NCBI GenBank assembly: GCA_016932385.1
Contig: JAFGCY010000083.1
Coordinates: forward strand, 1 to 38,902
Direction of reading: 5' to 3'
Source of the DNA: a bacterium
GTDB taxonomy: Bacteria > 4484-113 > JAFGCY01
Length of the DNA stretch: 38,902 bases
The notes under the pieces are model-generated. The model saw nothing but the letters and a program-made list of their open reading frames with translations. It had not been told where the DNA came from and ran no database searches. Position numbers and translations under genes: made by a program. Shown in pieces: positions 1 through 38,902 of the stretch (the first letter of the stretch is position 1; every line of letters starts with the position of its first letter).

Positions 1-1212
1 ACACTGCCGCGCGCCAGGCCAGCGCCGGCCGACCCGACCACGGGGCGGCTGAAGTACTCCGGCAACGATCGAGCCTGCCGGCTGGCGGGCGTCATGCTGG
101 CCTGGAATGTGCCGCAACATTTCTATGCCTATTTCGACGTGGTCGAAACCGACTGGCCCGCCGCGCTGCAAAGCGCGCTGGCGGCTGCCGCGGAGGACGA
201 GGACGAGGTGGCTTACCTCTTCACGCTGCGGAAGATGATGGCGGCGCTGGTCGACGGGCACGCGCGCGTCTATCACGATTGCAGCCCGGACAAGTTCCAG
301 GTGCCGTTGGTGCTGGGCTGGGCCGAAGGGCAGCTGGTGGTCACAGCCATCGGCGAAGAGGCCGGTGGTCTGCAGCTGGGCGACGTGATCGTCAGCATCG
401 ATGGCGTTTCCGTGGACGAGGCGGTACGCAAGGCGGAACCGTTCGCCGCCGCGGCGACACCGCAGCGCCGGCGGTTGATCGTGGCGCGCGCGCTGGTGCA
501 GGGCGAGGAGGGCCGAGCGATCACCTACGAGGCCCACGCGGCTGACGAAGAAATCCGAGCAGTGACGTTAAACTGCACGGTACCGGTCGGCACGCTGTTC
601 GATGCGAAACCCGAGCCGTTCTGCGAACTGGAGCCGGGCATCTTCTACCTGCATTTAAAACACGGCACGGAGGACGACATTGCGCCATATCTGCCGCAAC
701 TCGCCGCCGCCAAGGGGATCGTGATCGACATCCGCAACGAGCCCGGCGTGGGGCGGGAGTTCATCAGACACCTCTCGGCCGAGCCGCTGGAGTCGGCGAT
801 CTTCAAGGTGCCGGTATACTACGAGCCCGACCAGCGTAACATCGCGGAGCACGATGAGGGCGGGCGCTGGCGGCTGGAGCCCCAGGAGCCGCTGATCACG
901 GCGAAGCTCGTGGTCATCGTCGATGCTAGTACGCAGAGCTACCTGGAATGCATCGCCGAGTTCTTCGAGGCCTACAAGCTGGGCGCGATCGTTGGCGAGG
1001 CCAGCTCGGGCAGCAACGGCAACGTCAACCCGTTCGAGCTGCCCGGCGGCTATACGGTCCATTACACCGGGATGGTGGTGCTGAAGAACGACGGCTCACA
1101 GCACCACGGCGTGGGCATCCAACCGACGGTGCCGGTGGATCGCACGATCGCCGGCATCGCCGCCGGCCGCGACGAGTACCTGGAGGCCGCGCTGGAAGCC
1201 GTGCGGGAGTAG
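1..1212 (+). CDS. S41-family peptidase with PDZ domain, 5' partial
   Basis: The frame is open from the first base of the window, so the gene starts upstream and the ATG at 94 is internal. The product resembles C-terminal-processing/tricorn-type S41 serine peptidases. It has an N-terminal helical part (AWNVPQHFYAYFDVV), a PDZ domain around the motif LQLGDVIVSIDG, and a C-terminal protease core. The catalytic serine is probably the Ser of QSYLEC, which matches the usual ISYAES block. It is followed by the typical segments GAIVGEASSGSNGNVNPF and DGSQHHGVGIQP. Such enzymes usually act outside the cytoplasm on unfolded or misprocessed proteins, but the signal peptide would lie outside the window. 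The family call is secure; the substrate is unknown. Confidence 0.85.
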   Translation, partial: TLPRARPAPADPTTGRLKYSGNDRACRLAGVMLAWNVPQHFYAYFDVVETDWPAALQSALAAAAEDEDEVAYLFTLRKMMAALVDGHARVYHDCSPDKFQVPLVLGWAEGQLVVTAIGEEAGGLQLGDVIVSIDGVSVDEAVRKAEPFAAAATPQRRRLIVARALVQGEEGRAITYEAHAADEEIRAVTLNCTVPVGTLFDAKPEPFCELEPGIFYLHLKHGTEDDIAPYLPQLAAAKGIVIDIRNEPGVGREFIRHLSAEPLESAIFKVPVYYEPDQRNIAEHDEGGRWRLEPQEPLITAKLVVIVDASTQSYLECIAEFFEAYKLGAIVGEASSGSNGNVNPFELPGGYTVHYTGMVVLKNDGSQHHGVGIQPTVPVDRTIAGIAAGRDEYLEAALEAVRE

Positions 1213-1249
1213 ATTTTGGCGCCAACTGGCAGTGCAAATGCAAGATGCA

Positions 1250-1530
1250 CTAGGGCCAGGGATTGCACTGCAAGACAAGAGCTTCACCGGCGCCGTCAGT
1301 ATCGTCCTCGGTACCCTCAGGTTCACGTGATGTACCTGGGCAGTCAACGACGGAGATGGAGATGTTGACATTGGTGCCAATAGCTGGAGCAACAGCTAGG
1401 CTGGCTTCAGCTATTCCTCCAGCTGCCGAGCGCCATTGATCATCGGTGAAAGCACTGCCCGGCCGATAGTTCGGTGGTTCGACAAGAGTATACCCTGTAA
1501 TTGTAATCTGGACTTGTCGGCAGGATCGGT
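1250..1530 (-). pseudogene. Start-less relic of an unidentified, probably secreted protein
   Basis: The stretch between the S41 peptidase and fprA carries an open minus-strand frame of about 90 codons ending at TAG (1250-1252). Its composition is protein-like rather than shadow-like, with segments such as ITITGYTLVEPPNYRPGS and AIGTNVNISISVVDCPG and an Asp/Glu-rich tail. I find no ATG, GTG or TTG in frame before the last few codons. It looks like the C-terminal remainder of a gene whose 5' part was lost. I do not recognise the family. Nothing else is visible between 1213 and 1532. Confidence 0.4.
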
Positions 1531-1532
1531 AG

Positions 1533-2708
1533 CTACAACTCCGCGTGTTTGGCGGCGATCGCCTGGGCGATCTCTTCGACTTTGGCGAAGTCGTCCGAGC
1601 GCGGCTTGCCGTTGACGACGTGCGTGCCCAATACTTCCAGCTTCAGCGGGGCCAGCAGGCCGGCGAGCTGGTCCGCCATCTTGCCGCCCCAGCTCTGTGA
1701 GCCGAGGATCGCGGCGTATTTCGCCTTGGGCTTGAGCGCCTTGGCCACCAGCGCGGCGTAGGCCGCCAGCGGATGGGCGTCGCCCAGCACGGTCGGCGCC
1801 GCGATCACGATCGTCGCCGCGTCGACCAGCTCGACCGCCAGGTGGCCAAGGTCGGTATAGAGCAGGTTGAACGGCACGACCTCGATGCCGCGCGCGGCGA
1901 GGTTCTCGACCAGGTGGTCGACCAGTTCGCGCGTCGATCCGTGCATGCTGACAAATGGCACGAGCACCTTGTTCCCGGGCTCGGCGGCGGTCCAGTCACG
2001 ATAGGCATCGATGATCACCGCCGGCTGGTCCCAGACCGGGCCGTGGCTGGGCGCGATCATGGCGATGTCGTAATCCGCCAGCCGCTTCAGGTGCTTCACG
2101 ATCATTTTGGCGAACGGCATCATGATCTCGGCGTAGTAGCGCTTGGCCGGACCCAGCACCGGCGCACCGTCACCCGCCAGCATGACGGAGGAGGCGTAAT
2201 GCGAGCCGAACAGGTCGCAGGGGAACAGGATGCGGTCCTCGCGGAGCCAGGTCAGCATCGTCTCGGGCCAGTGCACGAACGGGGCGTGGATGAACTCCAG
2301 CGTACGCCCGCCGAGGTCGAGCGTGTCGCCGTCCTCCACGGTGACGAAGGCATCCTCGGGCAGGTGCAGCAGGTCGATCTCGAAGTTCTTGCAGCGCGGC
2401 GTGCAGACGATCTTGGCAGCGGGGAAGCGCTGAAGCATGTCTGGCAGGGAGCCGGAATGGTCCTGCTCGGCGTGGTTACTGATGATGTAATCGACGTTGG
2501 TGATACCCAGGCTGGCCAGGCGGCCAATCAGCACGTCGAGAAACGCGGGTTCAACGGTGTCGATCAGCGCGGTCTTGTCCGCGCCCTGGACGACATAGGC
2601 GTTATAGCTCGTGCCTTCCGGCAGCGGGATCAGCGCGTCGAAGAACTGGCGGTCGGGATCGAGGGCCCCGACCCAGTGCACGCCGTCAACAATCTTCCTG
2701 GCATTCAT
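1533..2708 (-). CDS. fprA: Flavodiiron protein (A-type flavoprotein)
   Basis: This 391-residue protein has the two-module layout of flavodiiron O2/NO reductases. Residues 1 to about 245 form a metallo-beta-lactamase-like diiron domain with ligand motif H79-x-E81-x-D83-H84, then H146 (HWPET), D165 (CDLFGSH) and H222 (SHGP). Residues from about 250 form a flavodoxin domain for FMN (SMHGSTRE and GSQSWGGK regions). Such enzymes reduce O2 to water and/or NO to N2O in the cytoplasm, using electrons from rubredoxin or a similar donor. No rubredoxin domain is fused and no donor gene is adjacent. A GGAG ribosome site lies about 8 nt before the ATG. All six metal ligands are present, so the protein should be active. 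O2 versus NO preference cannot be read from the sequence. Confidence 0.95.
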   Translation of the reverse strand: MNARKIVDGVHWVGALDPDRQFFDALIPLPEGTSYNAYVVQGADKTALIDTVEPAFLDVLIGRLASLGITNVDYIISNHAEQDHSGSLPDMLQRFPAAKIVCTPRCKNFEIDLLHLPEDAFVTVEDGDTLDLGGRTLEFIHAPFVHWPETMLTWLREDRILFPCDLFGSHYASSVMLAGDGAPVLGPAKRYYAEIMMPFAKMIVKHLKRLADYDIAMIAPSHGPVWDQPAVIIDAYRDWTAAEPGNKVLVPFVSMHGSTRELVDHLVENLAARGIEVVPFNLLYTDLGHLAVELVDAATIVIAAPTVLGDAHPLAAYAALVAKALKPKAKYAAILGSQSWGGKMADQLAGLLAPLKLEVLGTHVVNGKPRSDDFAKVEEIAQAIAAKHAEL

Positions 2709-2853
2709 TGGAACACTCCACTTCGTGGTGAGATCGCGTTATAGCTTAGCAGCACAACATCTCGTCCCCAAGTGTTTTTTCCCAGGTGAAGAGAGGATAA
2801 TATTGGTTTGATATCTGGACGCGTTGTGAATCAATCTGTGCAAGGACGAAGCG

Positions 2854-4752
2854 ATGTTGGGACGTGTACTGGGGCTGTTGGGTTTCGCACTATTGCTGGT
2901 CGGTTGCGGTGGATCCGCGACCACGGCGCAAATCGCTGCCACGAAGGTAGGGCCTGACCTCGTCGGCCCACGGGCTATGCTCGACATGGCGCGCGGGGCC
3001 AGCGCGGCGGGGGAGACTCGGCTGTTGGGCAAGGACTATTCGGCCGCACTGGGCTACGGGCATGTCGCGCCCGCGGGCGACGCCGCCAAGTTTTCGCCCG
3101 GCTGCACCGGTGTCGAGGCTCTGGCGGATAGCGCTTACGCGATCTACACCTTCGAACTGCCAGACTACGACGGGCTGGCGCAACTTACGGTGAATTGGGA
3201 CACGCCGCCGGCGAATGGCAAGCTGTGGCTGGGGTTGAGTAATTTCAGCGCGGACTGCTGGGAGTGGTTCAGTCCGGCTGATCCCGGGCTGCTGGATTTC
3301 AGTGCATTGGATCCATATTTCTCGGAAAGCGGGATGTGCTTTGCCGTAGTGCTGGTGACCGGCGACGCCGAGGCCTTCCTGGCGGCGATCCAGTTGGGAG
3401 AGGACAACGAAACTCCCACCGCCAATTTCGCCGCTGATGTTTTAAGCGGTACGGTGCCGCTGACGGTTAATTTCGACGCCTCGGCCAGCACTGATCCCGG
3501 GACGGGGATCACGCTGTATGAATGGGACTGGAACGGCGACGGAACGTACGACCAGGACGGCGGCGACGCGACCGCGAGTCATGTATTTGAGACAGCCGAT
3601 ACTTATACCGTAATCCTGCGCGTGACGGGCAGCAGCGGTTCAACCGATACGGCAGCGGTGCTGATCACGGCCGGGGATGCCGCCGGCTGGCAGCAGATCG
3701 TCGTTCCGCCGGGCACCTGTCAGAGCGGGAATATTTTCTGGGATGTTGCTGGACACCCGGCCGTGGCCTATTCCAACGGCTACAGCCTGGCTTACCGCCG
3801 GGCCTTGGATGCGGAAGGAGAGACCTGGGGTGAGGAACAGGTAATCGAGACCATCGAGGGCCGATCGTTCCGGCAGCGAGCAGTCGGCATGGTCAATGGC
3901 GATCCGGCTGTGGCCTGGTTCCGTCATGTAGATAGTAGCTCGACTTCCGAGCTGGAATTGCATTTCAGCCTGGCACAGGATGCGGCGGGTGGTAGTTGGG
4001 GTGCGCCGGTGACGGTCGCTGCGGGCCTATACAGCAGCGATGGCACGATGTTAGGCGTGGTAGACGCCGGCGGGCGGCCCGCGCTGGGCTATGACCGGGG
4101 CGAGACGTTGCAGTATCAACGGGCCAACGATGCCAGCGGAACGGAGTGGGGCAATGCCATCACTGTCGTTGCCGAGGGAGTGGACGCGTCAAGCTCTCTG
4201 GAATTGGTAGCAGACCGGCCAGCCGTTGCCTACGCCGACTACTCCTCGGATCCATACGGCTATGAAATACGTTATCTCATTGCCAATGACGCGGCCGGGA
4301 CTACTTTCGCCGCACCGGCCGTGGCCCTGGCGCGGCAAACGGGCCAGATCAACTGGATGGCGCTGGCCGATATCAAAGGTCGGCCGGGCATCGCTTACGG
4401 CGACATGCAGTTCGTGATCGGCAGCGACAGCGGGGGATCGAGCTGGAGCGAGCCCACGGGCGCTGTGACGGGCGATGGTATGCCTTTCTTCATCGACTTG
4501 GCTTGTATCGCAGGCCAACCGGCCATTGTGATGGCTGAGTGGACGCCCTATAACAAGGGGGACATGTATTACAGCCGCGCGCTGGATCCGCTGGGCGCGG
4601 TCTGGCCCGCCGCGCAACTCGTGACTTCGATCGGGTGGACACCGCCGGAACCGCCTTTCTTTGCCGTCGGCGGCGGTATGGTGGCTGGCCGGCAGGCCGT
4701 TTACTACGGCGGCCATGCGGCACCGATCACGTTGGCGGTTTACAAAGAATAG
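2854..4752 (+). CDS. Lipoprotein with PKD domain and repeated beta-sheet (propeller-like) region
   Basis: The 632-residue product starts with a lipoprotein signal peptide (lipobox LLVGC, Cys18), so it should be an Lgt substrate anchored in the envelope. Residues of about 185-270 form a PKD domain (VNFDASASTD, YEWDWNGDG, then HVFETADTYTVILRV). The remainder contains about five blocks with the pattern L-x-Y-x-RA-x-D-A-x-G-x-x-W-G followed by a G-x-PAVAY strand. This is the kind of repeat that builds a beta-propeller or sialidase-like fold. No catalytic motif is recognisable. It probably binds or displays something at the cell surface. The start is supported by AAGGA about 8 nt upstream. Confidence 0.7.
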   Translation: MLGRVLGLLGFALLLVGCGGSATTAQIAATKVGPDLVGPRAMLDMARGASAAGETRLLGKDYSAALGYGHVAPAGDAAKFSPGCTGVEALADSAYAIYTFELPDYDGLAQLTVNWDTPPANGKLWLGLSNFSADCWEWFSPADPGLLDFSALDPYFSESGMCFAVVLVTGDAEAFLAAIQLGEDNETPTANFAADVLSGTVPLTVNFDASASTDPGTGITLYEWDWNGDGTYDQDGGDATASHVFETADTYTVILRVTGSSGSTDTAAVLITAGDAAGWQQIVVPPGTCQSGNIFWDVAGHPAVAYSNGYSLAYRRALDAEGETWGEEQVIETIEGRSFRQRAVGMVNGDPAVAWFRHVDSSSTSELELHFSLAQDAAGGSWGAPVTVAAGLYSSDGTMLGVVDAGGRPALGYDRGETLQYQRANDASGTEWGNAITVVAEGVDASSSLELVADRPAVAYADYSSDPYGYEIRYLIANDAAGTTFAAPAVALARQTGQINWMALADIKGRPGIAYGDMQFVIGSDSGGSSWSEPTGAVTGDGMPFFIDLACIAGQPAIVMAEWTPYNKGDMYYSRALDPLGAVWPAAQLVTSIGWTPPEPPFFAVGGGMVAGRQAVYYGGHAAPITLAVYKE

Positions 4753-4955
4753 CAACGTCCGGACCATCGCCGTGCGAGCAGGCGCCGCTTGTCGCGCGCC
4801 TCCAGATGACGGGCGGTCACGGTACCAGCGCGGCGTCCAGCATGTACGGCGGCTGATCGACCACGCTAATCGAGACCAAGCCAGAAGTGCGAGCACATGC
4901 CTTGATGGAAGCGCTCTATGGTCGCATACCGGAAAACTAACTGTGCATCAGAGGA

Positions 4956-5423
4956 TTAATTCAGTCGCCAAATGGCCACCGCTAAGCCGGTGGCGAAGCA
5001 GACCCAGCCGAAATAAGGGAGAAACAGCAGGGCGGCTACTCGCTGGCGATGCCAGTTCAGAATAATCAGCGCGAGGTTGGTCAGGTTCAACACGGTCATT
5101 TCGACGATGGCCCAGCCCAGTTCATGGCGGACAAAGAAAACCCAGGACCACATTACGTTTAATACCCCATTGCCAACGAGCAGCCAGATGATCAGGGAAA
5201 AGTTAGCGTAGGCCGAACGGGCGCGCCAGATCAGCATGACGGCAAGCGCGGACATTATAAAGATTGCGGTCCAGACCATCCCGATCACGCCGCCCGGCGG
5301 CGTGAAGGCCGGCAGGTTGAGCGTGCGATACCAGTCCATGCCGCTGTCGGTCAGCATGCCGCCAATGGTGGCGACAGCTGCCACCACCGCGGCGATGACG
5401 ATATACGGAACGCTCTTATCCAT
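4956..5423 (-). CDS. tspO: TspO/MBR family membrane protein
   Basis: The 155-residue protein has five predicted hydrophobic helices and the TspO signatures: LNLPAFTPPGGVIGMVWTA near the first loop, NGVLNVMWSWVFF in helix 3, and LPYFGWVCFATGL in helix 5. TspO proteins bind tetrapyrroles and related ligands and take part in porphyrin or stress-related processes. A longer form starting with GTG at 5435 is possible. The ATG at 5423 is preferred because GGTGAGG sits 6 nt before it, and the GTG would lie inside that ribosome site. The gene stands alone, flanked by non-coding sequence on both sides. Confidence 0.88.
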   Translation of the reverse strand: MDKSVPYIVIAAVVAAVATIGGMLTDSGMDWYRTLNLPAFTPPGGVIGMVWTAIFIMSALAVMLIWRARSAYANFSLIIWLLVGNGVLNVMWSWVFFVRHELGWAIVEMTVLNLTNLALIILNWHRQRVAALLFLPYFGWVCFATGLAVAIWRLN

Positions 5424-5696
5424 GCCGGACCTCACCCAATACTGAAACTAGCAGTTATTACCGCGGAAACAAGGCAACAGGTGTACCGAGTGGAACAGCT
5501 TAGCAAGGCGGTCGCAGTTGCCGGTTGCGCGCTGCGCAAACCGAAATTAACGGAGAACATACCTAGGTATTCAAAGAATCAGGCAATAAAGTCTTAGCAT
5601 CAGCGATTGTTGTTCTATCGTTAGACAACAGGAGCGGCCTGGGTGCAGTTGCGCTGCAGCGTGTCTAGCCAGCCGGCAACAACCAAGAAGGCCGGA

Positions 5697-5915
5697 ATGA
5701 AATGCGAGTCCCAGAATCCAACCAGGCCGGTTTTCGGGGCAGGATCGCTTCAGCGCCTGGGTGCGATTGCCAATTCCTATGGCCCAAAGGCGCTGCTTGT
5801 CACGGGCGGCGGCAGCGCACAACTCGCAGACCCACAACGGGAGAATTGGAGTGAAGCGGTCCCAACGGGAGAATTGGTATCGTTCATGGCGAGAAAGAGA
5901 ATGTGTTTTAGCTAG
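5697..5915 (+). pseudogene. 5' remnant of an iron-containing alcohol dehydrogenase gene
   Basis: After a plausible ribosome site (AAGAAGG) and ATG, the first 45 or so codons encode a clear N-terminus of an iron-type alcohol dehydrogenase, with NPTRPVFGAGSLQRLGAI and ALLVTGGGSA. The similarity then stops. The frame runs into unrelated sequence with a 15-bp direct repeat and ends at TAG (5913-5915). The rest of the enzyme (normally about 380 residues, including the iron-binding His/Asp cluster) is absent from the following 250 bp. This is therefore a truncated relic. The remainder of 5436-6164 shows only a promoter for the next gene. Confidence 0.65.
5835..5877 (+). repeat. 15-bp direct repeat within the dehydrogenase relic
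   Basis: CAACGGGAGAATTGG occurs at 5835-5849 and again at 5863-5877, 28 bp apart. It lies just downstream of the point where alcohol dehydrogenase similarity ends, so it may mark the rearrangement that destroyed the gene. Confidence 0.8.
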
Positions 5916-6106
5916 TTGGATAATCGCCGCCCAAAAACGCCGTTAAACAAAGCTCCACGTCTCAGCCAGCTAGATCATCACGAGGGATCCTTAGCCGGTC
6001 TGCCCCCCATATCGTGATCCAGTTGAGGAGCTGTTGCCTTCGGACAAACTAAGCCAGCAGCGTGCGAATACTTACGAGTGGCTGGCTAATTCAGCTAACC
6101 AGATAC

Positions 6107-6135
6107 TTTTCAGCATGCTAACCATGCCTTAAAAT
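6107..6135 (+). promoter_or_regulatory. Probable sigma70-type promoter for the 882-residue secreted protein
   Basis: A -35-like TTTTCA (6107-6112) and -10-like TAAAAT (6130-6135) are separated by 17 bp and lie about 30 bp before the start codon at 6165. Both boxes match the consensus at four or five of six positions. Confidence 0.45.
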
Positions 6136-6164
6136 AGTGCCTTATCCACTGTCAAGGAGCTTCC

Positions 6165-8813
6165 ATGCACGCCGGCCTGCGTATTGCGTCAGTAAATTTG
6201 CTTGTGACGTTGTTGGCTGCAGGATTAATGCCCACTTTAGCTGCAGCTCAAATCGGAATCAGTGTTCCAACTGAGGATCCTGCTTCTGGTAGTATTGGCT
6301 CCCAATATGAAGGTATCGACTTCACCATCTCTGGTGCTGATGAGCTTGAACAGCGCGAGCCAATGGGCAGCGGTTTTACGAGCCGGTTCGTGTATGGTAC
6401 GGCTGCAGCATCCGCAGTTACAGTGGAGTGTACTTTTAAGCTGTCCACATACAATGCTCCGGCAGAGTTTACTGCTGTAGCCAGCGCCCATGGTTGTGGC
6501 ATTGACGCTGTCGGATTGCCGATCCAGCCAAAGCCCGGGTACGAGTACCAGGTACCGGCCCAGACTTGGCAGGGACAGCTGGATGGACTGGGTCGTGAGG
6601 AACTGCTGACAAGGGAGGGATCGTTCAGTTTCACAATCCCGATCCCAGCCTTTGATCTCGAACATGGTATTACGGCGGTGGCTTTTGACATCCTGTTGAC
6701 CAAAACAGTCCCACCTTATCGCGATGCAGAGACGGACTCAGTCTTAGGTGATTACCAAAGGGAATACCGCCTGGGAGGGTATTTCCGCATTCCGGACAGC
6801 CTCAAAGAAAAACCCGCTCCACAGCTATCTATGACTAACGGCGGGCCGCTTGAACCGCTCAAACTCCGCCTGAAGCTGGCGGATTATGCCAAAAATCCAC
6901 CAGAGCCACTGGCTGGCGAGGTGATCCGCATCACTGCACCGCTACCGTCCAGCCCTGCCGCGATTGACCTCTCCACGGTCAACTCATGGAACACCGTCGC
7001 TGAACAGGTCAGTAAACTCTCCGGACCGCTTACTGTGGCACCAACAATAGCCCTGCCGAAGCCTGACTGGAAGCTAACCGGCTGTTTCCGGTCAAAAACA
7101 AAGTGCCCGAATTGCGATTGGAAGCAGGCGACCAGCCAGTTCACCAGCGACATTCTTTACTACCTGAAGAAACCAGGTGAACCAGTTGAAGTGCTGACTG
7201 ATGAGAACGGCGAGGCCGAAGTGGAGTTCTTCCTCGACCTGGCCGCCCTTGGTGATGATGGCCCGCTCCGCACCAACCCATTAAAGGTTCAGATCAAGGC
7301 AGAACATGCACTGGAAGTTGAAGGGAGTGACGAACCGATCCGCACTGACTCAGAGTTAAATATCCAGCTCAAGCATGTCGGCTATGTTACGGAAGTATCT
7401 TACGTGCAGCCGGCCAAGTGGGAGTGGGACGCCGTCAACAAGAAGTACGTGCCCAGGATCAACCCGCGGGAGTTTCCGTTGCTGGGCACTACGGAGTTTG
7501 ACAAAGCTAGCCGCGCGCAGGTCTCGGTTTTCAACAGCGCGATTGCGCCGACGGACAGCGAGTTCTACGGCATCTCCGGCTCCACCCTGGAACTGCAGCC
7601 ACCTGCTCCGTTCCAACCGCTCATGCCTGGCATGTTGTTGGGGCGCGGTGACCAGATCGAACTGGATGCACGCGGGCTGCTTATCCCCCACCCGTTTGCG
7701 AACGAGCCCCAAAGCGCCTTCGCCGGGATCAACGGCAAACCTGGCTGGGTCTGGGTCGGGGTCAAGTTCTTCGACGGCACAAGAGGAAAAGTGGGAGCAA
7801 GCGGGACCTGCGGCACCCATAGCTTGATTATCGGGCCAACTCCTGATAGCTCCGGATGGGCCCCCGGCGTGGTCAAATTCGTCTATTGGGCATCAAAGCA
7901 GGCCAGGGACGCGGGTATTGCGAATTTCATTCCAGTGTGGGGAACAATATCCGACGCAGAAAACGTCGCTGACGCGATCAGCTGGCTTAACGACGGCTGG
8001 CCGGTTTATATAATTGTACGTTCGCAGCTGGGCCTGACCCGGCAGGACGATGGAACAGCGAAACTTGTAGTACGGGAAGGTTACCCCAGTGTGGTTTCCC
8101 AGGCGACCGGCCCGGTTGGCACAGCTGTTGCCGCAGGCATGTCGGCGGAAGTCGGGAAAGGCGGGGCGGTCAATACCAGCGCAGCCACGCCTGAAGAACT
8201 GAACCGGGTTGATGAGCTGGTGTCAGGAGCAGGCACACTTGAAACTGAAACTTCCGAGCTTGAGCCAATTGATCTCTCAGCTGCACTTACTGCAAATCCA
8301 CCCGCTACCGAATCACAAAACGACAGCGATAGCACATATGGAAATACAGAAACCACCATATCAGGCACTGGTGTCTCCCCGTTTGATGGTTTCGAGGACA
8401 TGCCTGATGATTTTTGGGCCGGGGACGTGCCCGATTATAAACGCTTCGACCTGGGCGACGTTACCATCGCACTGGAAGGCAACTGGGAATACACACCTGA
8501 AAGCGATGACGCCTACCCGCTGTTCGAAAGAGAGGAGCCTGGGCTCGACATTATGGTCGTGCGCGAGGACTGGGGCTTTGAGGAGTGCTTGGAATTGCTG
8601 GACCTGGGCGTTGGCAGAACGTTTGATATCGGCGCTGGGGGTAAGAACGCCTATTGGGTGCAAATGATGGAGGGCGACAAGGAGCGCGGCTGCCTGGTAT
8701 ACGTACCGGAGAAACTGAGCAGCGGGCGGCATCTGATCTTGCTTTTCATCTCCACTCCAGAACTGTGGAACATTGAGCATGTGATCCACGTGTTGAACCT
8801 GTTGGAGTTTTAA
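6165..8813 (+). CDS. Large secreted protein, paralogue of the next gene
   Basis: The 882-residue protein has a Sec signal peptide (cleavage probably after LAAA, near residue 28). I do not recognise a named family. Visible parts are: an N-terminal beta-rich domain; an Ig-like segment with a CPNC pair (C314, C317) followed by EVLTDENGEAEVEF, as in bacterial Ig-like domains; a block PGMLLGRGDQIELDARGLL then GWVWVGVKFFDG; a segment QDDGTAKLVVREG distantly like FecR-type beta domains; a low-complexity Glu/Thr/Ser linker; and a C-terminal domain of about 130 residues after DDFWAGDVPD that looks PsbP/DcrB-like. The CPNC pair may bind metal or form a disulfide. AAGGAG lies just before the ATG. It is probably a periplasmic or surface protein. 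Confidence 0.8.
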   Translation: MHAGLRIASVNLLVTLLAAGLMPTLAAAQIGISVPTEDPASGSIGSQYEGIDFTISGADELEQREPMGSGFTSRFVYGTAAASAVTVECTFKLSTYNAPAEFTAVASAHGCGIDAVGLPIQPKPGYEYQVPAQTWQGQLDGLGREELLTREGSFSFTIPIPAFDLEHGITAVAFDILLTKTVPPYRDAETDSVLGDYQREYRLGGYFRIPDSLKEKPAPQLSMTNGGPLEPLKLRLKLADYAKNPPEPLAGEVIRITAPLPSSPAAIDLSTVNSWNTVAEQVSKLSGPLTVAPTIALPKPDWKLTGCFRSKTKCPNCDWKQATSQFTSDILYYLKKPGEPVEVLTDENGEAEVEFFLDLAALGDDGPLRTNPLKVQIKAEHALEVEGSDEPIRTDSELNIQLKHVGYVTEVSYVQPAKWEWDAVNKKYVPRINPREFPLLGTTEFDKASRAQVSVFNSAIAPTDSEFYGISGSTLELQPPAPFQPLMPGMLLGRGDQIELDARGLLIPHPFANEPQSAFAGINGKPGWVWVGVKFFDGTRGKVGASGTCGTHSLIIGPTPDSSGWAPGVVKFVYWASKQARDAGIANFIPVWGTISDAENVADAISWLNDGWPVYIIVRSQLGLTRQDDGTAKLVVREGYPSVVSQATGPVGTAVAAGMSAEVGKGGAVNTSAATPEELNRVDELVSGAGTLETETSELEPIDLSAALTANPPATESQNDSDSTYGNTETTISGTGVSPFDGFEDMPDDFWAGDVPDYKRFDLGDVTIALEGNWEYTPESDDAYPLFEREEPGLDIMVVREDWGFEECLELLDLGVGRTFDIGAGGKNAYWVQMMEGDKERGCLVYVPEKLSSGRHLILLFISTPELWNIEHVIHVLNLLEF

Positions 8814-8902
8814 GCATCAACCATTTGGTTGTTGGAAAGCAGCCCCAATCCACCTATTGATAATACCGTCGCATATCAAACAGAGAAGGCAGAGAAGGCA
8901 AA

Positions 8903-8925
8903 GAACCTAGCAATTCTGATAAAAT
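8903..8925 (+). promoter_or_regulatory. Possible extended -10 promoter for the 859-residue secreted protein
   Basis: TGATAAAAT ends at 8925 and has the TG of an extended -10 box. No convincing -35 is seen. It sits 31 bp before the ATG at 8957 and resembles the element before the TlpA-like gene at 25904. Confidence 0.35.
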
Positions 8926-8956
8926 AGTACTTGCTTCAAGGCTTCGGAGGAATTTC

Positions 8957-11536
8957 ATGCATCGCCATTTCCTAGTTGGCACGTCAGTGCTGCTTGTGTT
9001 GCTGCTAACGTTGCTCAGTACTTCTGCTGTAGCGAAAGCTCAAGTCCCGAACAGCGGCCAACTGGTGTTCTTTGATCAGACCTGGTCGATTGACTACACC
9101 ATCACCGGTGTGGAGATGAGCAGCCTGGACACGCCGGAGTTCAACGACCATCTCTTTTCCGGCGAGGCTAAGGCCCCCGTGGTCAACATCCAGGGGCAGT
9201 TGAACCTCTCGATCTTTGGCAAGGGTCTGGGCGAATTCAATGCCTCGCTGAAAAGTGGGTCGGCAAAGGTCAAGGCCTTCGGCAACCCGTTCAATGACGC
9301 GAGCTACGATTGGAACGGGCCTGCCTGGAACTGGCAGGGCAGCCTGGACGGGCGCGACTCCGACACGTCGCTGGCCAAGACGGTACCCTTTAACCTCAAC
9401 ATTCCCGTGCCGGCCTTTGACGAAGCTCAAGGTGTTGAGAATATCTATGTGAAGTTTGAGGTTACCTCTAAGACGTACAACTACCGCTGGGGCGAGCCCG
9501 ATGATTTTGTCAGTGGCCGGTGCACACTCAAGGGTACGATTGCAATCCCCGAAGACCTCAAGGTCCCACCCACGCTGACCGTCACTAACGGCGGTGAGCT
9601 GGACCCCTTGAAGATCAGGCTGGAGCTGCGCGATAACTCCTTTAAGCCGGCGCAGCCGATGAAAGACGCCGCGCTGAAGATTACGGCGCCGCTGCCGAAC
9701 AAACCGGCCAGCGCACTGGGTGACTATTTCAACACTGCCGACTGGAAGTTGGCGGGCTACTTTCACTCGGCAACAAAGTGTCCCAACTGCAAATGGACGC
9801 AGGCCTCCAGCCAGTTCACTTCAGACATTTTCTACTACCTGGAAAAGCCCGGCGAACCGATTGAGGTGCTGACGGACGATCAGGGTGTGGCCGAACTGGA
9901 GTTCTACCTAGACTTCCCAGCGCTGGGGGCAAACGTACCGCGCCGCGATAAACCGCTCAAGGTTCCGATCAAAGTTGCCTACGATGGCGTTGAAGGAGGT
10001 GACAAAGGCAAGCTGCTGGCGGAGGCAGAGCTGGAGGTTTCTCTGAACTACCTGGGATATGTCGTGACGGTGACCTATATCCAGCCGCAGGAGTGGGAAG
10101 CCCGGGGCGGCCTGGGCGACTACCGGCCCGCCGACCAGAACGTGGCTGAGTATCCCCTGGATACGTACTTCAAAGACACCGGTACAGGGCTGCCCTACGC
10201 CGAGGTCAGCGGGGCTGACCGCGTCACCATTGTTACCGGGAACCAGCTTGTCGCCCCGGTTGGCTATGATGGCTATGGGGTGGGCGGAGACAGCGCTATT
10301 CTGCAGCCGGAAATGCCGGCTCAGCAGCTCAAGCCCGGCATGCTGCTGGGCCTGGGCGATCAGATCAACCTGGATGCACGGGGCTTGATCCGCCTGAAGC
10401 CGCTGGCCAAGACCGACCCCAGCTATGGCATGACCGCCAGGCCGGGCTGGGTCTGGGTGACGGTCAGATTCTTTGACGGCCTGAAGGCTAAAGTAGGCTG
10501 CAACGGGATTACCGAACAGCACACCGTCACTATTGGCCGCACACCAGAAGACAGCGGCTGGGTGCCAACGTCGAAGTCGTTCTGCTACTGGGCGGCTAAG
10601 GAAGCTGGTGAGCATCTGGTCAGCAAGCTTATCCCCGTCTATGGGCAGATCGATCTGGTGACCGACGTGGCAGGCTATATCCGCTGGATCAACAACGGCG
10701 AGCCGGTCTACATCAGGGTCGAATCCGCTTTCCAGGTTTCACCCCAAGACGATGGCACGGTGCAGGTGGTTGTGCGCGAGGGGCATCCCACAGTGCTGAC
10801 AAGCGCCACGGGTTTCGGCGGGCTCAAAGCAACCACCGGGCAGTCGGTTACCGTTGGCGCGGGCAATGGACTGAAAATGACGACCGCTCAAGCGGATCAA
10901 AACTCATCGGCGGACCAGCAACTGGCCAAGCTACTGGACGTGGTGGAGGGAAGCTCCGGCCTGGCGCCGGTCGAGTTGGCGACGGCTGACGGTGGCAGCG
11001 GTGGAGTGCCCGGCACGCCCGGCACGCCAGGCAGCCAGGAGGCTGGAGTGGGCGAGATGCCCGATGACTACTACGCCGGCGATGCCCCGTTGGAGGGACT
11101 AGCCACAGACGACATGCCGGACGATTACAGTGCGGGTGATGTCGCGGCTGATTTCATAAACTATCGCTTCGACGATTTCAGCCTGGATTTGAGTGACGGT
11201 TATGATTTCACCCCTGAGAGTGAAGACTCCTTCGCCTCATTCGCCAATGAGGGGCTGGGCCTGTACATCGTGGTGATCCGTGCTGAGACTGAGCCAGGCG
11301 AGCTGCTCGACCTGTTGGAAATGGAATATGCGGCTGCAATACGGCGAACTGTCGCCGGGCAAGGTGCGCAGTGGATCCCCCTCTTGGATGGCGGTAAGGA
11401 ATACGGTGCCCTGCTCAGCTTTAACCAGCCGCTGGCCAATGGAAACCGCCTGTTTGTGCACTTCATCGCCGAACCCGCTGACTGGCGCAATCTGGCCGAC
11501 GAAGTGCAAGGTATCCTTGAACGAATGGGATTTTAG
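8957..11536 (+). CDS. Large secreted protein, second member of the tandem pair
   Basis: The 859-residue product is clearly paralogous to the preceding gene along its whole length. Shared blocks include a CPNC pair (C275, C278), ASSQFTSDIFYYLEKPGEP, VLTDDQGVAELEF, KPGMLLGLGDQINLDARGL, GWVWVTVRFFDG, and the DDYYAGD/DDYSAGD motif before the C-terminal PsbP/DcrB-like domain. It has its own signal peptide (STSAVAKA) and a strong ribosome site (GGAGG). Compared with its sister it has a Gly/Pro/Thr-rich linker (residues of about 670-700) and a duplicated Asp-rich motif before the last domain. I cannot assign a function. The 143-bp gap between the two genes suggests separate promoters. Confidence 0.8.
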   Translation: MHRHFLVGTSVLLVLLLTLLSTSAVAKAQVPNSGQLVFFDQTWSIDYTITGVEMSSLDTPEFNDHLFSGEAKAPVVNIQGQLNLSIFGKGLGEFNASLKSGSAKVKAFGNPFNDASYDWNGPAWNWQGSLDGRDSDTSLAKTVPFNLNIPVPAFDEAQGVENIYVKFEVTSKTYNYRWGEPDDFVSGRCTLKGTIAIPEDLKVPPTLTVTNGGELDPLKIRLELRDNSFKPAQPMKDAALKITAPLPNKPASALGDYFNTADWKLAGYFHSATKCPNCKWTQASSQFTSDIFYYLEKPGEPIEVLTDDQGVAELEFYLDFPALGANVPRRDKPLKVPIKVAYDGVEGGDKGKLLAEAELEVSLNYLGYVVTVTYIQPQEWEARGGLGDYRPADQNVAEYPLDTYFKDTGTGLPYAEVSGADRVTIVTGNQLVAPVGYDGYGVGGDSAILQPEMPAQQLKPGMLLGLGDQINLDARGLIRLKPLAKTDPSYGMTARPGWVWVTVRFFDGLKAKVGCNGITEQHTVTIGRTPEDSGWVPTSKSFCYWAAKEAGEHLVSKLIPVYGQIDLVTDVAGYIRWINNGEPVYIRVESAFQVSPQDDGTVQVVVREGHPTVLTSATGFGGLKATTGQSVTVGAGNGLKMTTAQADQNSSADQQLAKLLDVVEGSSGLAPVELATADGGSGGVPGTPGTPGSQEAGVGEMPDDYYAGDAPLEGLATDDMPDDYSAGDVAADFINYRFDDFSLDLSDGYDFTPESEDSFASFANEGLGLYIVVIRAETEPGELLDLLEMEYAAAIRRTVAGQGAQWIPLLDGGKEYGALLSFNQPLANGNRLFVHFIAEPADWRNLADEVQGILERMGF

Positions 11537-11647
11537 CTATGGTAATGTGAAACTACCTGCTATGCAAAACTGCTGCAAGTGCTGATTTTAGCCGGATGGG
11601 TTTGGAAGCTTGAGGTACTGTGGCAATACCCATTGAAATTAGAAAAG

Positions 11648-11720
11648 CAGCCCCAACGGGGATCGAACCCGTGTTTCAGCCTTGAGAGGGCCGTGTCCTA
11701 GGCCACTAGACGATGGGGCC
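11648..11720 (-). tRNA. tRNA-Glu (anticodon CTC)
   Basis: The minus strand folds into a complete 73-nt cloverleaf. The acceptor stem is GGCCCCA/TGGGGCT, the D arm contains GTCTAGTGGCCTAGGAC, the anticodon stem is CGGCC/GGCTG with loop CTCTCAA (anticodon CTC), and the T arm is ACGGG-TTCGATC-CCCGT. The discriminator base is G. CCA is not encoded. The D arm and discriminator are typical of bacterial tRNA-Glu. Confidence 0.95.
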
Positions 11721-11966
11721 GCGACGTCGAAATATAGCAGAATAATCAGGACTGCGCAAGTACGTTTAGCCTAAGATTAAATGATAAGCGAAAAGGCGCT
11801 AGCTGCAATGCCGTCCGCCCGATCAGACCATGGGCAAAGGCTAGAGGCCACAGCCAATGATGTGCAGCGGTGGGTGCCGATCCACTTCCCTAAAAAGCAA
11901 CGTATCAGCCTTGAACCGGGCTCGTGGGGAGTCCTGCCCACACAAGCAAGTTGTTTGATTATCTTG

Positions 11967-11989
11967 GGCACAGCCTGGCCGGCTGTGCC
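11967..11989. repeat. Perfect 9-bp inverted repeat next to a terminator
   Basis: GGCACAGCC, a 5-nt loop, then GGCTGTGCC. It lies directly beyond the T-tract of the minus-strand terminator at 11993-12027. It has no T-tract of its own, so it may be a second hairpin of a tandem terminator or a 3'-end stabiliser. Confidence 0.6.
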
Positions 11990-11992
11990 ACG

Positions 11993-12027
11993 AAAAAAGA
12001 CGGGGCCGTCGCGGCAGAAGGCCCCGT
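11993..12027 (-). terminator. Rho-independent terminator downstream of a gene relic
   Basis: Read on the minus strand, ACGGGGCC pairs with GGCCCCGT (8 bp) around a 12-nt loop, followed by C and six T. It sits about 50 bp after the stop codon of the relic at 12078-12194. Confidence 0.8.
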
Positions 12028-12077
12028 GGTGCTATGAGAGCTGATGCTAACCGGCGGGTCAAGCACTCCGCCGCCGG

Positions 12078-12194
12078 TCAGACGTAGGCCAGGCCGCCAA
12101 GTGCGCTGTTTTCACTTAGCGACTGGTCGTAGGTAACTGTGTAGCCCTGGCCGTTGACGTTGCCGATCGTCGTGCCCTCCACCTCTCGCGAACT
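12078..12194 (-). pseudogene. C-terminal relic of an unidentified protein
   Basis: A minus-strand frame of 38 codons, bounded upstream by an in-frame TGA, reads TTIGNVNGQGYTVTYDQS and SALGGLAYV before TGA. The composition looks like the end of a beta-rich secreted protein. It is followed at normal distance by an intact terminator, which suggests that only the tail of a former gene survives. I cannot name the family. Beyond this relic, the tRNA, the hairpin and the terminator, I see nothing in 11537-12290. Confidence 0.4.
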
Positions 12195-12290
12195 TCAGAT
12201 GCGCATTTGAGTGCGAGAATCAGCCGCGAGTTTCAGCCGGCCGAGTTTTCCCACAATACTGTGCCTGCCAGGACGTGGCAGCAAAACGCG

Positions 12291-13247
12291 CTACTCGCCG
12301 CGGCGCTTACGGTCTTCTTTTTCCTTGGCGCGCTTGACCTGGCGTGATGGGCCGCCCTTGTGCTTGGCGCGGCGGTCGCGAGCATAGGCGCGCAACTGCT
12401 CCCACTTGCGCAGCTGGCTCACGCCCCACAGCGCGATCAGCACGAGTACGATCGCTGCCGCTTGCGAGTAAGTGATGAAGCTGATGCCGGCCTGCTCCTG
12501 GTTCTCGACCAGCGGGATGAGCAGCGGGATTGACCGGAAGGGATCCTCGAACAGGCTGCGGGCCAGGCTGTAAACGATAACGAAGCCGAGATAGGCCGAG
12601 CCGATCGGGAAGCGCTTGGTCACCCAGCTCTCATTGAGCAGGATGATGACGACGACCAGAGTGAACAACCCGACGAACAGGCCGTAGAGCTCCGTCGGAT
12701 GGCGCAGGATTATCTCATTGGCCAGAGTGGGATCGAGGCCGTAATTGTGGTATTCGTCATGCGGGAAGTTCATCGCCCAGGGGCCTTCCCAGCGGAAGCC
12801 GAGGATATCGCCGTTCATGAAGTTGCCGAAGCGGACGAGCATTACGCCCAGCGCTACGCCCGGCGCAAACGAGTCCATCACCTCGATGAACGCCACGTCC
12901 TTGTTCATGAAGTAGAGGTAGGCGGCCAGCAAGCCGGCGATGATCCCGCCATGAAAGGATAGGCCGCCGTGCCAGAGCATGAAGACTTCCCAGGGATTGC
13001 GGTCCGGGCCGAAGAACATGCCGATGTTGGTGAGAACATAGACGATCCGCGCGCCGGCGATGCCCGCCAGGATGATCCAGAGCAGGCCGTCCCAGACGAG
13101 GTCGCCGTTGCGTCCGTGCTTCTTCAGAAACCAAGCCGAGATTCCGGCGCCGCAGAGCATTGACAGCGCCATCATGATCCCGTACCAGCGGATCGGGAGC
13201 GGTCCAAAGCCGAGAATTTCCGGTATCTGAAAAGCAATCGGGTCCAT
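12291..13247 (-). CDS. lgt: Prolipoprotein diacylglyceryl transferase
   Basis: Lgt moves diacylglycerol from phosphatidylglycerol to the lipobox cysteine of prolipoproteins in the inner membrane. The 318-residue protein shows the family landmarks: PLPIRWYG near the N-terminus, LWHGGLSFHGG (H93 region), VRFGNFMNGD (R139, N142, N145), HPTELYG, and SLFEDPFR containing the late conserved arginine. Seven hydrophobic segments are apparent. The C-terminus ends in a very basic tail of about 40 residues (RDRRAKHKGG, RAKEKEDRKRRGE), longer than usual. AGGTGG lies just before the ATG. It is transcribed away from recA. It would process the many lipoproteins in this window. Confidence 0.95.
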   Translation of the reverse strand: MDPIAFQIPEILGFGPLPIRWYGIMMALSMLCGAGISAWFLKKHGRNGDLVWDGLLWIILAGIAGARIVYVLTNIGMFFGPDRNPWEVFMLWHGGLSFHGGIIAGLLAAYLYFMNKDVAFIEVMDSFAPGVALGVMLVRFGNFMNGDILGFRWEGPWAMNFPHDEYHNYGLDPTLANEIILRHPTELYGLFVGLFTLVVVIILLNESWVTKRFPIGSAYLGFVIVYSLARSLFEDPFRSIPLLIPLVENQEQAGISFITYSQAAAIVLVLIALWGVSQLRKWEQLRAYARDRRAKHKGGPSRQVKRAKEKEDRKRRGE

Positions 13248-13336
13248 GCCACCACCTACATTTCACGTCGGAATTACGCCCGCCAATTCTAGCACCTATG
13301 CGCGGAAAGCTTGAGCAGAAAAGACAGTGCGGGGTC

Positions 13337-13365
13337 TTTACATGTGTATAGCATTATGGTATACT
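13337..13365 (+). promoter_or_regulatory. Sigma70-type promoter of recA
   Basis: TTTACA (13337-13342), a 17-bp spacer and TATACT (13360-13365) form a near-consensus promoter about 100 bp upstream of the recA start. I see no LexA-type box (neither CTGT-N8-ACAG nor GAAC-N4-GTTC) around it. Confidence 0.7.
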
Positions 13366-13462
13366 TCCCTCGCTTCTTGGGTGGCGGGCACGCAAGCTTC
13401 CCCCAATTAGCTTAACGATTGTAAAGAAAATAACACCGTCAGGTATTGCAGGAGTAGCGCGG

Positions 13463-14530
<1,068 letters not shown>

Positions 14531-14568
14531 CGGCCACGGCGCTGTAAGTCAAAAGCAGGAGTAACACG

Positions 14569-16107
14569 ATGGTTTGGATATGGCCACTAGCCGGGCTGGC
14601 GGTTGGCGTGATTGCCGCTTTGCTCGGCATTTATGTCGTCGTGCCACGCGCCACCGCAAAAACCGTTAAGGAATCCGAGGAAAAAGCGGCGCAGATGATC
14701 AAGGACGCGCGGCGCGAAAGCGATGACCGCGCCCAGCGGATCATTCGGGAAGCCAAAGACGAAGCCTCCACCTACAAAAAGGAAACCGAGCGCGAAGTGC
14801 GCAAACGGCAGAAGGAGTTCGACAAGCGCGAACAGATCTTCTTCCGCTCCGAGGAGAAGCTGCACGAGCAGTTGGAGAAGGTCGACCGCCGGCGCGCGGA
14901 ATTGGACCGGCGATCGAGCAATATCGACAAGCGCGAAAGCAAAGTCGACGAGCGCGAGGCGGAGATCGAGAAGGAGCTGCAACGCGTAGCGGAACTGGAC
15001 ATGGAAACGGCGAGCAAGGAAGTCCTGGCGGTCGCCGAGGAGGAATCGCGCTACGAGGCCGCGCAGCTGCGGCAGCGGATCGAGGACGAGACCAAGAACG
15101 AGGCGACGGAAATCGCCCGCCAGATCATCGTCAAGGCGATCTTCCGTTGTGCCGTCGACCATTACTCCGACAGCCTGATCACCAGCGTGGAGATCAAGAA
15201 CGACGAAATGAAGGGCCGGATCATCGGCCGCGAAGGCCGCAACATCCGCGCGATCGAGGCCGCCACCGGCGTGGACGTGATCATCGACGACACGCCGAAC
15301 GTGGTGGTGTTGTCCAGCTTCGACGGCGTGCGGCGCGAGGTTGCGCGCCAGGCGCTGGAGCGGCTGATTCAGGACGGGCGCATTCATCCGGCGAAGATCG
15401 AGGAGATCGTCGAGACCTGCCGGGAGAGCGTCGACGAGGAAATCTGGCGCGCCGGCCAGGAGGCGACGTTCCGCACGGGTATCACGGGGCTGCACCAGGA
15501 GTTGATCCGCATGCTCGGCAAGCTGAAATACCGCACCAGCTACGGCCAGAATGTCCTGGCGCATAGCATCGAGGTGGCGATCCTGGCCGGCATCATCGCC
15601 GCCGAGCTCGGGCTCAACCCCAAGAACGCCAAGCGCGGCGGGTTGCTGCACGACATCGGCAAGGCCGCCGATCCCGAGATCGAGGGCAGCCACGCCGAGA
15701 TCGGCGGGCGGTTCTGCAAGAAATTCGGCGAGAATTCAATCGTGGTCAACTGCGCCGAGGGCCACCACGGCGATGTCGAGCAGACGATCGAGAGTGCGAT
15801 CGTGCAGGTGGCGGACGCGATCAGCGCCGTCCGGCCGGGCGCGCGCGGCGAAGCGCTGCAGTCTTACCTGCAGCGGCTGCACGAGCTCGAGGACCTGGGC
15901 AACAGCTTCGCCGGCGTTTCCAAGTGCTACGCGATTTCCGCGGGCCGCGAACTGCGTGTGCTGGTCAAGCCCGAGCAGATGGACGACGTGCTGACCTACG
16001 ACCTCTGCCGTCAGATCAAGCAGCGGATCGAGGACGAGCTGGAATACCCCGGCACGATCAAGGTGACGGTGATCCGCGAAACCCGCGAGGTCGCGACGGC
16101 GAAGTAG
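14569..16107 (+). CDS. rny: Ribonuclease Y
   Basis: RNase Y is a membrane-anchored endoribonuclease that initiates mRNA decay. The 512-residue product has an N-terminal transmembrane helix (residues of about 3-25), a long charged coiled coil (to about residue 190), a KH domain with GRIIGREGRNIR (near residue 216) and an HD domain with LLHDIGKA (near residue 360), followed by EGHHGD. The C-terminal extension YAISAGRELRVLV matches the family. A clear AGGAG precedes the ATG. All expected domains are intact. Confidence 0.97.
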   Translation: MVWIWPLAGLAVGVIAALLGIYVVVPRATAKTVKESEEKAAQMIKDARRESDDRAQRIIREAKDEASTYKKETEREVRKRQKEFDKREQIFFRSEEKLHEQLEKVDRRRAELDRRSSNIDKRESKVDEREAEIEKELQRVAELDMETASKEVLAVAEEESRYEAAQLRQRIEDETKNEATEIARQIIVKAIFRCAVDHYSDSLITSVEIKNDEMKGRIIGREGRNIRAIEAATGVDVIIDDTPNVVVLSSFDGVRREVARQALERLIQDGRIHPAKIEEIVETCRESVDEEIWRAGQEATFRTGITGLHQELIRMLGKLKYRTSYGQNVLAHSIEVAILAGIIAAELGLNPKNAKRGGLLHDIGKAADPEIEGSHAEIGGRFCKKFGENSIVVNCAEGHHGDVEQTIESAIVQVADAISAVRPGARGEALQSYLQRLHELEDLGNSFAGVSKCYAISAGRELRVLVKPEQMDDVLTYDLCRQIKQRIEDELEYPGTIKVTVIRETREVATAK

Positions 16108-16146
16108 GCGGACAACCGCCGCGGCGGGTGCTACATTAGGCGTAGG

Positions 16147-16164
16147 CTCCGGCTCCTGCCGGAG
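16147..16164 (+). repeat. Hairpin directly upstream of a ribosome binding site
   Basis: CTCCGGC, loop TCCT, GCCGGAG (7-bp perfect stem). The downstream GGAGG at 16165-16169 is the Shine-Dalgarno sequence of the next gene. The left arm contains CTCC and could alternatively pair with that GGAGG. The hairpin may also mark the end of the rny message, but it lacks a T-tract. Confidence 0.5.
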
Positions 16165-16174
16165 GGAGGTACGC

Positions 16175-18619
16175 ATGCGCCGCACGTTGCTGCTGATCGC
16201 CGTCGTAGGGCTGGCCCTGGTGGCCGCCGGTCCCGTGGTTGCCGCCGAAGCCTACCTGGGCATCTGGCATGAAGTCAGCGAAGACCCGCCGGGGCTGTTA
16301 ATCGAAGTGCTGACCAACTCGCCAGCCGAAGTCTCGGGCCTGCGCGACGGGGACGTGATCACCGCGCTCAATGGCGTGGCCTTGGCCGACAGCGAGGTGG
16401 CCTACCCGCAGCAGCTCAAGGACGCGCTCAGCGGCCTGGGGATCGGCGACGTGATCCTGGTGACCGTCGTGCGCGATACGCCGGAGATCAGCTTGACGCT
16501 CAACGGCGCCGCGCTGCTGACCGAGTTTCCGTTGGAGGAAATCGGCGAACTGGTGGAGGAGGCCGGCGAGAACGACCAGCTCGTGCTCAAGGCCGAGCGC
16601 TACGTCCGCGAACTGGAAATCCCGGTGACGCTGGGCGTGCGCCCGGATACCGCCGGGATGCCGCTGCCGCCCAACAGCGAGTTGGAGATCGCTTTGCCCG
16701 ACGAGCATCCCGAAGTACGGCAGCTGTTGGAGAAACTCAGCAGCCAGTTGCAGCCTGCGGCCGGTGAAGGTGCGTTGGCCAAGATCCACAGCGCCCGCGG
16801 GATCGAGGAGTATAACGCCGACCTCCAAGCCCGTTTGATCGAGCGCGCTTCGCCCAACGACGGCTACAAGCTGACGCGGATGGTTTATCTGCTCCGCGAC
16901 GGCTTGAAAGGCGAAGCCATCACGCGGCAGATCAGCGACCGGCTGACCGGCGTCTGCCTGAACCGGCATACGGGCGGGTTTGCCCCGATCCAGGCCGCCG
17001 CGGCGGAGCTGCTGGACTTGCCGGGCATGTACGTTGTGGCGCCGGTCCTGCAATCCGGGCTCAGCGCCGAAGAGCATGTGGACATCCTGGAGCTGATGCT
17101 GGAGACCACCGCCGGGTATGTGCGGGCGGCGTTCAGCGATTTCAGCGAGGAGGAGTTGGCGTTCATCGCCAGCCAGCGCGAACAGCTGAGCGACGTGTTC
17201 AGCCAACATCATTACGTCGATTCCGAGGATGACGACCAGCGCCGAATCCGCGGCAATCTGGAGCTGATCAGCCTGGCCAAGCGCATCGATTACGAACAGC
17301 TGATGCTGGCCGAGTTGACGCTGATGCAGCTGGCGCATCCGACCTATCTCAACGGACTGAAGCGCGACTTAACCGCCGAGTTCAGCGACCGGCTGAGTGA
17401 AAGCGATCTTCTGGTCCGCGAGACGGAGCTGGGCAAGATCGTGATCAGCGGCACGGGCTCGACCTGGCGCCAGGGCGAAGCCGCGGCGATCCTGATCGAC
17501 CTGGGCGGCGACGACTTCTATACGACCACCGCCGGCAGCGGTATTTCGTTGGAGCATCCGGTGGGGCTGACCATCGAGTTCGGCGGTAACGATGCCTATG
17601 AATCAACAACGCGCTACAGCCAGGGCAGCGGTTCGCTGGGCTGCGGGCTGCTGATCGACTGCGCCGGCGACGACCAGTATGTTGGCTTGCAATGGGCGCA
17701 GGGCTGCGGCTACTTCGGCTGCGGGGCGCTGCTCGAACTGGCCGGCAACGATGTTTACCGCGGCGAGGAATTCTGCCAAGCCGCGGCGATCTTCGGCACG
17801 GGCCTGCTGGTGGACTACGCCGGTGACGACCGGCTGGAAGGCCAGATGAAATGCCAGGCCTTCGGCGGCGCGCATGCCGTCGGACTGCTGATCGATATCG
17901 CTGGTGACGATTATCGGTACTGCAAAGGCAAGTATCCGACCGGCTACGGCGATCCCGGTATATTCGATTCCTGGGGCCAGGGCTGCGCCCAGGGCTTCCG
18001 CAGCCTGGCCAGCGGCGGCATCGCCGGCATCATCGACCTGGCGGGCTGCGACTACAACGAGGCCGGCAATTTCAGCCAGGGCGGCGGCTATTACTTCGGG
18101 CTGGGATTCTTCCATGACCGCGGCTGGGAAAACGACCGCTATCTGGGCAGCCGCTATAACCAGGGTTTCTGCGCGCACCAGGCCGTGGGCGTCTTTCTGG
18201 AAGACGGCGGCGACGACTGGTATTCCACCCGGCAGGCCGTGGCTCAGGGGCTGGCCTGGGATGAATGCGCCACCGTGTTCATCGACTACGCCGGCGATGA
18301 TGTTTACCAGGGCGGCACCGGGTTCAGCCAGGGCGCCAGCGCGCACAACGCGTTCTGCCTGATGTGGGACCGCGGCGGCCGCGACAGCTATCTCTACCCG
18401 CCGGGCCAGGCACGGGCGGGTGGCAACGATTACCACGGCGGCACGTCGCTGTCGCTGTTCATCGATGAAGGCGGCGCCGATGATTTCTACAACAGCGCTG
18501 GCAGCGCCAACGGGCTGATCACCGGCTGGCCTGAGTACGGCTTTTTCGCCGATCTGCCGGGCACCGTCGCGGAAATCTTGCAGGACGATCAGTGGTTGGA
18601 TTATTGGCATGACCAATAG
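16175..18619 (+). CDS. Secreted PDZ protein with Gly-Asp-Asp solenoid repeats
   Basis: The 814-residue protein has a signal peptide (ending near VVAAEA) and a PDZ domain (residues of about 28-110, with VSGLRDGDVITALNG). A helical middle part (about 110-420) is followed by about twelve repeats to residue 790. The repeat pattern is roughly Q-G-x(3-5)-G-x-G-x-L-x-D-x-(A/G)-G-(D/N)-D-x-Y with a period of about 26 or more residues; examples are LLIDCAGDDQY, LLVDYAGDDRL, VFIDYAGDDVY and LFIDEGGADDFY. The regular glycines and the Asp-Asp-x-Tyr turns suggest a beta-solenoid, possibly calcium-binding. No protease active site is seen. Strong GGAGG, 5 nt before ATG. The exact function is unknown. Confidence 0.8.
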   Translation: MRRTLLLIAVVGLALVAAGPVVAAEAYLGIWHEVSEDPPGLLIEVLTNSPAEVSGLRDGDVITALNGVALADSEVAYPQQLKDALSGLGIGDVILVTVVRDTPEISLTLNGAALLTEFPLEEIGELVEEAGENDQLVLKAERYVRELEIPVTLGVRPDTAGMPLPPNSELEIALPDEHPEVRQLLEKLSSQLQPAAGEGALAKIHSARGIEEYNADLQARLIERASPNDGYKLTRMVYLLRDGLKGEAITRQISDRLTGVCLNRHTGGFAPIQAAAAELLDLPGMYVVAPVLQSGLSAEEHVDILELMLETTAGYVRAAFSDFSEEELAFIASQREQLSDVFSQHHYVDSEDDDQRRIRGNLELISLAKRIDYEQLMLAELTLMQLAHPTYLNGLKRDLTAEFSDRLSESDLLVRETELGKIVISGTGSTWRQGEAAAILIDLGGDDFYTTTAGSGISLEHPVGLTIEFGGNDAYESTTRYSQGSGSLGCGLLIDCAGDDQYVGLQWAQGCGYFGCGALLELAGNDVYRGEEFCQAAAIFGTGLLVDYAGDDRLEGQMKCQAFGGAHAVGLLIDIAGDDYRYCKGKYPTGYGDPGIFDSWGQGCAQGFRSLASGGIAGIIDLAGCDYNEAGNFSQGGGYYFGLGFFHDRGWENDRYLGSRYNQGFCAHQAVGVFLEDGGDDWYSTRQAVAQGLAWDECATVFIDYAGDDVYQGGTGFSQGASAHNAFCLMWDRGGRDSYLYPPGQARAGGNDYHGGTSLSLFIDEGGADDFYNSAGSANGLITGWPEYGFFADLPGTVAEILQDDQWLDYWHDQ

Positions 18620-18633
18620 GCCGCGGGGTTTGC

Positions 18634-18639
18634 TATTAT
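18634..18639 (+). promoter_or_regulatory. -10 box placed for a leaderless gatC message
   Basis: TATTAT ends 6 nt before the gatC ATG. Transcription starting about 7 nt after the box would begin at the ATG itself. No Shine-Dalgarno sequence is present. Confidence 0.35.
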
Positions 18640-18645
18640 CTAAGT

Positions 18646-18915
18646 ATGGACCGGAAAGCATTTGAACATCTCTGCAACCTCGCCCGCCTGGAACTTTCCG
18701 CTGAAGAGACCGCCGAGTTCGAACATAAATTCGAACGGCTGCTGGAATTCGTCGACCAATGCCAGCAGTATGAGCCGGCCAGCCGGGAAGCTCCGTTAAC
18801 CCTCAGGGACAACGTCGAACTGCGCAAGGACCACGGCCAGCGCTTCGAGTGGCCCGAGGGCACGGCGCATGACTACCGCGTCCCGCGGATCATCGATTTC
18901 GAGGGGGACAGCTAA
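18646..18915 (+). CDS. gatC: Asp-tRNA(Asn)/Glu-tRNA(Gln) amidotransferase subunit C
   Basis: GatC stabilises the GatCAB amidotransferase, which converts misacylated Glu-tRNA(Gln) or Asp-tRNA(Asn). The 89-residue protein shows the family pattern LCNLARLELSAEE near the N-terminus, a helix FEHKFERLLEFVDQC, and a C-terminal LRDNVELRKD segment. It is immediately followed by gatA. There is no ribosome binding site; a -10-like box ends 6 nt before the ATG, so a leaderless start is possible. gatB is not in the window. Confidence 0.92.
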   Translation: MDRKAFEHLCNLARLELSAEETAEFEHKFERLLEFVDQCQQYEPASREAPLTLRDNVELRKDHGQRFEWPEGTAHDYRVPRIIDFEGDS

Positions 18916-20406
18916 ATGCGCGAACTACTTGTCAAGCCGGGACATGAACTGCTCGATCTGATCGAGCAGGGCGAGATCGACCACGCCGAGTTGCAGGAGG
19001 CGCAGTACCAGTTTGCCCGCGGCATCGACGAGCGCGTAAACGCGTTCATCAGCTGGGACGAAGAGGTCGAGCACCAGGAATGGCGGCTGCCGATGGTGGA
19101 CCAGGACCTGCCCCGCCAGTTCCACCGGCTGCCTTATGCCGCCAAGGATATCTTCACGACCAAGGGGCTGCAGACCACGGCGGGCAGCAGGATTCTCAAG
19201 GGCTACGTGCCGCCGTACGACGCGAGCTGCGTCAGCCACTTGCGCCATGCCAAGAACCACCTGATGGGCAAGACCAATCTCGACGAGTTCGCGATGGGCA
19301 GTTCGGGCGAGATGAGCGCTTACGGAGTGACGCGCAACCCCTGGGACTTCGATTACGTGCCGGGCGGCTCCAGTTCGGGCAGCGCCGTGGCGGTGGCCGC
19401 CTGCCAGTCCGTGATGGCCCTGGGTACCGACACGGGTGGCAGCGTGCGTCAGCCGGCGAGCTTCTGCGGAATCGTCGGCTACCGGCCGACCTACGGCATG
19501 ATCAGCCGTTACGGGCTGATCGCCTACAGCTCCAGTTGCGATCAGGCCGGCATCTTCGCTCGTGATACGCTCGACGTGGCGCTGACGATGAATACAGTTT
19601 CCAAGCCGGACGAACGGGACAGCACTTGCCAGGCAACCGGCGACATCGACTTCTACACCGACACCCAGCGCGACGTGCACTGGAACAAGCTGCGCGTAGG
19701 CGTGATCAAGCCGCTGATGGACAGCGCGCGTATCGACGCGCCGGTGCTGACGAACTTCCAGGCCTCGCTCAAGGCGATGACCGACGCCGGTGCCGAGATC
19801 GTCGAGTTGGACTTCCCGCTGGTGGACTACTACCTGGCGGCTTATTACATCATTGTCTGCGCCGAATGCAGTTCCAACCTGGCGCGTTACGACGGGATCC
19901 GCTACGGCATCGTGTCGGACGACGAGGACCTGCTGGCGCGCTACCGCAGCGTGCGCAGCCGCGGCTTCGGCGCCGAGGTCAAGCGGCGCATCCTACTGGG
20001 CACGTACGTGCTCTCGGCAGGCTATTACGATGCCTACTATGATCGCGCACGGCAGCTGCGGCGTGATGTACGCGAACAGCTGGAAGCAATGTTCACCAAG
20101 GTAGACGTGCTGGCTACGCCGACCTCACCCGTACTGCCCTTCAAGATCGGCGAGCACATCCAGGACCCGGTGCAGATGTACCTGTCGGACCTGTGCACGG
20201 TGTTCATCAACCTGGCCGGCACGGGCGGGATCAACATTCCCAACGGGTTCGGCGAACGAGACGGCGCCAAGCTGCCGACGGGCATCCAGTTCGTTTGCGC
20301 GCCTTTCCGCGATAACCTGCTGTTGCGGATCGGCCACCAGTTCGAGCAGCTGACGGGGTGGAAATACCAGCCGCCGCAGTGGGTGCTGGATGAGCTCAAC
20401 GCCTGA
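18916..20406 (+). CDS. gatA: Asp-tRNA(Asn)/Glu-tRNA(Gln) amidotransferase subunit A
   Basis: GatA is the glutaminase subunit of GatCAB. The 496-residue protein carries the amidase-signature triad: K77 in LPYAAKDIF, S152 in PGGSSSGSA, and S176 in DTGGSVRQPAS. The GRPTYG-like motif (YRPTYGMISRYGLIAYSSSCDQAG) matches GatA. Its ATG directly abuts the gatC stop codon (TAA-ATG), with GGGGGA upstream inside gatC, so translation is probably coupled. Its 3' end overlaps the next gene by 17 bp. Confidence 0.96.
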   Translation: MRELLVKPGHELLDLIEQGEIDHAELQEAQYQFARGIDERVNAFISWDEEVEHQEWRLPMVDQDLPRQFHRLPYAAKDIFTTKGLQTTAGSRILKGYVPPYDASCVSHLRHAKNHLMGKTNLDEFAMGSSGEMSAYGVTRNPWDFDYVPGGSSSGSAVAVAACQSVMALGTDTGGSVRQPASFCGIVGYRPTYGMISRYGLIAYSSSCDQAGIFARDTLDVALTMNTVSKPDERDSTCQATGDIDFYTDTQRDVHWNKLRVGVIKPLMDSARIDAPVLTNFQASLKAMTDAGAEIVELDFPLVDYYLAAYYIIVCAECSSNLARYDGIRYGIVSDDEDLLARYRSVRSRGFGAEVKRRILLGTYVLSAGYYDAYYDRARQLRRDVREQLEAMFTKVDVLATPTSPVLPFKIGEHIQDPVQMYLSDLCTVFINLAGTGGINIPNGFGERDGAKLPTGIQFVCAPFRDNLLLRIGHQFEQLTGWKYQPPQWVLDELNA

Positions 20407-21064
20407 GACCGAGACGCAACGCACCAGCCCGCCCAGCCTGATTATTCCGGCCTATAACGAGGCGGCGCGGATCGGGCGCGTGCTGGATGTGGCGGTAAGC
20501 TCCGGCCTGTTCAGCCAGATCATCGTCGTCGACGACGCCAGTTCCGACGGAACGGCCGAAGCCGCCGGGGGCTACTCCTGTATTGTCGTCAGGCACGAAA
20601 CCAATCGCGGCAAGGCCCAGGCGATGCTGACGGGTTTGCAGCATGCCCAAGGCGAAATCATCGCGTTCATCGACGCGGACCTGTTGGGCGTGACGGCGGA
20701 GCATCTGGACCAGCTGGTCGCGCCGGTGCGCGATCTCGGGGAAAAGGCCGTGCTGGCGGTATTCAGCGGCGGGCGCATGGCCACCACGCTGGCCCAGAAG
20801 ATCACGCCGATGATCAGCGGGCAGCGCTGCCTGCGGCGGGAACTGTTCGACGATTTCGACGGCTGGAACACGCGCTTTGGCATCGAAACGGCGCTGAACG
20901 ATCACATCCTCAAGCGCGGAGTGCGCCAGCAGATCGTCCAGTGGCCCGGCGCGGCGCAGGTGATGAAAGAAGAGAAGCGCGGATTGATCGCGGGCTTCGG
21001 CGCGCGCTTGCGGATGTACTGGGAAATCCTGGTCGTCTGGTTGCGCTCGAGGTTTTCGCGCTGA
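20390..21064 (+). CDS. Family 2 glycosyltransferase (short, cytoplasmic)
   Basis: The 224-residue protein has a GT-A fold signature: SLIIPAYNEAARIG, IIVVDDASSDGTAE and the nucleotide-sugar/metal motif FIDADL (D-x-D). It is close in size to glucosyl-3-phosphoglycerate synthase or dolichol-phosphate-mannose-synthase-like enzymes, but donor and acceptor cannot be read from the sequence. No transmembrane anchor is evident, although the C-terminus (RMYWEILVVWLRSRF) is amphipathic and may bind the membrane. It overlaps gatA by 17 bp. It converges on fetB with no intergenic base. Confidence 0.85.
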   Translation: MSSTPETETQRTSPPSLIIPAYNEAARIGRVLDVAVSSGLFSQIIVVDDASSDGTAEAAGGYSCIVVRHETNRGKAQAMLTGLQHAQGEIIAFIDADLLGVTAEHLDQLVAPVRDLGEKAVLAVFSGGRMATTLAQKITPMISGQRCLRRELFDDFDGWNTRFGIETALNDHILKRGVRQQIVQWPGAAQVMKEEKRGLIAGFGARLRMYWEILVVWLRSRFSR

Positions 21065-21859
21065 TTAATGAGCTGGCTTAGGCCGAGGCTGGGCTTCGGG
21101 CTCGAAGCGCTCACGGCGGACGATCATCACCAACGAGATCGTGGCGGCCAGGGCGACGGCGGCGCTGATCATGAACATCACGACGATCTGGTACTTGACA
21201 GCGGCCAGCGGATGGCTGCCGGCGATAATCTGGCCTGTCATCATGCCGGGCAGGGCGACGATGCCCACGGTCAGGAGCGCGGCCACGGTGGGCAGGATCG
21301 CGGCGTGCGCGGCGTTGTTGCGTTCCTCCTCGACGGCCTGGCGCCAGGTGGCCCCCAGGGCCAGGCGCGCCAGGACCAGCTCGCGATTCAGCCTGAGGTC
21401 CGAGCGATAGCGGTTGAGCGCCAGCGCGATTCCGGTGACGGAGTTGCCGAGCAGCATGCCGCCCAGCGGCAGCACGAGCCGGGCATCCCACCAGGGATCG
21501 GGCCTGATGACGACAAACAAAAGCATCGCCAGGACGAACAGGTAGGCAGGGGCCAGCGCGGTCAGGGCGATCAGCCGGACCCCCGGCAAGCGCGGCGCGA
21601 CCAGCGTCCCGACGATCCAGGTTGCCGCCAGCAACTGGAACAGCGAGGCCAGCAAGACCAGCCGCCAGTCGCTGGACTGGATGATCCAACCCAGGATAAA
21701 GCCGATCGCCAGCAACTGCACGACCGTCCGAATGCAGCCGATCAGGAGCTTCTGCTCCAGGCCCAGCCCCTGCCAGCGCGAGACGATCATCACGACGGCG
21801 ATCAGCAGCAGCGACCAGGCCAGGCCGACCCAGGTGATATCCGTGAAGCTGGCTTGCAT
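21065..21859 (-). CDS. fetB: FetB/UPF0014-type ABC transporter permease
   Basis: The 264-residue membrane protein belongs to the FetB (YbbM) family, whose E. coli member exports iron with the ATPase FetA. It has about seven hydrophobic segments and the family motifs IRTVVQLLAIGFIL, LPLGGMLLGNSVTGIALALNR, LALGATWRQA and GIVALPGMMTGQIIAG. No FetA-like ATPase gene is adjacent, which is unusual because the two are normally neighbours. The ATG has no Shine-Dalgarno; TATACT lies 8 nt upstream on the coding strand. Confidence 0.88.
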   Translation of the reverse strand: MQASFTDITWVGLAWSLLLIAVVMIVSRWQGLGLEQKLLIGCIRTVVQLLAIGFILGWIIQSSDWRLVLLASLFQLLAATWIVGTLVAPRLPGVRLIALTALAPAYLFVLAMLLFVVIRPDPWWDARLVLPLGGMLLGNSVTGIALALNRYRSDLRLNRELVLARLALGATWRQAVEEERNNAAHAAILPTVAALLTVGIVALPGMMTGQIIAGSHPLAAVKYQIVVMFMISAAVALAATISLVMIVRRERFEPEAQPRPKPAH

Positions 21860-21896
21860 ACGTGCTGAGTATATAACCGCGCCGGAACCTGGCGCT

Positions 21897-21902
21897 TATA
21901 AT
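21897..21902 (+). promoter_or_regulatory. Consensus -10 box placed for a leaderless nadE message
   Basis: A perfect TATAAT ends 6 nt before the nadE ATG, putting the expected start of transcription at the ATG. No ribosome site is present. On the other strand TATACT (21868-21873) stands 8 nt before the fetB ATG, giving a compact divergent promoter pair. Confidence 0.45.
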
Positions 21903-21908
21903 TAGGCC

Positions 21909-23531
21909 ATGCGAATCGGTCTGGGCCAAATGAATGTGATCGTGGGGGACCTGAAGGGCAACCTGGAGAAGATCCACGATTTCGGCACGCAGGCCAAACG
22001 GGCCGGCTGCGACCTGCTGGTTACACCGGAGCTCGCGGTGACGGGTTATCCACCGCAGGACCTGCTGTTCAAGCGGCACTTCATCAGCGAGCAGATGGAG
22101 CTGGTCAATACGCTATTGCCCGGCCAACTGGAGCTGCCGGCGCTGGTCGGCTTCGTCGATCGCGACGGTGAGACCGGAAAGCTCTACAACTCCGTGGCCT
22201 ATATCGACGGCGGCAAACTGCGGCGCGTGATCCACAAGACGCTGCTGCCGACTTACGATGTGTTCGACGAATGGCGCTATTTCCGTCCGGCGCGGGACAA
22301 CTCGCCGATCGAAATCAACGGACGCACAGCCGCCGTGACGATCTGCGAGGACATCTGGGACGAGCATTACGACCGCAAGGTGGTCGACGAGCTCGTGGCC
22401 GAGGGGGCCGAGTTCCTGATCAACCTGTCCAGCTCGCCGTTCCACGCCGGTAAGCGCCGCGTCCGCTTGGAACTCTGCCGCCGCCACGCAATGAAGCACC
22501 AGATTCCGGTGCTGTACTGCAACCTGGTCGGCGCGCAGGATGAGCTGGTGTTCGACGGCGAATCGCTGGCGATGGACGGGCGCGGGCGGCTGATCGCCCT
22601 GGGCCCGCAGTTCACCGAAAAACTCGTGATCGCCGACTGCTGCCCGATCCGCGGCGCCGCGCCGGCGGTGATTATCCCGGACTTCCACTTCGAGCGCGAA
22701 GTTTTCAGCGCCTTGAAGCTGGGGGTGGCGGATTACTTCGCCAAGTGCGGATTCAACTCGGCGGTAATCGGCCTGTCCGGCGGCATCGACAGCGCGCTGG
22801 TGGCGGTGATCGCCAAGGAAGCCCTGGGCGCGGGCAATGTAGTCTGCGTCGCGATGCCGTCGCGCTTCACGGCGGAGATGAGCAATACGGACGCGGCTCT
22901 ACTAGCCGCCAATCTGGGCGTGGAGTTTCATGTACTACCGATCGAGGCCTCGGTGCAGCTGGCCCGCCAGCGCTATGAGGAGGAGTTCGGCAGCTATGCG
23001 CGTTCCGTGACCTTGGAGAACGTGCAGGCCCGCGAGCGCGGCAAGATCCTGATGGAGATCAGCAACGACACCAACGCGTTGGTGTTGGCCACCGGCAATA
23101 AGACGGAATACGCCCTGGGCTACAGCACGCTCTACGGCGACATGTGCGGCGGGCTGGCGGTAATCGGCGATGTCTCCAAACCCGAGGTGTACGCTCTGGC
23201 CAGGTATTACAACACCTGGCGCGGGGCGGAGGTGATCCCGCGACGGATCATCGAGCGCGCGCCGTCAGCTGAGTTGAGGGAAGGGCAGGTCGACCCGTTC
23301 GACTATAACCGGATCAGCCCGCTGGCCGACGCCGTGATCGAGGAGCACCTGTCGCGCGAGGAAATCCTGGCGCTGCCGCAGCAGTACACCGAAGCAGAAG
23401 TCGACCAGGTATTCCGGCTGGTGCGCATCAACGAATACAAGCGCCGCCAGGCCGCGCCGATCATCCGCGTGACGGAAAAAGCCTTCGGCATCGGCCGCAA
23501 AATGCCGATCGTCAACAAGTATCAGTGGTAG
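21909..23531 (+). CDS. nadE: Glutamine-dependent NAD+ synthetase
   Basis: This enzyme makes NAD+ from nicotinate adenine dinucleotide, ATP and glutamine. The 540-residue protein fuses an N-terminal nitrilase-type glutaminase (E41 in TPELAVTGY, K110 in HKTLLPTYDVFDE, C146 in ICEDIWD) to a C-terminal synthetase with the P-loop SGGIDSAL (around residue 290). The ATP/NaAD-binding segments NDTNALVLATGNKTE and LYGDMCGGLAVIGDV are also present. Length and catalytic residues are complete. Confidence 0.97.
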   Translation: MRIGLGQMNVIVGDLKGNLEKIHDFGTQAKRAGCDLLVTPELAVTGYPPQDLLFKRHFISEQMELVNTLLPGQLELPALVGFVDRDGETGKLYNSVAYIDGGKLRRVIHKTLLPTYDVFDEWRYFRPARDNSPIEINGRTAAVTICEDIWDEHYDRKVVDELVAEGAEFLINLSSSPFHAGKRRVRLELCRRHAMKHQIPVLYCNLVGAQDELVFDGESLAMDGRGRLIALGPQFTEKLVIADCCPIRGAAPAVIIPDFHFEREVFSALKLGVADYFAKCGFNSAVIGLSGGIDSALVAVIAKEALGAGNVVCVAMPSRFTAEMSNTDAALLAANLGVEFHVLPIEASVQLARQRYEEEFGSYARSVTLENVQARERGKILMEISNDTNALVLATGNKTEYALGYSTLYGDMCGGLAVIGDVSKPEVYALARYYNTWRGAEVIPRRIIERAPSAELREGQVDPFDYNRISPLADAVIEEHLSREEILALPQQYTEAEVDQVFRLVRINEYKRRQAAPIIRVTEKAFGIGRKMPIVNKYQW

Positions 23532-23570
23532 CTAACGAAACAGCTTAGAGTTGATTTAGGGGAGAGCGAC

Positions 23571-24335
23571 ATGCCGCATAGAAAAAAGCGCACGGCCTGG
23601 AGGAGCACGCAGATTACCGCTGCCTACGGCGCTCGTCGGTTTACCGGAACATTTCTGGCAGGTCTGACGGCAGTATTGCCGTTGGTAATCACCATTTTTG
23701 TCGTCGTTTTCCTGGGTGGTTATGTATATTCCTGGCTCGCGACCAGCGCTGTGTGGATGTCGAACTTGGCACGGCTGATCTTCGGACGGGAACTGAGCGA
23801 TGCTGGTTTGTTCTTATCCACTTCGCTGCTGTATTTCAGCAGCCTAGTACTGGTGGTCTTCCTGATCTGGTTGCTGGGTTATTTCACTCGGCTCTATATC
23901 GGCAAGCAGATCACCACCTGGTTCGAAGCGATGATCGGTAAGATCCCGCTGATTAACACGGTCTACAGCAGCGTCGATCAGGTGCTGGACCTGTTCTCCA
24001 AGAAGCCCGGCGCGGCCAAGGCCACGGCGCTGTCGACCGTTGTGCTGATGCGCTTCGCCAACACGCAGCTCTTAGGCATGCTGGCCAATACCGATCCGGT
24101 GGACCTCAATGGCGTGCCGCATTACCTCGTCTACATCCCATCGGCGCCGATGCCAACCAGCGGCTTCAACTATCTGGTGCCCTGCGCGGATGTGACCAAC
24201 ATCAACATTACGGCGGAGGAACTGACGCGTGTGATCGTCTCGCTGGGCAGCCTGGGGCCGCAGACGATGAACGCCAAGCAGCCGTTAATCCTGCCCGTAC
24301 CGCCGGTGTCGGACCAGATCGAACCTGCGGATTAG
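23571..24335 (+). CDS. DUF502 family membrane protein
   Basis: The 254-residue protein has a basic N-terminus and two transmembrane helices (residues of about 26-52 and 80-106). The rest is a cytoplasmic or periplasmic domain with the DUF502 landmarks IGKIPLINTVYSSVDQV, VYIPSAPMPTSGF, and a C-terminal IVSLGSLGP. The biochemical role of the family is not known to me. GGGGAG precedes the ATG. It lies 40 bp after nadE and may be cotranscribed. Its stop codon overlaps that of the convergent next gene. Confidence 0.85.
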   Translation: MPHRKKRTAWRSTQITAAYGARRFTGTFLAGLTAVLPLVITIFVVVFLGGYVYSWLATSAVWMSNLARLIFGRELSDAGLFLSTSLLYFSSLVLVVFLIWLLGYFTRLYIGKQITTWFEAMIGKIPLINTVYSSVDQVLDLFSKKPGAAKATALSTVVLMRFANTQLLGMLANTDPVDLNGVPHYLVYIPSAPMPTSGFNYLVPCADVTNINITAEELTRVIVSLGSLGPQTMNAKQPLILPVPPVSDQIEPAD

Positions 24336-24691
24336 CCGGCAGGCGGGACGAGCTTGCCATAAGCCCCGCGCCAGCCGGACGCGGCGGCCAGGAAAGCACC
24401 GTAGCCGTGTTGCCGAATGAATTCCAGCGCTTCGTGATACTTCCGGTACTTATAGCTGCTATGTCCATAAAAGGCGGACAAGAGCGGACAGGAAGCGTAA
24501 TCGGCGCAGTCGGCGCAAGTCGCTTCGCTGCCGAACCTGGTCAGGCAGCAGAACTTCATCTGGCAGCGCGCCCGGGCCAGATCGCGCTCGCCGTTGTCGT
24601 AGCCAAGCTTGCAGCCGCGGCAGGTACCGTCCGCCAGTGCCCGGCAGGTTTTGCAGTATGCCCCGCAGCAGCCGATTTCGCCTCGCGTCAT
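24332..24691 (-). CDS. Small cysteine-rich DUF3795-like protein
   Basis: The 119-residue protein has eleven cysteines, in the order CCGAYCKTC, CRGC, CQMKFCC, CADCADYASC. This spacing matches small DUF3795-type proteins, which are thought to bind zinc or another metal. The stop codon shares bases with the stop of the convergent DUF502 gene. No experimentally known function can be assigned. It lies just downstream of pfkA on the same strand (39 bp) and may be its operon partner. Confidence 0.75.
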   Translation of the reverse strand: MTRGEIGCCGAYCKTCRALADGTCRGCKLGYDNGERDLARARCQMKFCCLTRFGSEATCADCADYASCPLLSAFYGHSSYKYRKYHEALEFIRQHGYGAFLAAASGWRGAYGKLVPPAG

Positions 24692-24730
24692 TTTTACCGG
24701 ACCTCGCTTTGCACTGAAGTCCCCGGTCGT

Positions 24731-25759
24731 TTAACTGAACAACTCGGCCAGCTTGACGAAGTGGTCCGGACAGACGCGGGTCCGATGCAGCGCTTCGTGG
24801 AACGGCACCGCGCGGATTTCGCTGGCCTGCCAGACGACCATCAGCCCGGTCGAGCCCTGCTCCAACAACTCCACGGCCCGCACGCCGAACATCGTCGACA
24901 GCACGCGGTCGAAGGCCGAAGGCACGCCGCCGCGCTGCAGGTGGCCGAGTACCGTGGTGCGTGCCTCATAGCCGGTGCGCTTCTCGATCTCCTTGGCCAG
25001 CACCTGGCCGATCCCGCCCAGGCGCACGTGGCCGAAGGCGTCGATCGACTCGTCTTGCGTGATCTGCGTATCCAGCATCTTCGGCTTGGCGCCTTCGGCG
25101 ATGGCGACAATGCTGAATGACTTGCCGCGTTCGCCGCGCACGCGGATGTGCTCACAGACATCGTCCATGCTGAACTCGCGCTCGGGGATCAGGATGATGT
25201 CGGCGCCGCCGGCCAGGCCGCCCAGCAGGGCCAGCCAGCCCGCATCGCGGCCCATAATCTCGCAAACCATCACGCGGTGGTGGCTGGTCGCCGTGGTGTG
25301 CAGGCGGTCCAACGCTTCCACGACGATATTCAAGGCGCTGTCATAGCCGATCGAGAACTCCGTGCCGGGAATGTCGTTGTCGATGGTCTGGGGGATGCCG
25401 ATGCAGCGGCAGATGCTTAGTTCGCACAAGCGCCGCGCCACGCCGTTGGTGTCGTCGCCGCCGATCGAGATCAGGTTCTGGATATTGTGCTTGTCCAGGG
25501 TTTCCTTCAGCCGGTCTACGCCGCCCTCGATTTTGAACGGATTGGTGCGGCTGGTGCCGAGGATCGTACCGCCGCGGGGCAGGATGCCCGAAACATCGTC
25601 GGCCGAGAGCAGGCCGCCGTCGTCATCGATCACGCCCAGCCAGCCCTGGCGAAAAGCGTAGACCTCGCTGCCGCCCGCATGCGCGCGGCGTACGATGGCG
25701 CGAATGGCGCCGTTGATCGCCGGGCTGTCGCCCCCGCCGGTCAGCAAACCGATAATCAT
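24731..25759 (-). CDS. pfkA: Phosphofructokinase with atypical phosphoryl-donor residues
   Basis: The 342-residue protein is a group A 6-phosphofructokinase with TGGGDSPAINGAIR at the N-terminus, the catalytic TIDND (T125-D129), and MGRDAGWLAL for fructose-6-phosphate binding. The donor-site residues are odd. GGDDT places Asp103 where ATP enzymes have Gly, as in PPi-dependent enzymes. Residue 124 is Gln (PQTIDND), where ATP enzymes have Gly and PPi enzymes have Lys. The ATG at 25759 is chosen because GGAGG lies 5 nt upstream. A TTG at 25771 would start inside that site. Confidence 0.92.
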   Translation of the reverse strand: MIIGLLTGGGDSPAINGAIRAIVRRAHAGGSEVYAFRQGWLGVIDDDGGLLSADDVSGILPRGGTILGTSRTNPFKIEGGVDRLKETLDKHNIQNLISIGGDDTNGVARRLCELSICRCIGIPQTIDNDIPGTEFSIGYDSALNIVVEALDRLHTTATSHHRVMVCEIMGRDAGWLALLGGLAGGADIILIPEREFSMDDVCEHIRVRGERGKSFSIVAIAEGAKPKMLDTQITQDESIDAFGHVRLGGIGQVLAKEIEKRTGYEARTTVLGHLQRGGVPSAFDRVLSTMFGVRAVELLEQGSTGLMVVWQASEIRAVPFHEALHRTRVCPDHFVKLAELFS

Positions 25760-25873
25760 GTTGCCCTCCAAGTTCGCTCGCTGCTCATCTTGACTATACC
25801 GCTAAAGCTAGGACAAGAATGTGCAGGATGCAAAAACAACACCATAGATATATACGTCAAGGTAGCTATTGAA

Positions 25874-25882
25874 TGATAAAAT
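25874..25882 (+). promoter_or_regulatory. Possible extended -10 promoter of the TlpA-like gene
   Basis: TGATAAAAT (TG plus TAAAAT) ends 21 bp before the start codon at 25904. It is the same element as before the gene at 8957. The -35 region is unconvincing. Confidence 0.4.
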
Positions 25883-25903
25883 ACCGACGATCGGAGGAAG
25901 ACG

Positions 25904-26458
25904 ATGAGATTTATGATTTTGGCCATTAGCCTGGCCATGTTGCTGTTCGCCAGCCCCGCGCTGGCGGAGGAAGCTGCGGACTTCAAGCTCGAAGATCTGA
26001 ACGGCGACGAGTATACGCTCGACGACCTGCTTGATGGCCAGAAGCTGCTGGTGATTGACTTTTGGCAGGTCGGCTGCAAGCCCTGCAACGAACTGGTTGC
26101 GCACCTGCAGGAGTTCTACGATGAATACCAGAAGGACGAGGCCGGCGTGGAGATCGTGATTATCAGTCGCGATACTACCCTGACCCTGCCGCAGGTGGCT
26201 CCGTTCTTCAATTCCCATGAATACACCTTCAAGGTGCTGCTGGACACCGAATTGGACGTCAGCGGCGATTACGGCGTCAAGGCGTCGCCGGTGACCTTCC
26301 TGATCGACAAGGACAAGCAGATCATCTGGCGGCATTTCAACTACAAGTCGGGCCAGGAGGAAGAGATTCGCGCGATGATCGACGCGTATCTGGCCGGTGA
26401 AGAGATTCCCGAAGAAGACAGTGAAGCCGCGGAAGAAGAGCCCGCGGAAGAGGAGTAG
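25904..26458 (+). CDS. TlpA/ResA-like thioredoxin-fold protein, exported
   Basis: The 184-residue protein has a signal peptide (cleavage near ALA/EE, residue 21) and a redoxin/TlpA-type thioredoxin fold with active site WQVGC58KPC61 and the cis-proline segment ASPVTFLIDKD. Such proteins reduce or oxidise disulfides outside the cytoplasm. The C-terminus is an unusual acidic tail of about 20 residues (EEDSEAAEEEPAEEE). GGAGG lies upstream of the ATG. It lies about 80 bp before the barrel gene and heads a redox cluster that continues with lipoproteins carrying a related fold. Confidence 0.88.
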   Translation: MRFMILAISLAMLLFASPALAEEAADFKLEDLNGDEYTLDDLLDGQKLLVIDFWQVGCKPCNELVAHLQEFYDEYQKDEAGVEIVIISRDTTLTLPQVAPFFNSHEYTFKVLLDTELDVSGDYGVKASPVTFLIDKDKQIIWRHFNYKSGQEEEIRAMIDAYLAGEEIPEEDSEAAEEEPAEEE

Positions 26459-26537
26459 GCTGGGGCGGCCGTCCCGTACGGATTGAATAGACAGGCGGTG
26501 GGATAGTCCGGAGATCAACTTGAGGAGGATGGTGGGC

Positions 26538-28157
26538 ATGAACCGGATGCTTACCTTGGCTGTGGCGCTCTGTACCGTGGCTTGCTGGCCGCTGGCGGCG
26601 CTGGCCGCCGATGAGGATTACGTCAGCGATTACGAGCAGGAGCTCAACGCTCTGTATCAGGCCTCGGGCGAATGCCCGTCAGAGGTCACATACGACGTTG
26701 ATCCGATCGAAGCCGCGGTGGCGCAGTTCTTCTACAATCTGGAAGAGACACCGGGCCGGTACCGTCCGGACCGCCCCAAGCGCAAGATTATCGACTTGGA
26801 CCGCAAGCCGTTGCCCCAGCTCAGCTACAGCGGGCAGATCTACGGCAAGTACAGCGACGACGACATCTCCGAGCTGGAAAAATGGGAAAAGGAACTGGAA
26901 CTCAAGCTGCGCTGGGGCGACTGGGATTCTTATTTCCGCTTCTCGGACGTCAATGCGTTCCATAACGAGGAGGATCCCTTCCGCTGGGAGAAAGGCCGTC
27001 TGCGCTGGCGCGGCGAGGACGCCACCGCAACACTGGGTTCCTTCGGCCAGCTGTTTGGCCGCGGCCTCGTGCTGAACATGTACGAGGACCGCATCCTGGA
27101 GCACGATAACGAGATTGAGGGCGCCAAGGTCGAATACGACCTGGGCGACGCCGAGTTGATTGCCTTGTGGGGTACGTGCAAGCAGCGCGACGAGCTGACG
27201 CATTCCACGGTCAGCGGCGCGCGGTTGTCCGGCGAGATCGCCCGAGGCGTGGATATCGGCGCTCATTTTGCCAACGTCGAGTTTCCGGCTGACACCTATA
27301 CTGTCGATGCCCCGGATATGTTCGACTACAGCCTGTACGGCGGTGATCTCACTGTGCGATCCGGCCCGGTTCGGTTATTCATTGAGTCGGCCCGGCTGGA
27401 ACGGGATCCCGCCGAATTCGCGGGCTCGATCATCGACCAGGAAGGTGACACCGGCAAGGCTGTTTATGCCAGCGTCAGCGTTGACGGTGATGGTTTCGTG
27501 GTTGGCGCCGAGTACAAGGACTACCGCGGGATGCTGCATCCATTCGGTGTAGCTCCGCCGATCAGGCGCTGGGGTGAAGCAGCGACTTCCGATCCGACCG
27601 ATGACAAAGGCTACGGCGTCTTCCTGACAATGAGCCCGTTCCAAGATGGTTCGAGCTTCGAATTCAGTTATGCGCAGGATAACCTGCATGCCAAGGGTTT
27701 GCTGAATTCAGAGTTTGCGGGAATATATTCCAGTCCAGCCACGCGCAAAACCAGCTGGGTCGCGGAATACTGGTATGTCAACCATCTTCTTACTAAGCAC
27801 AACATCAAGAAGGTGACGCTAAACCATCAGCTTAGTGATGACTGGACTTCAACGGCGATGGTCGAGCACGAGAAGATCGACCCGGGCTTCATTGACCAGT
27901 ACACGGACATGATTTACGAATTGGAGTTGGCATTTCAGAGCAAGGCCAATCTGGCTTACACGCTGGAGAAGACCGGCGAGGCAGAAGCCACCGATGACAG
28001 CTGGGGCATCTGGGAGTTCAAGTTCAAGCCCGACGACCGGCAGGAACTGAACGTCGCGTACGGTTCACGGCGCGAAGGAATTACATGCTCCGGAGGCGTT
28101 TGCCGTCTGGAGCCGGAGTTTGACGGAATAAAGGTGGATTACCTGATCAGGTTCTAA
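26538..28157 (+). CDS. Outer-membrane beta-barrel protein, DUF6029-like
   Basis: The 539-residue protein has a signal peptide (ending AALAAD) and an N-terminal periplasmic stretch. The remainder, from about residue 100, is alternating amphipathic strands (SYSGQIYGKYSDD, LKLRWGDWDSYFRFSD, ATLGSFGQLFGRGLVLNMY) ending in a terminal phenylalanine (VDYLIRF), the usual barrel-assembly signal. The FGRGLVL motif and a late Cys pair (CSGGVC) recall DUF6029-type barrels. I chose the ATG at 26538 because GAGGAGG stands 9 nt upstream; upstream in-frame starts lie in or next to that site. A terminator follows directly. Confidence 0.75.
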   Translation: MNRMLTLAVALCTVACWPLAALAADEDYVSDYEQELNALYQASGECPSEVTYDVDPIEAAVAQFFYNLEETPGRYRPDRPKRKIIDLDRKPLPQLSYSGQIYGKYSDDDISELEKWEKELELKLRWGDWDSYFRFSDVNAFHNEEDPFRWEKGRLRWRGEDATATLGSFGQLFGRGLVLNMYEDRILEHDNEIEGAKVEYDLGDAELIALWGTCKQRDELTHSTVSGARLSGEIARGVDIGAHFANVEFPADTYTVDAPDMFDYSLYGGDLTVRSGPVRLFIESARLERDPAEFAGSIIDQEGDTGKAVYASVSVDGDGFVVGAEYKDYRGMLHPFGVAPPIRRWGEAATSDPTDDKGYGVFLTMSPFQDGSSFEFSYAQDNLHAKGLLNSEFAGIYSSPATRKTSWVAEYWYVNHLLTKHNIKKVTLNHQLSDDWTSTAMVEHEKIDPGFIDQYTDMIYELELAFQSKANLAYTLEKTGEAEATDDSWGIWEFKFKPDDRQELNVAYGSRREGITCSGGVCRLEPEFDGIKVDYLIRF

Positions 28158-28177
28158 GCACTAATTACAGAATATCA

Positions 28178-28203
28178 AGGGCGGCGAGGGTCGCCCTTTT
28201 TTT
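28178..28203 (+). terminator. Rho-independent terminator after the barrel gene
   Basis: AGGGCG pairs with CGCCCT around an 8-nt loop, followed by seven T, starting 20 bp after the stop codon. It separates the TlpA/barrel pair from the lipoprotein genes. Confidence 0.8.
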
Positions 28204-28214
28204 ATGCATTGTAA

Positions 28215-28228
28215 TTCGGAAATACCGA
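28215..28228 (+). promoter_or_regulatory. Putative operator, copy 1 (TTCGGA-N2-TACCGA)
   Basis: TTCGGAAATACCGA, containing the inverted repeat TCGG-N5-CCGA, lies upstream of the Cys lipoprotein gene. It matches the element upstream of the first selenoprotein gene at 13 of 14 positions. It partly overlaps the palindrome at 28222-28243. Confidence 0.45.
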
Positions 28229-28243
28229 TACTAGTATCAGTAT
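28222..28243. repeat. Near-perfect 22-bp palindrome
   Basis: The core GATACTAGTATC is a perfect 12-bp palindrome. Symmetry extends to 22 bp with one mismatched pair. It sits in an AT-rich spacer between the barrel terminator and the Cys lipoprotein gene, and could be a regulator site. Confidence 0.55.
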
Positions 28244-28409
28244 ATGCCACTACATCTGTTATACTTATACATCGACAATGCCGATGCAATTGTTCCGCTA
28301 CAACGAACTGATATCAGATCGATAGCGGAAGGATGGCCGGGGAATCGCCGACGGAAGCGCCCAGGCGGCTTCTGCAAGTTGTAGTAAATATGACGGGTGG
28401 TGGCTTGAA

Positions 28410-30776
28410 ATGATGTCTCGATGTTGTACTGACGCTAGGCTGTACGCCGTAGCCGTCGCGGTGCTGGCGGCCGTCCTGATCACGGCCTGCGGCAGCAGTA
28501 ATGAAGGTACGTTGGCTTCGCCGGACCGCAATCCCAGCGACATGTTCACGGTCAGTGTGATTGATGGGCCCGGCACCTACGAGCCTCAGGTAGCGGTACG
28601 CGAAACCGCCGCTGAAGTCACCGTGACGGTTAACGCTACGAATGCCGAAAACCTGGCGGGAGCGTATTTCCATTTGCACTACGATCCGGCGCTCTTCACA
28701 CCCAAGGATGTCGAGTTTGGCGACCTGTTGGGCGATGAGGTTGTGACGCTGGCGTTGACGGAAATCAGCGAGATCGTGCCGGTCGGCGTAATGCAGATTG
28801 CCGCCCTGAATGAACCGGTATCCGGCAGCGGCGAGATCGCCACGGTAACATTCGCGCGCACTCCGTTTACCGGAGTCCGTAGTGTGTCGCAGTCACCCCA
28901 GGGCTCGGGCAATACCGTCGATGACCTGACGATTGTGGCGCAGAGCGATACGACAGCTACGTTGCGCTGGACCGAGAAGAACGCCGGCGATTACAACAAT
29001 GACAGCTTGGTCGGCGTATCCGACTTGACGCCGATCGGCATTAATTTCGGCAAGCAGGTGTCGGCTTCCAACGACCCGCTGAAAGTCGGCCTGTGCGATG
29101 GCAACAAAGACGATTACATCACGGTCGGCGATATTACGACGATCGGTCAGAACTTCGGCAACATGCTCAGCGGCTACAAGCTATACAAGGACGCCGACGG
29201 CAGCAATCCGTATTCCGACGGCCTCACCGCCATACGCGATAACTACGCTGATGATACGGATCATCCGATTATCTACACGTATGAGGCTTCGCGGCAGCCG
29301 GGCTTTGTTTCTTATACCGTGCGACCGGCCGCTGCCGATGATATCGCCAATCCAGGTCCGGTCTCGGAAGCCGCCGAGTTGAAGGACGACCCCGGCGCAC
29401 CGGAACCTCCCACTGATGTTACGGCCGTAAGTAGCGCGACAACGGGCCACCAGACGGTCAAGGTCAGTTGGACCGCCTCGACCAGCACGGATGTAGCCAG
29501 CTATGTGATCTCGCGCAAACTGGAAAGTGAATCCGATTGGGGTGAACCGATCGACATCGGCTCACTGACCTCGTACACGGACAATGACGACACGTTTTTG
29601 GAACAGCCGTATGTCTACCGTGTGTACGCCAAGGACTTTACCGACGCGGTCAGCTCATACGCGCTGTCCAATGCCGTCACGCCGTATTTCGTGGAAGGTC
29701 CGGATGCACCGACGAATGTGGTCGCGATCCAGGACTGCGGTACAGCTAACGCGATCCTGGTGCAATGGGATTCGCCGGCGGACATGACGGGCGTGATCGG
29801 CTTCCAGGTTTATCGCAAAGCGCCCGGCGAGACCAGCTTTTCCGCAGCCTTTTACAAGAGCAAGTACGACGAAGAGCATCTGGACACGGGCCTAACGAGC
29901 GGCGAGTACTATGAGTACTACCTGAAATCAGTGGGTTCCGAGGCGGATAGCGATCCATCGAACACCGCCGGCGCCTATCCCTGTGAGTACGTTCCGGAGA
30001 TCCATATCACCGGCCTGACGACGGACAAGACGACGCACTGTGGCGACGGCTCGGACGGCGTGGTATCCAATCTGGCGGTCACGACCGACGAGACACCGAC
30101 CAGCGTGGAGTGGACCGCGACAGCCGGCACGATCAACGGTTCCGGCAGCACGGCCACCTGGGAGCCCGGCACGAGCCTGACGGCCCAGAAGGTGACCGTG
30201 ACCTGTACCGCGCATCTCGACACCGCCCAGGATACGCAGACGATCAACCTGTACGTTACAGCGGAGAAAATCAAGTCGCCCACGAGCGGGACCAACAGCT
30301 TCATTGATTTCAACGACTTGACCTTAATGGAGCCCTTGGCGGACGGTGGCGCCGTCGTGGATAACCGGCCTCTGTCCTATTACATCAACGGTAAAAATGT
30401 CGTGCTGTTCAATCTCTTCGGCATCTGGTGCTACTACTGCAAGCTTGAGCTGCCGGACTTCCATGACTGGATGGGTGAGTATGGCAACGAGGATTTCTAC
30501 ATTGTGATCGACTCCGATGACAGCACTTCGGAAATGGTCACGTATTTGAACAATCCGCAGTTTGGTACCGGGCCGTTTAACCGGTTCCACGTTTATTGCC
30601 GGGATGGAGCGGCGCACGGAAATTATTGGACCAAGTACGGAAAGACGACGGGCTATCCACATAATGTCCTGTTCGACCGTGATGGGTATATCCGTAAGTG
30701 GAAGACCGGTGCCATTCTGGATGACAACGTGCAGCTTTGGGAAGACTCATTCAAGGAGTTACTCGGCGTAGAATAG
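28410..30776 (+). CDS. Lipoprotein: cohesin, dockerin, FN3 x2, Ig and thioredoxin fold (Cys form)
   Basis: The 788-residue protein has a lipobox (LITAC, Cys27). A cohesin-like domain follows at about 45-155 (LAGAYFHLHYDPALF ... GSGEIATVTF), then two dockerin-like calcium loops at about 190-255 (GDYNNDSLVGVSDLTPIG and GNKDDYITVGDITTIG). Two FN3 domains lie at about 330-525, an Ig-like domain at about 530-625, and a TlpA-like thioredoxin fold from about 640. The active site is IWC674YYC677, with cis-Pro region GYPHNVLFDRDG. It is the ordinary-cysteine member of a family whose next two members have TGA at the position of Cys674. GGGTGGTGG precedes a double ATG; either could be used. It should be surface- or periplasm-exposed. 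Cotranscription with the next gene is unlikely because a strong terminator intervenes. Confidence 0.85.
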   Translation: MMSRCCTDARLYAVAVAVLAAVLITACGSSNEGTLASPDRNPSDMFTVSVIDGPGTYEPQVAVRETAAEVTVTVNATNAENLAGAYFHLHYDPALFTPKDVEFGDLLGDEVVTLALTEISEIVPVGVMQIAALNEPVSGSGEIATVTFARTPFTGVRSVSQSPQGSGNTVDDLTIVAQSDTTATLRWTEKNAGDYNNDSLVGVSDLTPIGINFGKQVSASNDPLKVGLCDGNKDDYITVGDITTIGQNFGNMLSGYKLYKDADGSNPYSDGLTAIRDNYADDTDHPIIYTYEASRQPGFVSYTVRPAAADDIANPGPVSEAAELKDDPGAPEPPTDVTAVSSATTGHQTVKVSWTASTSTDVASYVISRKLESESDWGEPIDIGSLTSYTDNDDTFLEQPYVYRVYAKDFTDAVSSYALSNAVTPYFVEGPDAPTNVVAIQDCGTANAILVQWDSPADMTGVIGFQVYRKAPGETSFSAAFYKSKYDEEHLDTGLTSGEYYEYYLKSVGSEADSDPSNTAGAYPCEYVPEIHITGLTTDKTTHCGDGSDGVVSNLAVTTDETPTSVEWTATAGTINGSGSTATWEPGTSLTAQKVTVTCTAHLDTAQDTQTINLYVTAEKIKSPTSGTNSFIDFNDLTLMEPLADGGAVVDNRPLSYYINGKNVVLFNLFGIWCYYCKLELPDFHDWMGEYGNEDFYIVIDSDDSTSEMVTYLNNPQFGTGPFNRFHVYCRDGAAHGNYWTKYGKTTGYPHNVLFDRDGYIRKWKTGAILDDNVQLWEDSFKELLGVE

Positions 30777-30805
30777 GCCAGACAGAAGCCAGGCAACGAA
30801 TAAGT

Positions 30806-30835
30806 GGATCCCGGCACCCAGCCGGGATCCTTTTT
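30806..30835 (+). terminator. Rho-independent terminator after the Cys lipoprotein
   Basis: A perfect 10-bp stem (GGATCCCGGC/GCCGGGATCC) with a 5-nt loop is followed by five T, 29 bp after the stop codon. Confidence 0.9.
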
Positions 30836-30851
30836 CATGCCGAATTATACG

Positions 30852-30865
30852 TTCGGATATACCGA
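30852..30865 (+). promoter_or_regulatory. Putative operator, copy 2 (TTCGGA-N2-TACCGA)
   Basis: TTCGGATATACCGA, 146 bp upstream of the start of the first selenoprotein gene. The surrounding bases also form CCGAA-N7-TTCGG and repeat CCGAATTATA twice, giving three alternating half-sites. Confidence 0.45.
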
Positions 30866-30997
30866 ATTATATATACCTATATTTACTGCAATCCGAATCT
30901 TGTGGTAGATTATAGTGACGGAGGAATCCATACCTAACGGGGTATCGCATGTATGGTCCTCCCGCTCGATGTCAATTACTCTGGGTGGTGGCGATAA

Positions 30998-33319
30998 ATG
31001 AAGCTTATTCACAACCGGCGATGTATGGGCTGGCTGGTGGTACTACTGCTGGCTGTCCTCATCAGTGCTTGCGGAACAACCAACTCTGGCGTGCTGGACA
31101 TTCCGGAGCGCGATGCCAGCACAGTGTTCTCGGTCAGCGTGATCGACGGCCCGGGCACCTACAGCCCGCAACTCAGTATGGTGGAAACCGCTACTGAGGT
31201 GGCCGTCACTGTCAGCGCAGAAAACGCCGAAGAACTATCCGGAGCGTATTTCCACTTGAACTACGACGGCGCGGAGTACACGCCCAAGAACGTCGAATAC
31301 GGCGATCTGCTGGGTGAGAATGTCGTGACGTTGTCGCTGACTGACGTGCCCGGGTATGTTCCGGTCGGAGTCATGCAGATCGTGGAAAAAAGCGTGCCGG
31401 TGTGCGGAAGCGGTGAACTGGCGACGGTGACTTTCGCGAAAAGCCCCTTTGTGGGCACGCGGACAATCTCGCAATCCCCGCAGGGCAATGCAAACGTTGT
31501 CGAAGATCTGACGATCATCGCGCAGACAGACACAACGGCCACCCTGCGCTGGACCGAGAAGAACGCCGGCGATTACAACAATGACAGCCTGGTCGGCGTC
31601 TCCGACCTGACGCCGATCGGGATCAACTTCGGCAAGCAGGTATCGACGTCCAGCGATCCGTTGAAAGTTGGCCTGTGCGACGGCAACAAAGACGATTACA
31701 TCACGGTCGGCGATATTACGACGATCGGCCAGAACTTCGGAAATATGCTGAGCGGTTACAAGCTATATAAGGATGCCGACGGGACCAACCCGTATTCCGA
31801 CGGTATCAGCGCCAACCGCGATGGCTATGATGATGACCTGAACCACCCGGTCATCTACACCTTCGAGGCATCACGATCACCCGGCTTCGTCGCCTATACC
31901 GTGCGACCGGTGGCATCCGACGACATCGCCAATCCGGGCCCGGTCTCCTCAGTGGCCGAGTTGAAGGACGATCCGGGCGCACCGGAACCGCCGACGGACG
32001 TGACGGCGGTGAGTAATTCAACCACAGGACACCAGACGGTCAAGGTAACCTGGACCGCTTCGACGAGTACGGATGTTGCCAGCTACATTATTTCTCGCAA
32101 ACTTGCGGCGGACGCTGACTGGGGCGAACCGATCGACATCGGCTCGCTGACGTCCTACACGGACAATGACGACACGTTTGTCGAACAGCCCTACGTGTAC
32201 CGCTTGTACGCGAAGGACTTCTCGGGAGCGTTTAGTACGTACGCGCTGTCCAACGAGGTTACTCCATACTTCGTGGAAGGACCGGATGCGCCGACCAACG
32301 TGGCAGCGATCCAGGACTGCGGTACAGCTAACGCGATTCTGGTGCAATGGGATCCGCCGGCGGACATGACGGGCGTGATCGGCTTCCAGGTTTATCGCAA
32401 AGCGCCCGGTGAGACTGCGTTTTCCGAGTTGGTCTACAAGAGCAAGTACGACGAAGAGCACATGGACTCGGGTCTGACCAGCGGCGAGTATTACGAGTAC
32501 TATCTGAAGTCGGTTGGTTCCGAGGCGGACAGCGATCCGTCGAACACCGCCGGTGCCTACCCCTGTGAGTACGTACCGGAGATCCATATCACCGGCTTGA
32601 CCACTGACAAGTCTACCCATTGCGGTAACGGTTCAGACGGTGTGGTCTCCAACCTGACGGTGACAACGGACGAAACGCCGACCAGTGTTGATTGGTCCGC
32701 GACAGCAGGCTCCATCGTTGGTAATGGCAGCACGGCTACCTGGGAACCAAGCGCTTCGCTGGAACCGCAAGTGGTCACCGTTACCTGCACTGCTCATAAC
32801 GACACGGCTTCAGACTCCGCCACGCTGGACCTGTATGTCACCGACGCGACTTGGCTGACGAACTTGGGTACAGATGGCTATTTCATTGATTTCAACCTGG
32901 AGTGCTTGGAGGCTCTTGCGATCAGCGGCGACATCATCACCAGCCGCGATTTCTCATTCTATGCAGATGGCAAGCACGTGATCATCTTCGAAAGATGGGA
33001 GCGAACTTGAGGCAGCTGTTTGTCCGAGATGCCGGACTTAAATACAGCGGCGAGTAATTACGAGAGCAACGGTCTGTATATAGTAATGAATTCCAGTTCC
33101 ACGGATAACACCTGGACTAAGGATCACTTTACACAGAACAGCTACGACTATCTGCATAATTTCAAGGGCGATATCCGCACAGCGGTGTGGAATCACTATG
33201 ACTATCCCGGCAGTATTCCTTACAAGGTACTGCTCGATCGCGACGGCAATTTACGCTGGAACGGTCACTGGTACAGCCTGGTTCAGACCTACATGAAGGA
33301 ATGTCTGGGCGTTTCGTGA
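30998..33319 (+). CDS. Putative selenoprotein lipoprotein with UxxC thioredoxin fold (in-frame TGA)
   Basis: Read through one TGA (33008-33010), the frame encodes 773 residues and ends at TGA 33317-33319. The layout equals the preceding gene: lipobox ISAC (Cys25), cohesin-like, two dockerin-like loops, two FN3 domains, Ig-like domain, thioredoxin fold. The TGA is codon 671, in WERT-U-GSC, and aligns with the first cysteine of the CYYC site in the Cys paralogue. The following 102 residues complete the thioredoxin fold, including the cis-Pro segment GSIPYKVLLDRDG, and have no start codon or ribosome site of their own at the right place. A hairpin follows the TGA (33022-33037). Without recoding the protein would stop exactly at its active site. 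Selenocysteine insertion is inferred; selA, selB and selC are not in the window. Confidence 0.8.
33008..33037 (+). promoter_or_regulatory. Putative selenocysteine codon and bacterial SECIS hairpin (first selenoprotein)
   Basis: TGA at 33008-33010 is followed by stem GTCCG (33022-33026), loop AGATGC and CGGAC (33033-33037). The apical loop begins after exactly 16 nt and has G among its first two bases. This agrees with the general bacterial SECIS description of a short stem, small loop with an early G, and UGA-to-loop distance of about 16-37 nt. Confidence 0.65.
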
Positions 33320-33337
33320 GATCATAGTGCTTGAGGA

Positions 33338-33370
33338 CAGCGGGATTCTGTGGATGCAGGATCCCGCTGT
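33338..33370 (+). terminator. Hairpin after the first selenoprotein gene
   Basis: ACAGCGGGAT pairs with ATCCCGCTGT (10 bp) around a 13-nt loop, 18 bp after the stop codon. The T-tract is poor (TTCTACAT), so termination may be weak. The rest of 33320-33556 holds a degenerate operator-like TTCGGAGAAACC at 33381 and a leader duplicated before the third complete lipoprotein gene. Confidence 0.45.
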
Positions 33371-33478
33371 TCTACATACATTCGGAGAAACCAGCAGCTT
33401 AAGGCGTCCGACTACCTGGCGGAGGACCGCAGGCATTGGCAGTGCGGTTTGTGGGACCTTTTGCGTGGTGACTAGCAA

Positions 33479-33579
33479 GGTACCCATGAGGGTATCTGAT
33501 AATGGGGAATCACCGGCTGGATGGCTGACAGAGACCAACGATCATTGGGCGGTTGCATGAAAAACCTAGTAGTGCTGTT
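33479..33579 (+). repeat. Leader and gene-start duplication, copy 1
   Basis: About 100 bp, including a GGTACCC-ATGA-GGGTATC hairpin, a GGGCGG ribosome-site region and the first signal-peptide codons (MKNLVVL). It is nearly identical to 34396-34496, the leader and start of the third complete lipoprotein. This copy has a 1-nt deletion in the signal peptide. Confidence 0.85.
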
Positions 33580-34256
33580 AAAGCAGCCGTGTTGAGCGGC
33601 GTACTATCGTAATCGACTCCGACGACAGCACGTCAACGATGGTTACCTACCTGAGCAACCCGCAGAACGGCGATGAGCCCGCTGGACCTGTTCCAGGTTT
33701 ACTGCCGCACTGGGGCGACCAAGGGCACGTACTGGACCAGTTATGGTCAGACCAGCGGCGAGTATTACGAGTACTATCTGAAGTCGGTTGGTTCCGCGGC
33801 AGACAGCGATCCGTCGAACACCGCCGGTGCCTACCCCTGTGAGGCGGAACCGTGATTCCCGCGAATCTGACTGGTCGAGCGCTGTCGTATTACGTTAACG
33901 AGAACAACGTTGTGATTCACGGATAATTCCGAACTGGTTGACCTGGCTGTGTAGCGGATTTACCGCAATACGATGACTATATTGTCGAGTACAGTTCTTA
34001 TGGATTCTACATTGTGCTGTTCGACCCGTCAGACACGAGGGAATATCTCACGCCCTGGCTGAATGACCGCGGATACGATAAGTTCCACATGTACTTCGGG
34101 CGACCGTATTCAACCTATCTAGACGAGTTGGGCTGCAACGACTACGTGCCTTATAGCGTTGTTTACGACCGCGATGGTTATATCCGAATGATCGATGATC
34201 CGACCGCCGTTTGGCCGCGCGTAATCGAGCAGTGCCTTGGACTTTACGAGCCGTAA
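33557..34256 (+). pseudogene. Mosaic broken copy of the redox lipoprotein, with TGA-Pro-Gly-Cys
   Basis: The locus is a patchwork of family pieces. It has a signal-peptide start (MKNLVVL) with a frameshift, then a thioredoxin-fold piece like the Cys paralogue (IVIDSDDSTS, then QVYCRTGATKGTYWTSYG after another frameshift). This is joined at a shared Thr-Ser-Gly to an FN3 piece almost identical to 32476-32572 (SGEYYEYYLKSVGS). A second, nearly complete thioredoxin domain (33843-34256) follows in one frame, interrupted by TAA (33924-33926) and TGA (33939-33941). The TGA lies in RTG-U-PGC at the active-site position. The end (VIEQCLGLYEP) and a perfect terminator are intact. The TAA makes it a pseudogene as a lipoprotein. 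Part of it seems recently functional. Confidence 0.8.
33939..33966 (+). promoter_or_regulatory. Putative Sec codon and SECIS-like hairpin in the broken copy
   Basis: TGA 33939-33941 is followed by GCGG (33954-33957), loop ATTTA and CCGC (33963-33966). The loop again begins after exactly 16 nt. The loop lacks the early G unless the closing G-C pair opens, so it may be decaying. Confidence 0.45.
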
Positions 34257-34277
34257 GCTTGTATCGCAGGACAGAGA

Positions 34278-34304
34278 AGCCCCCGCTACGGCGGGGGCTT
34301 TTTT
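34278..34304 (+). terminator. Rho-independent terminator after the broken copy
   Basis: AGCCCCCGC pairs with GCGGGGGCT around loop TACG, followed by six T, 21 bp after the stop. The stem core is the same as that of the terminator after the next gene. Confidence 0.92.
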
Positions 34305-34325
34305 GGAAAAGCCGATTGCACAAAT

Positions 34326-34339
34326 AGGAAGTATCGATA
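34326..34339 (+). promoter_or_regulatory. Putative operator, degenerate copy
   Basis: AGGAAGTATCGATA matches 11 of 14 bases of the corresponding window in copy 1 (CGGAAATACCGATA). It lies 148 bp before its gene, against 146 bp for copy 2. Confidence 0.3.
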
Positions 34340-34395
34340 ATTATTTCGCGACGCTTGAACTAGAATGTGTTAGTTTATTAAGTAGTCGTGAACCA

Positions 34396-34496
34396 GGTAC
34401 CCATCAGGGTATCTGATAATGGGGAATCACCGGCTGGATGGCCGACAGAGACCAACTATCATTGGGTGGTAGTATGAAAAATCTAGTAGTGCTGTT
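34396..34496 (+). repeat. Leader and gene-start duplication, copy 2
   Basis: The hairpin GGTACCC-ATCA-GGGTATC (34396-34413) is followed by a conserved leader, GGGTGGT and the first codons of the second selenoprotein. The alternative pairing ATCAG-GGTAT-CTGAT overlaps the first hairpin and excludes it. That alternative is lost in copy 1. Confidence 0.8.
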
Positions 34497-36807
34497 TAGC
34501 GCAGCCGTGTTGAGCAGCTTGTTGCTGGTGGCCTGCGCCACGCAGAACGGCGGAGTGAATGTCGTCCCCGAGCGGGATGCCAGCGCCGCGTTCAGTGTAG
34601 AAGCCGTGGAAGGGCAGGGCACGTTCGTTCCGGAGTATACCGTTGAAAATACCGCCAAGGGTGTGGCCGTACAGATTAACGCGCGACAGGCCGCAGACCT
34701 GGCGGCGGCCTATGTACACCTCTACTACGATCCAGCGGGCTATACCCCCGTTGATGTCGAGTTCGGGGATTTCCTGGGCGGTGCGTCTGAAACCGTCACG
34801 ATCGACCTGGTCGATATCGACGGCTTAGTGCCGCTGGGCATTGCCCAGATCACCTCGTCGGGAGTAAAGCCCGCCACGGGCGCCGGCGAGCTGGCGACCG
34901 TCTATTTCAAGGCGGAGCCCAGTGCGACCAGTCGAGCTGTATCCGCGGCGCCCCGGGGTGAGTACAACAAGGTTACCGACCTATCGATCCTGGACCAGAC
35001 CACCGAGGAAGTGACGTTGCGCTGGACCGAGGTCCACATCGGCGACTACAACAACGATGGCCTGGTCACGGTCAACGACCTGACGCCGATCGGCCAGAAC
35101 TTCGGTGTATCCGTCGCTTCTGCCAGCGACCCGCTGAAGGTCGGTCTGGTGGACGGCAACAAGGACGGTCAGATTACCGTGAACGACATCACGCAGATCG
35201 GCCAGAATTTCGGCAGCGCGCTGAACGGCTATTGGCTGTATCTCGACACGACCGGTACCAATGCCTACGAATCCGGGATCAGCGCTTTCCGCACCGACTT
35301 CGACGACGATATGAACCATCCGCTGATCTACACCTACACCGCCGATATCAGCGGGCAAGATGTGTCGGCGTACACCGTCCGGCCGGCCGAGACTGGCGTT
35401 ACGCCCATGCCTGAGACGCTGTCCGATCCAGCGATCGGCTCGGTGCCGGGCCCGCCGGATCCGCCGACGGATGTGACGGTGGAGAGCGACGAGGACAGCG
35501 GACACCAGACGGTGTTGGTGGAATGGACACGCTCGACTTCCGTCGACGTGGCCAGTTACTTCATCGAGCGCAAGATGACGAGCGAGGATGATTCGGCCTG
35601 GGCCGAGCGCGGACAGGTTGGTTCCGCCGCGGATTCCTACAGCGATTTCGACGCCAGTTTCAGCGAAGCGGACAGCTACGACTACCGCGTCAAGGCCGTC
35701 GACACGACCGAGCTGTCGAGCGACTGGGTCGAAGCCGGTCCGGTCACGCCTTACATCGAGGTGGGCCCGCCGCCGCCGACCAACATCATCGCCGATAACA
35801 CCGTGCATTCGCCGCGCTCGATCGATGTCCAATGGACGCCGCCGGCTGACGAAAGCAAAGTATCTTTCTACCGGGTTTACCGCCAGGGACCGGGCGATGC
35901 GCAGTTCAACAGCGTGTTCGACAGTCCCAACAAGTACACCGAAAACTATCTCGATACCGAGCTGACGGCCGGCGAGACCTATACCTACTATGTGGTTTCG
36001 GTGAACAACCACATGGCGGAAGGTGACCCGTCCGCGACCGCCGGGGCCACACCGAGCACGTACGAGCCGCAGGTAACCATTACCGGCCTGACCACGGACA
36101 AGACTACGCATTACTTCGTGATGGGTGGCGACGGTGTCTCTTCCAATATCACTGTGACCACGGACGATCCGCCGACCAGCTACGAGTGGAACTCGACCCA
36201 GGGCGCGGTCTCCGGAACGGGTGCCACGGTAACCTGGATTCCGGGCGCCGACTCCACGGGCGTGGGCACGGTGGAGATCTCCGTGACCGTCCACAATTAC
36301 GACGCCAGCGATTCGGCTTCGCTGACGCTGTACCTGGTCGACAAGCCGATTCAGACCACGATGGGCAACGGCGGACATTATATAAACTTCACCGGCGACT
36401 GCCAGAACGCGATCGTTGAAGGTGGAACGGAGACTACGCGCTCGTTATCGGATTTCGCTACGCAAGACCATGTGATCCTCCTGGATCGATGGGAGAGCAG
36501 TTGAGGCACCTGCGTGGCGGAGATTCCGTCGTTAGAAACGAAAGCAAGCAACTACTACGCTGACGGCCTGCGCTTGATCGGTTGCACCGGATCAACCAGC
36601 AACACCTGGGTGAAGAGCTTCTTCACGTCCAATAACCATACGCACCTGTACAACTTCGATGGCAACGTACACAGCTCGTTCTGGTATTCGACGAACTACA
36701 CGGGTGTCGAGCCCTGGAAGATCTTCCTGGACCGGGATGGCAATATTCGCCTGGCCGCCGGTTCCGGCAACTTCGATCCGATTATCGAGCAGTGCCTGGG
36801 CCTCTAG
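34474..36807 (+). CDS. Second putative selenoprotein lipoprotein with UxxC thioredoxin fold (in-frame TGA)
   Basis: Read through TGA 36502-36504, the frame encodes 777 residues and ends at TAG 36805-36807. Order: lipobox LLVAC (Cys21); cohesin-like domain (LAAAYVHLYYDPAGY ... GAGELATVYF); dockerin-like loops GDYNNDGLVTVNDLTPIG and GNKDGQITVNDITQIG, closer to consensus than in the sister genes; two FN3 domains; Ig-like domain; thioredoxin fold. The TGA is codon 677, in WESS-U-GTC, with the cis-Pro segment GVEPWKIFLDRDG downstream; 100 residues follow it. The ATG at 34474 is chosen because GGGTGGT stands just before it and the lipobox follows at the right distance; an upstream ATG at 34438 would give a signal peptide with extra residues. 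Selenocysteine is inferred. Confidence 0.8.
36502..36530 (+). promoter_or_regulatory. Putative selenocysteine codon and bacterial SECIS hairpin (second selenoprotein)
   Basis: TGA 36502-36504 is followed by GGCGG (36516-36520), loop AGATT and CCGTC (36526-36530). The loop starts after exactly 16 nt and begins AGAT, as in the first selenoprotein. The stem bases differ from that copy, yet pairing is kept (one G-U). Confidence 0.65.
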
Positions 36808-36827
36808 CCTTGGCTTAAGCTGACCAG

Positions 36828-36856
36828 AAAAGCCCCCGCTCCAAGCGGGGGCTTTT
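36828..36856 (+). terminator. Strong terminator after the second selenoprotein gene
   Basis: A 13-bp stem (AAAAGCCCCCGCT/AGCGGGGGCTTTT) with a 3-nt loop. It could act on both strands. Confidence 0.9.
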
Positions 36857-36911
36857 ACTTGCCGGATATCGGTTATATCGCGGCTAAAACCTGGAGCACT
36901 GGGGACAGTTT

Positions 36912-36919
36912 GCCGATAA
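36912..36919 (+). promoter_or_regulatory. Flagellar sigma28-type -10 box before fliS
   Basis: GCCGATAA, identical to the enterobacterial FliA -10 consensus, lies 20 bp before the fliS ATG. The matching TAAA -35 is not at the usual distance; a TAAA occurs 23 nt upstream instead of 15. The call rests on the -10 and the context. Confidence 0.45.
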
Positions 36920-36939
36920 ACTACTTGTACGGAGGGCGC

Positions 36940-37428
36940 ATGGCCAACGATTTGTACCGCCAGTACAGGGAAACCGCCGTTACCCAGGCTGATCCGATCA
37001 AGCTCGTCGAGATGCTCTACGAGGGCGCGATCAAGTTCATGCGCATGGGGCAAAAGGCGATCGCGGATGGCGACCCGGAGACGGCGCATAACAACATTCT
37101 GCGCGCGTATGCCATCGTCGCCGAGTTGATGGCCACGTTGGACTTCGACGAAGGCGGCGAGATTGCCACGCGGCTGGAGCAGTGCTACGACTATACCCTG
37201 CATCTGCTGAAGGAAGCCAACATCAAGAAAGACGGTGAGCTGCTGGATCAAGCGGTACAGATGATCGAGCCGCTGTTGGCGTCCTGGAAAACGGCCTTCA
37301 AGAACGGCGTTCCTGGTTCGGCGGCAGACGACGGCATGGATGAAGAACACCCGGATGAAGCCAAGGCGGAACAGCAGCAAACCGAGAGGCCGAAGCGCGA
37401 CCACAAACCGCTGGACCTGGTGGGGTAG
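36940..37428 (+). CDS. fliS: Flagellar export chaperone FliS
   Basis: FliS binds the C-terminus of flagellin in the cytoplasm and prevents early polymerisation. The 162-residue protein begins with the typical YRQYRETAVTQADPIKLVEMLYEGAIKFM and continues as a helical bundle (AHNNILRAYAIVAELMATL, GEIATRLEQCYDYTLHLL). It carries an extra charged C-terminal tail of about 35 residues (DEEHPDEAKAEQQQTERPKRDHK) not usual for the family. The ATG at 36940 is preferred over upstream frame starts because GGAGG lies 4 nt before it and the family N-terminus begins there. Confidence 0.93.
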   Translation: MANDLYRQYRETAVTQADPIKLVEMLYEGAIKFMRMGQKAIADGDPETAHNNILRAYAIVAELMATLDFDEGGEIATRLEQCYDYTLHLLKEANIKKDGELLDQAVQMIEPLLASWKTAFKNGVPGSAADDGMDEEHPDEAKAEQQQTERPKRDHKPLDLVG

Positions 37429-37432
37429 GGTA

Positions 37433-37846
37433 ATGGACCAGCTCTACGCCAAGGGGGACTTGAACACAGGTCACGGCAGCCGCGCAGAGGATTCGCTGAA
37501 GATCCAGCTGGACCGGATCGAAACGGTTCAGGGCAGGATCCGGCAAGTTGTCACGGACGAGTCACTCACCGAGCTGGAGGCCTTGGTCAGCGAATTCGGT
37601 TCGCGGATCGGTACCGTCCGGGCTTTGATCGAGCAGCATCCGGCAATCAGAACGGCGGAGGATCTGGCCCGCCTGCAGGAGATCCTGATCGTCCAACGCG
37701 AACTGGAGCGGTTGATCGAATTCCAGTTGACGGCGATGGGCCAGCGACTCGGGAATATCAGGTCCGCGCGGAATATCAACAAGACCTACAATGCGGCCGA
37801 GCCGAAGAACGCCGGCCCGCTGTTACGCCGCGACATCCTCGGCTAG
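37433..37846 (+). CDS. Putative flagellar chaperone (FliT/FlgN-like)
   Basis: The 137-residue protein starts 4 bp after the fliS stop, with GGTGGGGTAGGG as ribosome site, so the two are almost certainly cotranscribed. It is nearly all helical (SLKIQLDRIETVQGRIRQVV, LARLQEILIVQRELERLIEF). It ends in a short tail with NINKTYNAAEPK and LLRRDILG, similar in style to the FlgN/FliT C-terminus that follows the coiled coil. No catalytic motif is seen. Position and fold favour a flagellar export chaperone, but the specific family is not certain. Confidence 0.6.
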   Translation: MDQLYAKGDLNTGHGSRAEDSLKIQLDRIETVQGRIRQVVTDESLTELEALVSEFGSRIGTVRALIEQHPAIRTAEDLARLQEILIVQRELERLIEFQLTAMGQRLGNIRSARNINKTYNAAEPKNAGPLLRRDILG

Positions 37847-37896
37847 ATTCAAGCGTGCAGATGGTATAAATATCTGTACTTACTAAGGAGCTGTTA

Positions 37897-38325
37897 ATGT
37901 ACACTGCGCGTACCGGCCAGATAGTCGCGGTCCGGCTGGAAATCGAAGAAAACGTTCATGCGGCGATTCTCAAGGCCTGCCGGCAACATGATATTCACGG
38001 TGGATTTATCGTCTCGGGCATCGGCATGCTCGAGGATCCTGAAATCGGCTACTACATAGAAAAAGGCAACTACGACTCACGGCGCTTCACCGGGCGGTTC
38101 GAATGCGTATCGCTCTGTGGCAATGTGTCGGAAAAGTTCGGCGAACTGATGGCCCATCTGCACGCGATGTGCGCCAATGATGATTTCGGGGTGTTCGGCG
38201 GGCATCTGATCGACGCCAAGGTAGGCGTGACTCTGGAGTTGATGATCCACATCGTCGGCGAACCGGTTAAGATGTATCGTGAGCTGGAAGCGGATACCGG
38301 CTTGCCTGGATTGCTGATAGAATAG
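37897..38325 (+). CDS. PPC/DUF296 domain protein
   Basis: The 142-residue protein is a stand-alone PPC (DUF296) domain. The hallmark is the segment LMAHLHAMCANDDFGVFGGHLIDAKV, where the HxH and GGHL motifs resemble the metal-binding site of bacterial members. HDIHGGFIVSGIGML lies earlier. Bacterial homologues form trimers; their biochemical role is largely unknown, and plant relatives are DNA-binding. AAGGAG precedes the ATG. Confidence 0.85.
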   Translation: MYTARTGQIVAVRLEIEENVHAAILKACRQHDIHGGFIVSGIGMLEDPEIGYYIEKGNYDSRRFTGRFECVSLCGNVSEKFGELMAHLHAMCANDDFGVFGGHLIDAKVGVTLELMIHIVGEPVKMYRELEADTGLPGLLIE

Positions 38326-38344
38326 GCCCTACCAGGAAGGAACC

Positions 38345-38659
38345 ATGCACGAAATCAACTTCGAATCGATATTCAACTACTACCAGCGGATGGTCTTCGA
38401 CCACATTATCGCCGAGTACGGCGAAAGCGAACTGGCCAACCGACCCGGCGCGCTGGAAGATGTCGCCTGCCTAGCGCTTAATCAATTGCCGCCGCGCTAT
38501 GTACGCCACGGCCTGGATACGACGTTCTACATCTCCAAGGAAGAGCGCCAGGAAATGCTCAACGCCGTGGAAGCGGCCGTCGAGCGCGCGGCCGAGTTTG
38601 TCTTCAAGAATCCGCGTGAAATCGAGTCCGGCGAGGTCCCCCGCGGGGAATTGAAGTAG
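38345..38659 (+). CDS. comFB: ComFB-like late competence protein
   Basis: The 104-residue protein matches the ComFB family. Its core is GALEDVACLALNQLPPRYVRHG, with an N-terminal helix FESIFNYYQRMVFDHI. In Bacillus comFB lies in the comF competence operon; other homologues, including cyclic-di-AMP/GMP-binding ones in cyanobacteria, have been described. It lies 19 bp after the PPC gene, with AGGAAGGAA as ribosome site, so the two form a pair. No other competence gene is present. Confidence 0.8.
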   Translation: MHEINFESIFNYYQRMVFDHIIAEYGESELANRPGALEDVACLALNQLPPRYVRHGLDTTFYISKEERQEMLNAVEAAVERAAEFVFKNPREIESGEVPRGELK

Positions 38660-38690
38660 TTAGGCCGACCAGATCCAGTAGCACAACCGC

Positions 38691-38862
38691 CTTTATCTAG
38701 TAGCACAATCCCGCCATGGCGGGATTGTGCACGTGTTAACGCGCAAGCGCGGAGGCTTGCGCTACTTCTTAGTAGCACGACCGCCCCTGGTTGTGCGGGC
38801 TTATACGCGCAAGCACGGGGGCTTGCGCTACTTCTTAGTAGCACAACCGCCCCTGGTTGTGC
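38691..38862. repeat. 66-bp-period intergenic repeat with two alternating hairpin types
   Basis: Hairpins of type GCACAACC/GGTTGTGC (38775-38796 and 38841-38862; a half-site at 38691) alternate with hairpins of type GCGCAAGC/GCTTGCGC (38741-38762 and 38807-38828). The spacing is exactly 66 bp. One member is a perfect 28-bp palindrome at 38703-38730. The conserved link is CTACTTCTTAGTAGCAC. It resembles a REP/BIME-like element or tandem transcription end. No coding sequence is likely between 38660 and 38902. Confidence 0.8.
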
Positions 38863-38902
38863 GTTTTAGCCGTTCATCCATTGATAGCCGACCCATCTGT
38901 AG

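What the first reader, a model, noticed from the sequence alone, without database searches (positions are those of the whole stretch)
30998..33319. In-frame TGA replaces the active-site cysteine of a lipoprotein thioredoxin domain (U-G-S-C)
The frame before TGA 33008 and the frame after it are the same. The part after it completes the thioredoxin fold seen in the Cys paralogue (cis-Pro segment, DRDG, C-terminal helix). The TGA aligns with Cys674 of the paralogue and forms U-x-x-C. A stop exactly at the catalytic residue would make a protein without an active site. Recoding as selenocysteine explains all of this and would give a lipid-anchored selenoprotein with cohesin and dockerin modules, an architecture I do not know from described selenoproteins.
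Basis: partly seen in the sequence, partly recalled or inferred. Interest (0 to 1): 0.97.

Follow-up and report, generated by a model that had tools for sequence, protein, structure and literature searches.

The report
Lipid-anchored selenocysteine thioredoxin in uncultured bacteria
Two neighbouring genes of an uncultured bacterium very probably read a stop codon as the rare amino acid selenocysteine exactly where a redox enzyme needs its active atom, giving a membrane-anchored selenium protein with an unusual, cellulosome-like set of extra domains.

Summary
ORF 30998-33319 has one in-frame TGA (33008-33010) at the first position of a UGSC thioredoxin motif; 102 further codons complete the domain. 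A second paralogue in the window (34438-36807) has TGA at the same site (36502-36504, UGTC), as has a decayed copy between them (UPGC). Copies in five other genomes of the same small phylum carry TGA there too (UTYC, UPYC, UGGC, UGYC, one CUSFP); six copies have Cys. The Sec/Cys label changes at least three times on the tree. The genome has selD-selA-selB-tRNA-Sec in one cluster; its SelD is itself a TGA protein. A hairpin with its loop 16-20 nt after the TGA is the best one in 7 of 7 intact Sec copies, 0 of 5 tested Cys copies and 11 of 100 random coding sites; this support is moderate. The catalytic domain is ResA/TlpA-like, a known kind of UxxC selenoprotein. New is the architecture: lipoprotein, cohesin- and dockerin-like modules, FN3/Ig-like domains, Sec-thioredoxin. 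The literature searches named found none like it. Selenium in the protein, partners and substrate are not shown.

The parts
30998..33319 (+). Gene A: lipoprotein with cohesin-like, dockerin-like, FN3, Ig-like and thioredoxin domains; Sec codon inside; ends with TGA 33317-33319
33008..33010 (+). Sec codon TGA (residue 671) of U-G-S-C in gene A
33022..33037 (+). SECIS-like hairpin core GUCCG|AGAUGC|CGGAC, loop 16 nt after the TGA
34438..36807 (+). Gene C: paralogue with the same architecture and its own Sec codon; ATG 34474 is a likelier start by eye; ends with TAG 36805-36807
36502..36504 (+). Sec codon TGA of U-G-T-C in gene C
36515..36531 (+). SECIS-like hairpin UGGCGGA|GAU|UCCGUCG, loop 17 nt after the TGA
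28410..30776 (+). Gene B: Cys paralogue (C-Y-Y-C, Cys674), same architecture
33867..34256 (+). Decayed thioredoxin-domain copy with TGA 33939-33941 at the matching site (U-P-G-C) and a TAA 33924-33926
25904..26458 (+). Upstream TlpA/ResA-like protein (CxxC); same order of genes in G001 and G002
26520..28157 (+). DUF6029 protein between the TlpA-like gene and genes B-A-C; same order of genes in G001 and G002

Best explanation
Genes A and C encode lipid-anchored, extracytoplasmic selenoproteins. SelB with Sec-tRNA(Sec) decodes the in-frame UGA, helped by the hairpin just after it, so that the C-terminal ResA/TlpA-like thioredoxin domain carries a Sec-x-x-Cys redox pair instead of Cys-x-x-Cys. 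Inferred: the selenol attacks a disulfide (or another oxidised group) of an envelope substrate, the resolving Cys releases it, and a membrane carrier of the DsbD/CcdA kind or the neighbouring TlpA-like protein re-reduces it; the cohesin/dockerin/FN3 part positions the module outside the cell. Shown by sequence: UGA at the catalytic position in copies of six genomes, Sec machinery in the same genome, Sec/Cys exchange, thioredoxin domain. Inferred: Sec incorporation in vivo, redox direction, partners, location.
For: Internal TGA and continuing domain; second Sec paralogue; TGA in the same column in G001, G004, G005, G006, G009, Cys in B, G002, G003, G004 (two copies) and G009b; 7 of 7 intact Sec copies are open for 100-114 codons after the TGA; coding-type substitutions after the TGA, A against C 49/25/63 mismatches at positions 1/2/3 in 97 codons; Sec/Cys labels change 5 times on a 13-row tree, at least 3 forced by well-supported branches; selD-selA-selB-tRNA-Sec cluster; SelD found in 8 of 10 phylum genomes, each of the 8 with one internal TGA (its position read only in G000); best hairpin with loop 16-20 nt after the codon in 7 of 7 Sec, 0 of 5 tested Cys and 11 of 100 random in-frame sites; thioredoxin fold with thiol-disulfide oxidoreductases (ResA, TlpA, Etrx among them) nearest; DsbD-type membrane protein in the genome.
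Against: No protein or selenium data. The loose published hairpin rule is not diagnostic here: 54 of 100 random coding sites pass it, as do Cys copies B and G002, while Sec copies C (-6.2) and G009 (-5.8) miss its -7.5 limit and the decayed copy has no such hairpin. With codon resampling 4 of 7 Sec hairpins are below P 0.05 (A itself 0.059), and so are 2 of 5 Cys copies. The G004 Sec copy lacks the resolving Cys (CUSFP). tRNA-Sec was not found in G005 and G006 (only 150 of 255 and 224 candidates were scored) and selD not in G006. The DsbD family was not found in G006 and is below its cut-off in G004, both Sec genomes.
Confidence: 0.9

Rival explanations
1. The TGA is a true stop (truncation or pseudogene), and the downstream part is a relic.
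For: A decayed copy with TGA and TAA does lie between genes A and C, so copies do die here; gene A and 2 of 21 other window genes end in TGA.
Against: The same TGA in 7 otherwise open copies of 6 genomes with 100-114 downstream codons, conserved P and D-x-D-G positions and coding-type substitutions.
Confidence: 0.03
2. TGA is a sense codon here through another route: a changed genetic code or near-cognate readthrough without selenium.
For: TGA is rare as a stop in the window: 2 of the 21 genes counted.
Against: TGA still ends genes; the exchange partner is Cys at the catalytic position; full Sec machinery is present; SelD has a TGA as well. Not tested genome-wide.
Confidence: 0.04
3. Assembly or sequencing error turned a Cys codon into TGA.
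For: Metagenome assemblies; no reads were seen.
Against: Assemblies from five genera show TGA at the same codon, and two diverged paralogues in this window do so.
Confidence: 0.01
4. The protein is a selenoprotein, but the Sec-thioredoxin reduces peroxides or other oxidants rather than exchanging thiols with envelope proteins.
For: AhpC-TSA and Redoxin models match the domain too; GPX4 and peroxiredoxin structures appear among the fold matches.
Against: UxxC motif, and the best solved relatives are thiol-disulfide oxidoreductases.
Confidence: 0.25

Closest known systems
Thiol-disulfide isomerase-like UxxC selenoprotein (Thioredoxin_8 / cd02966) and Prx-like thiol:disulfide oxidoreductase UxxC (PF00578), as listed in PMC9312934 and PMC13188914 (passages and table parts seen)
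   Same: Sec in place of the first active-site Cys of a TlpA-like thioredoxin domain; A matches Thioredoxin_8 just above its cut-off (27.7 against 27)
   Different: They are listed by domain and motif only; the word lipoprotein does not occur in either main text; complete members here are about 700-800 residues with cohesin/dockerin-like and FN3 modules
ResA / TlpA / DsbE and pneumococcal Etrx1/Etrx2 lipoprotein thioredoxins
   Same: Thioredoxin domain, lipid anchor in Etrx; among the nearest solved relatives
   Different: Cys-x-x-Cys there (recalled); far below the NCBIfam cut-off for ResA (21 against 170 bits); large N-terminal modular part here
Cellulosomal cohesin and dockerin proteins
   Same: Cohesin by Pfam in B, C and G001 and by fold match of a low-confidence model; dockerin-like double repeat
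   Different: Both modules in one lipid-anchored chain; no glycoside hydrolase domain over cut-off in the proteins scanned; dockerin below cut-off

Membership tests
Bacterial selenoprotein | In-frame UGA at a position where homologues have Cys | tested here: met
Bacterial selenoprotein | selA, selB, selC, selD in the genome | tested here: met
Bacterial selenoprotein | bSECIS hairpin after the UGA (3-9 nt loop with G in its first two positions, 16-37 nt spacing, MFE at most -7.5; rule read in PMC13188914) | tested here: inconclusive
   A passes (-14.9, 16 nt), C does not reach -7.5 (-6.2); 54 of 100 random sites pass too, 11 of 100 with the loop at 16-20 nt
Bacterial selenoprotein | Selenium in the protein | not testable with these tools
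   needs mass spectrometry or 75Se
ResA/TlpA-like thioredoxin | Thioredoxin fold with active-site pair | tested here: met
   model pLDDT 75, Foldseek best E 2.4e-6 with TM-scores about 0.5-0.65; profile E 5.4e-15 to a ResA chain
ResA (NCBIfam NF002854) | Score over curated cut-off | tested here: not met
   21 against 170 bits for A
Curated families of NCBIfam, selenoproteins included | Score over a curated cut-off | tested here: not met
   6 proteins scanned, none over any cut-off; the one Sec-named family listed is SelL-related, 19.4 against 120
Cohesin (PF00963) | Score over gathering cut-off | tested here: inconclusive
   B 31.8, C 29.1, G001 30.8 over 24.1; A 19.6 below; not listed for G002, G004b, G006 or G009
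Dockerin type I (PF00404) | Score over gathering cut-off | tested here: not met
   C 17.8 and G001 14.0 against 22.9, not listed for the other 6 proteins scanned; profile against PDB dockerins E 2.7e-4
Lipoprotein | N-terminal signal with lipobox Cys | tested here: inconclusive
   read by eye in A, B, C, G001, G002, G004b, G006, G009 and G009b; no predictor run; G003, G004a, G004c and G005 are cut at contig ends

The most novel reading that the evidence does not exclude
This lineage wires selenium into a cell-surface, cellulosome-like network: the many cohesin/dockerin-like regions of the genome (76 matches to protein A outside this locus, most over that part) provide docking, and the Sec-thioredoxin lipoproteins plug a fast, reversible redox centre into it, with Sec and Cys copies kept side by side as tools of different redox reach.
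Probability: 0.15. Interest if true: 0.75.

Novelty: new variant of a known kind. Interest (0 to 1): 0.58.

Why it matters
It adds a well-supported, multi-domain, lipid-anchored member to the bacterial selenoproteome from a little-known lineage. Sec and Cys copies sit side by side in one locus here and in G009, and the copy behind the same TlpA-like and DUF6029 genes is Sec in G001 and Cys in G002. That is a natural experiment on why Sec is kept or lost. An annotation that stops at the TGA loses the catalytic half of such proteins.

Tried and rejected
Truncation, changed code and assembly error were considered and rejected (see rivals). The loose bSECIS rule was tried as a test and dropped as such, because 54 of 100 random coding sites pass it; I rely on the restricted spacing and on codon resampling. 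The -5.8 limit of the restricted count is that of the weakest Sec copy, so set after seeing the data; at the published -7.5 limit it is 5 of 7 Sec against 11 of 100. Rfam found nothing at gathering level in 28000-37500. The tRNA-Sec gathering score is lax: G008 and G011, without a selA match, exceed it, as do 5 of 14 control genomes (some of which may truly have it), so only the eight hits over 66 bits are counted. The N-terminal structure model is poor (pLDDT 50), so its cohesin matches are only suggestive. A taxonomy look-up for UBP7 gave nothing. The record that matches G002 is titled UBP7, but PMC11382960 (one passage seen) gives UBP7 genomes of 0.83-1.39 Mb, which does not fit 3.7 Mb, so I leave the phylum unnamed. 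The hairpin tests were not done for G009b or for the short Sec thioredoxins. The order of neighbours seen in G001 and G002 is not that of G006 or G009; it was not examined in G003, G004 and G005.

Full report
What is there. The window is contig C112 of a 3.70 Mb, 113-contig, 89.9% complete assembly. ORF A (30998-33319) has a single internal TGA at 33008-33010, residue 671, in ERT-U-GSC; 102 more codons follow before the terminal TGA at 33317-33319. Its neighbour B (28410-30776, C-Y-Y-C, Cys674) is 66% identical to A over the C-terminal 441 residues and has no internal stop; C is 45% identical. C (34438-36807) has TGA 36502-36504 in ESS-U-GTC, 100 more codons and a TAG stop. Between A and C lies a decayed copy with TGA at the matching place (U-P-G-C), also interrupted by a TAA; a 102-nt direct repeat (33478-33579 and 34395-34496, 93%) points to duplication.

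Homologues. A three-sequence profile was searched in 144 genomes: 32 had a match at E 1e-8 or better. Eight of the 32 are of this phylum; the rows of the other 24 cover only a thioredoxin or an FN3 stretch and have no internal stop. A search of the 10 genomes of the phylum that are held (400 asked for) followed. Sec (TGA) copies: A and C here, G001 (UTYC), one G004 copy (CUSFP, no resolving Cys), G005 (UGGC), G006 (UPYC), G009 (UGYC). Cys copies: B, G002, G003 and one G004 copy (CGPC), another G004 copy (CQGC), G009b (CGWC). These were read directly; in the 12-row alignment each TGA falls in the column of the first catalytic Cys (G009b and the decayed copy were not in it). Several members (G003, G004a, G004c, G005) are cut at contig ends, so their N-terminal part is unseen; a G007 member is cut before the thioredoxin domain. 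In G008 only short stretches matched. In G001 and G002 the single long gene follows a TlpA-like and a DUF6029 gene, as B-A-C do in the window; it is Sec in G001 and Cys in G002. G006 and G009 have other neighbours. On a 13-row tree the Sec/Cys label changes 5 times, at least 3 forced by starred branches; G009b is a long branch.

Machinery. selD, selA, selB and tRNA-Sec lie together on C41, and SelD has one TGA, in U-A-A-K, the UxxK listed for SelD in PMC9312934 and PMC13188914. Of 13 genomes searched selA is over its cut-off in 10, including all 6 genomes with a Sec copy. selB is over its cut-off in 8 of 13; in G004 and G005 it is just below. A tRNA-Sec over 66 bits is in 8 of 13, not in G005 or G006, where only 150 of 255 and of 224 candidates were scored. 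SelD is in 8 of 10 phylum genomes at E 1e-40, each with one TGA; it is missing in G006 (77% complete) and G008. G008 has no selA match either.

Hairpin. The bSECIS rule of PMC13188914 (section read) was applied with ViennaRNA. In 7 of 7 intact Sec copies the best hairpin has its loop 16-20 nt after the TGA, at -5.8 to -14.9 kcal/mol; in 5 of 5 tested Cys copies it does not (two have none; B at 33 nt, G004b at 29, G002 at 37); 11 of 100 random in-frame window sites do. The -5.8 limit is that of the weakest Sec copy; at -7.5 the count is 5 of 7 Sec against 11 of 100. SelD has a hairpin at 16 nt (-14.3); the decayed copy has none. Without the position limit 54 of 100 random sites reach -7.5. Resampling synonymous codons, with the loop allowed 14-21 nt from the codon, gave P 0.059 (A), 0.013 (C), 0.2255 (G001), 0.0015 (G004c), 0.004 (G005), 0.006 (G006), 0.225 (G009), combined 1e-6; the Cys copies gave 1 (B), 0.0465 (G002), 0.0095 (G003), 1 and 1 (G004), combined 0.12. 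The two low Cys values have loops at 14-15 nt and may be relics of a Sec ancestor, which is a guess. Related copies are not independent, so the combined value is optimistic.

Domains. Pfam shows cohesin (over cut-off in B, C, G001), FN3 (A, B, C, G002, G004b), thioredoxin-like models, and a sub-threshold dockerin. Positions 159-230 of the N-terminal profile find four dockerin-bearing cellulosomal chains in the PDB (E 2.7e-4 to 6.1e-3); the poor N-terminal model (pLDDT 50) finds cohesins first. The thioredoxin model (pLDDT 75, pTM 0.75) matches thiol-disulfide oxidoreductases, ResA and Etrx among them, and its profile finds Etrx2, ResA and TlpA chains. A search of the own genome with protein A gave 81 matches, 5 of them in this locus; most of the rest cover the cohesin-dockerin part.

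How it probably works. Shown by sequence: conservation of a TGA/Cys site, Sec machinery, fold. Inferred: a lipid-anchored module whose selenol starts thiol-disulfide exchange outside the cytoplasm. A DsbD-type protein (C35, 49.9 bits against 27.1) is a candidate electron donor; the family was over cut-off in 8 of 10 phylum genomes, below it in G004 and not found in G006, so it is not a constant companion. The substrate is unknown.

Known or new. PMC9312934 (passages seen) and PMC13188914 (abstract and outline, section 5, passages, part 2 of 3 of section 7) list thioredoxin-like UxxC selenoproteins of several domain types, so the catalytic kind is known. Searches of the paper library: selenoprotein + thioredoxin + cohesin + dockerin, 0 papers; selenoprotein + dockerin, 1 paper on carbohydrate-active enzymes, passages seen; selenoprotein + lipoprotein + TlpA + selenocysteine, 0; selenocysteine + FN3 + thioredoxin + metagenome-assembled genomes, 0; UBP7 + selenocysteine, 1 on immunopeptides by its listing; at least four of cohesin, dockerin, thioredoxin, lipoprotein, selenium, 6 papers, none about such a protein by its listing. 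The library holds only part of the literature.

Noticed in passing
L134 (G002:C54:184152-184493), L135 (G001:C11:1236-1667), L136 (G003:C205:8907-9326): A second, shorter Sec-thioredoxin lipoprotein-like family (WADWUGYC, WAEWUGAC, WADWUGPC) beside Cys copies; G002 and G003, whose long copy has Cys, have TGA here.
   Followed up: partly
window, 21 genes chosen by me: Stop codon use is lopsided: 15 TAG, 4 TAA, 2 TGA.
   Followed up: no
G000, 76 matches outside C112: Very many cohesin/dockerin-like regions in one genome, far beyond the Sec family.
   Followed up: no
window 33478-34496: A 102-nt direct repeat and a mosaic decayed copy between genes A and C: the locus seems to grow and decay by duplication.
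   Followed up: partly
L078 2809-4644 (G004:C14): TGA copy with CUSFP: Cys and Sec adjacent and no resolving Cys.
   Followed up: no
G000:C41:6064-6963: SelD is itself a TGA protein (UAAK), and SelD has one TGA in each of the 8 phylum genomes where it was found.
   Followed up: yes
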